From: Eubacterium sp.
Lineage (GTDB): Bacteria > Bacillota > Clostridia > Oscillospirales > Acutalibacteraceae
Direction: 5' to 3'
Assembly (NCBI GenBank): GCA_017446095.1
Contig: JAFSRN010000013.1
Location: 1 to 64,000 of the forward strand
DNA: 64,000 bases
The notes under the pieces are model-generated. The model had not been told where the DNA came from. It ran no database searches and was given only the letters and a program-made list of their open reading frames with translations. Positions 1 through 64,000 of this stretch are shown here, piece after piece. Position 1 is the first letter of the stretch; every line of letters begins with the position of its first letter. Made by a program: the position numbers and the translations under genes.

Positions 1-252
1 AAAATATGCGTCGCGTTTTTCGTCTTTATTAACGCCTTTTTCTTCATAATGCTGCGAGCCGTCAAGTTCAACAATTATTTTTGCCGATGCGCAATAGAAA
101 TCTGCAATGTAGCTTCCGATTACCTTCTGACGGTTGAATGTTACAGGTAAGCCTTTAAGAAAGTCGTACCACAAATGGCGTTCTTCCTTCGTCATTTCTT
201 TGCGTAGTTTCTGCGCGTAAGGCTTTAGTTTGGGGTTATTTGTTTTGTTCAT
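1..252 (-). CDS. DUF559 endonuclease-like protein, 3' end outside window
   Basis: The visible 84 residues begin MNKTNNPKLKPYAQKLRKEM and continue with TKEERHLWYDFL, VTFNRQKVIGSYIADFYC and IIVELDGSQHYE. This is the typical pattern of the DUF559 family, small proteins with a restriction-endonuclease-like (Vsr-related) fold. The D in ADFYC and the ELDGSQH segment fit the family's putative metal-binding core. The gene runs off the left edge, so its C-terminus is unknown. The start is ATG at 250-252. Its apparent ribosome binding site (GAGGTGG on the minus strand, about 257-263) lies inside an intergenic repeat. Function in the cell is not established for this family. Confidence 0.85.
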   Translation of the reverse strand, partial: MNKTNNPKLKPYAQKLRKEMTKEERHLWYDFLKGLPVTFNRQKVIGSYIADFYCASAKIIVELDGSQHYEEKGVNKDEKRDAYF

Positions 253-256
253 TATT

Positions 257-310
257 CCACCTCATCCGTCACTCACTACGTTCGTGCCACCTTCCCCTCA
301 AGGGGAAGGC
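257..310. repeat. Intergenic repeat, CACCTCATCCG...CCCCTCAAGGGGAAGG type
   Basis: The sequence contains CCACCTCATCCG, a variable inner palindrome (CACTACGTTCGTG) and the palindromic end CCTTCCCCTCAAGGGGAAGG. Related copies occur at about 13577-13632 and as an inverted pair at 16732-16860. The outer blocks are constant while the inner palindrome differs in each copy. On the minus strand the outer block reads GAGGTGG and probably serves as the ribosome binding site of the DUF559 gene. Confidence 0.75.
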
Positions 311-315
311 TTGTT

Positions 316-891
316 TTAAACAATCATTCCCTGCTCGATCCAGAGCATTACGGACGGGTATTCCTCTTTGTAGGCGTCGAGGCGCTCGGTGTTGGAGTCC
401 ACAAATGCTTCAAACTCGTCCGTGTCCTCAAATGCGAAGGTGAAGTCCTGCTCAAAGTCGTATGTCGCGCAGAAGAAGTAGTCAAACAAATCGTCTGCGG
501 AAAACAGCTCAAGCATCTTGTCCGCCACGATTTCCGTGGTGTAGTCAAGGGCGTTTTTGATTGTGATGTCGTCGTCCTCGTCGTCGGTATCAATCTCCGG
601 ATTTTCGTAGCAGTAGTCGATGATTTTGTCCTCGCCAATGCCGAGGTTCTGCAGGTGCTCGCGCACGTCCTCAAAATCCGTTTCGTTAACCTCGTCGTAA
701 AGGCGGTAGATGAACTCGCCGATGAGGTTCTGGATTGCCATCGCCTTAAAAATGCAGTCCACCTCGTGGTCGGGCTCGTCGGTAATCACAAAGCCGTCCT
801 CGTCAAAGTTGTCCCAAATCAGGTTGTACAGCGGGGCAAATTTTTCCTTTTCCTCAAAAATCGCTTCCTCTATATAATTTTTCAAATCCAT
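316..891 (-). CDS. Hypothetical acidic protein
   Basis: The product is 191 residues with no recognised domain. It is strikingly acidic, with clusters such as DTDDEDDD, FEQDF and FEDTDEFEAF, and has no signal peptide or membrane segment, so it is probably cytoplasmic. The start is well supported: GGAGG lies eight bases before the ATG at 889-891, and a promoter-like pair is found at 920-948. It is transcribed alone, between two repeat elements. I do not recognise a family and propose no function. Confidence 0.75.
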   Translation of the reverse strand: MDLKNYIEEAIFEEKEKFAPLYNLIWDNFDEDGFVITDEPDHEVDCIFKAMAIQNLIGEFIYRLYDEVNETDFEDVREHLQNLGIGEDKIIDYCYENPEIDTDDEDDDITIKNALDYTTEIVADKMLELFSADDLFDYFFCATYDFEQDFTFAFEDTDEFEAFVDSNTERLDAYKEEYPSVMLWIEQGMIV

Positions 892-919
892 AGCAGTTCC
901 TCCGTAAAATGCTACTACT

Positions 920-948
920 ATTGTATACCATATTTCCTGTTATTTCAA
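920..948 (-). promoter_or_regulatory. Promoter of the acidic hypothetical gene
   Basis: On the minus strand TTGAAA and TACAAT are separated by 17 bases, about 28 bases upstream of the start codon. They fit the vegetative sigma-A type consensus. Confidence 0.55.
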
Positions 949-990
949 TCTTGCAATACAAATTGTTTTGAAGTATAATTAAATTTAGCA

Positions 991-1164
991 TTGAGTTTTG
1001 AGTTTTAAGTTTTAAGCTTGAGGTTACTCGCTGCGCTCGGACAATAATGTGGAGCGTCCGGGTGGCCGCTCCCTACGATTGTAGGGAATGGCGACCTCGA
1101 CATTCCATAATACAATGGGTGAGGGCGGAGCCCTCCCGAAATTCATAATTCATAATTCATAATT
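991..1164. repeat. Mosaic intergenic element: tandem words plus palindromic modules
   Basis: From left to right: tandem words of the GAGTTTTGAGTTTTAAG type (991-1023); CTCGCTGCGCTCGG; a palindromic module GGAGCGTCC...GGCCGCTCC ending in CTAC (1051-1076); GATT; the opposed module GTAGGGAATGG...CATTCC (1081-1106); a short hairpin GAGGGCGGAGCCCTC; and the tandem word ATTCATA repeated up to 1164. The same organisation, with different cores, recurs at 5049-5320, 3424-3603, 25211-25268 and 32626-32722. I see no coding function. Apart from the promoter at 920-948, it accounts for most of the 290-base gap before the epimerase gene. Confidence 0.8.
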
Positions 1165-1181
1165 AAAACAAGGTGATTACC

Positions 1182-2057
1182 ATGCAATTTGAGATAAAAA
1201 GTCGCAGTGCAAGCGCGGTTTTGGGGCTTGACGGCGCGATGCTGAATTCGCTTAAAAAGGACGGCACGGAGTATCTGTGGCAGGGCGACGCCGCGTACTG
1301 GGGCAATCAGGCGCCCGTATGCTTCCCGATAGTCGGCGTGCTGCCGAATAACGAGGGCACAGCCTTTGGCAAAAAGTGCGTGATGAAGCGCCACGGCATA
1401 GCGCGAATTTCGCCGTTTGAGGTGCTGGAGAGGCACGCAAACTCGATTACCTTTGTGCAGCGCAGCAGCGGGGAAACTAAAAAGGCGTATCCCTTTGACT
1501 ACGAGCTGCGTATTAAGTACACAATCGTGGGTGACACGGTGACGAATGAGTACATCATCACCAACACAGGAGATGAAAAAATGCCGTTTGTAATCGGCGG
1601 TCATCCTGCGTTTAACTGTCCGCTTTGCGAGGGTGAGGCGTTTGAGGACTACAGGGTTGTGTTTGACAGGGCGATGACTCACCGTCCGCTGCGCCCCGAC
1701 CACGAAACGGGGCTTGTTGACGTGTCCGTGCGCTACGATATGCTTGATAACAGCGACACAATCCCGATGCGCCACGAGCTTTTTGAAGAGCTTGACTCGA
1801 TGATTTTTGACAGTATTGAGGCGAAGTGCGCCACGCTTATCGGCAAGTGCGGCAAGGGCGTAAGGCTTGAGTATCAGGATATGGCGAACCTCCTTATCTG
1901 GTCTGCAGTCGGCAAGCCGGACTTCGTTGCGCTTGAGCCGTGGACAGGAATTTCCAACTGCTCTGATGAGAGCGACGTTATTGAAAACAAGCGCGGCATG
2001 ACTGTGCTTGAGCCGGACGAAACGGCGTCCTTCAAATTTAAAATAACATTAATTTAG
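1182..2057 (+). CDS. Aldose 1-epimerase family protein (LacX-like)
   Basis: The 291-residue protein belongs to the galactose mutarotase-like superfamily, subgroup LacX. These enzymes have a beta-sandwich and are expected to interconvert alpha and beta anomers of sugars or sugar phosphates; the substrate here is unknown. The N-terminus carries LGLDGAMLNSLKKDGTEYLW. Later come PVCFPIVGVLPNN and KRHGIAR, the central VIGGHPAFNCPL segment with a conserved His, and a C-terminal FVALEPWTGISN block with the expected Glu. The ATG at 1182 was preferred over an in-frame GTG at 1173, because AAGGTG at 1170-1175 is correctly spaced for 1182 and would overlap the GTG. It is a single gene following a repeat mosaic. 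A second, epimerase-independent role cannot be excluded. Confidence 0.88.
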   Translation: MQFEIKSRSASAVLGLDGAMLNSLKKDGTEYLWQGDAAYWGNQAPVCFPIVGVLPNNEGTAFGKKCVMKRHGIARISPFEVLERHANSITFVQRSSGETKKAYPFDYELRIKYTIVGDTVTNEYIITNTGDEKMPFVIGGHPAFNCPLCEGEAFEDYRVVFDRAMTHRPLRPDHETGLVDVSVRYDMLDNSDTIPMRHELFEELDSMIFDSIEAKCATLIGKCGKGVRLEYQDMANLLIWSAVGKPDFVALEPWTGISNCSDESDVIENKRGMTVLEPDETASFKFKITLI

Positions 2058-2122
2058 ATTTCACTTTGTATTAACAAAATTGAGTTATACTGAATACAAA
2101 TAAACGATACAGAGGTAGTCAG

Positions 2123-3190
2123 ATGAAGAAATATAAAAGCATTACAGCCGTTCTTGCAGCCGTTTTGCTGCTTTGCTCGCTGATTGCGTGCAAGCAGGCG
2201 CCCAAGACGGAAAGCGTGACTCAGGCTGTTACAAACGAAAACGGTGAGGTTGTCACCAACGAGGGCGGCGAGGTAGTTACTGAGGAAATTGAGGCGGTGG
2301 TTGTTACGGACGCGAACGGTCAGCCTGTTACGGAAATTGTTACCGGCACCGACGGCAAAGCCGTTACAAAGGTGCAAGACGGCGAGTACGTTAACGTTAC
2401 GCAAAATGTTACAGAGCGCGTTAATGTGAACTCGGGCGGCGACAGCAACAACGCAAACGCAGGCAACAATAAAAAGTCAAACGGCGCAAAGAATAACAAA
2501 ACAACCGCAAAAGCCACAACCACCAAGAAGGGTGAAACCACCAAGAAGGGCGAAACCACTACAAAGGGCAAGGCTACCACAACCAAAAAGCCCACGGTTA
2601 AGCCTGCCGTGCCGAGCACGCCCACGGGCTTTAAGGCGAGCAAGGTTACAAAGGATTCGCTTCTGCTCTCGTGGAAGGGCGTTAAGTGCGACGGCTACGA
2701 GGTTCGCTACAGCGACAACGGCGAAACATTTGTAGAGCTTACAAAGAAAACGACTGCGACTCAGCTGCAGGTTGACGGACTTAAATCGTACACCAAGTAC
2801 ACCTTCAAGATAAGGGCGGTTAACGAGAAGAAGGGATACAAAAGTGTGTCGAAGTGGGCTATGACCACCGCGACCACGGAGGCTGAAAACAAGAACCAGA
2901 AGATTACCTTCAAAATCGTGCTGCCGATGAAGGGCAACGCCGAGGACACGCTGATTCTTTACGTCAGGGAAGAGGGCGATAAGGATTGGGATACCTACAC
3001 AAAGAAGGTTAACCTCGACGGCTCGACTGTTACAATCACCACGGACGAAAAGTACAAGGGTGTGTACGAGTTCAAGGCAAAGCTGAAAACAGCCGGCTCG
3101 GTTTACAGCGGCAAGTCGGATAAGGCAAAACCGCCTGCATTTTCAATGCCCGGCAACGAAATTGAAATAATGGAAGGCGAAGATGATTAA
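2123..3190 (+). CDS. Fibronectin type III lipoprotein with Thr/Lys-rich linker
   Basis: A 355-residue secreted lipoprotein. The N-terminus is a lipoprotein signal ending in LIAC, so Cys23 should be lipidated and the protein anchored on the outer face of the membrane. Residues about 35-100 are Val/Glu/Asn-rich with repeated NEGGEVVT-like phrases. Residues about 110-160 form a Thr/Lys-rich linker containing a repeated KKGETT unit, probably extended through the cell wall. Residues about 163-250 form one Fn3 domain (TPTGFKASKV, LLLSWKGV, GYEVRYS, YTFKIRAVN), followed by a second beta-rich domain that I do not recognise. No enzymatic motif is visible; binding or adhesion is an inference. An inverted-repeat element begins immediately after its TAA stop. 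Confidence 0.8.
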   Translation: MKKYKSITAVLAAVLLLCSLIACKQAPKTESVTQAVTNENGEVVTNEGGEVVTEEIEAVVVTDANGQPVTEIVTGTDGKAVTKVQDGEYVNVTQNVTERVNVNSGGDSNNANAGNNKKSNGAKNNKTTAKATTTKKGETTKKGETTTKGKATTTKKPTVKPAVPSTPTGFKASKVTKDSLLLSWKGVKCDGYEVRYSDNGETFVELTKKTTATQLQVDGLKSYTKYTFKIRAVNEKKGYKSVSKWAMTTATTEAENKNQKITFKIVLPMKGNAEDTLILYVREEGDKDWDTYTKKVNLDGSTVTITTDEKYKGVYEFKAKLKTAGSVYSGKSDKAKPPAFSMPGNEIEIMEGEDD

Positions 3191-3407
3191 GGGCGCCCTG
3201 CTTAAATAGTGTCAGCCCAAAAATGGCATCTTTTCCGCTATAACTGCATTAAAAATCACCGCAAGGCGACAGCCTTACGGTGATTTTGTGCTTTGTTCTA
3301 ACAAAAAATATGCTCATTTTTGGGTGCAAAGCAGTTTTGGCAAAGTGATTTTAGGAAAAAAGGACAAAGCCAAAACCAAAACCTAACACTATTTAAGCAG
3401 GGTGCCC
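3191..3407. mobile_element. 217-bp element with 22-bp terminal inverted repeats (MITE-like or structured RNA)
   Basis: Positions 3191-3212 and 3386-3407 are inverted repeats of 22 bases with one mismatch, which would be a G-T wobble in RNA. The element is bordered by TAA on both sides (3188-3190 and 3408-3410), as expected for a 3-bp target duplication. The left TAA is the stop codon of the lipoprotein gene. Inside are three further pairings: 3214-3228 with about 3311-3327, a hairpin at 3252-3287, and 3334-3341 with 3369-3376. No transposase is encoded. It could be a miniature transposable element or a folded transcript; the two are not exclusive. Confidence 0.6.
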
Positions 3408-3422
3408 TAAGGCACCCTTTTT
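3399..3422 (+). terminator. Rho-independent terminator after the Fn3 lipoprotein gene
   Basis: The stem is AGGGTGCC / GGCACCCT with loop CTAA and a run of T at 3418-3422. The left arm is shared with the right terminal repeat of the 217-bp element, so this hairpin and the long-range 22-bp pairing cannot form at the same time. Confidence 0.8.
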
Positions 3423-3423
3423 A

Positions 3424-3603
3424 GTTTGCGGTGTGCAGTGTGCAGTTTGTGGGTGGACTTCGTCCACACCTGTTTTATTGCGGGCTGTCGGGGACGCCAG
3501 CCCCTACGATTTGCGGGCTGTCGGGGACGCCAGCCCCTACGATTTGCGGGCTGTCGGGGACGCCAGCCCCTACGATTGTTCAATTGGGGACGCCAGCCCC
3601 TAC
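3424..3603. repeat. Mosaic element with three and a half tandem 33-bp units
   Basis: A tandem word (GTGTGCAGTGTGCAG) is followed by the hairpin GTGGACTTCGTCCAC and then by 33-bp units at 3480-3512, 3513-3545 and 3546-3578. A partial fourth unit keeps GGGGACGCCAGCCCCTAC (to 3603). Each unit is a palindromic module GGGCTGTCGGGGACGCCAGCCC plus CTACGATTTG. Open reading frames across it merely translate the repeat. With the 217-bp element and the promoter at 3642-3670, this fills the 511-base gene-free stretch before the methyltransferase gene. Confidence 0.85.
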
Positions 3604-3641
3604 ATAATTATAATTTATATATTAAAAATTATTACAATCGC

Positions 3642-3670
3642 TTGTCCTTTGACTTAATATATGGTATTAT
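3642..3670 (+). promoter_or_regulatory. Promoter of the rRNA methyltransferase gene
   Basis: TTGTCC and TATTAT are separated by 17 bases, ending about 31 bases before the start codon. Confidence 0.5.
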
Positions 3671-3701
3671 GTAATTTGGTTAATTCTGTGGCGGTAGTAA
3701 T

Positions 3702-5069
3702 ATGGATATCAAAAAGAACGACGATATACAACTGCATATTGACAATATGACGAGCGAGGGCTCGGCTGTCGGCCACTACGGCGGCATTGCCGTTTTTGTG
3801 CGCGGCGCTGTTACGGGCGACGATATTATTGCCCACATCATCAAAACCTCAAAGCGCTACGCAATCGGCATTGTTAAGGACATCATCACAAAGTCGCCCT
3901 GCAGGATAAAAAGCGACTGCGCGGTTTCTGCAAAGTGCGGCGGTTGCTCGTTCAGGAATATGACTTACGCCGAAGAACTGCGGTTTAAAAAGAGCAGAGT
4001 GGAGGACGCTGTAAAACGCATAGGGCATCTTGACACACCCGTGCGCGAGGTTATCGGCGCGGACAAAACAGACGGCTACCGCAACAAGGCGCAGTACCCC
4101 GTTGCAATCTGCGACGGCGAACTGATTGCAGGCTTTTACGCCTACAAGAGCCACCGCATTATCCCGTGCGACAACTGCAAACTGCAGCCGCCCGAATTTG
4201 CAGACTGCCTTGAAGCATTTGCAAAATGGGTTGAGGCGGCGGACGTGACGTCTTATGACGAAAAAAGCGGCAGGGGACTGCTGCGGCACATATATCTGCG
4301 CAAGACCTCGACGGGCGAGATTATGGCGTGCGCTGTTACAAACGGCAGCGACCTGCCGATGAGCGAGGTGCTGATTGATAACCTGAAACGCATCAGCGGC
4401 GTTAAGAGTATCTGCCAAAACGTCAACACCGCAAACAGCAACGTTATTCTCGGTGACGAAACCGCGGTGTTGTGGGGCAGCAAAACTGTTACGGACGTGC
4501 TTTGCGGCAAGAAGTTTGAGATTTCGCCTAACTCGTTTTACCAGGTTAACCACGACCAGTGCGAAAAGCTGTACGCCAAAGCCGCCGAGTGCGCAGGTTT
4601 AACGGGCAGCGAAACGCTTGTTGATATTTACTGCGGCGCGGGTACAATAGGGCTGACGATGGCGGACAGCGCAAAGCAGATTTTCGGCATAGAGATTGTG
4701 CCGCAGGCGGTTGAAAACGCACGGCGCAACGCAGAGATTAACGGCATCACGAACGCGGAGTATATCTGCGGCGACGCGCAGCACGGCGCGCTTGAGCTTG
4801 AAAAACGCGGCATTAAGGCGGATGTGGTTGTGCTTGACCCGCCGCGAAAGGGCTGCTCGCCCGACCTGCTCGATACGGTGTGCCGTATGCAGCCAAGGCG
4901 GATAGTCTACGTTTCCTGCGACACGGCAACGCTCGCGCGCGATTTGGAAATACTGGATGGAAAAGGGTACATCGCACAGGAAGTTACGCCGGTGGATATG
5001 TTTCCGAGAACGCCGCATGTGGAATCGGTTGCGTTGCTGCTTAATAAAGTTTTGAGTTTTGAGTGTTAA
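3702..5069 (+). CDS. rlmCD: 23S rRNA (uracil-5-)-methyltransferase, RumA/RlmCD family
   Basis: The 455-residue enzyme should methylate C5 of uridines in 23S rRNA using S-adenosylmethionine. Residues 1-60 form a TRAM RNA-binding domain. Cysteines in SDCAVSAKCGGCSF plus an upstream Cys (SPCRIKS) match the iron-sulfur cluster of this family. The Rossmann methyltransferase domain has DIYCGAGTIGL for cofactor binding, VLDPPRKGC, the catalytic YVSCDTATLARDL and a terminal VESVALL. The related TrmFO/TrmA activities are unlikely given the cluster. The last residues (LSFEC) are encoded inside the tandem-word edge of a mosaic repeat that starts at 5049, so the natural C-terminus may have been altered by insertion. 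The exact target base (U747, U1939 or both) cannot be told from sequence. Confidence 0.92.
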   Translation: MDIKKNDDIQLHIDNMTSEGSAVGHYGGIAVFVRGAVTGDDIIAHIIKTSKRYAIGIVKDIITKSPCRIKSDCAVSAKCGGCSFRNMTYAEELRFKKSRVEDAVKRIGHLDTPVREVIGADKTDGYRNKAQYPVAICDGELIAGFYAYKSHRIIPCDNCKLQPPEFADCLEAFAKWVEAADVTSYDEKSGRGLLRHIYLRKTSTGEIMACAVTNGSDLPMSEVLIDNLKRISGVKSICQNVNTANSNVILGDETAVLWGSKTVTDVLCGKKFEISPNSFYQVNHDQCEKLYAKAAECAGLTGSETLVDIYCGAGTIGLTMADSAKQIFGIEIVPQAVENARRNAEINGITNAEYICGDAQHGALELEKRGIKADVVVLDPPRKGCSPDLLDTVCRMQPRRIVYVSCDTATLARDLEILDGKGYIAQEVTPVDMFPRTPHVESVALLLNKVLSFEC

Positions 5070-5320
5070 GTGTTGAGCTTATGGTTACTCGCTACGCTCG
5101 GACAATAATGCGGAGCGTCCGGGTGGCCGCTCCCTACGATAAATGCACGACTTGTAGGGAATGGCTTGCTAGCGCAGACGCTCCCCTCTGTCACTTCGTG
5201 ACATCTCCCCGTTAATCGGGGAGTACCTCGACATTCCATAAAAAAAACAGGTGTGGACGGAGTCCACCCGAAAGCTTAAAACTTAAAACCTAAAACCTAA
5301 AGCTTAAAACCAATTACAAC
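5049..5320. repeat. Large mosaic element with nested insertion
   Basis: The left edge is the tandem word TTTTGAGTTTTGAGTGTTAAG and the right edge is its approximate inverse (AAGCTTAAAACTTAAAACC, to about 5312), so the whole element is bounded by inverted tandem words. Inside are the module GGAGCGTCC...GGCCGCTCCCTAC (as at 1051) and the GTAGGGAATGG...ACCTCGACATTCC module (as at 1081). Here the second module is interrupted by about 60 bases (5165-5224) that contain GTCACTTCGTGAC and CTCCCCGTTAATCGGGGAG. The hairpin GTGGACGGAGTCCAC then follows. It covers the gap between the methyltransferase and the C69 peptidase genes. Confidence 0.8.
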
Positions 5321-5338
5321 AAACAAGGAGATACAGAT

Positions 5339-7087
5339 ATGAAAAGGGGATTAAAGTACATTATTACAGCGATACTGGTTATTGTGTTTTCAACCGTCGG
5401 GGCGGCGCAGGCGTTTGCCTGCACGGCTTACTATGTTGGCTCAAAGGCGAGTGCGGACGGCACGGTTATTCTTGCCAAGTCCAACGACTTCCAGCACGTC
5501 TGGGCTAACCATCTTGAGATTACCGAGCGCGTTGAGAATGAGGAGGGCAGGACTATGCCTGTTGACCTTAAGGGTGCGGTGCAGACGGAGATTCCTGCTA
5601 CGACCTACCGCTATACCTCCACGCCGATTGACGACAGCGTTAAGTCTGCTAACGACTACGACGGCAGGGACGCGGCTATCTGCGCAAACGAGTACGGCGT
5701 GGTGATGATTATGTCCATCACGGCATTTTCCAACCACGACGCGGTTACCGCCGACCCGCTTGCCAAAAAAGGTCTTTGCGAGTTCACGGCGGTTGACCTT
5801 GTAACCTGCCAGAGCAAGACGGCAAAAGAGGGTGTTAAGAACCTTTTCAAACTCATAGATAAATACGGCTCGAGCGAGATTAACATCGCCTTTATCGCAG
5901 ACCAAAAGGAAGTATGGTACGTTGAGATGTACACAGGTCATCAGTACGCGGCGGTTAAGCTGCCGGACGACAAGGTGTGCGCTTTCGGCAACGAATTTCT
6001 GCTCGAATACCTGTCCGATTATGAGGACAGCATTACTTCCCCCGAGCTTGAGAGCCTTGCAAAGGAAAACGAGTTTGCGGTTTACGGCGACAACAACGAG
6101 CTGAACCTCGTTAAAACTTACTCGGGCGATTCGACCTTGACCGACTATTCGCACAGAAGAACGTGGATGGGTCACAAGCTGCTTGCGCCCGAGGATTACA
6201 AGGAGTACAACAAAGAGGACACTTATCCGCTTTGCTTTGAGGCGGAGGATAAGGTGTCGCTTCAGGACGTGATGGGCTTTATGCGCAACCGCTTTGAGGG
6301 CACGGAGTTCAACCCCGACAAAACGGGCAGAACGGACATCCGCGTAATCGGCACGGAGATTGCGATTAACGCCCACATCGCCCAGATTTACCCGAACTAC
6401 GAGGCGGATATGTCCTGCGTAACGTGGGCGAGCACGGGCCCTGCAATTTACGGCACGTTTGTTCCGTTTTCCAACGCGGCTACGAGCGTGAGCGAATCGT
6501 ACGGCAAAAATCAGGACGCAAAGGAATACGGCAAGTTTGACGTTGACTACCCGTACTACCGCTTTAAGGCGCTCACCACGCTGTGCTACGAGCAAAATAA
6601 CATCAAGACCTACGGCAAGCCCGTAAGGAATTACTGGAAGCAGGCGGAAGCAGGTATGACAAAGTGTATGCCTGCAGTGCTTGAAACCGCCGACGGACTC
6701 GGCGACAGCGAGGCGGCGCATCAGTACATAACTAACTACTGCAACGCAATGCAGGAACAGGCGTTTATTGACTCGGGCGTGCTGCTAAACGATGTTATGT
6801 GGTACATGAGCGAAAACAGCAACAGTATGAAAAACGGCAAGAACCCCGAAACTCACGAGGTGCTTGACGAGCTTAAAAAGGTTAAGCCGATGAAGGTTAA
6901 CCTTGACGCGGAAAATTACAGCAAGGTTCCCGAAATCAGCGAGGAAGAGGAAGAGCAGAGCAAATCAGGTATTGAGGCAAGGACGCTGCTTATCATAATC
7001 GCAGGCGTAATTGCAGGCCTGTCGCTGATTATAGCAATCATACTTATTGCGTATCTCAGGAAAACGAGGGCGCCCAAGCAGGATTAA
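5339..7087 (+). CDS. Membrane-anchored C69 family peptidase
   Basis: A 582-residue peptidase of family C69 (PepD-like dipeptidases, N-terminal nucleophile hydrolases). The signal sequence ends in AQAFA and is followed directly by Cys28 in CTAYYVG. Cleavage there would expose the Cys that serves as both nucleophile and N-terminus. Family segments include GTVILAKSND, NEYGVVMIMS, ITYG-like blocks, and RRTWMGHKLL. A single C-terminal membrane helix (about 551-574) is followed by a short basic tail, so the catalytic part faces outside. C69 enzymes are often cytoplasmic; the export signal plus anchor suggests breakdown of peptides at the cell surface. AAGGAG lies close upstream of the ATG. The substrate is unknown. 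Confidence 0.87.
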   Translation: MKRGLKYIITAILVIVFSTVGAAQAFACTAYYVGSKASADGTVILAKSNDFQHVWANHLEITERVENEEGRTMPVDLKGAVQTEIPATTYRYTSTPIDDSVKSANDYDGRDAAICANEYGVVMIMSITAFSNHDAVTADPLAKKGLCEFTAVDLVTCQSKTAKEGVKNLFKLIDKYGSSEINIAFIADQKEVWYVEMYTGHQYAAVKLPDDKVCAFGNEFLLEYLSDYEDSITSPELESLAKENEFAVYGDNNELNLVKTYSGDSTLTDYSHRRTWMGHKLLAPEDYKEYNKEDTYPLCFEAEDKVSLQDVMGFMRNRFEGTEFNPDKTGRTDIRVIGTEIAINAHIAQIYPNYEADMSCVTWASTGPAIYGTFVPFSNAATSVSESYGKNQDAKEYGKFDVDYPYYRFKALTTLCYEQNNIKTYGKPVRNYWKQAEAGMTKCMPAVLETADGLGDSEAAHQYITNYCNAMQEQAFIDSGVLLNDVMWYMSENSNSMKNGKNPETHEVLDELKKVKPMKVNLDAENYSKVPEISEEEEEQSKSGIEARTLLIIIAGVIAGLSLIIAIILIAYLRKTRAPKQD

Positions 7088-7126
7088 TTTTCTGCATACC
7101 AATTAGCAAAAAAGAGGAAAGTGTTT

Positions 7127-7813
7127 ATGCTCGAGGGGTTAGCAATTGTACTTTTAGTTATTAATATTCTGCTGTTTCTGTTTGCAAAGCTGTCAAGCCC
7201 GAACGGCACGGGCACCGCGGTGTTCAGCAACGGTCGTTCGGCTCCTGCATCGCTGCCGTACGACGTCAACGACTTTTGCGCGTACCACAGCCACATCGTG
7301 CTGCAGTCGTTTGAGCAGGGCGGCGCAAGGTTTATCTTCGACTGCAAGCTGCCGGAATGCGACGAGCCGATTGATATGATTATGCTTGCAAAAAGCGGCG
7401 CGTACGTTTTCAAGCACGTTAAGGTTGCAGGCTGGATAAGCGGTATGGAAAACAGCGAAAAATGGACTCAGCGCGTGCAGATGGGTTACGGCAGGCGTCC
7501 GCAGGAGGATAAGTTTGACAATCCCGTTATGCTTGTGGAGGATGAGGTTCACAAGGTGCGTAGGTTCATAGACCGCGACGGACTTCTGGTGCGCTCGGTG
7601 GTTGTGTTCCCCGACTTCTGCGCGCTAAACAACATCAAGGTGTTTAACCCGAACACGCGCGTTGTGACTCTTGACCAGCTGCTGCCGTCGCTTGTTACGC
7701 TTAACAACAAAACGGGCACAAACATTACCCAGCACGAGATTAACGAACTTTACGACGAGATGATTCAGTACGAGATTATTCCGACTGATGAGGCTGAACA
7801 ATATGAAGGATGA
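7127..7813 (+). CDS. Membrane-anchored NERD-like protein
   Basis: A 228-residue protein with one N-terminal membrane helix (about residues 2-21) and a cytoplasmic domain resembling NERD (nuclease-related domain). The pattern IDMIMLAKSGAYVF, a Gly-Trp pair, EKWTQ and NPVMLVEDEVHKVRRF follows the NERD order. The nuclease-fold motif E-x-K is replaced (FKHVK), so the usual catalytic Glu is missing and it may be inactive. The ATG at 7127 was chosen over GTG at 7121 because AGAGG at 7113-7117 is well spaced only for the ATG. It is the first gene of a tight run: the next gene starts five bases after its stop. Function unknown. Confidence 0.65.
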   Translation: MLEGLAIVLLVINILLFLFAKLSSPNGTGTAVFSNGRSAPASLPYDVNDFCAYHSHIVLQSFEQGGARFIFDCKLPECDEPIDMIMLAKSGAYVFKHVKVAGWISGMENSEKWTQRVQMGYGRRPQEDKFDNPVMLVEDEVHKVRRFIDRDGLLVRSVVVFPDFCALNNIKVFNPNTRVVTLDQLLPSLVTLNNKTGTNITQHEINELYDEMIQYEIIPTDEAEQYEG

Positions 7814-7817
7814 TATG

Positions 7818-9200
7818 ATGAGCAATTTTGATTATGATGTAGTGATTATCGGCGCAGGTCCGGGCGGCATATTTTCCGCCTACGAGCTTGCATCAAAAAA
7901 CGATAAGCTGCGTATTGCCGTGTTTGAGGCAGGCAACGCGCTTGCAAAGCGCAAATGCCCGATTGACGGCGACAAGGTTAAGTCCTGCATACAGTGCAAA
8001 ACGTGCGCGATTATGAGCGGCTTTGGCGGCGCGGGCGCGTTTTCGGACGGCAAGTATAACATTACAAACGACTTCGGCGGCACGCTGTATGAGTACATCG
8101 GCAAAAAGAAGGCCACCGAGCTTATGAAGTACGTTGACCACATCAACGTAACCCACGGCGGCGAGGACTGCAAGCTGTACTCCACGGCAGGCTCAAAGTT
8201 CAAAAAGCTGTGTATGCAAAACCAGCTCAACCTGCTTGACGCGTCGGTGCGCCACCTCGGCACGGACATTAACTACATTGTGCTTGAAAACCTGTACAAC
8301 GAGCTTGAAAACAAGGTTGACTGGCACTTTAACACGCATATCGACAGCGTTGAAAAAATCGACGGCGGCTACCAGGTGGACAGCAAAGGCGGCACCTACA
8401 CCTGCCAGAAGTGCATTATCTCCGTGGGCAGGTCGGGCAGCAAGTGGATGGAAGGCGTGTGCGACAGCCTCGGCATCAAGACGCTCTCCAACCGTGTGGA
8501 TATCGGCGTGCGTGTGGAACTGCCGGCGGTAATCTTCAGCCACCTTACGGACGAGCTGTACGAAAGCAAGATTGTCTACCGCACAAAGAACTATGAGGAT
8601 CACGTGCGCACCTTCTGCATGAACCCGAAGGGCAGCGTGGTTAACGAGAACACAAACGGCATCGTAACCGTTAACGGCCACAGCTATGAGGATCCCGAAC
8701 AGCAGACGGAAAACACCAACTTTGCGCTGCTTGTGGCAAAGCATTTTTCCGAGCCGTTTAAGGACAGCAACGGCTACGGCGAAAGCATTGCAAGGCTGTC
8801 AAATATGCTTGGCGGCGGTGTAATTGTGCAGCGCTTCGGCGACCTTGTGTCGGGCAGGCGCAGCACCGAAAGGCGAATTAACGAAGGTCTTGTTGAGCCG
8901 ACTCTCGCTGCGACACCGGGCGATTTGTCGCTTGTGCTGCCAAAGCGCATACTCGACGGTATTATTGAGATGATTTACGCCCTTGATAAGATTGCACCCG
9001 GCACGGCAAATCCGGACACGCTGCTTTACGGCGTGGAGGTTAAGTTCTACAATATGCAGGTTGACATTGACGAAAATCTGGAAACCGCGCACAAGGGACT
9101 TTATGTAATAGGCGACGGCTCGGGCGTAACGCACTCGCTGTCGCACGCATCGGCAAGCGGCATCTATGTCGCAAGGCAAATACTTGAAAAGGTAAACTGA
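7818..9200 (+). CDS. FAD-dependent dehydrogenase-like protein (COG2509 type)
   Basis: A 460-residue flavoprotein. The N-terminus has the dinucleotide-binding motif VVIIGAGPGGIFSAYELA. A Cys-rich stretch (KCPIDGDKVKSCIQCKTC) and GFGGAGAFSDGKYN follow, which together are typical of the uncharacterised FAD-dependent dehydrogenase group. The C-terminal GLYVIGDGSGVTHSLSHASASG is the second FAD contact. The reaction is unknown for the group. The start at 7818 is favoured by AAGGA at 7806-7810 (7-base spacing); the adjacent ATG at 7815 and an earlier one at 7788 are less well placed. Only one base separates its stop from the PqqD-like gene, indicating one transcript. Confidence 0.83.
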   Translation: MSNFDYDVVIIGAGPGGIFSAYELASKNDKLRIAVFEAGNALAKRKCPIDGDKVKSCIQCKTCAIMSGFGGAGAFSDGKYNITNDFGGTLYEYIGKKKATELMKYVDHINVTHGGEDCKLYSTAGSKFKKLCMQNQLNLLDASVRHLGTDINYIVLENLYNELENKVDWHFNTHIDSVEKIDGGYQVDSKGGTYTCQKCIISVGRSGSKWMEGVCDSLGIKTLSNRVDIGVRVELPAVIFSHLTDELYESKIVYRTKNYEDHVRTFCMNPKGSVVNENTNGIVTVNGHSYEDPEQQTENTNFALLVAKHFSEPFKDSNGYGESIARLSNMLGGGVIVQRFGDLVSGRRSTERRINEGLVEPTLAATPGDLSLVLPKRILDGIIEMIYALDKIAPGTANPDTLLYGVEVKFYNMQVDIDENLETAHKGLYVIGDGSGVTHSLSHASASGIYVARQILEKVN

Positions 9201-9201
9201 T

Positions 9202-9465
9202 ATGAAACTGAAAAAAGAAGTTGTACTCGGCAACATTGACGGCAACGACTTTGCGATTGCAACGGGCAAGCTGTCAAAAAAAGTCCACGGTCTGATGAAC
9301 AACAACAAAACCGCGGCATATGTGTTTGAGCTGCTGCAAAAAGAGCAGACACAGGAGAGCATAGTTGACGCTATGTGCGAAAAGTATGACGCGCCGCGCG
9401 AGGTAATCGCAGCGGACGTAAAGGAACTGCTTGAAAAACTTGACGAACTCGGAATTTTAGACTGA
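9202..9465 (+). CDS. PqqD family protein
   Basis: An 87-residue protein of the PqqD fold, a winged-helix-like domain that in PQQ and other RiPP pathways binds leader peptides. The sequence shows the short N-terminal strand region, AAYVFELLQKEQTQESIVDAM, and an acidic C-terminal helix ending in LLEKLDELGIL, all characteristic of the family. It lies between the FAD protein and a nucleotidyltransferase-like gene with only a few bases between each. No radical SAM partner or precursor peptide is seen nearby, so a peptide-modification role is only a possibility. Confidence 0.8.
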   Translation: MKLKKEVVLGNIDGNDFAIATGKLSKKVHGLMNNNKTAAYVFELLQKEQTQESIVDAMCEKYDAPREVIAADVKELLEKLDELGILD

Positions 9466-9467
9466 TT

Positions 9468-10601
9468 ATGAACAGATATTTCAGCCCCGAAACTGAATAT
9501 TTTTTGCACCTCATCCGCTGTGCGGTAAAGGGCGAAAATGTGCAGAAGCCGCAGGAGGATATCGACTGGAAAAAGCTGATAAACCTTGCAAAAAATCAGG
9601 AGGTTTACTCCGTGGTTGCGGCTGTGCTGCCGCAGGAATTTTTGCCAAGCGAGCAGGCGCAGCGGCTAAATAACTACTCAAAAAGCGAGCTTGTGCGCCT
9701 TATCGCAATGAAGAGCGAGCTTGCACAGCTTGAAGCAGAGCTTGATGATGGCGGCATTGATTTTATGCTGCTCAAGGGTGCGCGAATCCGTGAGTTTTAC
9801 CCCAAAGAGAGTATGCGCCAGATGAGCGACATTGACGTGCTTTACGACGAAAACGGGCGCGACAGGCTGCTGAAGATTATGAAAAACCACGGGTACACGC
9901 TGTTTTCGTGGAGTGAGAATTCAGACGATTTCAGCAAAAAGCCGTACTACACGTTTGAGTTCCACCGCCAGCTGTTTTTTAAGGATTTTGAAAAGCTGCA
10001 GGACTTTTCATTCGTGTGGGAAAATGCGGCGCGCGATGAGGAAAATCCGCACAAGTGCATAATGAGCGACAGCGATATTTATATTCACTCGGTGGCGCAT
10101 ATGTATAAGCACCACGTGCTCGGCGGCTTCGGGCTGCGTTTCCTCGTGGACACCTATCTGATTTTAACCAAGGCGCAAAACCTTGATTCTGACTACGTCG
10201 GCGCAAAGCTCGCGTCGCTTGAACTCGCGGAGTTTGAAGCGGAAATCAGGGCGCTTGCGTTTGCCGTTATTGACGGCGGCGAGCTTAACGAAAAGCAGCT
10301 TGAATTTGCGCAAAAGGTGCTCGGGTTCGGGCTTTACGGCGACAGCAGCCAGGGCAGAGAGGTGCAGTTTGAGCAGTTTAAACAGAGCCACGGCGGCTCA
10401 ACCTCGATGGTGAAATACACGCTGTCAAGGCTGTTTCCGCCAAGTGAATATATGCACAGGACTTACCGTGTGCTTGACAAGGCACCCTACCTGTTGCCGT
10501 ATTTTTACGTGCAGCGGTTAATCACCAAAACGGTGACCGACGGCGGCAAGGCGGCAAGGGAGATAAAAGATATTAACGAAGTAAAGAAAAAGGACAACTA
10601 A
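9468..10601 (+). CDS. Uncharacterised nucleotidyltransferase family protein (NTP_transf_5)
   Basis: A 377-residue protein matching the uncharacterised nucleotidyltransferase family often encoded beside PqqD-like proteins. The core is FMLLKGARIREFYPKESMR followed by QMSDIDVLYDENGRDRLLKIM. Here the D-x-D of SDIDVL and the preceding Lys-Gly are the features expected of a polymerase-beta-type nucleotide-binding site. A conserved His region (FEFHRQLFF, YIHSVAHMYKHH) follows. It starts two bases after the PqqD-like stop and ends three bases before lepA. Substrate and product are unknown; transfer of a nucleotide to a protein or small molecule is an inference from the fold. Confidence 0.75.
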   Translation: MNRYFSPETEYFLHLIRCAVKGENVQKPQEDIDWKKLINLAKNQEVYSVVAAVLPQEFLPSEQAQRLNNYSKSELVRLIAMKSELAQLEAELDDGGIDFMLLKGARIREFYPKESMRQMSDIDVLYDENGRDRLLKIMKNHGYTLFSWSENSDDFSKKPYYTFEFHRQLFFKDFEKLQDFSFVWENAARDEENPHKCIMSDSDIYIHSVAHMYKHHVLGGFGLRFLVDTYLILTKAQNLDSDYVGAKLASLELAEFEAEIRALAFAVIDGGELNEKQLEFAQKVLGFGLYGDSSQGREVQFEQFKQSHGGSTSMVKYTLSRLFPPSEYMHRTYRVLDKAPYLLPYFYVQRLITKTVTDGGKAAREIKDINEVKKKDN

Positions 10602-10604
10602 ACT

Positions 10605-12425
10605 GTGGCAGTTAACAAAAATAACATCAGAAATTTTTCCATCATAGCCCATATCGACCACGGCAAATCAACGCTTGCCGACCGCCTGCTTGAGCTTACG
10701 AGTTCCGTGCAGCAACGCGATATGCAGGAACAGATTCTTGACGATATGGAACTTGAGCGCGAGCGCGGAATTACAATTAAGGCGCACGCGGTAAAACTGA
10801 ATTACACCGCCAAAAACGGCGAGGAATATATATTCAACCTGATTGACACCCCTGGTCACGTTGACTTTAACTACGAGGTTTCGCGCTCGCTTGCGGCGTG
10901 CGAGGGCGCGATACTGATTGTTGACGCGTCGCAGGGTGTGGAGGCGCAGACTCTTGCAAACACCTACCTTGCGCTTGACCACGACCTTGACATACTGCCC
11001 GTAATCAACAAGATTGACCTGATTGCGGCAGACCCCGACAGAGTTGCCGAGGAAGTCGAGGAGGTAATCGGTATTCCGTGCATGGACGCGCCGCGCATCA
11101 GCGCCAAAACGGGCGAAAATGTTGAGGAAGTGCTGGAGTATATTGTTAACGAAATCTCGCCGCCGACGGGCGACGACAACAAGCCGCTCAAGGCGCTGAT
11201 ATTTGATTCCGTTTACGATTCCTATCGCGGCGTTATAGTTTACGTCCGCATTAAAGAGGGCAAAATCAAGGCGGGCGACACAATGCGCATTATGTCCACG
11301 GGTGCGCAGTTCAACGTGGTTGAGGTCGGCTATATGCGCGCAACCTCTATGGAAAAGGCGGACGAGCTTACGGCAGGCGAGGTTGGGTACATCACCGCGT
11401 CAATCAAGACAGTCGGCGACGCTCACGTGGGCGACACAATTACAACCGCCGCAAACCCTGCTTCAGAGCCGCTGCCCGGCTACCGCAAGGTCAACCCGAT
11501 GGTGTTCTGCGGTATCTATCCTGCCGACGGCGCGGATTACGAGGCGCTGCGCGACGCGCTTGAAAAACTGCAGCTTAACGACGCTTCGCTGTCCTACGAG
11601 CCTGAAACCTCGGGCGCGCTCGGCTTCGGCTTCCGCTGCGGTTTCCTCGGGCTGCTGCACCTTGAAATTATACAGGAACGCCTTGACCGCGAGTACGGGC
11701 TTGACCTGATTGCCACCGTTCCGAGCGTTGTGTACAAGATTCACCTGACGGACGGCACAATGGTTGAGATTGACAACCCGACTAACTACCCCGACCCCGC
11801 GAACATCGACTACTGCGAAGAGCCGTTTGCCGACGCGCACATCTATGTGCCGAGCGAGTTTGTGGGCGCGGTTATGGATATGTGCCAGGAAAAGCGCGGC
11901 ATTTTTAAGACGATGGACTACATCACGCCCGAGCGCGTGGATATCCACTACGAGCTGCCGCTGAATGAGATTATTTACGATTTCTTCGACGCGCTTAAGT
12001 CAAGAACGCGCGGCTACGCTTCGTTTGACTACGAGCTTAAGGAGTACCGCAGGAGCGAACTTGTCAAGGTTGACGTGCTCTTAAACGGCGATGTTATCGA
12101 TGCGCTGTCGTTTATCATCCACCGCGAAAAGGCGTACTCGCGTGCGCGCAAGATTGCAGAGCAGCTTAAAAAGCACATTCCGCGCCACCTGTTTGAAATA
12201 CCGATTCAGGTTGCAATCGGCGGCAAGGTTATCGCGCGTGAAACCGTTAAGGCGCTGCGCAAGGACGTGCTTGCAAAGTGCTACGGCGGCGACGTTACGC
12301 GTAAGAAAAAACTGCTTGAAAAACAAAAAGAGGGCAAAAAGCGTATGCGCCAGTTCGGCTCTGTAGAAGTGCCGCAGGAGGCATTCCTCGCAGTGCTTAA
12401 GCTCTCATCCGACGACGATGATTAA
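10605..12425 (+). CDS. lepA: Elongation factor 4 (LepA)
   Basis: A 606-residue translational GTPase of the LepA/EF-4 family, which acts on stalled or mistranslocated ribosomes. The GTPase domain has [14 protein letters not shown] (P-loop), [12 protein letters not shown] (G3) and NKIDL (G4). The C-terminal region shows the LepA-specific segment YHVDVLLN-like [27 protein letters not shown], and the terminal domain [20 protein letters not shown]. The length is typical. The start is GTG at 10605 with AAAGGA about ten bases upstream. It follows the nucleotidyltransferase-like gene by three bases and precedes an acyltransferase gene by eleven, so it may be co-transcribed with both. Confidence 0.96.
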
Positions 12426-12436
12426 AGGATATCATT

Positions 12437-13528
12437 ATGGAAACTAAAAAAAGACTTGTAAATCTGGACCTGCTCAAGGTGGTGTCGATGGTGATGATTG
12501 TGTGCCTGCACTACCTCGGCAAGGGCGGCGTGCTTGGAAAGGCGACGCTTTCCGACAGTAACTTTTACGTTGCGTGGCTGTTCGAGATTTTGTCGATAGT
12601 CGGCGTAAACTGCTTTATCCTGTGCAGCGGCTACCTGATGACGGAAAACCGATTCAGGCTCAGTAAAATAATATACCTGTGGCTGCAGATATTTGCAATA
12701 AACGCGGTTTGTATGGTGATTTCCTTTGCGCTCGGCGTGCAAAAGGCGTCGCTTATCGGCGTGGTAAAATGCTTTATGCCAATCACGTCAAACGCGTACT
12801 GGTATATGTCGGCGTACTTCATTTTTTATCTGGTTTCGCCGCTGCTTGTTGCAATTTCAAACCGCCTTACAATCGGGCAGTTAAAGAAAACGGTAATAGT
12901 TCTTGTTGCTGTTTTTGCACTTGTGCCGTGGCAGTGGACTAAAATTGACTACGGCAGCCACGTTGTGTGGTTTATTGTGCTGTTCTTTGTGGCGGCTTAC
13001 ATCCGCCGTGCAGACCTGTTGAAAAAACGCGTGCGCACTTATCTTGGATACTACCTGCTTGTTTCGGTGGTTATGCTTGTTGTTGCGATTATGACTGCAG
13101 GCAAGGATTATGCGCTTGCGGATTATGTGGATGTGCGCGGCTTCAACTTTATACTCACATTTATTTCGTCCGTGCTGGTGTTTGCCGCGTTCAAAAACAT
13201 CAAGGTAAAAAAGGCGCGCTTTGCAGGCTTTGTCACCTTCCTGTCAAGCCTTACGCTCGGTATTTACCTGTTCCACTACAACAGGTATATTGCCGACTGG
13301 TTCTGGGCAAAAGCGATTGCGCCGATGCAGTACTTTGACAAGCCGTACTTTGTGTTCCATATGATTGCGTGCGTGCTTGCGGTGTTCTTTGTATGCGCGT
13401 TCTTTGAGTACTTCCGCCTGCTGCTTTTCAAGCTGTTCGGCGTGCAGCAGTTCAGCGAACGCATCGGCGACAAAATTCAAAAACGGTTTGATAAATTTGT
13501 AAGTTCAAAGAATATTGAGAAGTTATAA
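12437..13528 (+). CDS. Acyltransferase 3 family membrane protein
   Basis: A 363-residue polytopic protein of the acyltransferase 3 family, which moves acyl (often acetyl) groups onto cell-surface sugars. The N-terminal VNLDLLKVVSMVMIVCLHYL holds the expected Arg/Asp-His region, followed by NCFILCSGYLMT and about ten hydrophobic helices (for example NAYWYMSAYFIFYLVSPLL, TLGIYLFHYN). Spacing and AAAGGAT upstream of the ATG suggest translation after lepA. A convincing terminator follows at 13534-13576. The acceptor cannot be predicted. Confidence 0.85.
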   Translation: METKKRLVNLDLLKVVSMVMIVCLHYLGKGGVLGKATLSDSNFYVAWLFEILSIVGVNCFILCSGYLMTENRFRLSKIIYLWLQIFAINAVCMVISFALGVQKASLIGVVKCFMPITSNAYWYMSAYFIFYLVSPLLVAISNRLTIGQLKKTVIVLVAVFALVPWQWTKIDYGSHVVWFIVLFFVAAYIRRADLLKKRVRTYLGYYLLVSVVMLVVAIMTAGKDYALADYVDVRGFNFILTFISSVLVFAAFKNIKVKKARFAGFVTFLSSLTLGIYLFHYNRYIADWFWAKAIAPMQYFDKPYFVFHMIACVLAVFFVCAFFEYFRLLLFKLFGVQQFSERIGDKIQKRFDKFVSSKNIEKL

Positions 13529-13533
13529 GAAAA

Positions 13534-13576
13534 GGCTGTCTTACAGAAAGTAATTCTGCAAGGCAGCCATATTTTT
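13534..13576 (+). terminator. Terminator after the acyltransferase gene
   Basis: A 15-base stem, GGCTGTCTTACAGAA with TTCTGCAAGGCAGCC, with a five-base loop and a T-rich tail. Confidence 0.85.
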
Positions 13577-13632
13577 TCCCACCTCATCCGTCTTGCCTTC
13601 AGCAATCCACCTTCCCCTCAAGGGGAAGGCTT
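13577..13632. repeat. Intergenic repeat, CACCTCATCCG...CCCCTCAAGGGGAAGG type
   Basis: It is the same class as 257-310, with CCACCTCATCCGTC, a different inner palindrome and CCTTCCCCTCAAGGGGAAGG. It lies between the acyltransferase terminator and the stop codon of the small minus-strand gene. Confidence 0.75.
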
Positions 13633-13638
13633 TGGGAT

Positions 13639-13800
13639 TTACATCTCGTGGGTTTCGCCGTGGGATTTTGATTGCTCGACGTTTTCCGTGGAGGGAATCG
13701 GAACATTCATTTCGGTCGTACTGTCGGGCTGGACGGTCGGGTTGGTTTCAAAGCTTTTGTATTTGTTTGAAACGTCTTTTTTGTTTTTCTTTTTACCCAT
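13639..13800 (-). CDS. Small basic-headed protein, 53 residues, downstream of hemW
   Basis: The product starts MGKKKNKKDVSNKYKSFETN and continues through a Pro/Thr/Ser/Glu-rich part to SKSHGETHEM. The ATG at 13798-13800 follows GAGGTGAT with good spacing, the strongest reason to accept it as a gene. It lies 26 bases after hemW on the same strand, so it is probably the last gene of the typA-hemW transcript. It is Lys-rich at the N-terminus and hydrophilic throughout, probably disordered, with no signal or membrane segment. I do not recognise a family. Confidence 0.6.
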   Translation of the reverse strand: MGKKKNKKDVSNKYKSFETNPTVQPDSTTEMNVPIPSTENVEQSKSHGETHEM

Positions 13801-13826
13801 AAATATCACCTCATTAGCAGTATGTG

Positions 13827-14861
13827 CTAAATCAGCTCGTTTATTACAACGTTTGATACAAGCATACCTTCGGGCGTTAGCGCAAGGCGGTTTTCGGTTT
13901 CGCGCAGCAGCCCCATTTTTACAAGGTGACTGTACGGTTTTGATACAATGCTTTTGTCTATGCCTTTTGTGAGGCGCAGACCGAGCATTATTTTTTCGTC
14001 CGTGCCGCCGCCCGTGCCGTCGTCGACAATTTGCATATTCTCGTCATAATAAAAGCGGCGACCGTTCCAGAATGAGTGCGCGCTTTTGCCGATGCCGAGG
14101 TAGGGCGCAAGTTCCCAGTATTTGCAGTTGTGGCGGCTTTCGCAGCCGGGCTTTGCAAAGTTGCTGATTTCGTACTGCGCAAAGCCGAGCTCGCCGAGGG
14201 TGCGGATGGTTTTTAGGTACATCTCGGACACTTCGTCCTCGTCAGGGAGGGGCAGCGTGTCGCGCATTTCGGCAAACTTGGTGCCGTCCTCGATTTTGAG
14301 CATATATGCGGAGATGTGCTGCACCTGCATTTTGTCGATAAAATCAAACGTTTCGTCAAGCGTGGCGAGCGTCTGGTGCGGCGTGCCGAGCATTAAATCA
14401 AGGCTGACGTTGCTAAATCCTGCGTTTTTTGCATCCGTGACTGTGCGCGCGACTTCTGTTCTTCCTGCGGCTCTGCCAAGGGCAAAACGCTCTTTGTCAA
14501 CCGCGCTTTGCATGCCTATGCTGACGCGGTTTATGCCGCTTTTGCGGTAAAGCTCAAACGATTCTTTCAAATCCTCACGCGGATTACATTCAATTGTGAT
14601 TTCGCTGTTTTCGTCAATGTCAAACTGCCTGCGCGCGGAGTCAAGCACGGTGCAAATGAGTTCGGGTTCGATAATACTCGGCGTGCCGCCGCCAAAGTAC
14701 ACGGTGTCAAACTCGCCGCTGTACTTTGCCATCTCGCCGCACAGCGAAATACAATAATCCCGTGCCGCGCTCTCACAGTATATAACGCTGTAAAAGTCGC
14801 AGTACGGGCATTTGTTTTTACAAAACGGAATATGAAAATACAGTCCTGCTTTGCTTGCCAT
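13827..14861 (-). CDS. hemW: Radical SAM haem chaperone HemW
   Basis: A 344-residue radical SAM protein of the HemW group (formerly called oxygen-independent coproporphyrinogen oxidase-like). The cluster-binding motif is CKNKCPYCDF at Cys14, Cys18 and Cys21, followed by TVYFGGGTPSII, NRVSIGMQSA, DLMLGTPHQT and the C-terminal ISNFAKPGCESRHNCKYW. HemW delivers haem to membrane enzymes; true HemN carries extra N-terminal residues that are absent here. The length is a little below the usual 370-380. It starts two bases after the typA stop. Confidence 0.9.
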   Translation of the reverse strand: MASKAGLYFHIPFCKNKCPYCDFYSVIYCESAARDYCISLCGEMAKYSGEFDTVYFGGGTPSIIEPELICTVLDSARRQFDIDENSEITIECNPREDLKESFELYRKSGINRVSIGMQSAVDKERFALGRAAGRTEVARTVTDAKNAGFSNVSLDLMLGTPHQTLATLDETFDFIDKMQVQHISAYMLKIEDGTKFAEMRDTLPLPDEDEVSEMYLKTIRTLGELGFAQYEISNFAKPGCESRHNCKYWELAPYLGIGKSAHSFWNGRRFYYDENMQIVDDGTGGGTDEKIMLGLRLTKGIDKSIVSKPYSHLVKMGLLRETENRLALTPEGMLVSNVVINELI

Positions 14862-14863
14862 AG

Positions 14864-16687
14864 TTATCTTCTTGCTCTGCTTTCCGCCTTCAGGCGCAGT
14901 TCTTTGTTTAGTATTGTTTTGCGCAGGCGGATGCTTTTAGGCGTGACCTCAAGGAGTTCGTCGTCCGCTAAAAATTCCATGCTCTGCTCAAGGGACAGCG
15001 TGGTCGGCGGCACGAGCTTAAGCGCTTCGTCGGAGCCGCTGGCACGCGTGTTTGTAACGTGCTTTTTCTTGCACACGTTGCAGACAATGTCCTCGTCCTT
15101 CGCGCACTCGCCGACAATCATACCCTCGTACACGTCAACGCCGGGGCCGATAAACAGCTTGCCTCTGTCCTGCGTGTTCCACAAGCCGTAGCCTGTGGTG
15201 GTGCCTGTTTCATGAGCGACAATGGAGCCGCGGTTCCTCGTTTCAATATCGCCGCGGTACGGCTCGTACCCTGCAAAAAGCTGGTTCATAATGCCGTTGC
15301 CGTTGGTGTCTGTAAGGAATTCGCTGCGGTAGCCGATGAGTCCGCGCGACGGGATTTTGATTTCCAGATGAGTCATGCCCGTTGAGCGCGTGTCCATATT
15401 CTCAATCTCGCCCTTGCGCGAGCAGAGCTTTTCCATAACCACGCCCACGTATTCCTCGGGCACTTCGATAATCGCGTTTTCCATAGGCTCAAGCGTCTGG
15501 CCGTTTGAGTCCTTTTTCAGGATAACCTGCGGGCGCGATACTGCAAATTCGTAGTTTTCGCGGCGCATTGTTTCAATCAGTATTGAGAGGTGCAGCTCGC
15601 CCCTGCCGGATACCTTGAAGGTGTCCATCGAGTCGGTTTCCTCAACGCGCATAGACACGTTGGTTTCCACCTCTTTGAACAGTCTGTCGCGCAGGTTGCG
15701 CGAGGTGACGTACTTGCCCTCTCTGCCTGAAAACGGGGAGTCGTTTACGATGAAGTTCATGCTGATAGTCGGCTCGTCAATCTTGACAAACGGCAGCGCT
15801 TCGATGTGCTCGGGGTCGCAAGCGGTTTCGCCGATGTTGAGGTCGGGCACACCTGCAACGCATACAAGGTCGCCGAACTGCGCCTCGGTGCAGGCTACGC
15901 GCTTTAAGCCGTCAAACTGGTAGAGCTGCGAAAATTTTATGTTTTGCTCTGTGCCGTCCTGCTTGCACAGCACGTACGGCGTGTTGACCTTGATTGTGCC
16001 GCGCTCAACCCTGCCGATGCCGATTCTGCCAACGTAGTCATCGTATTCAAGGGACGAAAACAGAATCTGCGCAGCGCCGTCGGGGTCGCCGCTCGGGGAG
16101 GGGATATTCTCCAGAATCGCGTCAAGCAGAGGGCGCATATCGCCCTGCCTGTCGTCGGGGTTAAGGCTTGAGTAGCCGTTTCGCGCGGAAGCGTAAACAA
16201 CGGGGAAGTCAATCTGGTCGTCGTCAGCGCCAAGCTCAATAAAGAGGTCAAGCACCTCGTCCACAACCTCTTCGGGGCGTGCGCCGTCGCGGTCAATTTT
16301 GTTAACCACAACAAGCGGAGTTTTGTGCAGCGCGAGCGCTTTGCTCAAAACAAACCTCGTCTGCGGCATACAGCCCTCAAACGCGTCAACAAGAAGCAAA
16401 ACGCCGTCAACCATAGTGAGTATGCGCTCCACCTCGCCGCCGAAATCGGCGTGACCGGGTGTGTCGACTATGTTAATTTTTGTGTCCTTGTAATGTATCG
16501 CCGTGTTCTTGGAAAGGATTGTGATGCCGCGTTCCTTTTCAAGGTCGTTGGAGTCCATAACGCGCTCCTGCACAACCTCGTTTTCGCGGAAAATGCCGCT
16601 CTGGTGCAGCATTTCGTCAACCAGCGTGGTTTTGCCGTGGTCAACGTGCGCGATTATGGCGATGTTTTTTATTCCTGTACGTTCCAT
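14864..16687 (-). CDS. typA: Ribosome-associated GTPase TypA/BipA
   Basis: A 607-residue translational GTPase. The P-loop is [19 protein letters not shown], followed by [16 protein letters not shown] and [12 protein letters not shown]. The middle shows [13 protein letters not shown] and [13 protein letters not shown], and the C-terminal BipA-specific domain has [19 protein letters not shown] and [16 protein letters not shown]. The family helps ribosome assembly at low temperature and stress adaptation. It starts the typA-hemW-small protein group; the upstream gap holds an inverted pair of intergenic repeats. Confidence 0.96.
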
Positions 16688-16731
16688 AGTGGTTGCCTTT
16701 GAGAATTAAGAGTGGTTTGGTTTACAAATTG

Positions 16732-16860
16732 TAAGGCTTCCCCTTGAGGGGAAGCTGTCACCGTAAGGTGACTGATGAGGTGTAGCAACGAAGTTGCGTT
16801 AAATTGTTTTCCACCTCATCCACCGCAAGCGGTCCCCCTTCCCCTCAAGGGGAAGGCTTT
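16732..16860. repeat. Inverted pair of intergenic repeats between glnS and typA
   Basis: A left copy (about 16732-16784: AGGCTTCCCCTTGAGGGGAAG, then GTCACCGTAAGGTGAC and GATGAGGTG) and a right copy (about 16811-16860: CCACCTCATCC, ACCGCAAGCGGT and CCCCTCAAGGGGAAGGCTT) face each other, making a broad palindrome. The inner hairpins differ, while the outer parts match the copies at 257-310 and 13577-13632. Confidence 0.8.
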
Positions 16861-16861
16861 A

Positions 16862-18541
16862 TTATTTCTTCGTATTAAAACTGTCGCGCAGGGCAACGGT
16901 TCTGTTGAAAACGAGGTTATCCTCCGTGCTGTCGGTGTCCGCGCAGAAGTAGCCTATGCGCATAAACTGGAACCTGTCGCCGGGCTTTGCGGTGCCAAGC
17001 GATTTTTCGATATACGCGGTTTTTGTAACGAGCGATTCGGGGTTGAGGTTGTCCTCAAACGAGCTTACGCCTTCTTCGTTACTCGGGTTTTCAACGTTAA
17101 ACAGTCTGTCGTAAAGGCGGACTTCCGCTTCCTTGCAGTCGTTTGCATATACCCACTGGATTGTGCCGCGCACCTTGCGTCCGTCGGGTGCGTCGCCGCC
17201 GAAGGTTTCCGGGTCGTAGGTGCAGTGAACGGCGGTAACGTTGCCGTCGTCGTCAAGGTCGTAGCCCGTGCAGGTTACAAAGTAAGCCTTGTAAAGGCGA
17301 ACCTCGTTGCCCACGAACAGGCGGTGGTACTTCTTAATCGGCTCAATCATAAAGTCGTTTCTTTCAATCCACAGCTCCTTGCCAAACGGCACGGTGCGCT
17401 TGCCGTATTCCTCGTGGTCGGGGTGGTATTCAACCTCAATTTCCTCAACCTTATCATCGGGGTAGTTGTCAATAATCAGCTTAATCGGGTCGATTACAGC
17501 CATTGCGCGCGGCGCGTTTTTGTTGAGCGAGTCGCGCACGCAGCTTTCAAGCAGGGCAAAGTCGATTACGCTGTAAGCCTTTGAAACGCCGATTTTTTCG
17601 CAGAAATCGCGGATAGCCTCGGCAGGATAACCGCGGCGGCGCATACCGCTGATGGTAGCCATTCGCGGATCGTTCCAGCCGTCAACAATGCCGTCCTTAA
17701 CAAGCTGCAGGCACTTGCGCTTTGATGTGAGCGTGTAGTTGAGGTTCATGCGCGCAAATTCAATCTGGCGCGGTTTTTCGCCTTCGATGAGTTCATCAAC
17801 AAACCAGTTGTAAATCGGGCGGTGATTTTCAAATTCAAGCGAGCAAAGGGAATGGGTAACCTTTTCGCACGCGTCGGAAAGCGGATGCGCAAAGTCGTAC
17901 ATCGGGTAGATGCACCACTTGTCGCCCGTGCGGTGGTGGTGCGCATACATAATGCGGTAGATAATCGGGTCGCGCATATTGAGGTTGGGCGACGCCATAT
18001 CAATTTTTGCACGCAGAGTTTTTGAGCCCGCCTCAAATTCGCCCTTTGCCATACGCTCAAAAAGGTCAAGGTTTTCCTCAACGCTTCTGTTGCGGTACGG
18101 GGAATTTTTACCCGGCTCTGTCAGCGTGCCGCGGTATTCGCGCATCTGCTCGGGCGTGAGTTCGCACACATACGCCTTGCCCTTTTTGATGAGCTTGATT
18201 GCGCACTCGTACAAAAAGTCAAAGTAGTCGGACGCGTAGTACACGTTGTCGTAGTCAAAGCCGAGCCACTTGATATCTTCCTCAATAGCCTCAACGTACT
18301 CCGTGTCCTCTTTGGTAGGGTTAGTGTCGTCAAGGCGCAGGTTGCATATGCCGTTGTATTTGTTTTTTACGCCGAAGTTGATGCAGATAGCCTTTGCGTG
18401 GCCGATGTGCAGATAGCCGTTTGGCTCGGGCGGAAAACGAGTCTGTACGCGTAAGTACACACCTTCCGCTAAATCTTCGTCTATAAAATCGTGAATAAAG
18501 TTGGAGGCAACTTCTTCGTTTTTAATCTCGTCAATAGCCAT
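16862..18541 (-). CDS. glnS: Glutaminyl-tRNA synthetase
   Basis: A 559-residue class I synthetase that charges tRNA-Gln with glutamine. It has the GlnRS form of the HIGH motif ([18 protein letters not shown]), the [11 protein letters not shown] signature, [13 protein letters not shown] as the KMSKR-like loop, and the GlnRS anticodon-binding C-terminal barrels. The length is as expected. Its ATG overlaps the gltX stop by one base (TAATG), so the two are translationally coupled. A bacterium with GlnRS does not depend on the GatCAB route for Gln-tRNA; whether GatCAB is also present cannot be seen here. Confidence 0.96.
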
Positions 18542-20199
18542 TATACTTCCTCCTTGTAGTGGTTGAGCGCTGCTTCAAGCCTTGCTTTTACGGTGCTTTC
18601 GCCAAGCAGCGCGGTGATTGCAAACAGGTCGGGCGTGTTGGTTCTGCCCGTGAGCGCCACGCGGATTATTGTTGAAACATCGCCAACGTGACCTGCAAAA
18701 GCGTCGGGATTCTGCTTGTATTCTTTAACATTCGGCGTGCAGCCCACAAGCGGGCAGATGTCCTTCATCCTGCCAAACCAGGCGTCCTTGTCGTCGTCAA
18801 GGTTAACGGCGTCAATGTACTTTTCAAGCACCTTGACTGCAAGCGCGGGCGTTGCATTGCCCGTAAGGTCGTAGCAGGGTACAAACGTTTCGTCGTACAT
18901 ATAACTGATGTAGTCGGGTATGTCGTTCCACTTTGCGATGTCCTTGCGCGGTTTTTTGTTTTCGCGGTCGATATTGAGTATCGCCGTCGCGCGTGCGGTG
19001 TCCTTTTCGTAAAGTGCGGCAAGGTCGGAGTCGTACTCCTTTGCCCATTCGTAGGACAAGTCAAACACCTTGTCTGCGCTCATTTTGCAGATTACATTTT
19101 TGCTCACGTCGGTGAGCTTGACCATATCAAACAGCGCGCCGGATACGCTCATTTTTTTAAGGTTAACGGGGAACTTGTCAATACTTTCGTTCTGGTTCAT
19201 CCTGCGCCAGTCCTCAAAGTTTGAGTTGGCGAGGGTGAGCATATATTCGGTTACGCTCTCTTTGGGGAAGCCCTGCTCGGCGTAGTAGGTTACCTTTGCC
19301 TCGGGGTCCTTGCGCTTTGAGAGCTTGCGTTTGCCGCCGTTTTCCTCTTTCATAATAGGTGCGATGTGCGCGTACTTAGGCGGTTTGAAGCCGAGCACGC
19401 GGAACAGCTGCAGATGTATCGGCACACTTGCAATCCACTCGTCGCCGCGCATAACGTGCGTGGTGCGCATAAGGTGGTCGTCCACAGCGTGCGCAAAGTG
19501 GTAGGTCGGTATGCCGTCGGATTTGAGGATTACAACGTCCTGCACGTTTTCAGGCATTTCGATTTTGCCGCGGATAAGGTCGTCAAAGCGGCATTTGCCG
19601 TCAAGCGTGCCGGGGGATTTAAGGCGCAGCGTCCACGCTTCACCATTTTCAAGGCGGCGCTCAACCTCGTCAAAGCCGAGGTCGCGGTGCTTTGCCCACT
19701 TGCCCCAGATACCTTTGATGCTCTCATTTTCCTGCGCGGTGCGGATTTCGTCAAGCTCCTCGGGAGTCATAAAGCACGGGTATGCAAGCCCCTGCTCAAC
19801 GAGTGATTTTGCGTAGGTCTGGTAGATTTCCTTGCGCTGACTCTGGTAGTACGGCGCGTAGTCGCCCACCTGCTCGTCTTCGCCTACAACGCCTTCGTCA
19901 GGCACAATGCCGTAAACGGACAAGCCTTTGAGCATAACTTCGATTGCGCCTTCAACCTTGCGCTTCTGGTCTGTGTCCTCAACACGAACGTAAAAAACGC
20001 CGTTTGTGTCCTTTGCCGTCTTGTACGAAACAAGGCAGGTGAACAGGTTGCCGAAGTGCAAAAAGCCAGTGGGGCTCGGCGCAAAACGTGTAACGCGCGC
20101 ACCATCTTTGAGGTCGCGCGGCGGATATTTTTCCTCCCAGTAATCGGGGGTTTTGTCTATGGTCGGGAATAATCTCCCGGCAAGTGCTTTGTAATCCAC
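18541..20199 (-). CDS. gltX: Glutamyl-tRNA synthetase
   Basis: A 552-residue class I synthetase charging tRNA-Glu. The start of the catalytic domain is [18 protein letters not shown] (an HFGN version of HIGN) and the KMSKR-like loop is [28 protein letters not shown] is the family acceptor-binding segment. The start is GTG at 20197-20199 with AGGAGA upstream. It is the first gene of a two-gene unit with glnS. Confidence 0.93.
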
Positions 20200-20268
20200 G
20201 GTTTTTCTCCTAAAATTTAAGATATTATATTATTACATAAAACAACCCAATAATCAAGCAGTTTTTAC

Positions 20269-20297
20269 GTGTCATTGGGGACTGTCCCCAATGACAC
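20269..20297. terminator. Perfect 13-bp palindrome after trmL
   Basis: GTGTCATTGGGGA and TCCCCAATGACAC flank CTG. There is only a weak T run beyond it, so it may act as a terminator for trmL or be a REP-like repeat. It occurs once in the window. Confidence 0.55.
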
Positions 20298-20300
20298 CGG

Positions 20301-20801
20301 TTACCACTTGAGGTCGTGGAGTTGACCTTTTTGCAAAAGGGAGGGGTAGTTCCATTGGCGCAGAACTTCGTAAGTGCCGACTGCAACTGCGTTTGAAAGG
20401 TTAAGGCTGCGGATAATTCCGCGCATCGGCAGGCGCACGCAGGTGTCGTGATTCGCCTTAAGCAGCTCCTCGGGCAAGCCCTTCGTTTCCTTTCCGAAAA
20501 CGAGGTAGCAGCCGTTGGGGTACTCAATGTCGCTGTGGTTTTGCTCTGCTTTGGTGGTAAAGTAGTAAAACGCGCCGCCCTTGTTCTTTTCAAAAAACTC
20601 GGCTGTGCTGTCGTAAAACGTGATGTCAAGCTTATCCCAGTAGTCAAGCCCTGCGCGCTTAACCTGCCTGTCCGTGATGTGAAAGCCCATCGGCCCCACA
20701 AGGTGCAGCCTTGCACCCGTTGCGGCGCAGGTGCGCGCGATGTTGCCCGTGTTCTGCGGTATTTCGGGCTCGATGAGCACGATGTTAAGCGAGTATTCCA
20801 T
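20301..20801 (-). CDS. trmL: tRNA (cytidine(34)-2'-O)-methyltransferase
   Basis: A 166-residue SPOUT methyltransferase that 2'-O-methylates the wobble base of certain tRNA-Leu. The N-terminus is NIVLIEPEIPQNTGNIARTC. The knotted SAM site appears as LVFGKETKGLPEELL and SLNLSNAVAVGTYEVLRQ. The length is typical. It overlaps the end of nagA by 17 bases on the same strand. Confidence 0.93.
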   Translation of the reverse strand: MEYSLNIVLIEPEIPQNTGNIARTCAATGARLHLVGPMGFHITDRQVKRAGLDYWDKLDITFYDSTAEFFEKNKGGAFYYFTTKAEQNHSDIEYPNGCYLVFGKETKGLPEELLKANHDTCVRLPMRGIIRSLNLSNAVAVGTYEVLRQWNYPSLLQKGQLHDLKW

Positions 20802-21894
20802 TTATGTATACCTTTTCAAGTTCAAGATTTTCGCTCAGCACGAGCAGGTCGGCGCACTTGTTGGGTGCGATTGAGCCGATGTTTTTATCCTCGCCGATAA
20901 CGCGCGCGGGGTTAATGGTGCAGGCTTTGAGCGCGGATTTAAAGTCAATGCCGAAGTCGAGCAGGTTTTTGAATTCGTCAAACAGATTGGTAATCGAAGC
21001 CGCGATTGTGCCGTCGGGCAGCACTGCAGTTTTGCCGTTTTCGCGAACATAGACGGTCTGACCGCCGAGTTCAAATTCGCCGCTGCCGAGCCCTGCAGCG
21101 CGCATACTGTCGCTGATAACGCAGGCTCTGTCCTCGCCGAGGATTTTAAACGCATTGCGCAAAACGGTGGGGCAGATGTGCGCGCCGTCGCAAATAAGCT
21201 CGCAGGTGATATCGCTGTCAAGCGCCGCGCCTACAATTCCTGCGCTGCGGTGAGTCATCGGCGTCATGGCGTTAAACAGGTGCGTTGCGTGGGTGATTCC
21301 GTTTGCAATCGCCGTGTTGCACTCTGCCTCGTCAGCCTCGCTGTGACCGATGGAAACGGTCATTTTTTTGCTTGCGTATTTTATAAAATCGGCGCTGTCG
21401 CTCGCCTCTGGCGCAACGGTAATCAGCTTGATTTTGCCGCACGCAGCGGTGAGTTCGTCAAGTTCAGCTTTGCTGCAGGGGCGCACGTATTCCGCCTTTT
21501 GCGCGCCCTTTTTGCCAAGCGCGATGTACGGACCCTCAAGATTTATGCCGACCAATTTCGCCTTTGGCGCGGTGTAGCTTTCCGCCGCCTTAACGATGCC
21601 GAGCAATCTGTCCTGCGGCAGAGTCATAGTCGTGCCGCAAAAGGAGGTAACGCCGTGCCGGGCAAGGTAGGTGCTTATGCTGTCAAACGCATCAGGCTTG
21701 CCGTCGGAAAAATCGCCGCCGCCACCGCCGTGAATGTGAATATCCACAAAGCCGGGCAGAATAATCCTGCCGCTCATATCCACGCCGTCGCCGTCAAAAT
21801 AGCCGATAGCCTCAATCTTGCCGTTTTCAATTTTAATGTCGCCGAATTCTTTTTCAAATACTTCGTTGAAAAAGGTGCAGTTTTTTAGTATCAT
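20785..21894 (-). CDS. nagA: N-acetylglucosamine-6-phosphate deacetylase
   Basis: A 369-residue amidohydrolase that removes acetate from GlcNAc-6-phosphate in amino-sugar recycling. Metal-site features include FVDIHIHGGGGGDFSDG, LEGPYI, ITVAPEA, VSIGHSEA and the catalytic Asp in VISDSMRAAG. The usual partner nagB is not next to it. The ATG overlaps the dus stop by one base (TGATG), and trmL begins inside its end, so dus, nagA and trmL form one operon. Confidence 0.93.
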   Translation of the reverse strand: MILKNCTFFNEVFEKEFGDIKIENGKIEAIGYFDGDGVDMSGRIILPGFVDIHIHGGGGGDFSDGKPDAFDSISTYLARHGVTSFCGTTMTLPQDRLLGIVKAAESYTAPKAKLVGINLEGPYIALGKKGAQKAEYVRPCSKAELDELTAACGKIKLITVAPEASDSADFIKYASKKMTVSIGHSEADEAECNTAIANGITHATHLFNAMTPMTHRSAGIVGAALDSDITCELICDGAHICPTVLRNAFKILGEDRACVISDSMRAAGLGSGEFELGGQTVYVRENGKTAVLPDGTIAASITNLFDEFKNLLDFGIDFKSALKACTINPARVIGEDKNIGSIAPNKCADLLVLSENLELEKVYINGILA

Positions 21895-22856
21895 CAGCCT
21901 TGTTCCTTTGCTACTTTAAATGCAAGTTCTTCAAGTTGTTCAAAGTGTTCAAATGTGCATATTTCCTTGCGCAGTGCCGCGCCGCCGCGCATACCCTTGG
22001 TGTAGTAGCCGGCGTGGTGGCGTGCTTCGCGCATGGCGGTGTATTCGCCCTTGTATTCAATAATCTTTTCTATATGGCGCAGCATAACAGCCATTTTCTG
22101 CGTAACCGTCGGGGCAGGCAGCACCCTGCATTCGTCAAGGTACGCGTTAATCCGCGAGAACACCCACGGATTGCCGAGCGCGCCCCTGCCGATCATCAGC
22201 GCGTCGCAGCCCGTTTTTTCAAGCATAACGGTTGCGCTCTGCTCGTCGGTCACGTCGCCGTTGCCGATAACGGGGATTGACACCGCCTGCTTAACGGCTT
22301 TGATGACGCCGTAATCCACCTCGCCGCTGTACATCTGCACGCGCGTTCTGCCGTGCACAGCAACTGCCGCCGCGCCTGCTTTTTCCGCAAGTTCTGCCAT
22401 CTGCACGGCGTTTACGTTTTCGTCATCCCAGCCCTTGCGGATTTTTACGGTTACGGGAACATCCGCCGCGCCGCAGACTGCCTTTGTGATTTCAAAGGCG
22501 AGGTCGGGGTGCTTCATCAGGCTTGCGCCGCCGCCGTTCATCGCAACCTTCGGGGCAGGGCAGCCCATATTTATATCAATAATTTCGGGCTTATAGTCAA
22601 GGCATTTCACCGCCGCCTGCGCCATAATCTCCGGATCGTCGCCGAAAATCTGCGCGCCGCAAGGGTGTTCGCTGCCGATAGTCAGCAGCTCGCCGCTTTT
22701 TCTGTCGCCCATCGTTAAGCCTTTGGAGGATACCATTTCCGTCACGGTGTACGCTGCGCCGTAGTGAGTGCAGAGCTCGCGGAACGCTCTGTCCGCCACG
22801 CCTGCCATAGGCGCCAGAAAGGCTATGTGGTCAAAATGTATATTTCCAATATCCAT
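21894..22856 (-). CDS. dus: tRNA-dihydrouridine synthase
   Basis: A 320-residue flavoenzyme of the DusB type that reduces specific uridines in tRNA. It shows FLAPMAGVADRAFRELC, DINMGCPAPKVAMNGGGASL, VTVKIRKGWDD, VHGRTRVQMYSG and VIGNGDV with catalytic Cys in the MGCP segment. The ATG at 22856 was chosen because GAGGTAAAATT precedes it; a longer reading upstream lacks a ribosome binding site. A strong promoter lies at 22875-22903. Confidence 0.92.
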   Translation of the reverse strand: MDIGNIHFDHIAFLAPMAGVADRAFRELCTHYGAAYTVTEMVSSKGLTMGDRKSGELLTIGSEHPCGAQIFGDDPEIMAQAAVKCLDYKPEIIDINMGCPAPKVAMNGGGASLMKHPDLAFEITKAVCGAADVPVTVKIRKGWDDENVNAVQMAELAEKAGAAAVAVHGRTRVQMYSGEVDYGVIKAVKQAVSIPVIGNGDVTDEQSATVMLEKTGCDALMIGRGALGNPWVFSRINAYLDECRVLPAPTVTQKMAVMLRHIEKIIEYKGEYTAMREARHHAGYYTKGMRGGAALRKEICTFEHFEQLEELAFKVAKEQG

Positions 22857-22874
22857 AATTTTACCTCGGCAATT

Positions 22875-22903
22875 AATATAACACAATACTTTAAAATAAT
22901 CAA
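22875..22903 (-). promoter_or_regulatory. Promoter of dus-nagA-trmL
   Basis: TTGATT and TATATT separated by 17 bases on the minus strand, with an upstream TG one base before the -10. Confidence 0.65.
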
Positions 22904-22966
22904 TATATAATATACTTTGTTGATTTTGTACAAAAAGCAACTGCTAAATTTGTACAGGCGTTATTG

Positions 22967-22995
22967 TTGCAATAAACTGCGCGATAGTGTAAAAT
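22967..22995 (+). promoter_or_regulatory. Promoter of the PRTase-like gene
   Basis: TTGCAA and TAAAAT separated by 17 bases, about 20 bases upstream of the TTG start. It diverges from the dus promoter. Confidence 0.55.
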
Positions 22996-23015
22996 TAAAG
23001 GAAAGGAGTGGTATT

Positions 23016-23660
23016 TTGAATCCAGTATATACAATTATATCCCATAGAGATGACAGGGTATTTATTCACGCAATGCCGGGGCACTTTGTGTCGGCAAATA
23101 ACCATATTAACTACTACATCGGCACGTCCGATATAAAGCATAATCACGAGGTTTCGGTTGACGCGGCAATGCTGCTTGCGGAGTACTATAACACTTACGA
23201 TATTGAGATTAATACCGTGCTCTGCCTTTACGAAACGCAGGTGCTCGGCGCATATCTTGTGCACGAGCTCTCGCGCCCGAGTATGATGAGCCCGAACCCG
23301 ACAAGGGAAATTTATGTTATCGGCTCGGAGTACGACGCTTCGGGCAACCTGATTTTCCGCGATAACTTAATCCGTATGATTAAGGACCAGAACGTGCTTG
23401 TGCTGATTTCGTGCATCACGAGCGGCCGCACCGTTGAGCGTGCTATGGAGAGCGTGCAGTACTACGGCGGCACGGTTGCAGGAATTTCAAGCATTTTCAG
23501 CGCGGTGGAGAATATTCAGGGTATACCCGTTAACACGATTTTCGATATGTCCGACCTGCCTGCGTATGAGTTCTACCACGCAAACGACTGCCCGCTGTGC
23601 AAGAACGGCGACCCGATTGACGCAATCTCAAACGGCTACGGCTATTCTATGCTCGGATAA
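23016..23660 (+). CDS. Phosphoribosyltransferase-like protein (orotate PRTase group)
   Basis: A 214-residue protein related to orotate phosphoribosyltransferases. The PRPP-loop region reads VLVLISCITSGRTVERAM, where the usual acidic pair before the Thr-Ser-Gly is lost, so activity with PRPP is doubtful. The C-terminal CPLCKNGDPIDAISNGYG matches the Cys-Pro-x-Cys tail seen in clostridial pyrE-like proteins. The start is TTG at 23016, with AGGAG at 23004-23008; earlier in-frame codons lack a ribosome binding site and lie across the promoter. It stands alone, with a terminator at 23678-23709. Confidence 0.7.
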   Translation: MNPVYTIISHRDDRVFIHAMPGHFVSANNHINYYIGTSDIKHNHEVSVDAAMLLAEYYNTYDIEINTVLCLYETQVLGAYLVHELSRPSMMSPNPTREIYVIGSEYDASGNLIFRDNLIRMIKDQNVLVLISCITSGRTVERAMESVQYYGGTVAGISSIFSAVENIQGIPVNTIFDMSDLPAYEFYHANDCPLCKNGDPIDAISNGYGYSMLG

Positions 23661-23677
23661 TTAATTAGCAAAGCTTT

Positions 23678-23709
23678 GTGCTGCCAAAACTGTCGGGCAG
23701 CACTTTTTT
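23678..23709 (+). terminator. Terminator after the PRTase-like gene
   Basis: The stem GTGCTGCC / GGCAGCAC has a ten-base loop and a six-T tail. Confidence 0.85.
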
Positions 23710-23795
23710 GTTGCAAAATAGCGAATGCAACAAATCCTTGCTTTACTTTTTGCGGCTTAAGAGGTTATAGTTGAGGTGTAGTCAGGAGGAATATT

Positions 23796-25214
23796 ATGAT
23801 AAAAGTTTCAAAGAACATAAAAAAGTTCCGCAAGCAGAGCGGTCTTACGCAGGAACAGCTTGCCGAACAGATGCACCTCACAAGGCAGGCGATCTCAAAC
23901 TGGGAAAACGATAAGTGCCAGCCTGATATTGAAAGTGTGGCAAGGCTTGCAGAGGTATTTGGTGTTTCCGTTGAGGAAATGATTTACGGCAGCCTGAAAA
24001 ATGTGGGCACAGAGGAGAATTCGGAAAGCAGAATCAACGTGATGAAAATCGTTCTCTCCGTTTTTGGCGGCCTGTTCTGCGCAGCGGGAATCATAATACT
24101 TTTTGTTGCGTTCTGGCAGGATTTTCCGTCGGTTTTTAAGGTTATATTATCGTTTTTGCCTGTTATGGTGGGCGCGGTTCTCGTTGTTTATATCAACGAA
24201 AACAAAAAAGAGAGCGTTGTCTGGCGCGAAATCGGCAGCATTGTGTGGTGCGTAGGCGTGTTTGCAAGCGTTTCGCTGTTTAACAGCAGCACAGAGCTTT
24301 TTGAATTTCACACAAGAATGCTTATCTGCTGCATATTGCTGATACCTGTTATGCTGATGTTCAGGTGCGTAAGCATTCTGCCCGTGTATTATCTGTTTCA
24401 GATTATTTTTGGCTGCGAGATTATAGATTCCGATCTTAACGTTTTTGTTCAGCTTGCTATAATACCGCTGTTTTTGGCAGGCGCAGCATACACGTTTTTT
24501 GTAATAAAAAAGGAGGGCGCCGACGCAAGATTCAGATTTGCCGTGTGGATAAGCGCGATTGCGCTTGTTGTCAACATTATAGTTTTGTGCGTTGGAACAG
24601 TCGAAATGCTTGTTTTGCCGAGCCTTATATTAGTAGCCGTTTCGCTTTGCGTAATCGGCGAAAGGCAAAAGGGCTACACCTTGCCGTTCAGAGTGCTCGG
24701 AAGCATCGGAATCTGCGTAGTGTCGCTGGTTTCTATATTATTTTACGACTTGGAATACGGCGAGTATTATAAAAATGATACATATGAAATATTTATGTTT
24801 ACTGTTCCTCTCGCTGCGGTTTTGCTTGCAGCCCTGAGCATTGCTTTTGTTCGTTCGGATATAAAGCTGAATTTAGCAGGCGGTATTCTTTATATTGCGT
24901 GCGGGGCAGGCATCGCAAACAGCCTGCTGTTCTCGTTTGACTTGGGTGTTTCATATGATAACAGTCCAATCATTGCACTTATAATTGCTGCAGTAATCGG
25001 TATATCGTTTGTGCTCAAGGGAATCAATAAACTATCGCTGTTTGAACTGAACGTAGGAATTATCACAGTGTTTATTGCCTTTATTATTCTCGTGTTCAAT
25101 GAGCTTGATTTTTCACTGTTTACGGTGGGCGGCTTGCTGATTCTTTTCGGCGCGTCGATGTTTTTTGCGAATTATCTTGTTTCAAAAAAGAAAAAAATCG
25201 CCGCCAAAAAGTAG
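23796..25214 (+). CDS. XRE-family regulator with polytopic membrane domain
   Basis: A 472-residue protein. Residues about 3-62 form a helix-turn-helix of the XRE/Cro type (KFRKQSGLTQEQLAEQM, TRQAISNWENDKCQPD). The rest, from about residue 80, contains roughly a dozen hydrophobic helices, so DNA binding is tethered to the membrane. AGGAGGAAT precedes the ATG. The signal sensed is unknown; membrane-bound XRE proteins often sense envelope conditions, an inference here. Its TAG stop lies in the constant GTAGGGG end of an inserted palindromic module. Confidence 0.8.
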   Translation: MIKVSKNIKKFRKQSGLTQEQLAEQMHLTRQAISNWENDKCQPDIESVARLAEVFGVSVEEMIYGSLKNVGTEENSESRINVMKIVLSVFGGLFCAAGIIILFVAFWQDFPSVFKVILSFLPVMVGAVLVVYINENKKESVVWREIGSIVWCVGVFASVSLFNSSTELFEFHTRMLICCILLIPVMLMFRCVSILPVYYLFQIIFGCEIIDSDLNVFVQLAIIPLFLAGAAYTFFVIKKEGADARFRFAVWISAIALVVNIIVLCVGTVEMLVLPSLILVAVSLCVIGERQKGYTLPFRVLGSIGICVVSLVSILFYDLEYGEYYKNDTYEIFMFTVPLAAVLLAALSIAFVRSDIKLNLAGGILYIACGAGIANSLLFSFDLGVSYDNSPIIALIIAAVIGISFVLKGINKLSLFELNVGIITVFIAFIILVFNELDFSLFTVGGLLILFGASMFFANYLVSKKKKIAAKK

Positions 25215-25268
25215 GGGCGATTCACGAATCGCCCGACAACTATCCACTGTTCACTGTCCACTGTCCAC
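25211..25268. repeat. Mosaic element: GTAGGGG module plus tandem words
   Basis: GTAGGGGCGATT, CACG and AATCGCCC form the palindromic module, followed by the tandem word CCACTGTTCACTGTCCACTG. The first TAG supplies the stop codon of the XRE gene. It has the same organisation as the copies at 991-1164 and 32626-32722. Confidence 0.75.
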
Positions 25269-25299
25269 TAAAAAAGGCTTCCGTCAGGAAGCCTTTTTT
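25269..25299. terminator. Bidirectional terminator between the XRE gene and prmA
   Basis: AAAAAAGGCTTCC, loop GTCA, GGAAGCCTTTTTT. The prmA stop codon (25284-25286) lies in the loop, and the left arm encodes its last residues. Confidence 0.85.
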
Positions 25300-26237
25300 A
25301 CTACAAACACCAGCCAGCCGTTGTTTTCGGCGCGGGTTATTACTTCAAATCCGTTTTGCGCAAATGAGGTAAGCACCTCTGCTTCGCGGTTTTCTATTAT
25401 TCCGCCTGTGATGTACACGCCGTCGTCGGTCAAAAACTGCCCCACCTGCGTGTTAAACTGCATAATCACGTCTGCAACAATGTTGGCAACAACAAGGTTG
25501 AATTTGCCGCTCACCTTGTCTGACAGATTGCCCTGCAGCGCGGTGAAAACAGGCTTTTCAAAGCCGTTTTCCTTTGCGTTTGAAACCGCGGTTTTTACGG
25601 CAAGACTGTCAATGTCCACGCCGACTGCGCTCTTTGCGCCGAGCAGCAGGCAAGCGATGGAAAGTATGCCGCTGCCGCAGCCGATGTCAAGCACCGTAGT
25701 GGCGTTGTTTACATAGTTTTCCAGCGTTTCAAGGCACAGCTTTGTGGTGGGGTGCGAGCCTGTGCCGAATGCAAGCCCCGGCTCGATGTTGAGCACCGTT
25801 CTGCCCCCTGCGTCAACGTCGTTTTCCCACAGCGGGCGAATCAGCAGTTTATTGCCGATAGGCATGGCGTGGTAGTACTGCTTCCAGTTGTTCTGCCAGT
25901 CCTCGGTAAGGCAGTCGCCGACCTCGATAGTATGCTCAATACCCTCGCTTTCAAGGCGTTCTTTGAGGAAGGAAGTCGCCTCAAGCGGATTTTCGTGAGG
26001 GTTAACGTAGATGTGGATAATGCCCTTGGTTCTGTCCTTTTTAAGCAGGCTTTCCTCAATCAGGTCTATGTGGGCAATCTCCATAGTTTCCGCTTCAAGG
26101 GCGGAATAATCCTCAATGTAAATGCCGTAAGGCACCACCATATTTGCAATATTGCCAGCCGTTTCGATGTCTTTTGTCGCAACGGTGATTTTTATTTCTG
26201 TCCACTTATCCTCGGACACAGCGTTAGTCATTCCCAT
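25284..26237 (-). CDS. prmA: Ribosomal protein L11 methyltransferase
   Basis: A 317-residue enzyme that trimethylates ribosomal protein L11. The N-terminal half has the substrate-recognition fold and the W-x-E/D segments; the C-terminal half has NIEPGLAFGTGSHPTTKLCL, VLDIGCGSGILSIAC for S-adenosylmethionine, GVDIDSLAV, and NLVVANIVADV as the N-P/A-N active loop. Its ATG overlaps the yhaM stop by one base (TAATG), so both genes are coupled. Confidence 0.94.
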   Translation of the reverse strand: MGMTNAVSEDKWTEIKITVATKDIETAGNIANMVVPYGIYIEDYSALEAETMEIAHIDLIEESLLKKDRTKGIIHIYVNPHENPLEATSFLKERLESEGIEHTIEVGDCLTEDWQNNWKQYYHAMPIGNKLLIRPLWENDVDAGGRTVLNIEPGLAFGTGSHPTTKLCLETLENYVNNATTVLDIGCGSGILSIACLLLGAKSAVGVDIDSLAVKTAVSNAKENGFEKPVFTALQGNLSDKVSGKFNLVVANIVADVIMQFNTQVGQFLTDDGVYITGGIIENREAEVLTSFAQNGFEVITRAENNGWLVFVVKKAS

Positions 26238-27199
26238 TAAAAATTCACCTTGTGTTCCGTATTGCCCAAACCGTGGTTGTAGAGTTTTCTGTTATCAAGC
26301 GCCCACTGGCGGTCGGTAAAACTGCCTGCCTCAACCTTGTCCGTTGCGGTGTTTACCTCGTAAATCGTTGCGTCAAGGTCGTCGAGCATGGACAGCACGA
26401 TTGCCTCAAGAAACATCGGTCGTACCGCCGAGCCGAACTCGGGTATGCCGTGGTGCGATATTATCATATGCTCAAGCAGGGTGACTTCCTCGCCCTCGAT
26501 GCCGAGCTTTTTAGCCGTTTCGTCAACAATCATTGCGCCCTTTACAAGGTGACCGATAAGCTCGCCCTCCTTGGTGTAGCCCTTTGCAAGACCGGTTTTG
26601 CTTTCCTCAAGTTCCCACGTTTTTGCAACGTCGTGCAGAATTGCGCCTGACAGCAGCAGTTCGCGGTTGATTGCGGGGTAGATTTTGCACATTTCCTCCG
26701 CCATGCGCACAATGCTCATTGTGTGGTACATAAGTCCGCCGAGCATTGCGTGGTGCAGCTTGAGCGCTGCAGGGAATGTGACCATAAGGTCCTTTTTATC
26801 ATTCACGATTTCAAGCACGATGCGGCGCAGGTTGTCGTTTGTAAAAGCGTTAACCTTCTGCAGCATCATATCAAACAGCATTTCGCCGCCGACGTCGGAC
26901 GACGGCACAAGGTCTGCAAGGTTGTAGTTATCGTTGTCGTTAACAGGGCGAATCTGCGAAACGCGAAACTGCTCTTTTTTTTGATATTCTTCAACAGTGC
27001 CGCGAATTTTAACCACCATTTCCTGCTCAAAAACACCGCTTGCGCCGTTGTAATCCCACAGTTTTGCGGACATTTCGCCGTCCTTGTCGCCTATAATCAG
27101 ATCAAGGTAGGTGCTGCCGTTTTTAGTTTTCTTTTCCTCGCATTTGCGCAGCACAACAAAGCCGTCGCACATACCGTTGGGAAGTTGTGTAAAGTTCAT
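26237..27199 (-). CDS. YhaM-family 3'-5' exoribonuclease (OB + HD domain)
   Basis: A 320-residue protein with an N-terminal OB fold (FVVLRKCEEKKTKNGSTYLD, GEMSAKLWD) and a C-terminal HD domain. Metal ligands are seen in LSGAILHDVAK and LEHMIISHHGIPEFG, with NTATDKVEAGSFTDR near the end. This architecture is that of YhaM, a 3'-5' exonuclease. The ATG at 27199 follows GGAGG; upstream in-frame codons lack such a signal. It heads the yhaM-prmA unit with its own promoter. Confidence 0.85.
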   Translation of the reverse strand: MNFTQLPNGMCDGFVVLRKCEEKKTKNGSTYLDLIIGDKDGEMSAKLWDYNGASGVFEQEMVVKIRGTVEEYQKKEQFRVSQIRPVNDNDNYNLADLVPSSDVGGEMLFDMMLQKVNAFTNDNLRRIVLEIVNDKKDLMVTFPAALKLHHAMLGGLMYHTMSIVRMAEEMCKIYPAINRELLLSGAILHDVAKTWELEESKTGLAKGYTKEGELIGHLVKGAMIVDETAKKLGIEGEEVTLLEHMIISHHGIPEFGSAVRPMFLEAIVLSMLDDLDATIYEVNTATDKVEAGSFTDRQWALDNRKLYNHGLGNTEHKVNF

Positions 27200-27229
27200 A
27201 AGCCGCCTCCAAAAAACATTCTTGCGAAT

Positions 27230-27258
27230 ATTATAATAGATTCGGCGCACACTTTCAA
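27230..27258 (-). promoter_or_regulatory. Promoter of yhaM-prmA
   Basis: TTGAAA and TATAAT separated by 17 bases on the minus strand, 31 bases upstream of the start. Confidence 0.7.
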
Positions 27259-27290
27259 GGAAATTTAATTAATATTATTAAACTCACTTC

Positions 27291-27319
27291 TTGACTTTGC
27301 ACAGTTTAATTGCTATATT
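27291..27319 (+). promoter_or_regulatory. Promoter of the PASTA pseudokinase gene
   Basis: TTGACT and TATATT separated by 17 bases with an extended TG one base before the -10. Confidence 0.75.
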
Positions 27320-27354
27320 ATATAAAGATAATACTAACTTGGAGTGTTATGACT

Positions 27355-28998
27355 ATGAGAGATATTGACAATCTTTGTTTAAATTGTTTTAAAGAACTTA
27401 CGGAGGGCGCAGTCTGTGCGGAATGCGGCTATGATAACGACACGCCCGACGATACAATGTACCTTGCACGCAAGACTGTACTTGCGGACAAATATATTAT
27501 CGGCGCAGTAATCTCGCACGAGAGTGACGCTGTAACATACGCAGGCTACGATATGCAGCTTGACAAGGCGATTACCGTAAGGGAATTTTACCCGAGGGGA
27601 CTTGCAAACAGGCTTGAGGGCTCAAACGATATTCACTACCGCCAGAAGTTTACCGACGCTTGCCAGAGGTACAGGCAGTCCTTCTGCAAGCTGTGGACGA
27701 CTATGGCAAAAATGCATAGCCTTTCCGCCGCTGTGCCTGTTTACGATATGGTAGAGGCGAACAACACCGTTTATGCGATTATTGAGCATATGGAATGTAT
27801 TCCGCTGCACGACTACCTGCTGCGTAACGAAAATAATAATATCCCGTGGGACAATGCACGACTTATGTTTATGCCCGTGCTCACAACGCTTGAGGCGCTG
27901 CACAACAACGGCATTGTTCACGGCTCAATCTCGCCGGACAGCCTTGTGCTGTGCCGCGACGGTAAAGTAAGGCTCACGCCGTTTTGTATTCAGGAGGCGT
28001 GCGACATCACAAGCGCGCTTGATTTTGCACCGCAGGAGGGTTATGCCGCGCTTGAGCAGTACGACAACAACCACAAAATAGGCGGCGTAACTGATATTTA
28101 CGCGTTCAGCGCCTGCATTTACCGTGCGCTTGTAGGCACAAATCCGCCAAGCGCAATCGCACGCGAGAATAACGATAAGATTATGATACCCAACTCGATT
28201 GCGGAAACTATTCCGATGCACGTCATCAAGGCAATCGGCGGCGGTATGCAGATTTATCCGGAAAAGAGAATCAAAAACATTTCCGACTTCAGGGAACGTC
28301 TTGACGCGGCGCCGTCAGTTCAGGCGCAGGCTGCGGTTTCCACCGACTACACCAAGCATCAGGAATACGATAAAAAGCAGAACACCAAGAGCAGAATTAT
28401 CATTATAATTCTTGTTATCCTGATTATGGCTGCAATCGGCGCAGGCATTTACGTTGTTCAGTTTACCGACCTTATCGCAAAGCCCACCACCACAAGCACA
28501 ACGGTTGAACTTAAGTCCTACGAGGTGCCTAACTTTGTTGGCACGGGCTATACAAAGAGCGATGTAGAGAATAACGGCGCATGGAACCAGCAGTTTACAA
28601 TCACGTTCCAGTACGACTACTCAACCGACGTTAAGGAAGGCGTTGTGTTCAAGCAGAGCATCGCAGCAGGCGAAAAGGTTGAATCAGGCACGGAAATTAT
28701 TCTTACCGTAAGCAAGGGCATACAGACTGTTGAAGTGCCGGACGTTAGCAACAAAACGCTTGAGGAAGCAACCAAGGAGCTTGAGGCGCTTGGCTTTAAG
28801 GTTTCCAGCGTGGAGATTTACAACGACGGCGGCCATTCGCCAAATACGATTAAGTCATCGTTCGGCAGCGCGCCTGCAGCAGGCGAGGTTGTAGCGGTAG
28901 GCGAGGAGATTATCCTGCAGGTTTACGGCGAGGTGCAGACAACGCAGGCAGCGACAACCGAAGCTTCAACCGCGGCAGCAAGCACATCTGCAAACTAA
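27355..28998 (+). CDS. Zinc-ribbon pseudokinase with transmembrane helix and two PASTA domains
   Basis: A 547-residue membrane protein. Residues about 6-27 form a zinc ribbon (CLNCF...CAECGY). Residues about 35-310 follow the Ser/Thr kinase fold, but every catalytic motif is lost. The glycine loop is ISHESDAVTYAG, the VAIK lysine position reads ITVREFYP, HRD is replaced in IVHGSISPDSLV, and DFG reads LTPFCIQ. One membrane helix (about 346-367) leads to two extracellular PASTA domains (VPNFVGTGYTKSDV... and VPDVSNKTLEEATKEL...), each ending in an ILTV/ILQV strand, and a Thr/Ala-rich tail. PASTA domains usually bind peptidoglycan or muropeptides. A wall-sensing scaffold is likely. The ATG at 27355 is preferred by spacing from GGAG at 27341, though 27349 is possible. 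Confidence 0.85.
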   Translation: MRDIDNLCLNCFKELTEGAVCAECGYDNDTPDDTMYLARKTVLADKYIIGAVISHESDAVTYAGYDMQLDKAITVREFYPRGLANRLEGSNDIHYRQKFTDACQRYRQSFCKLWTTMAKMHSLSAAVPVYDMVEANNTVYAIIEHMECIPLHDYLLRNENNNIPWDNARLMFMPVLTTLEALHNNGIVHGSISPDSLVLCRDGKVRLTPFCIQEACDITSALDFAPQEGYAALEQYDNNHKIGGVTDIYAFSACIYRALVGTNPPSAIARENNDKIMIPNSIAETIPMHVIKAIGGGMQIYPEKRIKNISDFRERLDAAPSVQAQAAVSTDYTKHQEYDKKQNTKSRIIIIILVILIMAAIGAGIYVVQFTDLIAKPTTTSTTVELKSYEVPNFVGTGYTKSDVENNGAWNQQFTITFQYDYSTDVKEGVVFKQSIAAGEKVESGTEIILTVSKGIQTVEVPDVSNKTLEEATKELEALGFKVSSVEIYNDGGHSPNTIKSSFGSAPAAGEVVAVGEEIILQVYGEVQTTQAATTEASTAAASTSAN

Positions 28999-29015
28999 AA
29001 ATTTACACAAAAAAT

Positions 29016-29048
29016 AACCGTTCAGTGTTGATTACTGAACGGTTTTTA
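29016..29048. terminator. Bidirectional terminator, pseudokinase gene / DUF6472 gene
   Basis: AACCGTTCAGT and ACTGAACGGTT flank a seven-base loop, with A and T runs on either side. It ends two bases before the convergent gene's stop. Confidence 0.85.
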
Positions 29049-29049
29049 T

Positions 29050-29232
29050 TTAGTTCTGTTTGCGCACAACGCCGTATTCGCCGAGGTCTTTAATGAAGTA
29101 GCGGCAGGGCTTACCCTTGCTCGTTTCCTCAAGAAAGCGCACGTACTCGTCCTCGTCAAGCGCAAGGTCGCAGTAGTATTCCTCGCTCTCCTCGTCAAAC
29201 GTGTTGTAGCGGCACTCGTCGCACAATGCCAT
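29050..29232 (-). CDS. Small Cys-containing protein, DUF6472-like
   Basis: A 60-residue protein with MALCDECRYNTFD, YYCDLALDEDE and PCRYF, ending in YGVVRKQN. The four cysteines suggest one zinc site. The pattern resembles the DUF6472 family found in Clostridia, whose role is unknown; this is a recollection of the family pattern, not a search result. The start at 29232 is one base from the preceding stop, with a weak ribosome binding site, so it is probably translated by coupling. A longer reading frame upstream would run into the preceding gene. Confidence 0.6.
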   Translation of the reverse strand: MALCDECRYNTFDEESEEYYCDLALDEDEYVRFLEETSKGKPCRYFIKDLGEYGVVRKQN

Positions 29233-29233
29233 A

Positions 29234-29647
29234 TCAGTTGAGCGGCGAGCTTTCGCCGTCGTCGTCGTTAACGTTGTTGTTAACGGAAACGCTGCTTTTG
29301 TCAAGCTTCATCATCGGGATAAGCAGCCCCGGCATACCTGCCATTGAGGTGAGTCCGTTAACCGCCTGGCGCAGGAAGGGGAACATCTGGTCAAACGAGC
29401 CTGTGTGGATATCGGGTTTCTGCTCGTCCTCGGTGTAGGAGAATTCAGCCACCATATTAATGCGGATTTCAAACGGGTTCATATCCGCGTCGGTGATTCT
29501 GAAATCGAGTATGCCGATGCACCTGTTTTCCGCGTCAACGTAGTTAACGTTGTACTTAACCTGATTCTGCAGCTTGAGCTGTGTGCCGTTCGGCACCTTG
29601 TTTTCAAACTGAATGGAGTCGATTTTGTAGCCTTTAAGTTCAATCAT
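29234..29647 (-). CDS. SecB-like fold protein
   Basis: A 137-residue protein with four predicted beta strands (LKGYKIDSIQFEN, YNVNYVDAEN, GILDFRITDAD, IRINMVAEFSY) and a C-terminal helix region FPFLRQAVNGLTSMAGMPG. This matches SecB-type chaperone folds and the SecB-like proteins of Firmicutes. Binding of an unfolded partner is possible but not shown. The C-terminus is polar (NNNVNDDDGESSPLN). It lies between a GH28 gene (five bases upstream) and the DUF6472-like gene, all minus strand. Confidence 0.6.
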   Translation of the reverse strand: MIELKGYKIDSIQFENKVPNGTQLKLQNQVKYNVNYVDAENRCIGILDFRITDADMNPFEIRINMVAEFSYTEDEQKPDIHTGSFDQMFPFLRQAVNGLTSMAGMPGLLIPMMKLDKSSVSVNNNVNDDDGESSPLN

Positions 29648-29652
29648 TTTTG

Positions 29653-31029
29653 TTACCTCACTAATCTTACGTTATCAAGTTTAATATCGTCAATGTCCTC
29701 CGCGGCGCCTTTGCCTTCAAAACGCAGCAGCTCAAGATTTTCCACATTCGCGGCGTCAATCGCGTGCTTGTAGCTGCCGCACAGGTTGCCCCAAGAGGTC
29801 TTTGTTTTCATAATAGTAACGTCCTTTGCGTATCTTATGAAGAAGGCGGAATTGTCTATTTTTTCAACGCCCCAGTCAAGGCACGGGCGCAGGTCGTAGA
29901 GTCCGCACTCCCACTTTGACGTTTTTGTAAGGCAGACGTTGCAGTTTTCAAACGTGACGTCCTCAATTATATTGTCCGCGTTGCCGTGTATCAGCACGCC
30001 GTTTTCGCCCTTGGCGGTGACGTTGAAAAAGCGGATATTCTTAATATGACCGCTCTTCGTGTTTTCGTCACGGTTGAAGGTCGTTATAACAATCGGCTCC
30101 GCCGTGCCCCACCAGTCGGGGCAGAAGCGGCGCGTTTCGATAATAATATTTGAGTAGGACACATTCTCAACATTGCCGCCGTCGCGAATCTGAATGGAAA
30201 GTCCGCGGTTTGTGCGGCTGATAACGCAGTTTGAAACGATAACATTTCTGAAATCGCCCACGCCCTCGGTGCCGATTTTGATTGCAGCCGAGGTGGAAAC
30301 AAGCGTGCAGCCGTCGATAATTACATTTTCCGTTGCGCCGTATTCGCTGTTGCCCTTGGAGGTTTTGAGGCAGATGCAGTCGTCTGCGCAGGTGATGTGG
30401 CAGCCGAGTATGCGCACATTGGTGCAATGGTCGGGGTCAATGCCGTCGGAATTTGCGACGTCAAGGTCGTTGAGTATGCGGATTTTGCTGATGAGCACAT
30501 CGTCGCAGCCCGCGGGGTGCAGCGTCCAGAACGGCGCGTCAACCACCGTGAAGTCCTTGAAGGTGATGTGGTCGCTCTTTTCGATATAAATCGCAGTCGG
30601 GCGCGGATAGAATTCGCCCGTAACGTAGTACCTGTCCTTGCGCTGAACAAAGGCGTGACCGTTTGCGTCAATTGTGCCTTCGCCGCTGATTGTGCAGCAG
30701 TCAGCTTCAAAACCGTAGATAAAAACGAAGCTCGGTTTGCCCGTAACAGGGTTGCCGATAAGCGCCGTTTTGGGGTCGTTAATCAGCTTGTTTGGGCGGA
30801 TGTAGCCGTCAATGTTTGAGGTCGCCTTAAGCGTTGCGCCCTTTTGAATGTGCAAGTCGACGTTTTTCCTAAGACGTATGGAATCGCTGTAAAACGTCTT
30901 GCCGCTTTGCAGCACAACCTGACCGCCGCCGTTTTTTGCGCAGTCGTCAATAGCGTGCTGGATTGCAAAAGCGTCGTTAGTTCTGCCGTCGCCTTTTGCG
31001 CCGTATTGCATTACGTTATATTCTTTCAT
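29653..31029 (-). CDS. Glycoside hydrolase family 28 protein (polygalacturonase-like)
   Basis: A 458-residue right-handed beta-helix protein. The N-terminal VMQYGAKGDGRTNDAFAIQHA is the start typical of GH28. Catalytic acids are expected in ANSDGIDPDHC and CADDCICLKT; the downstream His-containing loop is replaced by SAAIKIGTEG. The substrate-binding R-x-K region is RGLSIQIRDGG. There is no signal peptide, so it is probably cytoplasmic and acts on imported oligosaccharides, perhaps pectin-derived. A promoter is at 31058-31086. Confidence 0.87.
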   Translation of the reverse strand: MKEYNVMQYGAKGDGRTNDAFAIQHAIDDCAKNGGGQVVLQSGKTFYSDSIRLRKNVDLHIQKGATLKATSNIDGYIRPNKLINDPKTALIGNPVTGKPSFVFIYGFEADCCTISGEGTIDANGHAFVQRKDRYYVTGEFYPRPTAIYIEKSDHITFKDFTVVDAPFWTLHPAGCDDVLISKIRILNDLDVANSDGIDPDHCTNVRILGCHITCADDCICLKTSKGNSEYGATENVIIDGCTLVSTSAAIKIGTEGVGDFRNVIVSNCVISRTNRGLSIQIRDGGNVENVSYSNIIIETRRFCPDWWGTAEPIVITTFNRDENTKSGHIKNIRFFNVTAKGENGVLIHGNADNIIEDVTFENCNVCLTKTSKWECGLYDLRPCLDWGVEKIDNSAFFIRYAKDVTIMKTKTSWGNLCGSYKHAIDAANVENLELLRFEGKGAAEDIDDIKLDNVRLVR

Positions 31030-31057
31030 CGCGTCACCCCCGTGAAATACTAATACT

Positions 31058-31086
31058 AATATAACATATAAATTCGCTATTTACAA
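31058..31086 (-). promoter_or_regulatory. Promoter of the GH28 gene
   Basis: TTGTAA and TATATT separated by 17 bases on the minus strand with an extended TG. Confidence 0.55.
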
Positions 31087-31128
31087 TAACAATTAATTGA
31101 TGTATTATTTGTAGGGATGTGATAGGTT

Positions 31129-31899
31129 TTGAAATCGGATATAAAAAGAATTGAACTGCTTGACGAGCTGCGCGGATTTGCAATCCTTGCGATGGTCGTG
31201 CATCATACTTTTTACGACATAGGCTTTGTGCTCGGGCTCGACTGGGGCTATGCGATGTTTGATAAACTGTGTGTGCTGCAGCCGTTTTTCTGGTCGATAT
31301 TCATAATAATCTCCGGCATATGCTCGCGGCTGTCAAGGAACACGCTGAAGCGCGGATTTATCGTGCTCGGCGCAGGGCTTGCGGTAACGCTTGTAACCGC
31401 CGTGATTATGCCTAAAATGGGCATTGAGGGGGCGGAGATATACTTTGGCATACTCTCGTGCCTCGGCTCGTGTATGATAATAACGGGGCTTCTGATGCCG
31501 CTGATTGAAAAAACGGATCCGCGAATCGGTATGGCGGTTTGCGCGCTGCTGTTTGCGGTGGGCTACGGCATTTCCGCAGGGACATTATTTTTCGGTCTTG
31601 TAAAACTGCCGCAGCAGTGGTATACTACCAATCTGCTGATGCCTTTGGGCATATTTTCAAGCACGTTTGAGAGTGCGGATTACTTTGCGCTGATACCTTG
31701 GCTGTTTATGTTTTTGTTCGGCGCGTTCCTCGGCAAGTACGCAAAGGACGGAAAATTCCCCGGATGGACATACAAAAAGCACGCAAAGCCGCTGGCGTTT
31801 GTGGGCAGGAACAGCCTTTGGTTCTACCTCGCGCACCAGCCTGCAATATACGCAGTGTTGTATATTGTGATGTGGATTATAGTGATAATTTACAAATAG
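31129..31899 (+). CDS. DUF1624 (HGSNAT-like) membrane acyltransferase
   Basis: A 256-residue protein with about seven membrane helices. The opening KRIELLDELRGFAILAMVVHH with its conserved Arg-Gly and His pair is the mark of heparan-alpha-glucosaminide N-acetyltransferase-like proteins (DUF1624). The C-terminal NSLWFYLAHQPAIY holds another family His. These move acyl groups across membranes onto sugars. The start is TTG at 31129; a GGGATGTGATAGG region precedes it. It is followed 14 bases later by the hemolysin III gene. Confidence 0.82.
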   Translation: MKSDIKRIELLDELRGFAILAMVVHHTFYDIGFVLGLDWGYAMFDKLCVLQPFFWSIFIIISGICSRLSRNTLKRGFIVLGAGLAVTLVTAVIMPKMGIEGAEIYFGILSCLGSCMIITGLLMPLIEKTDPRIGMAVCALLFAVGYGISAGTLFFGLVKLPQQWYTTNLLMPLGIFSSTFESADYFALIPWLFMFLFGAFLGKYAKDGKFPGWTYKKHAKPLAFVGRNSLWFYLAHQPAIYAVLYIVMWIIVIIYK

Positions 31900-31913
31900 T
31901 ATAGGAAACGGAC

Positions 31914-32615
31914 ATGAAAAGAACAAAACTTGACGACAGACAGCTTCCCGACTACACGCGCGGGGAGGAGATAATGAATATGGTCACGCACATTGTGGGC
32001 GCGAGCTTCGGCGTGGTTGCACTTGTGCTTTGCGTGGTGTTTGCGGCAATCAAGCACAACGTGTGGGGAATAGTCGGCAGCGCGATTTACGGCGTGATGA
32101 TGATTTACCTTTACACAATTTCAAGCGTGTACCACGGACTGATTTCCGAAAAACCGAAAAAAGTGCTGCAGGTGCTCGACCACTGCTCGATTTTTGCAAT
32201 GATTTTCGGCTCGTATGTGCCGGTGCTGTTTACGGGTGTAAGGGAACAGAACACCGCGATTTTTATAATTGTATCGGTGCTTGTGCTTGCAGGCTGCGCG
32301 GTGTGCATAGTGTTTACCGCGATTGACTGGCAGCGGTACGCCTATGTTTCAATGACAGGGTACTTTGCAATCGGCTGGGCGGCAATACTTGTGTTTTATC
32401 CGCTGTACAAGGCGTACGGCATAGAGATGCCGCTGTGGCTGCTCGGTGGCGGACTTGCGTACACGCTGGGCATAATCTTTTTTGCAAAGGGCACAAAGGT
32501 ACGCTACTGCCACTCGGTGTTCCATTTGTTTATATTGCTCGGCAGCGCACTGCATTTTGTGGCGATATTTAAGTTTTGTATACTCGAAGCGTATACGCCG
32601 ATTTATTTTAAGTAA
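31914..32615 (+). CDS. Hemolysin III / PAQR family membrane protein
   Basis: A 233-residue seven-helix protein. It has EEIMNMVTHIVGASFG, SSVYHGL with the first conserved His, DHCSIFAMIFGSYVPV, and the final FHLFILLGSALHFVAIF, which together are the metal-binding His signature of the PAQR/YqfA family (probable ceramidase-like hydrolases). It is co-directional with the preceding acyltransferase and probably co-transcribed. Confidence 0.9.
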   Translation: MKRTKLDDRQLPDYTRGEEIMNMVTHIVGASFGVVALVLCVVFAAIKHNVWGIVGSAIYGVMMIYLYTISSVYHGLISEKPKKVLQVLDHCSIFAMIFGSYVPVLFTGVREQNTAIFIIVSVLVLAGCAVCIVFTAIDWQRYAYVSMTGYFAIGWAAILVFYPLYKAYGIEMPLWLLGGGLAYTLGIIFFAKGTKVRYCHSVFHLFILLGSALHFVAIFKFCILEAYTPIYFK

Positions 32616-32625
32616 GCAGCTTTCG

Positions 32626-32722
32626 GTGTTCAGTGTTCAGTGTTCAGTTTTCAGTTTTCAGTTATATGGTGAGCTTTGCTCACACTCATAAAAAACGGGC
32701 GGGTTGGGAAACCCGCCCCTAC
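32626..32722. repeat. Mosaic element: tandem words, short hairpin and GGGCGGGTT module
   Basis: Tandem words (GTTCAGTGTTCAG, TTTTCAGTTTTCAG) are followed by the hairpin GTGAGCTTTGCTCAC and the module GGGCGGGTT, GGGA, AACCCGCCCCTAC. This is the same order as at 3424-3603, with different cores. Confidence 0.8.
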
Positions 32723-32725
32723 TAA

Positions 32726-34672
32726 TCAGAAGCAATCTATTACGTTTGAGTCTTTGCGGACAAAGGCAATGAACTCGTCGATTTCAGCCGTTACGTTGTG
32801 CCATCCGGCAGCGTACGGCTTTTTGTTTTTTGTAAGAATCCACTCGCCCTCGGGCAGGTAAACTCGTTTTTCGGTCTGCCCCTCGTTCACAATCGGGGCA
32901 AAGATTATATCGTCGCCGAAGATGTACTGCTCGCCGAGCGAGTAGCAAACCTCGTCGTCGGGGTAGTCAAAGAACATCGGGCGCATAACGGGGATTCCCG
33001 TTTTTGCTGCCTTTGCCATTTCCTTTTCAATGTACGGGCGAAGGCGCTCGCGCAGTAAAATGAGGTCTTTTAGTATGCCGTAGTTGCGCTCGCCGAAGCC
33101 CCAGATTTCGTTCGGGTCGCCGGACGGTTCTTTAACGTCGCGCTTCTTTTCGCCGTGGCGGTATCTGTTGCCGTGCACGCGCATAACGGGGCAGAAAACG
33201 CCGTACTGGAACCAGCGCACAATCAGCTCGCGGAACATATCGCTCTGCGTGTCGCCGTCGTAGAAGCCGCCGATGTCGGTGTTCCACCACGGTACGCCGC
33301 ACATCGACATATTAAGCCCTGCCTTTACCTGCTGCGACAGGCTCTCAAACGTGGAGATTACGTCGCCGCTCCACACAAGCGCGCCGTATTTCTGGCTGCC
33401 GAGGTACGCGCAGCGTGTGAGTGTAACGGGCTCGTCGTCGCTGATTTTTTTAAATCCCTCGTACGCCATCTGCGTGTAGTAGTAGGGGAAAATCAGCCCC
33501 ACCTCGTCGCCCCTGCCTGCGTGCAGCAGCAGGTTGTCAAAGTGCTCGGGGTGGATTTCCGGCTCGGCTTCGTCAAACCACAAGCCGTCAACGCCCTGTT
33601 CGAGATAATTCTCTTTTAGTTTGGCGAAAACGAACTCGCGCGTTTTGGGGTTGGTGGCGTCGATTTCCGCCTGCCAGCCGTAAAACGGGAACACTCTGTC
33701 CGAGCCCTTTGCGGTGCGGATAAGCATATTGTTATCGCGCATATGCCAATAGTTTTCCGACTTTTCGTTTATCGTAGGCCACACGGACACAACGAGCTTT
33801 GTGCCCATTTCGTGCAGCTCTTTTGTCATTGCAGGCACGTCGTGCCAGTACTGCGGGTCAAACTTGTAGTCGCCCTGTTCCGTCCAGTGGAAGTAGTCGC
33901 AGATAATAACGGAAAGCGGTATGCCCTCGTCGCGGTAGCGCCTTGCAACCTCGAGCAAATCCTCCTGCGTTTCGTAGCGAAGGCGGCTCTGCCAGAAGCC
34001 CGTTGCCCAGTGCGGCATAACAGGAGCGTGACCTGTGAGGTCTGCAAGCGTGCCGCTTACCTCGGCAGGGTTGCCGGCGATAACAACGTAGTCGATTTTA
34101 TGCGTTGCGCCCACACTCCAGCGCGTGCGGTTGTTTGACAGCTCAACGCTGCCGATTGCAGGATTGTTCCACAAAAAGCCGTAGCCGCGCGACGAATACA
34201 CAAACGGAATTGTGCATTTTGTGTTGAGGTGGCGCAAATCAAACGAGCAGCCCTTTAGGTCAAACATACCCGACGGCTCGTGACCGAGTCCGTAAAAATG
34301 CTCGCCCTCGTTTGCCTTGAACGTCACGCGCGCCGACCATCTGCTGCCGTTTGTTTCGTAGTGGCGGTAGCCGTCGTTAAAAGTCATCTCGGGCTGTTCC
34401 TCAAGCACAGGTTTGCCGTTGCTGTAAACGGTGACCTTGCCGTTTTGCTCAAGCTGAATTTTTACCTTGCCCACGGTCATAAAAACGCAGTAGCCCTTAT
34501 CCTCAATCACGCAGTCTGCGTCCTGCGGCATAAGGGTATAGTTTTCGCTGTCGGGCTTGCAGTCGCAAAACGCTTCAAAGCGCACAGCGTTTTCGTGGCA
34601 GGGGGTGATTCGCACCAATTCGCCTGCGCGGGAAAACAAAATTTCTTTGCCGTTTATTTCGGTATTCCTCAT
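32726..34672 (-). CDS. Glycoside hydrolase family 31 protein
   Basis: A 648-residue alpha-glycosidase. The N-terminal half is the beta-sandwich (FKANEGEHFYGLGHE), then the barrel with RYRDEGIPLSVIICDYFHW, the nucleophile region GLWFDEAEPE (Asp), and the acid/base region ALVWSGDVISTFESL. VPWWNTDIGGFYDGD completes the site. There is no signal peptide, so it is intracellular. It may be an alpha-xylosidase or alpha-glucosidase; the F/W pattern resembles YicI-type xylosidases, but this cannot be decided from sequence alone. It is divergent from the MFS transporter gene and may share its substrate. Confidence 0.9.
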   Translation of the reverse strand: MRNTEINGKEILFSRAGELVRITPCHENAVRFEAFCDCKPDSENYTLMPQDADCVIEDKGYCVFMTVGKVKIQLEQNGKVTVYSNGKPVLEEQPEMTFNDGYRHYETNGSRWSARVTFKANEGEHFYGLGHEPSGMFDLKGCSFDLRHLNTKCTIPFVYSSRGYGFLWNNPAIGSVELSNNRTRWSVGATHKIDYVVIAGNPAEVSGTLADLTGHAPVMPHWATGFWQSRLRYETQEDLLEVARRYRDEGIPLSVIICDYFHWTEQGDYKFDPQYWHDVPAMTKELHEMGTKLVVSVWPTINEKSENYWHMRDNNMLIRTAKGSDRVFPFYGWQAEIDATNPKTREFVFAKLKENYLEQGVDGLWFDEAEPEIHPEHFDNLLLHAGRGDEVGLIFPYYYTQMAYEGFKKISDDEPVTLTRCAYLGSQKYGALVWSGDVISTFESLSQQVKAGLNMSMCGVPWWNTDIGGFYDGDTQSDMFRELIVRWFQYGVFCPVMRVHGNRYRHGEKKRDVKEPSGDPNEIWGFGERNYGILKDLILLRERLRPYIEKEMAKAAKTGIPVMRPMFFDYPDDEVCYSLGEQYIFGDDIIFAPIVNEGQTEKRVYLPEGEWILTKNKKPYAAGWHNVTAEIDEFIAFVRKDSNVIDCF

Positions 34673-34846
34673 ATTCTTGTCCTCAAAATCATATTTTCAA
34701 CTATATGATACAGTATTCAGCCGTGCTTTTCCACCGAATATGCACGTTTTTTATGCATTATATGTAGAAAAATAGGCGCTGTTTTTATTAAATTACTAAA
34801 ATTTCTATAAAATGATAAAAAAATTCGTGCATTTTAACTAATTATC

Positions 34847-34855
34847 TGTTATAAT
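34847..34855 (+). promoter_or_regulatory. Extended -10 promoter of the MFS-LRR gene pair
   Basis: TGTTATAAT is an extended -10 box 34 bases before the start codon; no good -35 is seen at 17 bases. The 216-base divergent gap is otherwise AT-rich and holds no gene. Confidence 0.5.
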
Positions 34856-34889
34856 GTTTTTGTTATTAATAAGAAAGGAAAGTGGAGTT

Positions 34890-36692
34890 ATGTCCGAAAA
34901 AGGAAACTCAAAGGTAAAACAGCTTTTTACCGAAGTTAAGACTCACTGGAAAACGCCTGCCAAGGGCAAGTATGTTCCGTACCGTGAGTATGTTGACATA
35001 GTCTTTGCCGTTGGTAATAACTATGCCGGCTCCAAGATTCTTGAGTACCTGACATTCGGCGCAAGCTGTATGCTGATGATGTATCACTATAAGCTGCCGT
35101 ATCTGTCGTACTCGGTAATCAACATCATCAATATGCCGCTGAGCTACATATGGACTCTCATATGGTGGTTTGTTTGCGACAACCTCGGCTTCCTGCCGAA
35201 AAAGACAGAGAGGAAGCTGTACCTGCTATACTTCTGTATGATTGCAGCAGGCGTATTTATGATATTCTTCCCGTTTGACAATATGCTTGCAGGCTCGCAA
35301 AACGCGTTTGTGCAGTTTATGAACGGACTGAAGGGTATCAGCTGCGCTTCCGCAATTAAGATTCTCGGCACAAATATTATGTTCAACGGCTGGGTTGGCG
35401 CGCGTAATATCTTCTGGCGTAAAAAGCTTATACCGAAGTTCGGTCGTTATAAGTATGCACTTTACTGCGACGCTATACCTAAGGTTATTATGGTATTCGT
35501 ACTCGGCTGGGCGCCGTACTACAACGTTGGTTTGTACAGCGAGGTTGACAGAGTGTGGATTGCAAATCTGCTGTTTGCTATCTACAATGTATTTGGCTTT
35601 GCAAATAATATTGAAACCTGCACCCAGAACATCTCCCCGAATACCCGTGAGCGTATTTTTGTTCGTTCGTATCCGATTAAACTTTCACACATTTTCTATT
35701 CTATTTATGCAATGGTGCTGCCTGTTATCATCGGCAAGCTCAAGTATAAGTGGGAAGATATCGCAATGTTCAAGTGGGTTATTCCGATTTCTTTCCTCAT
35801 CTTCGTTGTACTCACGCTTGTATTTGCAGGCAGAGTTAAGGAGCGTATTCCGCAGCCGCCGCTTGAAAAGAAGGTACAAATCAACTTCTGGGACGGTATG
35901 TTCGGAGTTATGCGAAACCGCTACTACTGGATTTACACTGCGGTCGGTCTGCTTGATTCGCTCGGTAACGGTATGCTTGCGTTTGCAACGGTACTTTATC
36001 TGTACACATTCCGACTGAGCGGTGCGGCATACAGCTTGCTCGTTGCGCTCGTATCCTTTGCGGGTACGCCGCCCGACCTGTTTACGCCGTACTTTATCAA
36101 GAAATACACGTATAAACAGATAATGGTATTCTTCCAGTATTCGCGTGCGATAGGCTACTCGATTATTGTTTGCGTATATTGGTTCTTCGGCGATAACCTT
36201 ATGCTGTGCGGTACAGTCAGCGTTATTATGCTGTTTATTATGGAAATGTTTAAAACCGTGCCTACAACCGTTAACCACGATATGGAAATCCGTGTTAAGG
36301 ACTACCAGATGTACCTGTCGGGCGAGAGGCTTGAAAACTTTGCAGGCGTATTCGGCTGGTTTACGGGTCCCGTTACCTCGTTTGTCAGCCTGATTATCCC
36401 CGTTCTGCTGTTGCGCTACGGATTTAACAGTAACTACGACGTACTGTTTGTAGACAGTGTAAGGAAGAATATTATCGTAATTCCGCTGATATTCGATATT
36501 GTCGGTTATGTCCTGATGTCAATTCCGTATATGACATGGGATTACACGGACGAAAAACAGAATAAGGTTATGGAAGTTCTGCGGCGACGTGAGGAAGTTA
36601 CCCGCAAGCAGATGAAAGCGGGCGACGATTCCAGACCTGATTCAAATGCAGCCGATGCTGCTGAAGCTGAAAAAGTGGAGGTGACGTCATAA
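34890..36692 (+). CDS. MFS (glycoside-pentoside-hexuronide-like) transporter
   Basis: A 600-residue membrane protein with about twelve helices, resembling MFS_2/GPH sugar transporters. Between halves lies VFAGRVKERIPQPPLEKK; the second half has FWDGMFGVMRNRYYWIY and GTPPDLFTPYFIKKYTYKQ, like the conserved turns of the family. The C-terminal tail is charged and coil-like. The ATG at 34890 is preferred (AAAGGA and GTGGAG upstream). Its stop overlaps the start of the LRR protein gene by one base. The substrate is probably an oligosaccharide; the neighbouring GH31 enzyme is compatible. Confidence 0.75.
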   Translation: MSEKGNSKVKQLFTEVKTHWKTPAKGKYVPYREYVDIVFAVGNNYAGSKILEYLTFGASCMLMMYHYKLPYLSYSVINIINMPLSYIWTLIWWFVCDNLGFLPKKTERKLYLLYFCMIAAGVFMIFFPFDNMLAGSQNAFVQFMNGLKGISCASAIKILGTNIMFNGWVGARNIFWRKKLIPKFGRYKYALYCDAIPKVIMVFVLGWAPYYNVGLYSEVDRVWIANLLFAIYNVFGFANNIETCTQNISPNTRERIFVRSYPIKLSHIFYSIYAMVLPVIIGKLKYKWEDIAMFKWVIPISFLIFVVLTLVFAGRVKERIPQPPLEKKVQINFWDGMFGVMRNRYYWIYTAVGLLDSLGNGMLAFATVLYLYTFRLSGAAYSLLVALVSFAGTPPDLFTPYFIKKYTYKQIMVFFQYSRAIGYSIIVCVYWFFGDNLMLCGTVSVIMLFIMEMFKTVPTTVNHDMEIRVKDYQMYLSGERLENFAGVFGWFTGPVTSFVSLIIPVLLLRYGFNSNYDVLFVDSVRKNIIVIPLIFDIVGYVLMSIPYMTWDYTDEKQNKVMEVLRRREEVTRKQMKAGDDSRPDSNAADAAEAEKVEVTS

Positions 36693-38026
36693 TGGCTAAA
36701 AAAGATAAAAAAGACAAAAAGAATATAATCACCGTTGATAACGAGCCCGATTTCCTTGAAAAAGAGGCTGAGGAGGCTGCCGAGCAAGCAGCTGAATACA
36801 CTATTGACGTGCCTGATGAGGAAATCTGGACATACCAGATTGAAGGACTGCAGGAGCCGCGTATAGGCGAAAAGGCAAAGCAGAACAACACACCGAAGAA
36901 AAAGATTATTGTTGTAATTATTCTTCTTGTTGCTATTTCCGCAAGTATTTTCATGTCCGTGCGTGCGCTTTACGTTAAGGAGTTTGACTTCAAGCAGCGC
37001 GAGGACGGTACATATTACCTCTATTCCTTCTCCAACCCCGGCGAGGTTAAGGACGTTACTGTTGACTACTATGTTGACGACGACGGCAATAAGGACGAAT
37101 CAAAGCCGATTGAAGAGCTTGCAGACTTCGCATTCAACTGCGATGACCAGGTTACAAAAATCACTGTCGGCAAGGACGTTAAAAAGCTTTCCGGCAAGTC
37201 GTTCTACAGCTGCTGGGCGCTTCAGTACGTTGACATTGACGACGCTAACCCGAATTATTGCGACGTTGACGGCGTAGTTTACACCAAGGATATGAAGGAA
37301 ATCGTTTACTATCCTATCGACCACGACCGTTATCTCCGTCTGAACAACAAGGACCTCAACGGCAAACCGTATGCCGAAATCGGCAAGGATAAGGAAACAG
37401 GCGAAACAAGGCAGATTTCCAACCTTGTGGACGACGACGGCAGAGAGATGGAAGAGCTTTGGGGCACAAGCGAAAAGTACGACGAAAAGTATTTTGACGA
37501 TTACAATCACAAAATCCGTACTTACGTTATCCCGTCAAGCGTTGAAAAAATCGGCGAGCTCTGCTTCACCTATGTAAACATCAACTACGTTTACATCCCC
37601 GAAGGCGTTAAAGAGATTGGCTCGATGGGCTTCTTCGACAGCGGTAACATCTGGGAATTCAATTCCTACACCTACGACAAACCGATTACCGACACTACCT
37701 ACAATGCGGTTAAGACGTTCAAATCGCAGTACAAGTCGCTTCCCGAAGGACTTGAAAAGATTGGTTCCGACTGCTTTACAAAGGACAAGGGCATCAACTA
37801 TATGTATGTTCCTGCAAGCGTTAAGGAAATCGGACACCACGCTTTCTGGGAGACCTGCTTCCAGGAGGACGGCGAGCTCAAGGGCGTGCAGAAGATGTGC
37901 GTTGGCGCGAGCGAAGAGGACTTTAACAAAAACACTAAAGTCGGTGACCAGTGGTTACCTAAATACGAAAAAGTGCTTATTCACTTCAATATCGATGTTG
38001 AATACGGCGCAGAGCGTGAGAAATAA
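36692..38026 (+). CDS. Membrane-anchored leucine-rich repeat protein (BspA type)
   Basis: A 444-residue protein. A Lys-rich and then acidic cytoplasmic N-terminus is followed by one membrane helix (about residues 70-90, KKKIIVVIILLVAISASIF). Outside, LRR_5-like repeats are recognised, for example YVIPSSVEKIGELCFTYV, YIPEGVKEIGSMGFFDS, LPEGLEKIGSDCFTK and VPASVKEIGHHAFWE. GGAGGTGA precedes the ATG, and the ATG overlaps the transporter stop (TAATG), so the pair is translationally coupled. Such repeats mediate binding to proteins or host surfaces; a role with the transporter is inferred from the coupling only. Confidence 0.82.
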   Translation: MAKKDKKDKKNIITVDNEPDFLEKEAEEAAEQAAEYTIDVPDEEIWTYQIEGLQEPRIGEKAKQNNTPKKKIIVVIILLVAISASIFMSVRALYVKEFDFKQREDGTYYLYSFSNPGEVKDVTVDYYVDDDGNKDESKPIEELADFAFNCDDQVTKITVGKDVKKLSGKSFYSCWALQYVDIDDANPNYCDVDGVVYTKDMKEIVYYPIDHDRYLRLNNKDLNGKPYAEIGKDKETGETRQISNLVDDDGREMEELWGTSEKYDEKYFDDYNHKIRTYVIPSSVEKIGELCFTYVNINYVYIPEGVKEIGSMGFFDSGNIWEFNSYTYDKPITDTTYNAVKTFKSQYKSLPEGLEKIGSDCFTKDKGINYMYVPASVKEIGHHAFWETCFQEDGELKGVQKMCVGASEEDFNKNTKVGDQWLPKYEKVLIHFNIDVEYGAEREK

Positions 38027-38030
38027 GAAC

Positions 38031-38053
38031 CTGACTTGCTCGCCGCAAGTCAG
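38031..38053 (+). other. Hairpin directly after the LRR gene
   Basis: CTGACTTGC, TCGCC, GCAAGTCAG. There is no T run; a real terminator follows at 38082-38122. Confidence 0.5.
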
Positions 38054-38081
38054 AACCTTGTTGGCAACAGCCCTTGAAGCC

Positions 38082-38122
38082 AATAATATACACGGCATCT
38101 TCGGATGCCGTTATATTATTTC
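38082..38122 (+). terminator. Terminator of the MFS-LRR unit
   Basis: CGGCATC, loop TTCG, GATGCCG, extended by an AATAATAT / ATATTATT outer stem and a T-rich tail. Confidence 0.8.
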
Positions 38123-38153
38123 CGTTTGCAGTCAGCAGAGTGAAAAACAACAG

Positions 38154-38182
38154 TTGTTATTTCGATAGGTTTGTGCTATATT
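38154..38182 (+). promoter_or_regulatory. Promoter of the three-repeat secreted protein gene
   Basis: TTGTTA and TATATT separated by 17 bases with an extended TG one base before the -10. Confidence 0.65.
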
Positions 38183-38214
38183 ATAATTAATTACTATAGA
38201 AATGAGGTCTCGGT

Positions 38215-40062
38215 ATGAAAAAAGTAATTTCTTTTGTATTATCAATAGTAATGCTTTTGTCCGTTGTGCCGCTTACGGCGTATGCGGATGACGCACCTGT
38301 AATTGACGCAAGCACGCTGACTGCCACGATTTCAAGCGGCAATGCAACTGCAACCACAGGCGACACAGTTACAATAGGGGTAAAAATTACGTGCAGTTAC
38401 GATATCAGTCTTGTAAGAATTGTTATGTATAAGCCGGACGGCAACAGCGAAACGCTCGGCAACCTGATGACTTATAACAGCACCTCAAAGAAGTATGAAT
38501 ATCAGATGACGGTTGACAATTCTACGCTCAGCGGACTGTGGCGCATTTACAGCATTACCTGTGTTTATAAGCCCGGCACGCTGCCAAAAACTGTTACTAC
38601 GGTTAACAGCAAAATTTCCAACACGTCAACGAGCATGGATCTTTCCGCAGGTAACTTTACTGTTGAAGGCACGGGCGGCGATACCGACGCGCCGACTGTC
38701 AGCTCGTTTACTTCCGACGGCAGCGGACGTACTGTTTCGCCCGGCGATGTGGTTAAGGTTTCCGCAAAGGTAACAGACGCTTCGGGCATCGCAAGCGTTA
38801 CGGTTAACTACACCTCGCCAAACGGCTTAAAGCAGTATCCGCTCACTTATAACAGCGAAACACAGCGCTATGAAAAGGCGATTACAATTACCACCGCAAT
38901 GGAAGCAGGCGACTGGCGAGTTGCCGCAATTGAGGCGGTTGACGAGTACGACAACACGTCGTACCTTGCAAACGTAAATGTTTCGTCCGACACAATCAAC
39001 GATGTTTTGGGCGGACTCAGCGGCTACCTCAACGGCAGTTCCTCAACAGCAGACCTTTCCGCAGGTAACTTTACCGTTGCAGGCGACACGGGCGACAAAA
39101 CACCGCCCCAAATCGACGCGGCTTCCATCGGCAGAACTATCCCCGACAGCAGGGAAAAGGCAAAAGCAGGCGACAATGTAATCGTATTTGTTAACGTTAC
39201 GGACGAGTCGCAGATTATGACTGTTACGGCTGTGTTTGAGAGCCCGAGCGGCAAAACCACAGATAACAAGATTATTGAGATGGCGTTTAACAGCGAAACG
39301 AACAGGTATGAGGCTACCTTTGCCGTTGACAGCAGCACACCGCTCGGCGTTTGGCAAATCAGCAGCATTACGGCTGTGGATAAGAGCGTCAACACGGTTG
39401 TTGTGCACAACAGCGCAATCAGCAGCAGCACACCGTCGGCAGATTTTTCCGACGCAAAGTTTGAGGTTGTAAGCGCCACCGAACCCGCGCCGACTCCGAC
39501 TCCCGACCCGACGCCTACGCCTGCGCCGACTGCCACCGCAAAAACCTCAATCAAAAATGCAAAGGTAACAGGCATCAGCGCAAAGGTTTATACGGGCAAA
39601 AAGCTCACCCAGTCGGTTAAGGTGCAGCTCGGTAATACAGTGCTTAAAAACGGCACGGACTACACAGTTGCTTATTCAAACAATGTGAACGTCGGCACCG
39701 CAACCGTTAAGATTACGGGCAAGGGCAAGTACAAGGATACAATCTCAAAGACCTTTAAGATTAACCCTAAATCAACCACGCTGGCAAAGCTTACCTCACC
39801 GAAGGCGGCAAAGCTGAAGATTACGTGGAACAAGCAGACAACGCAGACCACGGGCTACGAGATTCAGTACAGCACAAGCTCAAAGTTTACGGCAAAAACC
39901 ACGAAGAAGGCAACCGTAACCAAAAATAAAACAACGGCAAAAACCGTTGCAAAGCTCAAGAGCGGCAAAAAGTACTACGTTCGCATCCGCACATACAAAA
40001 CGGTTGGCAAAACGAAATTCTACAGCTCTTGGTCAAAGGCGAAAAACCTTAAGGTAAAATAG
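38215..40062 (+). CDS. Secreted three-repeat protein with Pro-rich linker and Fn3-like end
   Basis: A 615-residue exported protein with a signal peptide ending in LTAYA. Three related domains of about 120-130 residues each follow, ending in DLSAGNFTV, DLSAGNFTV and DFSDAKFEV and containing SGLWRIYSIT, AGDWRVAAIEAVD and LGVWQISSITAVD. A linker (PTPTPDPTPTPAPTAT) leads to an Ig-like domain (NAKVTGISAKVYTGKKLTQS, GTATVKITGKGKYKDT), and the last 90 residues form an Fn3 domain (KLKITWNKQTTQTTGYEIQY, YYVRIRTYK). No LPxTG or membrane anchor is seen, so it may be released or wall-associated through its basic C-terminus. Function unknown; probably binding or structural. Confidence 0.8.
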   Translation: MKKVISFVLSIVMLLSVVPLTAYADDAPVIDASTLTATISSGNATATTGDTVTIGVKITCSYDISLVRIVMYKPDGNSETLGNLMTYNSTSKKYEYQMTVDNSTLSGLWRIYSITCVYKPGTLPKTVTTVNSKISNTSTSMDLSAGNFTVEGTGGDTDAPTVSSFTSDGSGRTVSPGDVVKVSAKVTDASGIASVTVNYTSPNGLKQYPLTYNSETQRYEKAITITTAMEAGDWRVAAIEAVDEYDNTSYLANVNVSSDTINDVLGGLSGYLNGSSSTADLSAGNFTVAGDTGDKTPPQIDAASIGRTIPDSREKAKAGDNVIVFVNVTDESQIMTVTAVFESPSGKTTDNKIIEMAFNSETNRYEATFAVDSSTPLGVWQISSITAVDKSVNTVVVHNSAISSSTPSADFSDAKFEVVSATEPAPTPTPDPTPTPAPTATAKTSIKNAKVTGISAKVYTGKKLTQSVKVQLGNTVLKNGTDYTVAYSNNVNVGTATVKITGKGKYKDTISKTFKINPKSTTLAKLTSPKAAKLKITWNKQTTQTTGYEIQYSTSSKFTAKTTKKATVTKNKTTAKTVAKLKSGKKYYVRIRTYKTVGKTKFYSSWSKAKNLKVK

Positions 40063-40070
40063 AAATATGT

Positions 40071-40095
40071 AAGGGGCTTTAACGCCCCTTATTAT
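40071..40095 (+). terminator. Terminator of the three-repeat protein gene
   Basis: AAGGGGC, TTTAAC, GCCCCTT and a short T-rich tail. Confidence 0.75.
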
Positions 40096-40118
40096 TCTTG
40101 TGCAAAGGGGGAATATAA

Positions 40119-40262
40119 ATGAAGATAATCAAACTTTTTACATCGGCTGTTGCACTTTGTGCAGGGCTGTTTGTGGTAGTATTTTCGCTTTACAGTACAA
40201 ATCCCGATATGAAGATTGTGCGTATGATTCGCGAATTACTGCAGCCGCAAAACGATAAATAA
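40119..40262 (+). CDS. Small membrane protein, 47 residues
   Basis: The product is MKIIKLFTSAVALCAGLFVV, then VFSLYSTNPDMKIVRMIREL and LQPQNDK: one N-terminal membrane helix and a short basic-amphipathic tail. AAAGGGGGA is at the right distance from the ATG at 40119, which is the main support for the gene. It sits alone between two terminators or promoters. No family recognised. Confidence 0.6.
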   Translation: MKIIKLFTSAVALCAGLFVVVFSLYSTNPDMKIVRMIRELLQPQNDK

Positions 40263-40277
40263 AACGAGTAATCTTTG

Positions 40278-40306
40278 TTGCAATACTGCTGTTTGTATTG
40301 TATAAT
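40278..40306 (+). promoter_or_regulatory. Promoter of the YARHG-amidase pair
   Basis: TTGCAA and TATAAT separated by 17 bases, 37 bases upstream of the start. Confidence 0.7.
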
Positions 40307-40343
40307 ATCACTATCAGATTTTTAAGAATTGCAGGTGTTAAAT

Positions 40344-41045
40344 ATGAAAGAATGTCCAAAATGCAAGGCGCAGAACCCCGACGGCAACACTTTTTGTATG
40401 CGGTGCGGCAGCAACCTTCCGCAGCAGCCTATAAGACCTAATCCGCAGGGCGCAGGCTACGGCAATCCTAATATGCAAAACAATGTTCAGCCGGCGCAGA
40501 AGAACAATCTTGTGCCGATACTCATCACCGTTGTTGTGATTGTTGCAATCATCGTTGCAGGCGTAGTGGCAATCGTTATTGTTAAAAGCGATAACAAGGC
40601 TGAAACCACGCAGGCTATGTCCACCGCGGTGCTGACTACGGAAACCACTACCGAAACCACTACCAAGGAAACCACTACCAAGGCGACTACCGAGGCTAAA
40701 ACGGAGGCGCCCACGGTTATAAATAACTACAACTACTATTACCACGATTACGAGGGATACCGCTATTCGGACGACGGCTTCCTTTACCCGTCCGACACCG
40801 AGTACATTACATACAGCTATCTTGACGGCGTAGGCAGGGAAGAAACACGCCTTATCCTTAACGAGATGTATGCGCGCCACGGTTACATTTTTAAGGAAAA
40901 GCAGTACAAGGATTACTTCAACAGCAAGTCCTGGTACGTGCCTGCATTCAACGATATGGCGGACGCGCAAAGCACCTTCAACAGCATTGAAAAGGCAAAC
41001 CTTAACACCATAGTTGCTTACGAAAAGGATATGGGATGGCGTTAA
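40344..41045 (+). CDS. Zinc-ribbon membrane protein with YARHG domain
   Basis: A 233-residue protein. An N-terminal zinc ribbon (CPKCKAQNPDGNTFCMRCG), a Pro/Asn/Gln-rich stretch, one membrane helix (about 59-83), a Thr-rich linker (TTETTTETTTKETTTK) and a C-terminal YARHG domain (LILNEMYARHGYIFKEKQY) that should be outside the cell. YARHG domains are extracellular and of unknown function. The ATG at 40344 has AGGTG upstream. It overlaps the amidase gene by ten bases. Confidence 0.85.
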   Translation: MKECPKCKAQNPDGNTFCMRCGSNLPQQPIRPNPQGAGYGNPNMQNNVQPAQKNNLVPILITVVVIVAIIVAGVVAIVIVKSDNKAETTQAMSTAVLTTETTTETTTKETTTKATTEAKTEAPTVINNYNYYYHDYEGYRYSDDGFLYPSDTEYITYSYLDGVGREETRLILNEMYARHGYIFKEKQYKDYFNSKSWYVPAFNDMADAQSTFNSIEKANLNTIVAYEKDMGWR

Positions 41046-41980
41046 AATCGGCACTTAAAAGAATATCAGCGCTGTTTATGTGCGCCGCTTTGTGCATTGC
41101 TATGACTGCCTGCGGCGGCAAAGTTCAGCAGGAAACAACCACCGCGCCGATTACAGAGGACACTACCGTGCTTACTACCGAATCTACAACGGCTGAAACT
41201 ACAGAAACCACAACCGAACCCCTGCCCGAAACAGAGCAGGTGAGGTTTGACCCGTCGTGGCAGTATGCCGAAAATTCTGCTGTTCACACCGACGCGGCAA
41301 CGCTGTATTACAGCCGCGCCGACAGCAGGAAAAACAGGGTGATTTGCGTTAACGCAGGCCACGGCTGCAGGGGCGCGCAGGATAAATACACCTACTGCCA
41401 CCCCGATAAAACGCCCAAGGTTACGGGCGGCAGCACCGCGGCAGGCTCAATAAAAGCGGTATGTATAAGCAGCGGCACAACCTTCCCCGACGGTACTTCA
41501 GAGGGCGACGCAACGCTGCAGCTTGCGCTTATCCTTAAGCAGCTGCTTCTTGACGAGGGTTACGACGTGCTTATGGTGCGCACGGACGAGGACGCGCAGC
41601 TTGACAACATTGCGCGCACGGTGATTGCTAACAACAATGCAGATTGCCACATCGCGCTGCACTACGATTCAACTCAAAACGATAAGGGCTTGTTCTGCTG
41701 CACCGTGCCGGACATTGCATCCTACCGCGCTATGGAACCCGTGAAGTCGCATTTTGCGGAACATCTGCGCCTCGGCGACGCGATTATTGAGGGCGAGCGT
41801 AGCGCAGGAGTGAAGATTTACGGCGAGGGGAAAACGGAAATTGACCTCACGCAGACCTCGTACTCAACCGTACCGTCCGCACTCGTTGAGGTGGGCGACA
41901 GGGCGAGCGACCATTCCGCTGCGCATCAAACGGAAATCGCGCAGGGCATTGTAAACGGAATCAACGCATTTTTTGCATAA
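41036..41980 (+). CDS. Lipoprotein N-acetylmuramoyl-L-alanine amidase
   Basis: A 314-residue exported lipoprotein with lipobox MTAC (Cys26), a Thr-rich linker (about residues 33-65) and an Amidase_3 domain. The zinc site and catalytic residues are seen in CVNAGHGCRG (His), NNNADCHIALHYDST (His) and SALVEVGDRAS (Glu). It should cleave the bond between muramic acid and the stem peptide in peptidoglycan. Its start lies inside the end of the YARHG gene, so it is co-translated. Confidence 0.88.
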   Translation: MALKSALKRISALFMCAALCIAMTACGGKVQQETTTAPITEDTTVLTTESTTAETTETTTEPLPETEQVRFDPSWQYAENSAVHTDAATLYYSRADSRKNRVICVNAGHGCRGAQDKYTYCHPDKTPKVTGGSTAAGSIKAVCISSGTTFPDGTSEGDATLQLALILKQLLLDEGYDVLMVRTDEDAQLDNIARTVIANNNADCHIALHYDSTQNDKGLFCCTVPDIASYRAMEPVKSHFAEHLRLGDAIIEGERSAGVKIYGEGKTEIDLTQTSYSTVPSALVEVGDRASDHSAAHQTEIAQGIVNGINAFFA

Positions 41981-42017
41981 ATCGCGCCCGTAATAATATA
42001 TTAGTGTAGGTGATACT

Positions 42018-42476
42018 ATGACCAGAATTATGTTTGTTTGCCACGGCAACATCTGCCGTTCGCCGATGGCAGAGTTTGTGATGAAAAAACTGGTAAGCGA
42101 CAGGGGAATGGACGAGGATTTTTACATTGCCTCCGCCGCCACACACACGGACGAAATCTGGGCAGGGAAGGGAAACCCGATTTATCCGCCTGCGCAGCGC
42201 GAGCTGATTAAGAACAAAATCCCGTTTGACGATGGAAAGCGCGCCACGCTGCTGACCAAAGCGGACGCGGATAAATACGACCTGTTCATCGGTATGGACG
42301 GCGAAAATATACGCTATATGCACCGTATACTCGGCGATTCGGCAAAGCGCAAAATCTGCAAGCTGCTCGATTTTACCAACTGCAACGATGTGTCCGACCC
42401 GTGGTACACGGGCAACTTTGCGCTCGCTTTCAGCGACATCAGGTCCGGCTGCGAAGCGTTGCTGAACGAACTGTAA
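42018..42476 (+). CDS. Low molecular weight protein-tyrosine phosphatase
   Basis: A 152-residue phosphatase with the P-loop VCHGNICRSPM (Cys8, Arg14) near the N-terminus and the general-acid loop VSDPWYTGNF near the end. Length and order are typical. In other bacteria such enzymes control exopolysaccharide or capsule assembly; the genes next to it do not show which process here. Confidence 0.92.
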   Translation: MTRIMFVCHGNICRSPMAEFVMKKLVSDRGMDEDFYIASAATHTDEIWAGKGNPIYPPAQRELIKNKIPFDDGKRATLLTKADADKYDLFIGMDGENIRYMHRILGDSAKRKICKLLDFTNCNDVSDPWYTGNFALAFSDIRSGCEALLNEL

Positions 42477-42480
42477 ACTA

Positions 42481-42526
42481 AAACTGAAAACCGAACACTG
42501 AACACCGAACACCGAACTCTGAACAC
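42481..42526. repeat. Tandem word repeat
   Basis: The word GAACACCGAAC is repeated with small changes (CCGAACACTGAACACCGAAC and on), the same class of words that border the mosaic elements. Confidence 0.7.
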
Positions 42527-42553
42527 AAAAAGGATGGCAAGTGCCATCCTTTT
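42527..42553. terminator. Bidirectional terminator, LMW phosphatase / PHP gene
   Basis: AAAAGGATGGC, AAGT, GCCATCCTTTT. The stop of the PHP gene overlaps the right arm. Confidence 0.85.
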
Positions 42554-43334
42554 AAAATTGCGGTTTAATGATTTTTACTTCTTCTAATGGGGTTATGCCG
42601 AGGTCGTCGGTGATGTGGGCAAGCATCTCATTGCGCAAATCCTCCATATCAAACAGGTCGGGCGTGTGTGCGTCCATGCCGATTACAACGTCGTTGCCGA
42701 TTTCTTTTGCCATGTGCCAGAAGCGGTCGTACGGATACCAGCGGTTATCGCTGTAGCCGTAAAAGTTGTATTCAAGCGGCAAATCGAGCTTTTTCAGCTC
42801 TTCAAGCATATCGCCGATTTTTTTGTCATATACTTTTTTGCTGCCTGCAAAGTTGATCAGGTCGGGGTGGCAGACGTAGGTGAACCATCCGCTGCGCGCG
42901 CCGTCGAGCAATTGTGAAATGTATTTGTCCAGCGTTTTGGTGCTGAACGTGCGCGAGCCAGTGTACTGCGAGCTCTTGTCCTGCTCGTTTTCGGTAAAGT
43001 GCTGCCCTAAAATCAGGTAGTCGATGTCAAGCGTTTTTAAAAACTCGCGCTGACCGTCGATAAGGGCAGGGTACCACTCCATCTCAAACCCGATTTTAAT
43101 GTCGATATCGTTTTTGTATTTTTCGCTAAGGTAGCGAAAACTGTCGATGTAATCCTGCGCTTCGTCGGGCGCCATACGCATATGGCTGACATAGTCGCCG
43201 TCGTAAATATACGGGCTGTGGTCGGAAAAACCAAGCTGCGTGTACCCGTTTTTTATCGCGGATTCAACGTATTCTTCATCACCGCCCTGCGCGTGGAAGC
43301 ACCTGACGGTGTGGGTGTGTAGGTTGTATTTCAT
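42552..43334 (-). CDS. PHP-domain histidinol-phosphatase family protein
   Basis: A 260-residue PHP-domain phosphatase of the HisJ/HisK type. Metal ligands are expected in YNLHTHTVRCFHAQGG, LGFSDHSPY, GFEMEWYP, LGQHF and HPDLINF, and VIGMDAHTPDLF near the C-terminus. The enzyme could act on histidinol phosphate, but no his genes are nearby, so the substrate is uncertain. galT is next upstream, eight bases away on the same strand. Confidence 0.85.
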   Translation of the reverse strand: MKYNLHTHTVRCFHAQGGDEEYVESAIKNGYTQLGFSDHSPYIYDGDYVSHMRMAPDEAQDYIDSFRYLSEKYKNDIDIKIGFEMEWYPALIDGQREFLKTLDIDYLILGQHFTENEQDKSSQYTGSRTFSTKTLDKYISQLLDGARSGWFTYVCHPDLINFAGSKKVYDKKIGDMLEELKKLDLPLEYNFYGYSDNRWYPYDRFWHMAKEIGNDVVIGMDAHTPDLFDMEDLRNEMLAHITDDLGITPLEEVKIIKPQF

Positions 43335-43342
43335 TGGATAAT

Positions 43343-44833
43343 TTATTTTACGCTTTCTGCAAATTTGATAAACTGCGCTTTGCCTGTATCGTTGCGCTCA
43401 AACACGCCGCACTGCTCAAGAATAGCGGTGAACACTTTGCCGATTTCCGCCCTGAGGATATCCTCGCAGTTATCGGCGGTAATAACGTTATTCTGCATAA
43501 TAGCCTTTGCCCACTCTTCGTGCTTTGCAATGCGCTCGTCTGCAGCGATGTCCTTGCCGTTAACCATAGCGTCCGCAAGAACATGGATTTCCTCTTTGAG
43601 GCGCGACGGCAGCACGGCAAGACCCATAACCTCGATAAGACCGATATTCTCTTTTTTGATATGGTGGTACTCGGGGTGCGGGTGGTAGTAGCCGAGCGGA
43701 CAGTCGTCGGTTGTGATGTTGTTGCGCAGCACGAGGTCAAGCTCGAACTTGCCGTTTCTCATACGTGCAATCGGGGTGATTGTGTTGTGCGGCTCGCCAT
43801 CGGTTTCGGCATAAATAAATGCGTCCTCATCGGTGTATGCGCGCCAAGCGGCAAGCACCTTATCTGCAACCTCGGCAAGCCTTGTTTTGTCTGTTGAAGC
43901 GATGCGGATAACGCTCATCGGCCACTTAACTATGCCTGCTTCAATATCCTCATAACCCGTGAAGGTGAGCGGAGTTTCAACAGGCGCTTTAGCCATTGCA
44001 AACTCGTAGTTGCCGCCCTGAAAATGCTCGTGCGTGAGGATTGAGCCGCCGACAATCGGCAGGTCTGCGTTAGAGCCCACAAAGTAGTGCGGAAAACGCT
44101 CAACAAACGCAAGCAGTTTATCAAACGCGCCGCGGTCGATAACCATGGGAATATGCTCGCTGTTGAACACTATGCAGTGCTCGTTGTAGTAAACGTACGG
44201 CGAATACTGCAGGAAGAACGGTGTGTTTGCAAGTTGCATCGGGATGATGCGGTGGTTCTGCCTTGCAGGGTGGTTGAACCTGCCCATATAGCCCTCGTTT
44301 TCCTTGCAAAGCTGGCACTTGGGGTAGTCGCTCTGCTTCATCGTAAGGGCAGCGGCAATCGCCTTGGGATCCTTTTCCGGCTTGGAGAGGTTAATGGTAA
44401 TATCAATGTCACCGTATTCGGTTTTGGTAATCCATTTAACGTCGTTTTTAATGCGGTATGTGCGTATGTAGTCGGAAGCCTTGGAAAGTGTGTAGTAATA
44501 ATCTGTGGCAGCTTTAGGGGATTCGGCGTATAATGCGTCGAATCTCTTAATAACCTCGGACGGGCGCGGGGTAAGAACGCCCATAATCTTTGTGTCAAAC
44601 AGGTCGCGCTCAACAATGCTGTAGCCGCAAAGACCGTTAGCGCACGCGGTGTCAAGCAGGGTTTTAAGGATATCCTCAAGCTCCCATGACTCGTCAATAT
44701 CGCAGTCCTCAAAATCCGTAAAATCCATTACCTGGCAAACGGAATTGATGGCGTAGATGCGGTCTGCTTCCTCGATAAGATTATTCTTTACAGCGTAGTT
44801 TACAAGCGCCTTTACTGCCTCAAAATTATTCAT
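43343..44833 (-). CDS. galT: UDP-glucose--hexose-1-phosphate uridylyltransferase (Firmicutes type GalT)
   Basis: A 496-residue enzyme of the GalT type 2 found in Firmicutes, transferring UMP between UDP-glucose and galactose-1-phosphate in the Leloir pathway. Characteristic segments are VMGVLTPRPSEV-like KIMGVLTPRPSEVIKRF, RFNHPARQNHRIIPM, FVGSNADLPIVGGSILTHEH with the His-rich active loop, and LGYYHPHPEYHHIKKENIG. The start has GGAGG upstream and a promoter at 44864-44892. galK and galE are not in the window. Confidence 0.93.
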   Translation of the reverse strand: MNNFEAVKALVNYAVKNNLIEEADRIYAINSVCQVMDFTDFEDCDIDESWELEDILKTLLDTACANGLCGYSIVERDLFDTKIMGVLTPRPSEVIKRFDALYAESPKAATDYYYTLSKASDYIRTYRIKNDVKWITKTEYGDIDITINLSKPEKDPKAIAAALTMKQSDYPKCQLCKENEGYMGRFNHPARQNHRIIPMQLANTPFFLQYSPYVYYNEHCIVFNSEHIPMVIDRGAFDKLLAFVERFPHYFVGSNADLPIVGGSILTHEHFQGGNYEFAMAKAPVETPLTFTGYEDIEAGIVKWPMSVIRIASTDKTRLAEVADKVLAAWRAYTDEDAFIYAETDGEPHNTITPIARMRNGKFELDLVLRNNITTDDCPLGYYHPHPEYHHIKKENIGLIEVMGLAVLPSRLKEEIHVLADAMVNGKDIAADERIAKHEEWAKAIMQNNVITADNCEDILRAEIGKVFTAILEQCGVFERNDTGKAQFIKFAESVK

Positions 44834-44863
44834 AGTTCAGCCTCCGGGTTATAATATGCTCTT

Positions 44864-44892
44864 ATTATAAATAATAAAAAACCTTTTTGCAA
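44864..44892 (-). promoter_or_regulatory. Promoter of galT
   Basis: TTGCAA and TATAAT separated by 17 bases on the minus strand. Its -35 is 18 bases from the palindrome at 44910-44924. Confidence 0.75.
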
Positions 44893-44909
44893 TAAATTTT
44901 TAAAAATAC

Positions 44910-44938
44910 TTTACTATAAGTAAAAAAAGTATTAAAAT
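44910..44938 (+). promoter_or_regulatory. Promoter of the LOG gene with palindromic -35
   Basis: TTTACT and TAAAAT separated by 17 bases. The -35 is the first half of a perfect palindrome, TTTACTATAAGTAAA (44910-44924), a possible regulator site between the divergent promoters. Confidence 0.5.
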
Positions 44939-44956
44939 ATATTCATACGAATATAT
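44937..44956. promoter_or_regulatory. Candidate operator palindrome ATATATTC-N4-GAATATAT
   Basis: A perfect 8-bp inverted repeat around four bases, covering the expected transcription start of the LOG promoter. Binding of a repressor there is an inference. Confidence 0.45.
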
Positions 44957-44967
44957 GGGGTGATAGT

Positions 44968-45027
44968 GTGAAAAAGGTCACCTCACTACTGCTTGCAGAT
45001 GCGGCAGGGTACATAAATATCAAATAG
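44968..45027 (+). CDS. Possible 19-residue leader peptide before the LOG gene
   Basis: GTG at 44968 preceded by GGGGTGATA opens MKKVTSLLLADAAGYINIK (GTG read as Met) and stops 14 bases before the LOG start. It is too short to judge by composition and could be chance. Confidence 0.25.
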   Translation: MKKVTSLLLADAAGYINIK

Positions 45028-45041
45028 CACGAGGTACAGAT

Positions 45042-45617
45042 ATGAATATTTGCGTATTCGGCGCGGCAAGCGTCACGATTGATAAAAAATACACCGACGC
45101 GGTGGAGATTATGGGCGAGCACCTTGCAAAAAACGGGCACAATCTTGTGTTCGGTTCAGGCAGCACGGGCAATATGGGTGCGGCTGCGCGCGGCTTCAGG
45201 AAAGGCGGCGGCAAAACGCACGGCGTTATACCGAATTTCTTTAAAGAGGATTTAAACGAGTTTGTTGATTTTACCTGCGACGAGATGACTTACACAGAGT
45301 CCATGCGCGAGCGTAAATTCGTTATGGAGGATCTGGCGGACGCGTTTATTATTACCCCCGGCGGTATCGGCACATTTGAGGAGTTTTTTGAAATTCTTAC
45401 CTTAAAGCAGCTCGGCAGGCACAGGAAGCCGATTGCGGTTTACAACATCGACGGCTACTACGATATGCTTGATAATTCGATTAACCACTCGATTGAAGAG
45501 GGTTTTATCAAGGAGAGCTGCAGGGCGCTGTTTGTGGTTTTTGACTCGCTTGAAGGCTTGCTTGATTACATCGAAAACGATGATATGCAAGGGCTTACAA
45601 TCAAAGATTTAAAGTAG
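45042..45617 (+). CDS. LOG family protein (nucleoside 5'-monophosphate phosphoribohydrolase type)
   Basis: A 191-residue protein of the LOG family (TIGR00730). It has the Rossmann-like start NICVFGAASV, FGSGSTGNMGAAARG, the conserved TESMRERKFVM region and the hallmark PGGIGTFEEFFE. Plant and bacterial members release a base from nucleoside monophosphates (cytokinin activation); the bacterial substrate here is not known. It is followed eight bases later by the cytidylate-kinase-like gene. Confidence 0.92.
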   Translation: MNICVFGAASVTIDKKYTDAVEIMGEHLAKNGHNLVFGSGSTGNMGAAARGFRKGGGKTHGVIPNFFKEDLNEFVDFTCDEMTYTESMRERKFVMEDLADAFIITPGGIGTFEEFFEILTLKQLGRHRKPIAVYNIDGYYDMLDNSINHSIEEGFIKESCRALFVVFDSLEGLLDYIENDDMQGLTIKDLK

Positions 45618-45625
45618 GTGGAAGT

Positions 45626-46228
45626 ATGAAGAATTATGTTATTTGCATCGGCAGGCAGTTCTGCAGCGGCGGCAGGCAGGTTGGCAAAATGCTTGCTGAA
45701 CGCCTTGGCATTGACTTTTACGACGCCGAGCTTTTGCGCGCAAAGGCAAAGGAAATGGGCGTTGAGGACGGCATATTTGATATGTTTGACGAAAAGCCCA
45801 CGCGCAGCTTCCTGTTTTCCGTAGTGATGGATCCTTACGCGATTGACAGCGCGGTTAACGAGGGCAAGGTTGTGGAGGCGCAGCGCAAGGTTATGTCCGA
45901 GGCGGCGGATAAAGGCTCGTGCGTAATCGTTGGCAGGCGTGCAGATAAAATCCTTGAGGACGGCTACAACGTAGTAAGCGTATTCATCGGCGCGGATATG
46001 GAACACCGCATTGCGCGTTACCTTGAGCGCGAGAGTATGAACGAGCGCTCGGCACGCCGTTTTATTGAACGCAAGGACAGAGAGCGCGCAACGTACTACA
46101 ACTACATCGGCGACGGCAGGTGGGGCAAGGCGGATAACTACGCAATGTGCTTTAACACCTCGAAGATGGAAAAGGAAAAAATCGTTGACATAATCGCAGA
46201 TTACATCAACGAGGAATTCGGCGAATAG
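45626..46228 (+). CDS. Cytidylate kinase-like family protein
   Basis: A 200-residue protein of the cytidylate-kinase-like family. The N-terminus ICIGRQFCSGGRQVGKMLA is a P-loop region in which GRQxxSGG replaces the classic GxxGxGK; VIVGRRADKIL, ARYLERESMNERSARRFIERKDRERATYY match the family's lid and adenine-binding parts. Enzyme activity is unproven for the group. It may be co-transcribed with the LOG gene, which also handles nucleotides. Confidence 0.85.
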   Translation: MKNYVICIGRQFCSGGRQVGKMLAERLGIDFYDAELLRAKAKEMGVEDGIFDMFDEKPTRSFLFSVVMDPYAIDSAVNEGKVVEAQRKVMSEAADKGSCVIVGRRADKILEDGYNVVSVFIGADMEHRIARYLERESMNERSARRFIERKDRERATYYNYIGDGRWGKADNYAMCFNTSKMEKEKIVDIIADYINEEFGE

Positions 46229-46251
46229 CCGGACAATAGTCGATACATAAC

Positions 46252-46286
46252 AAAAGACGGTACGGGATAACCATACCGTCTTTTTT
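46252..46286. terminator. Bidirectional terminator, cytidylate-kinase-like gene / rubrerythrin
   Basis: AAAAGACGGTA and TACCGTCTTTT with an 11-base loop and T/A runs. Confidence 0.85.
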
Positions 46287-46290
46287 GCTA

Positions 46291-46830
46291 TTAATAGTTC
46301 TTTTCGTTGAGTTCAAAGTATGCCTGGGGATGAGCGCACACGGGGCAGATTTGCGGTGCCTTTGTGCCGACTACAATGTGACCGCAGTTGCGGCATTCCC
46401 AAACCTTAACCTCGCTCTTTTCAAACACCTGCTGTGTTTCCACATTACTGAGCAGCTTTCTGTAGCGTTCTTCGTGTTCCTTTTCGATAGCGGCAACCAT
46501 GCGGAATTTCGCTGCAAGGGCGGTAAAGCCTTCCTCCTCGGCAGTCTTTGCAAAGCCCTCGTACATATCTGTCCACTCGTAGTTTTCGCCCTCGGCTGCA
46601 GCCTGAAGATTCTGCGCGGTGTCGCCGATTCCCTCAAGTTCCTTGAACCACATTTTTGCGTGCTCTTTTTCGTTATCTGCAGTTTTGAGGAAGAGCGCTG
46701 CAATCTGCTCAAAGCCCTCTTTCTTTGCCTTTGAAGCAAAGTAGGTGTACTTGTTACGCGCCTCGGATTCGCCCGAAAAAGCAGCCCTTAAGTTCTGTTC
46801 TGTTTTTGTGCCTGCATATTTGTTTGCCAT
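46291..46830 (-). CDS. rbr: Rubrerythrin
   Basis: A 179-residue rubrerythrin, a peroxide reductase that protects anaerobes from oxidative stress. The N-terminal four-helix di-iron domain has [21 protein letters not shown] and [11 protein letters not shown] with the Glu and His ligands. The C-terminal rubredoxin-like domain binds one iron through [11 protein letters not shown] and [12 protein letters not shown] promoter lies at 46875-46903; a GGAGG precedes the ATG. Confidence 0.97.
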
Positions 46831-46874
46831 AATAAACCCTCCGTTTTTATATTATTTTGCCCTGATTTATTTAC

Positions 46875-46903
46875 ATTATACCTGTTTTTGTATAAAAAGT
46901 AAA
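46875..46903 (-). promoter_or_regulatory. Promoter of rubrerythrin
   Basis: TTTACT and TATAAT separated by 17 bases on the minus strand. No clear PerR box was recognised. Confidence 0.65.
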
Positions 46904-46924
46904 GACTTACATTATTCAACAAAA

Positions 46925-47247
46925 AATCCCCGTGTCAAACGGGGATTCCAGCGTGTCGAAAAATCCAAGAAACAAATTCGACACGCTGTGAGGATGAACG
47001 AAAAAGATGCAGAATCCCGTTTTCTTGCGAACTTTGCTGTACGACGGTACCGCTTGTGAGCAAAAAACGAGAAACGCCAAAACCCGCAGGAACTCAATGT
47101 TTCTGCGGGTTTTCATAGATGTTTTTTATCAGGTGCTTCGCACGCGGAGCGTCGGGGTCGCCGCTCCCTACTATTTCTCCTAAATAGTATTTCGGCGTGG
47201 TTATGCACTTTTTCGACAGCCTCAAATCCCCACGTCAAGTGGGGATT
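46925..47247. repeat. Gene-free repeat region with two matched hairpins 300 bp apart
   Basis: This gap (46831-47250, 420 bases) contains no gene. Two 23-base hairpins lie exactly 300 bases apart: AATCCCCGT-GTCAA-ACGGGGATT (46925-46947) and AATCCCCAC-GTCAA-GTGGGGATT (47225-47247). They have the same loop and compensatory changes in the stem. Between are an inverted repeat CAGCGTGTCGAA / TTCGACACGCTG (46949-46988), a terminator-like hairpin AAAACCCGCAG / CTGCGGGTTTT (47079-47113), a GGAGCGTC...GCTCCCTAC palindromic module (47144-47171) as at 1051, and ACTATTT-CTCCT-AAATAGT (47170-47188). The second hairpin ends the ktrA side. Confidence 0.75.
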
Positions 47248-47250
47248 ATG

Positions 47251-47892
47251 TTATGTTAATTTCTTGATATCATCTTTGCTGCCCATAATGATTATATGCT
47301 CGTTCTTTGAGAACACATATTCAGGGTCTTTGATTGCCGTAACAGTGCCGTTTTCGTCCTTGCTGGCGATAACGCTTATGCCGAGCTTTTTGCGCACGTT
47401 AAGGGTAACAAGGCTCTTGCCGCTCCACGAGTTAGGCACTCTGATTTCGTAAATACCCTCGTCGTCGCTGAGCTTGATAAAATCGTAGATGTTGCGGTTT
47501 GAATACTCAACGGCGGTTGTAAACGCGCTTGCACGTTCGGGATAAATAATTGAGTCAGCGCCTGCCATGCCCAGAAAGCGCTCGTGTACGGACGACGACG
47601 CCTTTGCAATAACCTGCTTTGCACCAAGACGCTTGAGGTGGTCAACGATAACAAGGCTTTCCTGGAACTTGCCAATGCATACAAAAATATAGTCGTAGTC
47701 CTCAATGCCAAGCGCCTCAAGATTGCTGTAAAGTGTGTAATCGCCGATTTCCGCAGCCGTAACCTTGTGCGAAAGCTCGTCAATCAGTTTTTCATTCCTG
47801 TCAACAAGCATAACCTCGTTGCCCAGCTTGCAAAGTTCAATCGCAAGGTGCTTGCCAAACCTGCCTGCGCCTATAACAAGTGTAGTGTTCAT
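47251..47892 (-). CDS. ktrA: Potassium uptake regulatory subunit KtrA
   Basis: A 213-residue RCK-type protein gating a KtrB channel. Residues 4-30 carry the Rossmann motif LVIGAGRFGKHLAIELCKLG with NAD/ATP-binding Asp further on (VMLVDRNEKLID), and the C-terminal TrkA_C domain follows (about 130-213). One RCK unit, rather than two as in TrkA, suggests KtrA. It follows ktrB by 32 bases. Confidence 0.93.
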   Translation of the reverse strand: MNTTLVIGAGRFGKHLAIELCKLGNEVMLVDRNEKLIDELSHKVTAAEIGDYTLYSNLEALGIEDYDYIFVCIGKFQESLVIVDHLKRLGAKQVIAKASSSVHERFLGMAGADSIIYPERASAFTTAVEYSNRNIYDFIKLSDDEGIYEIRVPNSWSGKSLVTLNVRKKLGISVIASKDENGTVTAIKDPEYVFSKNEHIIIMGSKDDIKKLT

Positions 47893-47924
47893 CTGTATAA
47901 TTCCTTCCTTTTAATAGGTGTTTG

Positions 47925-49265
47925 CTATCCTACCATTATGTTGCATTTTGGCTTTTTAGCGTTTGTTTTTGGCTTTGTCTGAACAAACGACAACGCCAGA
48001 ATCAAGCTCGTCAGCCTGCCTATGTACATCAGCAGTATGATTACAATTTTTGCCGTCGGGCACAGCCACGGCGTAATGCCTGCGCTCATACCTACCGTGC
48101 CGATTGCAGAGGTACACTCCATAATTATATCAATCAGCGTTGCACCGTACTGCACGGATTTTATTATTATGCACGCCACGAAAATCAGCATAAAGTTGAT
48201 TACAACTATTGATACGGATTTTTTAATCGTTTCAAGCGTGATGCGCCTGCCGAAAACGTTAACCTGATCCTTGCCGCGGATTTCGCTTACAACGCACAGG
48301 ATAATTACGGTAATCGTGGTTGTTTTAACACCGCCTGCGGTTGAGCCCGTTGAGCCGCCGATGAACATAAACAGAGTGGTCAGCATTTTTGAAAGCGGCG
48401 TCATAGAGCCGATATCAACGCTGTTAAAGCCTGCCGTCCTCGGCGTAACGCTGCAGAAAAATGCGTTGAGCAGCTTTTTGCCAAGAGTCATATTTGCAAG
48501 CGTGTGGTTGTATTCAAAGAAGAAAAACATTATTGTACCGCTAAGCAGCAGCACGCCTGTTGTGATAAGCGTGAGCTTGGTGTGAACGCTGAAGTGCGAA
48601 AAGCGGAACTTCCTAAGGCGCATATCCTCCCACACAATAAAGCCAAGACCGCCGAACACAATCAGCAGCGACAGCGTGATGATAATCACATAGTCGCCGT
48701 TAACGGTTATAAGCGAGGAGGAGGGGATGTACTGCCCCATAAGGTCAAAGCCTGCGTTACAGTAAGCGGATATGCTTGTGAATATCGCCATATATATTCC
48801 GCGGCGCATACCTGCAACAGGAACAAAGCGCAACGAGAGGATTGCCGCGCCTGCAGCCTCGCACAAAACGGTGAAGATAACTACCGAGCGCACAAGGTTT
48901 TTAGCGTCGCCAAGTGTCATTGAGCCGATGCTCTCTTTAAGCATCATACGCTGCTTAAGGCTCATCTTCATGCCGAGCAGCCTTACCACGCCGGAAAGGA
49001 TTGTTACAAAGCCCAGACCGCCTATCTGGATAAGCGATATAATTACAATCTGACCGAATACAGTCCAGTTTGAAAATGTGTCAAAAGGAACAAGTCCCGT
49101 AATACAAGCCGCCGAAGTAGCAGTAAACAGTGCATCAATAAATGACGCACCGCCTGTTTTAGAGCTTATGGGCAACAGCAGCAGCCCTGTACCTGCAAGG
49201 ATAAGCAGGGCAAAGCTGATTGCCGTTATTTTGGGGTATGTAAGGGATTTGTTCTTTGTTCTCAT
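47925..49265 (-). CDS. ktrB: Potassium uptake channel subunit KtrB (TrkH family)
   Basis: A 446-residue membrane protein of the TrkH/KtrB superfamily with about ten helices and four pore loops, for example SAACITGLVPFDTFS, SAYCNAGFDLMGQY, VTPRTAGFNSVDIG, STGSTAGGVKTTTI and CTSAIGTVGMSAGIT. It moves K+ into the cell and works with KtrA. Its start overlaps the end of the dehydratase gene by one base. Confidence 0.93.
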   Translation of the reverse strand: MRTKNKSLTYPKITAISFALLILAGTGLLLLPISSKTGGASFIDALFTATSAACITGLVPFDTFSNWTVFGQIVIISLIQIGGLGFVTILSGVVRLLGMKMSLKQRMMLKESIGSMTLGDAKNLVRSVVIFTVLCEAAGAAILSLRFVPVAGMRRGIYMAIFTSISAYCNAGFDLMGQYIPSSSLITVNGDYVIIITLSLLIVFGGLGFIVWEDMRLRKFRFSHFSVHTKLTLITTGVLLLSGTIMFFFFEYNHTLANMTLGKKLLNAFFCSVTPRTAGFNSVDIGSMTPLSKMLTTLFMFIGGSTGSTAGGVKTTTITVIILCVVSEIRGKDQVNVFGRRITLETIKKSVSIVVINFMLIFVACIIIKSVQYGATLIDIIMECTSAIGTVGMSAGITPWLCPTAKIVIILLMYIGRLTSLILALSFVQTKPKTNAKKPKCNIMVG

Positions 49266-51190
49266 TATGCGTTATCGGGTTTGTAGTTCGGGATATACTT
49301 CATAAGTATGCCCCTTACGTTTTCGTCATTGATGTCGGAAAGTTCAGCCAGCATCTTTTCAAATTCTTCCGTGTCGATATCCTGCGGCTGGGTGACGTAA
49401 ATCTTCTCATTAGCCGTTTTTTCTCTTGTGGCAAGCTCGCTTTCCATAGCAAGCTCTTCGTACAGCTTTTCGCCGGGGCGAAGCCCTGTGATTTCAATAC
49501 CGATTTCGTCAACCGTGTAGCCTGAAAGCTGAATCAGATTTACAGCCAGATCCATAATCTTAACCGGCTCGCCCATATCGAGCACAAACACCTCGCCGCC
49601 CTTTGCAAGACCGCCTGCCTGGCACACAAGCTGCGCCGCTTCGGGGATAGTCATAAAGTAGCGTGTGATGTCCTTGTGCGTAACCTTTACGGGACCGCCG
49701 TTTTCAATCTGCTTTTTGAAAATCGGAATAACCGAGCCGTGCGAGCCAAGCACGTTGCCGAAACGCACTGCGGCGTATTCCGTGTTATCACTGAATTTAT
49801 CCATATACTGCACAATAATTTCCGTAATTCGTTTTGTGCAGCCCATTACGTTTGTGGGGTTAACAGCCTTGTCGGTTGAGAGGATAACCATCTTCGGCAC
49901 CTTGAACTCGTCTGCGATAAGCGCAACGTTGTATGTGCCGAAAACGTTGTTTTTAACTGCCTCGCACGGGCTGTCCTCCATAAGCGGAACGTGCTTGTGC
50001 GCCGCTGCGTGGAACACAACGTCGGGGTGGAATTCACCAAACACCTCGCGCAGCCTGTCCATATCGCGAACCGAGCCGATACGCACCTGAATGTCAATAA
50101 CGTCGCCGTATTTTTCTTTAAGGTCGTTTTGCAGTTCGTAAGCACAGTTTTCGTATATATCAAAAATTACAATCGTTTTGGGGTCGTAACGCGCAACCTG
50201 CGTGCAGAGCTCTGCGCCGATTGAACCGCCGCCGCCCGTAACAAGCACGGTTTTGCCAATAAGATAGCGGCAGACCTTTTTGTCAAGCTTAACTTCGGGG
50301 CGCGAAAGCAGGTCGGCAATGTCAACCTTACGGATTCGCCTGTTGCCGCCCTCCTCAAACATCTCTGTAATCGAGGGGCTGATTTTAACCTTGGCGCCTG
50401 TCTGCATAGCGAGGTCAAGCAGTTCCTTCTGCTTTTTCTGCGGGGCAGAGGGAAGCGAGAGGATAACTGTGTCAATCTTGTACTTGCGCACCATTTCCGG
50501 TATTTTGCTGCAGGAACCCACAACCTTAACGCCGTTAATAACCTTTTTGTATTTAGACGGGTTATCGTCAAGCGCAATGATGGGTTTGCCGTCTTTGTAA
50601 GCGTCGTTACGCAGGGTTTCAATAACAAAGTTACCCATAAAGCCTGCGCCCACAATCATAACGCGCGGATGCTCTGTGCTTCTGTCAACATTGCTGAAAG
50701 CCACCGCTCTGCGCAGAATTCTGTAGCCAAAGCGTATGCCGACGATAAACGCCGCGTCGATAACGATGCCGAATATATAGCGCCAGAAGGCGATATGCGC
50801 GTTGTAGTGAAGCAGCTGCTCGAACACGAGCCTGTCCATCAGCATCAGCATACCCATATCCACGGTTGCCGCAGCAACGCCGCGCACAAATTCATCCGAG
50901 CCTGCAAAACTCCACACGCTGCGGTACAAGCCAAACGAGTAGTGTATTGCCACAACGAGTGCAGCCATCACAATAAAATGCAGGTATGAAAATGCGAGTT
51001 CGGTATATGTGGTAACGATAAACGCCTTTGTGTCCGTCATTGCGATTGCAAGGTTTGCAACGAAGAACAGAGCGATGTCAACTATACCGAGGCTGATTTT
51101 TTTCAGCGTGGCGGAAAATCGACTGTCGCGGTATTTTACTTTTTCAATAGCTTCAAGTTCCTGTTCAGGATTATGTATTTCTTTTCCCAT
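49265..51190 (-). CDS. Membrane nucleoside-diphosphate-sugar dehydratase (PglF/CapD-like)
   Basis: A 641-residue protein with four N-terminal membrane helices (about 30-165). A Rossmann region (MIVGAGFMGNFVIETL) and an SDR dehydratase core (VLVTGGGGSIGAELCTQVA, VFHAAAHKHVPLMEDSP, AVRFGNVLGSHGSVIP, ITGLRPGEKLYEEL) follow. Such enzymes are UDP-GlcNAc 4,6-dehydratases for polysaccharide or glycoprotein sugars. It has its own promoter at 51217-51245 and is coupled to ktrB by one base, an odd functional mix. Confidence 0.9.
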   Translation of the reverse strand: MGKEIHNPEQELEAIEKVKYRDSRFSATLKKISLGIVDIALFFVANLAIAMTDTKAFIVTTYTELAFSYLHFIVMAALVVAIHYSFGLYRSVWSFAGSDEFVRGVAAATVDMGMLMLMDRLVFEQLLHYNAHIAFWRYIFGIVIDAAFIVGIRFGYRILRRAVAFSNVDRSTEHPRVMIVGAGFMGNFVIETLRNDAYKDGKPIIALDDNPSKYKKVINGVKVVGSCSKIPEMVRKYKIDTVILSLPSAPQKKQKELLDLAMQTGAKVKISPSITEMFEEGGNRRIRKVDIADLLSRPEVKLDKKVCRYLIGKTVLVTGGGGSIGAELCTQVARYDPKTIVIFDIYENCAYELQNDLKEKYGDVIDIQVRIGSVRDMDRLREVFGEFHPDVVFHAAAHKHVPLMEDSPCEAVKNNVFGTYNVALIADEFKVPKMVILSTDKAVNPTNVMGCTKRITEIIVQYMDKFSDNTEYAAVRFGNVLGSHGSVIPIFKKQIENGGPVKVTHKDITRYFMTIPEAAQLVCQAGGLAKGGEVFVLDMGEPVKIMDLAVNLIQLSGYTVDEIGIEITGLRPGEKLYEELAMESELATREKTANEKIYVTQPQDIDTEEFEKMLAELSDINDENVRGILMKYIPNYKPDNA

Positions 51191-51216
51191 TACATCACCA
51201 AATAAGTAGTGAACTA

Positions 51217-51245
51217 ATTATAATACAATAAGACTATAATAGCAA
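51217..51245 (-). promoter_or_regulatory. Promoter of the dehydratase-ktrB-ktrA unit
   Basis: TTGCTA and TATAAT separated by 17 bases on the minus strand, directly after the CHAP gene stop. Confidence 0.65.
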
Positions 51246-51248
51246 CTC

Positions 51249-52532
51249 TTATTCACTTTCTTTGGTATCCTTTTTTTTGCGGATGGCGGAGGCAATCGTT
51301 TTTACGATGCCGATGATGCCCGCAAGTACTGCCGTTGTGCCGATAATCGCTGCAGGGTAAATAAAGTACTTTGAGTGGTCAATAAGCTTGTCTGCGTTAA
51401 TGCCGACGTCGTTGAGCTTTTGCATAACCGTCTTTTCGCTAAGCGGTTCCGTGGTTTCCAGTTCAACGCTGTCAGGCGTGTGCTGGGTTACGTTAACGCT
51501 CGCTTCGGTAACGGTGAAGTCGCACTGCTTGTAGATTTCGTCATTTGCGCAAACAACAACTGTTGCCTTGCCTTCGCCGGTAGCGGTGATAACGCCTGCT
51601 TCGGAAATCTCGATTATATTTTCCTCGTCGCAGAAGTAGCCGACTACCGCCTGTGCACCCTTCGGCTCAATCGTGTAGTCAAGGTTTACGCTGTCGCCAA
51701 CCTCAAGGTCTGTGGTGGAAGCGTGAAGCTTCATATCCTTTGCAATAATTCGCTTTGTTGTGGTTGTAGTCTTTTTCGGCTTTTTCTTTGTGGTCGATTC
51801 CTCTGTTGTTGAGGTGTCGTCGCTGCTTGACGTTGTAGTCTGTTCCTGCGGGGTCTGCGCCTGAGTGGTGGTCTTTTTCTTTTTCGACTTCCTCTTGCTG
51901 CTCTTGGTAGCCGCCTGCTTGGTTTTCTGCTGCTGTGTGGTAGCCTTGGTGGTCTGCACAGGTGCTGCCTTGCCGTTTGACAGGCTTTCCCAATTAGGAC
52001 GGCCGTAGCCCATAACGGAAGCGGAACTCATGCTGTACGAGCAAGCCCTAACCATTTTGCGGTTGTTACCCTCAATCGTGTAAACCGTGCCGCCCGAGGT
52101 GTAATTGACAATTCCGACGTGCTGCGCCGAGCCGTTGTGACTCCAGTCGAAGAAGATTAAGTCGCCCTTTTTAGGCGAGTAGCCTGAAGCACGGGAATGG
52201 TATTCGCCCCTGTTCTGGAACCAGCTTATCATCGAGTTGCAGTTACCGCCGCTCGGGATGATAACGGAATACATCTTTACGCCAAGTTTTTCACCTGCTT
52301 TGTGGAAGCACCAGAGCACAAAGGTGGTGCACCATGCGCCCTGCCAGCCGTACCATTCGCCGTACTTGGTGTAGTAGCCGTTGCCTGTATAGCCGATTTC
52401 GTTACTTGCAATCGACAAAACTGTGTTTTGCATCTGCGATGTCGTAACAGCCGAAGCAGTCATGGACACCGGCGTCATGAATATAATGACGCTCAGAATA
52501 ATCGCTATTGCCTTTTTTGTAAATGTCTTCAT
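51249..52532 (-). CDS. CHAP-domain cell-wall hydrolase with Lys/Thr-rich linker and Ig-like domain
   Basis: A 427-residue exported protein. The signal peptide (1-28) ends near SMTASAV. The CHAP domain (about 35-180) has the catalytic Cys in GWQGAWCTTFVLWCFHKAG and His in GSAQHVGIVNY. A long Lys/Thr/Ser-rich linker (about 185-275, repeated KKKTTT and TTKR) is followed by a Big-2-like domain (ITATGEGKATVVVCAND), and a C-terminal membrane helix (about 390-415) with a basic tail anchors it. It should cut peptide bonds in peptidoglycan at the membrane surface. A promoter and a WalR-like box lie upstream (52573-52623). Confidence 0.85.
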   Translation of the reverse strand: MKTFTKKAIAIILSVIIFMTPVSMTASAVTTSQMQNTVLSIASNEIGYTGNGYYTKYGEWYGWQGAWCTTFVLWCFHKAGEKLGVKMYSVIIPSGGNCNSMISWFQNRGEYHSRASGYSPKKGDLIFFDWSHNGSAQHVGIVNYTSGGTVYTIEGNNRKMVRACSYSMSSASVMGYGRPNWESLSNGKAAPVQTTKATTQQQKTKQAATKSSKRKSKKKKTTTQAQTPQEQTTTSSSDDTSTTEESTTKKKPKKTTTTTKRIIAKDMKLHASTTDLEVGDSVNLDYTIEPKGAQAVVGYFCDEENIIEISEAGVITATGEGKATVVVCANDEIYKQCDFTVTEASVNVTQHTPDSVELETTEPLSEKTVMQKLNDVGINADKLIDHSKYFIYPAAIIGTTAVLAGIIGIVKTIASAIRKKKDTKESE

Positions 52533-52572
52533 AATAAAACTTTCCTTTAATTGTTACACAATAATCTCAAAA

Positions 52573-52589
52573 GTTACAATATTGTTACA
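52573..52589 (-). promoter_or_regulatory. WalR-like box upstream of the CHAP hydrolase
   Basis: On the minus strand TGTAAC-AATAT-TGTAAC agrees fully with the WalR (YycF) consensus TGTWAH-N5-TGTWAH. It starts at the expected transcription start of the promoter at 52596-52623. A third TGTAAC half-site is at 52553-52558. The regulator is inferred; WalR itself is not in the window. Confidence 0.55.
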
Positions 52590-52595
52590 AAGCCC

Positions 52596-52623
52596 ATTAT
52601 ACATAAAATATAATAAAAATCAA
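52596..52623 (-). promoter_or_regulatory. Promoter of the CHAP hydrolase gene
   Basis: TTGATT and TATAAT separated by 16 bases on the minus strand. Confidence 0.6.
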
Positions 52624-52671
52624 GTCCTAATATTTATATATTAACAAATTTAAAGATGTGTAAATATTATC

Positions 52672-52700
52672 TTGATAAGATTTTTTATTTGTGATATAAA
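52672..52700 (+). promoter_or_regulatory. Promoter of the serine hydrolase gene
   Basis: TTGATA and TATAAA separated by 17 bases, 29 bases upstream of the start. Confidence 0.65.
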
Positions 52701-52729
52701 ATAAATATAACTGCATAAGGAGAAAAACT

Positions 52730-54316
52730 ATGCTTAAAAATACTGAACTTAAACACGTTACACCCGAAGAGGTTAACGTTGACAGCAGTGCTATAACTGC
52801 CTTTTTAAAAGAGATTACGGATAAAGGGCTCGGGCTGCAGAGCTTTACCGTTGTGCGCCACGACAAGGTGTGCGCGCAGGGCTTTTTTGCACCGTACGCA
52901 GCCGAGTATCCGCACGTGCTGTATTCAATGAGCAAAAGCCTTACATCCACTGCAGTGGGCTTTGCAGTTGATGAGGGACTGGTTAAGCTTGACGATAAAG
53001 TGGTTGACTTTTTCCCCGAATATAAGCTGCTCACAAAAGCGCCGCACAACAGGCAGCTCACTGTTAAAATGCTGCTTACAATGCGCAGCGACAAGCTTAT
53101 TACCCCGTTTGAGGAAAAGGGCAAGACCGACTGGATAAGGCTGTTTTTTGCAGCGCCGTTTATGCTTAAGCCGGACAGCAAGTTCAACTATGTAAGCGAA
53201 AACACGTTTATGCTTTCCGCAATCGTTAAAAAGGTTACGGGCATGAGCGCGCTCGATTATCTTGATAAAAAGATGTTCCAGCCTCTTGGTATTGAAAAGC
53301 CGTTCTGGGAATCGGACGGCAAGGGCAACAGCGCAGGCGGCTGGGGCTGCTATATGAAGAGCGAGGATTTGGCAAAGTTTTTCCTGCCCTATATTCACGA
53401 CGGCAAGTGGATTGACGGCACGCAGTTAATTCCGCAGTACTGGGTTAAGGAAGCGCTTAAAAAGCAGACAGATTCCGTGCACGACGGCACGCCTGATATC
53501 CGCAATGGCTACGGCTATCAGTTCTGGAAAAACCCTGTTGCAAACTCGTTCCGCGCGGACGGACTTTTCGGTCAGCGCTGCTTTATGTTCCCCGATTACG
53601 ACGCGCTTGTTGTGCTTAACTGCGGCGAGGCGGAGGACTACAAGGTAATGGAAGTTTTCTGGAAATACTTCCCGATGTGCTTTAAGAGCGAGGATGTTGA
53701 GGAAAACAAGGAATCCGTTGATGAGATGAACGCAAAAATCGCTTCCCTCTCAATGCCGAAGCTTGAAGTTAAGCCGCGCAACACCGCTATGGAAAAGCAG
53801 ATTGAGGGCCGCGAGATTGATTGCAAAACAAACGAATTCACCTCGGTTGTTACCATCACAACAACGCAGATGCTGTTTAACAAGCCGGGCAAACTCAATA
53901 TGATGAAGTTCACCTTCGGCGAAAATTCGCTGACCTTCAACTGGCGCGAAAAGGAATATGTCAACACGATTGAAGCAGGTATGGACGGCGAACTGCGTAT
54001 GAGCGAAATCAGGCTTGGCGACCTGCATTTCCACGCATTTTCGCAGGCTGCATGGCAGGAGGACGGCTCGCTCAAACTCTGGATTCGCCCCGTTGAAAGC
54101 GCGCACGAAAGACGCTTTACTTTCTACTTTGAGGGCGACACGGTAAGGGTTGTTAACGAGGCTATGCCGACCTTCCCCGACCTCACGGTTTACTACTTCA
54201 ACTTCGTTGGTCTGCCGCTTAAAACGCACCTCGGCGAAGAGGGCGTGCGCAGGACGGTATCCGATGTTGGCGGACTGTTCATTGAGCCTGACTTTACCGG
54301 CTCGTTCTCGTCGTAA
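52730..54316 (+). CDS. Serine hydrolase, beta-lactamase (class C-like) family
   Basis: A 528-residue protein. The catalytic Ser and Lys are in VLYSMSKSLTSTAVGFAVDEG (S-x-x-K). YVSENTFMLSAIV supplies the Tyr/Ser motif, and RADGLFGQRCFMFPDYDALVV sits in the third position. There is no signal peptide, so it is cytoplasmic or a general esterase rather than a secreted beta-lactamase. The C-terminal 200 residues form an extra beta-rich domain. AAGGAGA precedes the ATG; a terminator is at 54350. Confidence 0.85.
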   Translation: MLKNTELKHVTPEEVNVDSSAITAFLKEITDKGLGLQSFTVVRHDKVCAQGFFAPYAAEYPHVLYSMSKSLTSTAVGFAVDEGLVKLDDKVVDFFPEYKLLTKAPHNRQLTVKMLLTMRSDKLITPFEEKGKTDWIRLFFAAPFMLKPDSKFNYVSENTFMLSAIVKKVTGMSALDYLDKKMFQPLGIEKPFWESDGKGNSAGGWGCYMKSEDLAKFFLPYIHDGKWIDGTQLIPQYWVKEALKKQTDSVHDGTPDIRNGYGYQFWKNPVANSFRADGLFGQRCFMFPDYDALVVLNCGEAEDYKVMEVFWKYFPMCFKSEDVEENKESVDEMNAKIASLSMPKLEVKPRNTAMEKQIEGREIDCKTNEFTSVVTITTTQMLFNKPGKLNMMKFTFGENSLTFNWREKEYVNTIEAGMDGELRMSEIRLGDLHFHAFSQAAWQEDGSLKLWIRPVESAHERRFTFYFEGDTVRVVNEAMPTFPDLTVYYFNFVGLPLKTHLGEEGVRRTVSDVGGLFIEPDFTGSFSS

Positions 54317-54349
54317 ACCTAAAAATATTGCTGCTTAACAGCTGTGTTT

Positions 54350-54380
54350 CAGCTCTCCTTCAAGGGGAGCTGATTTTTTT
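54350..54380 (+). terminator. Terminator after the serine hydrolase gene
   Basis: CAGCTCTCC, TTCAA, GGGGAGCTG, then a T run. The core resembles the CTTCAAGGGGA hairpins of the intergenic repeats. Confidence 0.8.
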
Positions 54381-54472
54381 GTTCCTTTTGCGGGGGTAGG
54401 GGGAGGGTAGCAGTTGATTTTTCGGTTTCAATCTTGTATAATAACGTATAAATCATATTTGTGAGGTGCCAT

Positions 54473-55084
54473 ATGAGTTTTGCAGATGATTTAAAAAACG
54501 AAGTAAAGGAATATGAAAAGCACAAGAAGGACATTGTTTTCCATCCGCCATACGAAACCGTCAGGTGCTTGAAAAAACTGCTTACCGAGGCAGCCAAGCA
54601 AGGGAAATACCAAACCGAAAACGGTGTGAATATTATCACCGGCTCAATTCGGTTTTGTACGGGATGCAATATAGAAGACGATACGGTGGCTAACTCAACG
54701 ATTGTTACACTTGACAATCAGGGCGGAGAGCGGCACGTGGAGCATTCTCGGCTTGTGAAAGCCGTTGTGGCGCAAAACGACCCCTTTTTAAAACTGATTG
54801 GCGTAGATTTGTGCCGTGATGTAGTACAGCGTCGCAGCGAATTGGACCGCAAAATGCACGATTTTGATATTTGGCGGTATCATTACGGAAAAGTGGATAA
54901 AGCGGATGTGACGGAGCGCTACACGGCATTGTATACGCAGTTTTTGACGGCGGAGCTCGGCGAAACCTTTACTATCACCGAGGCGGGAAATCCCTTGGTT
55001 GATAATCGCGAGTACGACAGAAATTCATTCTGTAAGCTTGCAAATAGAACAATGCGCTTTCGTTTTACGTATACGCTTGACTGA
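54473..55084 (+). CDS. Hypothetical protein, 203 residues
   Basis: The sequence begins MSFADDLKNEVKEYEKHKKD and contains CTGCNIEDD and FLTAELGETFTITEAG. It is hydrophilic and partly charged, with no signal or membrane segment. The ATG at 54473 is preferred, with GAGGTG upstream; an in-frame GTG at 54461 has no site. Codon choice looks less typical than in its neighbours (for example more ATT, TTT and TTG), so it may have been acquired. I do not recognise a family. Confidence 0.6.
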   Translation: MSFADDLKNEVKEYEKHKKDIVFHPPYETVRCLKKLLTEAAKQGKYQTENGVNIITGSIRFCTGCNIEDDTVANSTIVTLDNQGGERHVEHSRLVKAVVAQNDPFLKLIGVDLCRDVVQRRSELDRKMHDFDIWRYHYGKVDKADVTERYTALYTQFLTAELGETFTITEAGNPLVDNREYDRNSFCKLANRTMRFRFTYTLD

Positions 55085-55132
55085 GTGCACTACCCCATAC
55101 AGCCGCAATATGGCTACACACTAACTAACACA

Positions 55133-55162
55133 AACAACCCCCGACGGACGTCGGGGGTTGTT
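55133..55162. terminator. Terminator shared by the hypothetical gene and the rnf-apbE operon
   Basis: ACAACCCCCGAC, four-base loop, GTCGGGGGTTG. T tracts are weak on both sides. Confidence 0.65.
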
Positions 55163-55163
55163 G

Positions 55164-56150
55164 CTATTCTATGACCTGATATGTTTCATCCACCCAATAC
55201 GCTTTCACGTCCGGATAGCGCTGCAGTAGCTTTTTGCCCTCGTCCAGCGGCAGGATAAACAGCGCGGTGGAAAGCGCATCGGCAAGTGCCGAGTCGTTGC
55301 AAATCACGCTTACAGACGAAAAATTCTCTGCGGGCATAAGCGTTTTGGGGTTAATTATGTGGCAGTAACGCTTGCCGTCTACCTCGTAGCAGCGCTGGTA
55401 ATCGCCGCTTGTAACAACCGATTCGTCGCTGATTTTCAGCGTTTCAAGCGCTTCGGTTGAGTTGGGATTCGGGTTTTCAATCTGCACGTTCCACTTGGAA
55501 TTGTCGGGCTTTAAGCCGTATGCCGTAACGTTGCCGCCGAGGTTAATCAGCGCGCCGTCCCACAGGTTTTGCTTTGCGTATTCGGTCGCTTTCTGCGCCG
55601 CGTAGCCCTTGGCAATTGCGCCCACATCAAGCTTTAAATCCTTGTCCTTAAAGTACACGGTCTGCGCTTTTTCGTCAAGCACAAGGTCGTTTATGTCGGT
55701 GTGTTCTGCCGCTTTTTTAAGCAGCGATATCTCGGGCACGCGCGTGCCTTCGTCGCGGTATTCGTGCCAGATTTGCAGCACGCTGCCGAGGCAGATGTTG
55801 ACTGCGCCGTGCGTTATGCCGTAAACCTCTTTGCCGAACTTAAGCAGGTCAATTGTGTCGCTGTCGACCTTGACGGGGGAAGTGCCTGCATTGTCGTTAA
55901 CGTCCTTAAGGCTTGTAATACCGTCGTACGATTTGTAGATGTCAAACAGCTTGTTGTACCGCACAAGCATACTGTGCAATTCGTTGTAATGCACCTCAAA
56001 AGTGTCTGCATCCGTGTCGTAAGCCACGATGTTTGACGCTGTGTCAAACACGTCCAGAAAGCTTTTTTCAAAGCGTTTTAACCCTCCGCTACAAGAGCAG
56101 AGGGTTAATGTAAGTGATATGCAGATGATGAGTGAGAGTATCTTTTTCAT
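55164..56150 (-). CDS. apbE: FAD:protein FMN transferase
   Basis: A 328-residue lipoprotein (lipobox LCSC, Cys20). ApbE transfers FMN from FAD to a Thr in target proteins. The family core is FDVFDTAS-like LDVFDTASNIVAYD, AIAKGYAAQKA, ALINLGGNVTAYG, VVTSGDYQRCYEVDGKRYCH and IINPKTLMPAEN. It is the last gene of the rnf operon, where the obvious substrates are RnfG and RnfD. No ribosome binding site is visible, because an ATTCATA-type tandem word repeat fills the space before the ATG. Confidence 0.92.
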   Translation of the reverse strand: MKKILSLIICISLTLTLCSCSGGLKRFEKSFLDVFDTASNIVAYDTDADTFEVHYNELHSMLVRYNKLFDIYKSYDGITSLKDVNDNAGTSPVKVDSDTIDLLKFGKEVYGITHGAVNICLGSVLQIWHEYRDEGTRVPEISLLKKAAEHTDINDLVLDEKAQTVYFKDKDLKLDVGAIAKGYAAQKATEYAKQNLWDGALINLGGNVTAYGLKPDNSKWNVQIENPNPNSTEALETLKISDESVVTSGDYQRCYEVDGKRYCHIINPKTLMPAENFSSVSVICNDSALADALSTALFILPLDEGKKLLQRYPDVKAYWVDETYQVIE

Positions 56151-56182
56151 AATTATGAATTATGAGTTATGAATTATAATTC
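56151..56182. repeat. Tandem word repeat before apbE
   Basis: ATTATGAATTATGAGTTATG and on, the same word type as at 1140-1164. It occupies the rnfB-apbE gap. Confidence 0.7.
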
Positions 56183-56192
56183 TTCGCGAAAG

Positions 56193-56990
56193 TTAGTATT
56201 TTTTGATTATCTTAACCGGGCATTTTTCTGCGCAGAGTCCGCAGGCGGTGCACTTGCTCTGGTCGATGCGGGCAATGTTATTTTCAAACACAATTGCGTC
56301 GCTCGGGCAGTTCCTTGCGCACATTCCGCAGCCTATGCAGCCTGCTGTACAGGCGTTCTTAACGTCCTTGCCGCGCGAGCAGGATGAACACTGCACACGG
56401 TATTTTGACTTTGCAGGAATAATCTCAATCAGGTTGTGCGGGCATACCTTAAGGCACTTGCCGCAGGCGATGCAAAGGTTCTCGTCCACAACAGCCTTTT
56501 TGTTGATAATACGGATTGCGCCTTTGTCGCACACCTTAACGCACGTGCCGAAGCCAAGGCAGCCGTACTTGCAGGCGTATGGGCTTGAACCCGGCATTTT
56601 TGCAGCGTATACGCAGCTGTCAATGCCAAAGTAGTTGTAGTCGCTTTCGCGTTTTTCGCTTGTGCCGTCGCACTTAACGTAGGCAACCTTGCGTTCCATT
56701 TCGCCGACTTCCTGCCCCATAATCGCAGCAATTTTCTGCGCAACGGGCATACCGCCGACAGGGCAGGCGCTTACGGGCGCGTTACCCTCTGCAATGGCTT
56801 TTGCAAGTGCGTCGCAGCCTGCAAAGCCGCAGCCGCCGCAGTTTGAACCGGGAAGCTCTTCACGCACGGCAATTTCTTTTTCATCCACGTCGATGTGGAA
56901 AACCTTTTCTGCAATACTGAGCACAACGCCGATGATAACGCCGATAATGCAAAGTACCACAACAGCAGTAATAATAGCGTTTATATTCAT
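56193..56990 (-). CDS. rnfB: Rnf complex subunit B (ferredoxin-like)
   Basis: A 265-residue iron-sulfur protein anchored by one N-terminal helix (about 5-27). First comes the RnfB-specific cluster motif CGGCGFAGC, followed by several 4Fe-4S sites: CIACGKCLKVCP, CIGCGMCARNCP and CTACGLCAEKCP. RnfB accepts electrons from ferredoxin. The order rnfC-D-G-E-A-B is that of clostridial operons. Confidence 0.96.
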   Translation of the reverse strand: MNINAIITAVVVLCIIGVIIGVVLSIAEKVFHIDVDEKEIAVREELPGSNCGGCGFAGCDALAKAIAEGNAPVSACPVGGMPVAQKIAAIMGQEVGEMERKVAYVKCDGTSEKRESDYNYFGIDSCVYAAKMPGSSPYACKYGCLGFGTCVKVCDKGAIRIINKKAVVDENLCIACGKCLKVCPHNLIEIIPAKSKYRVQCSSCSRGKDVKNACTAGCIGCGMCARNCPSDAIVFENNIARIDQSKCTACGLCAEKCPVKIIKKY

Positions 56991-57002
56991 TGCGGCACCC
57001 CC

Positions 57003-57590
57003 TTAAGCAATCGCGCTGAGCGCGGAAAAGCCGTAAAAGGCGATGGACATCAGGCACGCAGTCATAAGCACTGCAGGTGTGCCTTTAAATGATTCGGGGA
57101 AGTCGTTAAGCTCTGTTCTTTCACGCACGCCTGCCATAATAACGATAGCGATGCAAAAGCCCACAGCCGTGCCGAAGCCCGAAATTACGCTTGTAAGGAA
57201 GTTATATTCGCTCTGCACATTTGTAAGCGCAACGCCGAGCACTGCGCAGTTTGTGGTGATGAGCGGAAGGAACACGCCGAGCGCTTTGTAAAGCGACGGG
57301 GAAGCCTTTTTGAGGAACAGCTCAACAAGCTGAACAAGGAACGCGATTACCATAATAAACGCGATTGTTTTGAGGTATGTAAGGTTAAACTTTTCAAGCA
57401 CATAGGTGTAAAGCAGGCTTGAAACAGCGGATGCGATTGTAATTACGAAGATTACCGCGCCGCCCATACCTGCAGCGGTTTTAACGTTGCGCGAAACGCC
57501 GAGGAACGGGCAAATACCGAGGAACTGGCTGAGTACAACGTTGTTGATAAGCGCGGTGGTTATAAGAATCAAAAACAGATTACTCGACAT
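57003..57590 (-). CDS. rnfA: Rnf complex subunit A
   Basis: A 195-residue protein with about six membrane helices, starting with FLILITTALINNVVLSQFLG and containing FLGVSRNVKTAAGMGGAV and FLPLITTNCAVLGVAL with the Cys that ligates an intramembrane iron centre. It pairs with RnfE to form the ion path. It overlaps rnfE by 11 bases. Confidence 0.96.
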   Translation of the reverse strand: MSSNLFLILITTALINNVVLSQFLGICPFLGVSRNVKTAAGMGGAVIFVITIASAVSSLLYTYVLEKFNLTYLKTIAFIMVIAFLVQLVELFLKKASPSLYKALGVFLPLITTNCAVLGVALTNVQSEYNFLTSVISGFGTAVGFCIAIVIMAGVRERTELNDFPESFKGTPAVLMTACLMSIAFYGFSALSAIA

Positions 57591-58224
57591 TTGCTTCCAC
57601 CTCCTTATCGTTTGCCTTTACGTGGCGGTTTGCGCCTTTGAGCTTAAGCTTGTTCTGCAATGCGCACAGCAGCGCGAGGATAAAGAACGCGCCAGGTGCC
57701 ATTACGAAGATTGAAATAGGCTCATATGATTTTGGCATAACCTGTGCGCCGAAGATTGTACCGTTGCCGATAAGCTCGCGCACAAGGCCGATGATTGTAA
57801 GACCGATTGTAAAACCGATACCGATGCCGATACCGTCGAAAATCGACAGGATAGGACCGTTTTTGGATGCGTAGGATTCCGCTCTGCCGAGGATAATGCA
57901 GTTAACAACGATAAGCGGAATGTAGATGCCCAGGCTGTCGTAAAGCGAGTTTACATAAGCGTGCATCAGCATCTCAACTATCGTTACAAACGATGCGATG
58001 ATTATAATATAGATAGGTACTCTGACGCTGTCCGGAATAACCTTGCGAAGCAGCGAAATGAGCAGGTTCGACATAATAAGTACCACCATTGTGGCAAGTC
58101 CCATACCGAGTCCGTTTTTAGCGCTTGTTGTTACGGCAAGCGTCGGGCACATACCGAGCATCAGAACGAAGGTCGGGTTTTCCTTGATAATGCCGTTGTA
58201 CAGTCTTTCAATTGCTCCCTTCAT
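57580..58224 (-). CDS. rnfE: Rnf complex subunit E
   Basis: A 214-residue six-helix membrane protein. It shows NPTFVLMLGMCPTLAVTTS, YIPLIVVNCIILGRAESYA and a Lys-rich C-terminus outside the family core. It is a paralogue of RnfA and forms the second half of the iron-containing membrane core. Gap to rnfG is four bases. Confidence 0.96.
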   Translation of the reverse strand: MKGAIERLYNGIIKENPTFVLMLGMCPTLAVTTSAKNGLGMGLATMVVLIMSNLLISLLRKVIPDSVRVPIYIIIIASFVTIVEMLMHAYVNSLYDSLGIYIPLIVVNCIILGRAESYASKNGPILSIFDGIGIGIGFTIGLTIIGLVRELIGNGTIFGAQVMPKSYEPISIFVMAPGAFFILALLCALQNKLKLKGANRHVKANDKEVEANVE

Positions 58225-58228
58225 TCTA

Positions 58229-58855
58229 TCACTCTCCCTTCAGACACGAATTGTAGAACGCAATTGCGGCGTTAGTAGCCTCTGTAACTGCATTCGATGT
58301 GATTGTAGCGCCGCTGATGGCGTCAATCTGGTTGCCTGTTGCGCCGCCGCCTTTAACGAACTCAATGTTTTCGTTTGCGGTTTTGCCTTTAAACTGCTCA
58401 GCAAAAGCCGGATCCTCCTTAGCCTTTGCGCCAAGACCTGCGGTTTCGCTGTGCTTGATTACGTTAAAGCCTGTGATGTTGCCGTCCATATCAATACCAA
58501 CGGCAATCTGTACCTCGCCGCCGTAGCCGCTTTTTGAGGTTGCTGCGATAACGTAGCCGATTTTTTCATCGCCCCTGAGAGCCGACATTGCGTGGTTGAT
58601 AACGCAGGTTGTGATATCTGCGTCTGCAAGTGCCTTTTCGCCCTTTTCGGCGATTTCATTTTCTTTCATAATCTCTTCAAAACCTGTCGCTTCAGACATA
58701 ACGGTTTTGTAAACCTCGTTCCTTGCGTTAATTTCCGCAAGTGCAATCGGGTCCTTTGTAACCTGATTAACAACTGCGAGCAGCAGCACGGCAACGAGAG
58801 TTATTGCGAAAATCGAAACAACGTTTTTAATCATACCTGATTTTTGTTTACTCAT
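58229..58855 (-). CDS. rnfG: Rnf complex subunit G (FMN-binding)
   Basis: A 208-residue protein with one N-terminal helix (about 9-31) and an FMN-binding domain. The site for covalent FMN is the Thr in DAISGATITSNAVT near the C-terminus; ETAGLGAKA is another family motif. ATG at 58853-58855 was chosen, with AAGG upstream; longer readings are basic and unlike the family. It overlaps rnfD by eight bases. ApbE, encoded at the operon end, should attach the FMN. Confidence 0.95.
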   Translation of the reverse strand: MSKQKSGMIKNVVSIFAITLVAVLLLAVVNQVTKDPIALAEINARNEVYKTVMSEATGFEEIMKENEIAEKGEKALADADITTCVINHAMSALRGDEKIGYVIAATSKSGYGGEVQIAVGIDMDGNITGFNVIKHSETAGLGAKAKEDPAFAEQFKGKTANENIEFVKGGGATGNQIDAISGATITSNAVTEATNAAIAFYNSCLKGE

Positions 58856-59858
58856 CTGCCTTGCCCCCTCTCTTCTTCTGCGGGCTGAACGGAAGGAATG
58901 CGGAAATACCCTTGTCGCCATGCGCAATAGTAATCTTCTTTTCGCCGCCGAACGGATGCGGAACGGTAACTCTTTCAATCAGCGGAACAAGCAGGTTGCC
59001 GATGATGATAGCATACGATACGCCCTCCGCCGTTGAGCCGAGCGCTCTGAACAGCGCGGTAAGCAGACCGAGGATGATACCGAACCAGATTTTGCCCTTT
59101 TGTGTAATCGGGCTTGTTGCGTAGTCCGTTGCCATAAACACAGCGCCTACAAGCAGACCGCCGGACAGAACCTCGCCAAGCAGGTAGTTTGCTGTAATCT
59201 GATCGTGCTTAAACAGACCGATTATAGTAAGGAATCCTATTGTTGAAAGCACATATGTGCAGGGGATTGCAGGTGTGATAACCTTGCGGATTACAAGGTA
59301 AACAAAGCCGATAAGCACCGCGATTGCTGAAACCTCGCCTATACAACCGGGGTGTGTGCCGATGAACAGGCTCATAAGGTCAACGCTTTCGCCTGCCTTA
59401 AGCTGCGCAAGCGGCGTTGCAGAGGACATACCGTCAACTGCGAAGTCGGTCATTCTGCCTGTGAAGGAAATCATCAGGAAGCAGCGTCCTGCAAGCGCAG
59501 GGTTCATAAAGTTCTGACCAAGACCGCCGAACATAAGCTTAACAGGAATAATCGCAAACGCGCTGCCCAGCACTGCCATCCACCACGTTGCCGTGGGCGG
59601 CAGGTTAACGGCTAAAATCAAGCCCGTTACAACTGCGCTGTAGTCAAATACGGTTATCGGTTTTTTAATTAAAAATTCAAAGCACGCTTCGCTTGCGACT
59701 GCGCTGACAACGCACACCGCAATCAGCATAAGCGCCTTCCAGCCAAACTGCCACACGCCCACGCCGAGAGTCGGCACAAGCGCGATAGCGACATCGCGCA
59801 TAACAGATTTGGTTGATGTTTTCGCCCTGACGTGAGGGGATACTGATACGTTATACAT
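58848..59858 (-). CDS. rnfD: Rnf complex subunit D
   Basis: A 336-residue membrane protein of the NqrB/RnfD family with about ten helices. It has SPHVRAKTSTKSVMRDV, GLGQNFMNPALAGRCFLM and DGMSSATPLAQLKAG, whose Thr is the expected FMN attachment site, plus FMATDYATSPITQKGK. It carries electrons across the membrane in the complex. Gap to rnfC is 15 bases. Confidence 0.96.
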   Translation of the reverse strand: MYNVSVSPHVRAKTSTKSVMRDVAIALVPTLGVGVWQFGWKALMLIAVCVVSAVASEACFEFLIKKPITVFDYSAVVTGLILAVNLPPTATWWMAVLGSAFAIIPVKLMFGGLGQNFMNPALAGRCFLMISFTGRMTDFAVDGMSSATPLAQLKAGESVDLMSLFIGTHPGCIGEVSAIAVLIGFVYLVIRKVITPAIPCTYVLSTIGFLTIIGLFKHDQITANYLLGEVLSGGLLVGAVFMATDYATSPITQKGKIWFGIILGLLTALFRALGSTAEGVSYAIIIGNLLVPLIERVTVPHPFGGEKKITIAHGDKGISAFLPFSPQKKRGGKADE

Positions 59859-59873
59859 TAAATTTTCCCCTCC

Positions 59874-61208
59874 TTACTTATTCTTAGCGGCGGCTTCGCG
59901 CACCTGCGCCTTGCCGAGCTTAAACATCTGGGTAAGCGGAATTTTTGCAGGGCATACGAATGAGCAGCAGCCGCACTCAATACATTCCATACCGCTGATT
60001 TTTTCAAATCGTTCAAAATCGCCTGCCTTGACGCTCCTGCCCATCATCTGCGGTACAAGCGTCTGCGGGCAAACTGCAACGCATCTGCCGCAGTGTATGC
60101 AGGCGGTTTCAATTTTAGCCGCCGCCTCAACATCGTCGCTGCTCATAGCGAGTATTGACGAGGAGGTCTTGATAACAGGCACCTCGAGCGTGCTCATAGC
60201 CATACCCATCATAGGGCCGCCGGAGATGAATTTTACAACGCTGTCCTTTGCGCCGCCGCACTGTTCAAGCAGATAGCTGTGACTGATACCAAGCGGAACA
60301 TCAACGTTCTGCGGCTCGTTTACCGCGTCGCCCGTGATAGTCATAACCTTATGTATCAGCGGCATATTCTTGTAAACCGCTTCATAAATTGCAAAACAGC
60401 TTGCCGCGTTTACAACCACAACGCCCTTGTCGGCAGGCAGCATTTTCGAGTTGATTTTTCTGCCCGTGATTGCGTAAATCAGCTGGCGCTCACCGCCCTG
60501 CGGATACTTTGTTTTTAACTTGCAGGTGTCAATCCTGTCGTCAATGCGCGCCATACGCTCCATAACGTCAAGCGCGTCCGTCTTGTTATCCTCAATACCG
60601 ATAATTGCGTGCGCCTTCGGCAACACCTTGAGCAGAGCCTGGATACCTCTGATAATCTCCTCGGGGCGTTCCATCATAAGACGGTAGTCCGATGTGAGAT
60701 ACGGCTCGCACTCTGCGCCGTTGATGATAAGATAGTCAATATCCTCGGCGTTTTTCGGCGAAACCTTAACGCCAGTCGGGAAGCCTGCACCGCCGAGACC
60801 GACGATACCTGCGTTTTTAATAACGCCGACAACCTCGTCCGCGGTCATGCCGTCAACGTCGTTTTCGTATCCGTAGTTTTCAGTTGTTTCGTATTCGCCG
60901 TCGTTTTCAACAATAATGCTGTCGACCTGCGCGCCGCTGACTACAAGGCGTTTTTCAATGTTCTTTACCGTACCCGAAACCGATGAGTAAATCGGCACGG
61001 AGATAAATCCGCCTGCCTCTGCAATCATCTGACCTTTGAGCACCCTGTCACCCTTCTGAACAAGGGGTTTTGCAGGTGCGCCGATGTGCTGCGACAGTGG
61101 GAACACCATAACATCCTCGGCGTCAATATTGCGAATCGGCACGTTTGCCGAAAATTCCTTGCCGCCTTTGGGATGTACGCCTCTTCTAAATGTTTTTCTA
61201 ACACCCAT
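59874..61208 (-). CDS. rnfC: Rnf complex subunit C (NADH-binding)
   Basis: A 444-residue soluble subunit that reduces NAD+ at the end of the Rnf chain. FRRGVHPKGGKE starts the protein, GIVGLGGAGFPTGVK is the nucleotide/flavin-binding part, NGAECEPYLTSD follows, and two 4Fe-4S motifs are at the C-terminus (CIHCGRCVAVCP, CIECGCCSFVCP). The ATG at 61208 has AGAGGAG eight bases upstream and removes 14 doubtful residues. It is the first gene of the operon, with a strong promoter at 61257-61285. Confidence 0.96.
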   Translation of the reverse strand: MGVRKTFRRGVHPKGGKEFSANVPIRNIDAEDVMVFPLSQHIGAPAKPLVQKGDRVLKGQMIAEAGGFISVPIYSSVSGTVKNIEKRLVVSGAQVDSIIVENDGEYETTENYGYENDVDGMTADEVVGVIKNAGIVGLGGAGFPTGVKVSPKNAEDIDYLIINGAECEPYLTSDYRLMMERPEEIIRGIQALLKVLPKAHAIIGIEDNKTDALDVMERMARIDDRIDTCKLKTKYPQGGERQLIYAITGRKINSKMLPADKGVVVVNAASCFAIYEAVYKNMPLIHKVMTITGDAVNEPQNVDVPLGISHSYLLEQCGGAKDSVVKFISGGPMMGMAMSTLEVPVIKTSSSILAMSSDDVEAAAKIETACIHCGRCVAVCPQTLVPQMMGRSVKAGDFERFEKISGMECIECGCCSFVCPAKIPLTQMFKLGKAQVREAAAKNK

Positions 61209-61256
61209 AAGAGCCACTCCTCTTTCTAAAAATAATAATTTATTCAACAATTAATC

Positions 61257-61285
61257 ATTATAACATATTAATTACTTATAAGCAA
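61257..61285 (-). promoter_or_regulatory. Promoter of rnfCDGEAB-apbE
   Basis: TTGCTT and TATAAT separated by 17 bases on the minus strand with an extended TG. Confidence 0.75.
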
Positions 61286-61309
61286 GTGATACTATTTTAA
61301 CAAAGTATG

Positions 61310-61338
61310 TTGATTTATTTATGCAAATGTGTTAAAAT
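61310..61338 (+). promoter_or_regulatory. Promoter of the 181-residue membrane protein gene
   Basis: TTGATT and TAAAAT separated by 17 bases with an extended TG; divergent from the rnf promoter. Confidence 0.65.
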
Positions 61339-61373
61339 ATTGATATATATTTGGCAAAAACGGGGGGTTAACC

Positions 61374-61919
61374 ATGGCTGAAAAGGTCAAACCGTATATC
61401 GCAGTGTTGCTTATACTCGTATTCCTCGGAATCGGTATGTACGGCGCCTACTATATGTGGTGGGGTCACAGGCATAAAATTCTGTACGACGTTAAGGAGG
61501 TTCACGTTGTTCAGGATAAGGAAAATAAGAATATTTACGATATTACATACGATGTTTCCGTTAAGAACTGGTGGTTCGACTTTTCAAAGCACGTCTACAA
61601 GCTTGAAGATGATATCAACGGCAGTTATGCCGTATGGGATTTTGACGGCGATACAAATTATTTTACGTCAAGCAACAATAAGACTGACTTCAAAATCAAG
61701 GTGCATTTTGATCTTGATACCTACTGGAACGAACCGCTGAGATTAAACGAAAAGCAGCTTGGTATAGAAGCTGTTTCCACCGACACGCTTGAGCAGCGAG
61801 TGCTCAGAAATGTGGTTATTTACAGCCAGTTCCAGGCGTATGATAAAGAGGGAAGACCCGATTACGGCGCAACCCTTTATATGCAGGATCAGACAGACGC
61901 GGATATTATTTTTGAATAA
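61374..61919 (+). CDS. Membrane-anchored hypothetical protein
   Basis: A 181-residue protein with one N-terminal membrane helix (about residues 8-28, YIAVLLILVFLGIGMYGAYY) and an outward-facing beta-rich domain (HVVQDKENKNIYDITYDVS, SSNNKTDFKIKVHFDLD). GGGGGGTT precedes the ATG. It stands alone between a divergent promoter and a shared terminator. I recognise no family. Confidence 0.65.
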   Translation: MAEKVKPYIAVLLILVFLGIGMYGAYYMWWGHRHKILYDVKEVHVVQDKENKNIYDITYDVSVKNWWFDFSKHVYKLEDDINGSYAVWDFDGDTNYFTSSNNKTDFKIKVHFDLDTYWNEPLRLNEKQLGIEAVSTDTLEQRVLRNVVIYSQFQAYDKEGRPDYGATLYMQDQTDADIIFE

Positions 61920-61936
61920 TTGAATAACCGATAATT

Positions 61937-61989
61937 AAAAGGCTTTCGTTAATGAACTATTGACTAGTTCAGTTAAGAAAGCCTTTTTT
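61937..61989. terminator. Bidirectional terminator before the DUF1858-GNAT gene
   Basis: AAAAGGCTTTC and GAAAGCCTTTTTT enclose a second short stem (TGAACT / AGTTCA). Confidence 0.8.
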
Positions 61990-61990
61990 G

Positions 61991-62704
61991 TTAAAGTGTT
62001 TTTTCCATTGCTATATGCGGGCAGTGCTGGTCGTAGTATTTTTCGCCGTAAGGCGTGTAACCGATAGACTGGTAAAAGCCCTTTGCACGCATCTGTGAGG
62101 AGAGCAGAATCTTTTTTGCGCCCTTCTTTTTTAAATCCTCTTCAACGTATGCCATTATTTTTTGCCCGAGGCGCATATGCCTGTATGGCTTGATAACAGC
62201 CATTCTGCCTATGCGGTAAGCCTTGTTCTCTTTGTCATAATACGATCTTGCGCAGCCGATTGGTTTGTCCTTGTCAAACAGCACATAATGAGTTGCGATG
62301 TCGTCAATCTCGTCAAATTCATCCTCAAAGTGCTGCTCGTCAACAAATACCGTTTGGCGAACCTGCATAGCTTCGTCGGGGCAGCCGTCTGTGTAGGTTT
62401 TAATCACGTAGTCCTTGTCTTTAACGTATGCGTTGATTGCAAGCAGAATCCTCTCGGTGCTCAGGTTATGCACCGTGCATGCCTGGTCAAGCGTTTCGCC
62501 TGCAGCGGACGGGCAGCCCATGCAGTTGAGCCCCTGCGCTTCAAGCACCTTTGCGATATCGTCGTCAACGGCAAGAATGTCGCTGATTTTGCTGTTTTTT
62601 GTAAACACTGCCTCGCCGCTGAAATCGTTTTTTGCGCGTGCGCCCATAAACAGCACAATGCCCACAAAAACAACGGCAATAATAACCAATACAATTATAT
62701 CCAT
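61991..62704 (-). CDS. Membrane-anchored DUF1858-GNAT fusion protein
   Basis: A 237-residue protein with an N-terminal helix (about 3-22), a DUF1858 domain (KISDILAVDDDIAKVLEAQG and LNCMGCPSAAGETLDQAC with the C-x-x-C pair) at about 35-95, and a GNAT acetyltransferase domain (about 100-237: AYRIGRMAVIKPYRHMRLGQ holds the acetyl-CoA motif R/Q-x-x-x-G-like, LSSQMRAKGFYQSIGY). DUF1858 proteins are thought to bind iron or haem-related ligands. The fusion is uncommon to my knowledge. It is three bases from the PAP2 gene and probably co-transcribed. Confidence 0.8.
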   Translation of the reverse strand: MDIIVLVIIAVVFVGIVLFMGARAKNDFSGEAVFTKNSKISDILAVDDDIAKVLEAQGLNCMGCPSAAGETLDQACTVHNLSTERILLAINAYVKDKDYVIKTYTDGCPDEAMQVRQTVFVDEQHFEDEFDEIDDIATHYVLFDKDKPIGCARSYYDKENKAYRIGRMAVIKPYRHMRLGQKIMAYVEEDLKKKGAKKILLSSQMRAKGFYQSIGYTPYGEKYYDQHCPHIAMEKTL

Positions 62705-62707
62705 AAA

Positions 62708-63850
62708 CTACCTCTTTTCCTCTTTGCTGTCGGACAGAAGCTTCGCTTTTTCCTCTTCCCTGATTCGTTTACGCGCAATTATTCGCAGCTTTTTGTCCGA
62801 ATGGCGCTCGAATGCGTTCATAATTCCCATAATTACAATCAGCATTGCAAACATAATTATCGCACCGGCGGAGATATCAGTAAGATAGTGCGCGCCGATA
62901 ATTATGCGCGAAAAGCCTGTTGCAAGCGTGTAACCGAAGCCGAGCAAAAACGCGGGGACAAACAGTTTTGTCGCTTTCTTTGCTTTTGATGCAAGCATAG
63001 GCAGCAGCATTGAAAATGCAGCGGCTGCCGTGTGACCGGACGGAAAAGAGTCCGAATTACTGTACACACCGTAATCGTTGCCCGGTTTATACCACGGCGT
63101 GTATGCGGTAAAGAACGAGGTTTTTACCCATTCCTTGGGCATATCTGCGTCGCCGCGCGAGGTAACGCCGTTCTGGTCAATCAGTGCGTGCGAGTATGCA
63201 ACCATTTCCCTGAACCGTACGCGGTGGAAGTGACCTTTAAGCAAGTTGATAACGTCGCTTGCGTGGTATAAAAACAGTCCTGCAATCGCCATAAACTCGA
63301 ATGCTTTAAGGTGCTTTTTGTCAATCTTCCGCATAAGAATAAGCACAAGCGCTAAAAGCGCCACGCGTGCAACTGTCCACACAATAATTGCAATCACTTT
63401 AGGCGCGCCTTTATCCACAAGGATATCCTGCAGATTTCCGCGCCCGGAGGCACTGAAAATGAAGTTTAAAAACTCATTGCTGCCCTGAAATGCGCCATAC
63501 AAAAACAGTGCATATATAATATGATGTATAATAAATACTATTTTTCTTATTACATTTATATCCCGTATTCTGCTTATAAACGGCAAAAACGACTGGGCAA
63601 TATCGAGTGCGTCGTCAACCTTGTGGTATGCAGTAAACAGCAGGCTGAACGCAAGCAGCTGAATTGAATACACAGGCAGCATTGAATAGCTTTCCATAAA
63701 ACGGGCAAAGGTATTCTGGTAGTTGAACATCAATTTGCTGATTTCCAGATCCCTTGTGGTGCCTATGCACATCATAATGCCGAACGTCAGAAAGAACAGT
63801 GTGTACATCACCGCTTTTTGAATTGCCAAAGCACGGTTTTTCTTTTCCAT
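62708..63850 (-). CDS. PAP2 family phosphatase, polytopic
   Basis: A 380-residue membrane phosphatase. The PAP2 signature is seen as KGHFHRVRFREM (a slightly degenerate first motif, where the usual Arg-Pro reads Arg-Phe), SFPSGHTAAAAFS (second) and SRIIIGAHYLTDISAG (third). About seven helices. It could dephosphorylate lipid phosphates such as undecaprenyl pyrophosphate or phosphatidate; the C-terminal tail is basic. Its promoter is back to back with that of the next gene. Confidence 0.85.
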   Translation of the reverse strand: MEKKNRALAIQKAVMYTLFFLTFGIMMCIGTTRDLEISKLMFNYQNTFARFMESYSMLPVYSIQLLAFSLLFTAYHKVDDALDIAQSFLPFISRIRDINVIRKIVFIIHHIIYALFLYGAFQGSNEFLNFIFSASGRGNLQDILVDKGAPKVIAIIVWTVARVALLALVLILMRKIDKKHLKAFEFMAIAGLFLYHASDVINLLKGHFHRVRFREMVAYSHALIDQNGVTSRGDADMPKEWVKTSFFTAYTPWYKPGNDYGVYSNSDSFPSGHTAAAAFSMLLPMLASKAKKATKLFVPAFLLGFGYTLATGFSRIIIGAHYLTDISAGAIIMFAMLIVIMGIMNAFERHSDKKLRIIARKRIREEEKAKLLSDSKEEKR

Positions 63851-63866
63851 ATCATCACCGCTCTAT

Positions 63867-63895
63867 ATTATAACATTATTTATGTGTTAAATCAA
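63867..63895 (-). promoter_or_regulatory. Promoter of the PAP2-DUF1858 pair
   Basis: TTGATT and TATAAT separated by 17 bases on the minus strand with an extended TG; its -35 touches the -35 of the opposing promoter. Confidence 0.7.
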
Positions 63896-63924
63896 TTGCA
63901 CATATAAAGATTTTGTGCTATAAT
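63896..63924 (+). promoter_or_regulatory. Promoter of the right-edge gene
   Basis: TTGCAC and TATAAT separated by 17 bases with an extended TG. Confidence 0.75.
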
Positions 63925-63952
63925 ATTTTTACTATTTTACAGGAGAACTAAT

Positions 63953-64000
63953 ATGATTGCTTACGAACAAGTTGAAGATTATATGAAAGAGGTCGGTCTT
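63953..64000 (+). CDS. Right-edge gene, 5' end only
   Basis: The frame opens MIAYEQVEDYMKEVGL and runs off the window. AGGAG lies seven bases before the ATG at 63953, and a good promoter precedes it, so it is a real start. Sixteen residues are too few to assign a family. Confidence 0.6.
   Translation, partial: MIAYEQVEDYMKEVGL

Follow-up and report, generated by a model that had tools for sequence, protein, structure and literature searches.

Six intergenic gaps in the 64-kb stretch of DNA analysed here (the window, at the start of contig C7 in a genome of 2.09 Mb and 22 contigs) raise the question of what kind of element has constant ends and a core that differs from copy to copy. An earlier note on this DNA had described a shared design in the gaps at 991-1164, 3424-3603, 5049-5320, 25211-25268, 32626-32722 and 47144-47171, in which tandem words border short hairpins and palindromes that end in GTAGGGG or CCCCTAC, and the sequences and coordinates are as it claimed. 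When the window is scanned for GTAG tags that precede a hairpin, nine intact GTAGGG hairpins come up, all nine within these gaps (Table 1). The constant end is GTAGGG and not GTAGGGG, since four of the nine have three Gs only, and it consists of a GTAG tag with two or three G-C pairs. Each hairpin comprises this tag and a stem of 8-9 bp, with an unpaired stem position in many, and the hairpins are arranged singly, in tandem or as head-to-head pairs. GTAGGGG and CCCCTAC together occur eight times in the window, compared to 1.8 times on average in 30 order-2 Markov sequences. Tandem words and short hairpins accompany them as described: of the nine heptamer arrays listed in the window seven lie in the gaps, as do five of six triloop hairpins. 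By these sequence features, the modules are REP elements of the GTAG superfamily, a known mobile type that would presumably be mobile here too.

Table 1. Repeat features of the window with their positions.
Feature	Position	Strand	Source
Heptamer array, TTTTGAG type	990..1023		window scan
REP GTAGGGAGCGGCCACCCGGACGCTCC, stem mismatch type	1051..1076	-	hairpin scan
REP GTAGGGAATGGCGACCTCGACATTCC, same type as the split REP at 5154 but uninterrupted	1081..1106	+	hairpin scan
Triloop hairpin GAGGGCGGAGCCCTC	1121..1135		window scan
Heptamer array, ATTCATA	1137..1169		window scan
219-bp unit, MITE-like	3190..3408		
Heptamer array, GTGTGCA	3424..3452		window scan
Triloop hairpin GTGGACTTCGTCCAC	3453..3467		window scan
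REP GTAGGGGCTGGCGTCCCCGACAGCCC, unit 1 of three tandem 33-bp units	3482..3507	-	hairpin scan
REP GTAGGGGCTGGCGTCCCCGACAGCCC, tandem unit 2	3515..3540	-	hairpin scan
REP GTAGGGGCTGGCGTCCCCGACAGCCC, tandem unit 3; a shortened fourth unit ends at 3603	3548..3573	-	hairpin scan
Heptamer array holding the stop codon of ORF 3702-5069	5047..5077		window scan
REP identical to 1051-1076 (GTAGGGAGCGGCCACCCGGACGCTCC)	5112..5137	-	hairpin scan
REP of the 1081 type, loop split by a 64-bp hairpin-rich insert (5166-5229)	5154..5238, end read by eye	+	
Triloop hairpin GTGGACGGAGTCCAC	5253..5267		window scan
Heptamer array	5271..5310		window scan
REP GTAGGGGCGATTCACGAATCGCCC	25211..25234	+	hairpin scan
Heptamer array, CCACTGT	25243..25272		window scan
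Heptamer array, GTTCAGT	32621..32668		window scan
Triloop hairpin GTGAGCTTTGCTCAC	32669..32683		window scan
REP GTAGGGGCGGGTTTCCCAACCCGCCC	32697..32722	-	hairpin scan
Heptamer array	42490..42526		window
REP GTAGGGAGCGGCGACCCCGACGCTCC, identical to both REPs within the C12 RAYT gene	47146..47171	-	hairpin scan
Heptamer array	56151..56181		window

GTAGGG-type REP hairpins recur throughout a 464-kb sample (the window plus 400 kb of this genome), which contains 111 of them, 93 in intergenic DNA that makes up 61 of the 464 kb. A hairpin follows GTAG in 88 of 2290 cases in this sample, compared to a median tetramer rate of 1.0%; TAGG, which represents these hairpins in a reading shifted by one base, scores higher (47 of 1019), and CTAA (35 of 1040) comes near the GTAG rate. 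Core classes in the sample include the CGATTC, TCAATC, TTTCCC-loop, GGCGTCCCC-loop, TGACCACA and GACGAGC types. Genome-wide, GTAGGGG..CCCCTAC is found at 19 places and GTAGGG..CCCTAC at 39, with zero for the reversed control in both cases. Tight head-to-head REP pairs with their GTAG ends outward account for 35 of these 39 places; 26 of the 35 have a CCGCGG junction, with about 2 nt between the partners, and most combine two different cores. In none of the 35 pairs do the two partners share their 9-nt core, compared to 3.0 such pairs expected (P 0.028), which is suggestive of a deficit. Identical partners separated by a 2-nt spacer would make a long perfect palindrome that may be lost or collapse, which could explain their absence, and at two places the commonest core forms a collapsed palindrome of 28 nt that has GTAG at either end. 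A depletion of same-family pairs was also considered and rejected (4 versus 6.3 expected, P 0.21; families were assigned by a crude classifier made by hand, which mislabelled some rows). The tight-pair architecture is not general among the 16 genomes searched: such pairs are numerous only in G000 (39, control 0) and G153 (20, control 0), and counts in the other 14 range from 0 to 6, sometimes under the reversed control, which is as high as the tight-pair count or higher in G098, G066, G014, G186 and G071.

Related genomes have shorter gaps at two of these positions. The genes at 2123 and 3702 are adjacent in six genus relatives, with a gap of about 50-155 bp compared to 511 bp in the window (3191-3701), and the genes at 3702 and 5339 lie about 90 bp apart in one relative (L171) compared to 269 bp in the window (5070-5338). 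No GTAGGG hairpin was found in the short gaps of these seven relatives. These short, hairpin-free gaps partly support the empty sites that the earlier note had envisaged between strains; they belong to different species (about 66-76% DNA identity), so insertion borders are unreadable. Downstream of orthologues of gene 32726-34672, no GTAGGG hairpin was found in 13 relatives, and this comparison is weak as an empty site for the 32626 gap because the orthologues have different neighbour genes.

A nuclease or transposase gene with a linked copy was also anticipated. A protein search reveals no transposase within the 64-kb window, but three RAYT-type HuH nuclease genes occur elsewhere in this genome, on contigs C22, C12 and C20, and each holds an inverted REP pair in its reading frame, facing outward. 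A Pfam model alone detects just one of the three. The C22 protein, the sole protein tested against NF047646 (REP_Tyr_transpos), scores 64.3 bits, which is below the curated cut-off of 80 bits, and scores 25.7 bits against Pfam Y1_Tnp, above the cut-off of 23. A profile of 34 relatives has its best match in E. coli TnpArep (4er8; E 3.8e-12), the closest solved structure, and the HxH and Y residues are invariant in the 34 aligned RAYT proteins. The closest named relatives of these nucleases come from Clostridia and Oscillospiraceae metagenome genomes, which suggests that the host is probably a clostridium of gut type. In the C12 gene, both internal copies are GTAGGGAGCGGCGACCCCGACGCTCC, letter-for-letter equal to the window REP at 47146-47171; in the C20 gene, one internal copy equals a dispersed REP of the genome. 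Internal REPs are therefore identical to dispersed copies in two of the three genes. In the C22 gene, the two copies are exact reverse complements of each other, and no exact dispersed copy of this pair is found in the 464-kb sample, where both listed copies are those of the gene itself; the window REP at 32697-32722 shares the loop and inner stem of the C22 pair and has a different outer core. No flanking GTAGGG hairpin was found within about 1.2 kb of the three genes. The reading of the gaps as a family with constant ends and swappable self-complementary cores is supported, and its members correspond to hairpin pairs carried by transposase-type nuclease genes elsewhere in this genome.

This internal pair is widespread among related genes. 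Relatives were collected by a protein search of 200 family genomes, which gave matches in 57, and from a named genome collection (80 loci). The resulting set comprises 64 genes, which are the 69 RAYT loci above 100 bits minus L042, L052, L070 and L104, which lack a single open frame (three of these four show a pair), and minus the duplicate L068. An inverted internal pair is present in 47 of the 64 distinct genes, and the count varies with the criterion used (49/65, 47/64, 45/62 and 48/64). According to the detector, eight of the 64 genes have no internal REP and eight have one, and the first site appears empty by eye in the alignment for L071 and L083. The two copies are identical in 20 of the 47 pairs (10,000 shuffles gave a mean of 0.83 and a maximum of 7) and equal in length in 46 (mean 18.9, maximum 32). 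Their places are fixed relative to the HuH motif: site 1 lies 107-155 nt before it in 46 of 50 copies, and site 2 lies 33-67 nt after it, between HuH and the catalytic tyrosine, in 52 of 53 copies, in an analysis that left out 27 of 129 loci for which no motif pattern was found. In 54 of 56 plus-strand copies, the GTAG tag lies in frame 0 and translates as Val-Gly. Among weaker matches, mostly from other phyla, both sites are occupied in 3 of 40, one in 11 and none in 26. A REP also occurs near the gene in 18 of the 64 relatives, 15 of which have an internal REP as well, so that mutual exclusion of internal and flanking REPs is not found (p 0.68); in five of 13 genes that have both, the flanking REP is identical to the internal one (0.18 at random). 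REP-pair spacing alone failed to predict a RAYT gene in the single case tried, a pair in G045 that does not lie in a RAYT.

The internal REPs are conserved as DNA, even at synonymous codons, in gene pairs that share a core. Such genes are 50-63% identical outside their REPs and 96-100% identical inside. For example, L147 and L149, which carry C12-type cores and belong to different genera, are 63% identical outside the REPs and 98% inside, and codons for the same residue are identical in 42 of 86 cases outside and 17 of 18 inside (Fisher p 0.0004). Six further comparisons, which are mutually non-independent and involve four genes with another core, give 23-41 of 60-91 identical codons outside and 15-17 of 16-17 inside. 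In an alignment of 30 internal 26-nt REPs (of 35 distinct; five were left out), stem positions pair at 91.5% of cells compared to 70.6% after shuffling, a fraction biased by the choice of sequences with a hairpin detector. The covariation score is 0.549 compared to 0.145 for shuffles, with all slid controls far lower, and pair 7 is unpaired in 16 of the 30. Two of five covariation measures are no higher than in shuffles: pairs changed on both sides number 6 versus 4.5 (46 of 500 shuffles are as high), and pair types number 14 versus 13.8, with no excess. Both internal cores also differ jointly between sister genes. L041 and L067 are 70% identical outside their REPs, and both of their REP cores differ (46% identity). 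Sister groups in which both internal copies differ together are L041/L067 (support 88), L043/L150 (support 98, starred) and L060 versus L063/L154/L159 (support 86), on a quick tree that was built without REP-encoded residues and has 39 of 61 inner branches weakly supported.

Dispersed cores can be followed across the 200 family genomes. The GTAGGGAGCGGCGACCCCGACGCTCC core occurs in two of them, G000 (24 copies) and G098 (11 copies), which are the only genomes in which a RAYT with this core was found, and two of the copies in each are the pair inside that gene. GTAGGGCGGGGGCTTGCTCCCGCC occurs in 22 of the 200 genomes; a RAYT match is present in 16 of these 22 compared to 41 of the other 178 (p 6e-6), and a RAYT with the GTAGGGCGGGGGCTTGCTCCCGCC core inside is seen in seven (G034, G064, G126, G150, G153, G159 and G171), with six of the 22 having no RAYT match at all. 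A third core examined is found in three genomes, with a RAYT carrying that pair in G079 only. Orphan cores are common. GTAGGGACGAGCATTGCTCGTCC has 17 copies in G098 and two in G000 without a matching RAYT. This genome's commonest REP (CGATTC type) is likewise an orphan; for GTAGGGGCGATTCACGAATCGCCC, the REP sequence seen most often in the 464-kb sample (14 copies among those listed), no matching RAYT was found in this genome. Such orphans contradict a one-to-one correspondence of REP core and RAYT, which is rejected.

The reading we favour, at a probability of roughly 70% and on sequence grounds, is that the window REPs are non-autonomous elements handled in trans by RAYTs encoded elsewhere in the genome, each of which would read the tag plus its own core and carry its recognition hairpins within its gene. 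The RAYT (TnpA_REP), a HuH-tyrosine nuclease, would recognise the GTAG tag and its hairpin core in single-stranded DNA and would cut and rejoin at its hairpin, with binding and cutting as in E. coli TnpA_REP, and dispersed REP copies could stem from such cutting and joining. The recognition hairpin would be kept inside the nuclease gene as two in-frame, outward-facing copies, one before HuH and one between HuH and the tyrosine. This pair may be retained for nuclease binding, either as a seed linked to the gene or as a site of autoregulation, and would persist if the enzyme acts on it or if copying keeps renewing it. Core diversity in tight pairs may be maintained since identical pairs would form long palindromes. 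A further step is proposed tentatively, at somewhat below even odds: the RAYT gene may be self-addressed, with a coding sequence that holds two master copies of the DNA site of its own protein, and specificity and REP populations would switch together when both copies are replaced in concert.

Other explanations of the internal hairpins need to be weighed against this handling in trans by RAYTs that carry their own sites. Internal REPs could be neutral insertions in surface loops that have no role for the nuclease gene and are kept alike by the copying or conversion that spreads REPs. The encoded peptides vary widely and are rich in Gly, Pro and Asp, homogenising copying could explain matching cores, REPs are reported within unrelated genes (PMC3733652), and such insertions read as peripheral and of little effect on the protein in the available text of PMC6006769; two fixed places relative to HuH, opposite orientation, one shared frame and stem covariation nevertheless exceed what random tolerated hits would leave, and we regard neutrality as doubtful. 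The hairpins could instead control translation or stability of the RAYT mRNA, possibly when bound by RAYT, with the match to DNA REPs as a by-product. This is improbable: both copies follow the same core, which a generic mRNA hairpin would not need, and the GTAG tag is conserved outside the stem (the detector required GTAG), although the hairpins do lie in the sense transcript, are conserved at the nucleotide level and covary. Selection on the encoded loop peptides, for example as loops that touch DNA, with the hairpin as a by-product, would leave synonymous sites free. In seven same-core comparisons, however, 15-17 of 16-18 same-residue codons are identical inside REPs compared to 35-55% outside, which makes peptide selection very improbable even though both insertions are in frame and the peptide starts with Val-Gly in the 26 copies at site 1 that are 26 nt long. 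That the hairpins are simply intrinsic terminators of neighbouring genes, which the earlier note had listed as part of what would undo its proposal, has a negligible probability; the hairpins follow genes, several between converging ORFs, but a T-run (6 of 8) occurs on either side of only 10 of 111 REPs, and terminators would not be expected to carry a constant GTAG tag, to form head-to-head pairs with different cores or to lie within genes.

Much of this organisation has precedents. GTAG REPs, REP dimers and REPs inside genes have been described (PMC3733652), and the repeats reported here resemble that superfamily, as far as the available text shows, in the GTAG at the hairpin foot, palindromes of 20-40 bp, a mostly intergenic location, dimers with GTAG outside, several families per genome, provision of stop codons and some copies inside genes. 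That text does not mention Firmicutes or Clostridia, and its dimers differ from the tight pairs of different cores described here, which meet at a short CCGCGG junction and have cores that match RAYT-internal pairs. REPINs, in the accessible part of PMC3116915, are likewise units of two inverted REPs with GTAG ends outward and a link to RAYTs, but their doublets pair REPs of one group across spacers of about 71 or 110 bp, whereas most of the 35 tight pairs here join different cores about 2 nt apart. E. coli TnpA_REP (4er8) binds and cuts single-stranded GTAG hairpins, with recognition by tag, bulge and loop (PMC8266576, available text); its BIMEs share with the window mosaics of different REP types, a GTAG tag and a mid-stem mismatch. 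REPs flank the gene in E. coli, unlike the three RAYTs of this genome, which with their internal pairs do not form classical REPtrons (a RAYT flanked by cognate REPs). The nearest parallel is tnpA_REP subclass 2.4, in which REPs lie inside the gene, in frame and generally between HuH and Y (PMC6006769). Likenesses in the portion of that source available include an unbroken frame, NH[IFV]H and WQ motifs and a scattered distribution across phyla. Most genes here add a second, inverted copy before HuH, and their HuH-Y spacing of 57-82 residues (62 genes with motifs) is not enlarged like the median of 88 in subclass 2.4; matching cores and concerted change are not mentioned in that portion. We know of no description, in the open-access literature searched, of REPs paired at two fixed sites within the gene, of cores that change together or of their correspondence to dispersed REPs; to that extent these features are new.

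RAYT recognition of a REP family and REP/RAYT co-evolution are usually inferred from neighbourhood. Here, cores lie inside the genes of the presumed reader enzymes, so that one reading frame links each core to its enzyme, and the 39 distinct site-1 sequences among the 47 pairs are a ready natural series for study of a recognition code. These genes also provide an example of DNA-level selection inside coding sequence, and the GTAGGG-bounded intergenic mosaics of these bacteria gain a plain reading. If the genes are indeed self-addressed, each would be not a gene that bears neutral insertions but a heritable and portable pairing of nuclease and address tag. Two individual loci depart from the usual layout. 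In L166 (G149 contig C16, 15000-30000), about 11 kb separate the matches to the two RAYT ends, and each piece contains one REP, with similar cores in the two; a large insert has apparently split this RAYT gene. In L163 (G199 contig C83), site 1 encodes a repeated DDPGAPSS in the alignment, as if the internal REP had multiplied in tandem and in frame.

The proposal of a mobile or recombining family is partly supported for the REPs, whose cores match RAYT-internal pairs and which may be mobile, but the mosaics themselves are not one element. Distinct kinds of repeat share these gaps, namely REPs, heptamer arrays, triloop hairpins, the 219-bp MITE-like unit and the 64-bp insert, and a single mobile element as their source is ruled out because the modules recombine independently. 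In the 464-kb sample, a REP is found within 150 nt for 27 of the 63 heptamer arrays in intergenic DNA, compared to 11.5 on average and 21 at most in 300 random draws. Among the 36 intergenic triloop hairpins, 25 have a heptamer array within the same distance (4.9 at random, at most 14) and 17 are near a REP (6.4 at random, at most 15). A structured RNA family was rejected as an explanation, as no Rfam match in the window reaches gathering level and none appears at E up to 1 in 3100-5400; the 219-bp unit is likewise without a match. This unit has 26-nt terminal inverted repeats (92%), copies elsewhere in the genome that are 93-98% identical, several at contig ends, and diverged copies in genus relatives. 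The 64-bp insert sits in the loop of the REP at 5154, compared to its uninterrupted counterpart at 1081 in the same genome, and the copies listed from other species in the genus show 87-100% identity, including two at 100%, which suggests recent spread. Triloop hairpins have C-TTC/TTT/TCC-G type loops and swappable 6-bp stems and constitute a second family with a constant loop and variable stem. The heptamer arrays of the window differ widely in sequence, and a period of 7 is strongly preferred in this genome, with 74 arrays (65 intergenic) compared to 8, 13, 0 and 1 for periods 5, 6, 8 and 9. Heptamer direct repeats such as TAACTGA are described from Beggiatoaceae, Cyanobacteria and Bacteroidetes in the available text of PMC4679880; they too are intergenic and tandem, and the array at 32621-32668 reads as a TAACTGA/AAACTGA/ACACTGA series on the other strand. 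Unlike those repeats, the arrays reported here involve many different heptamers and cluster with REPs and triloop hairpins.
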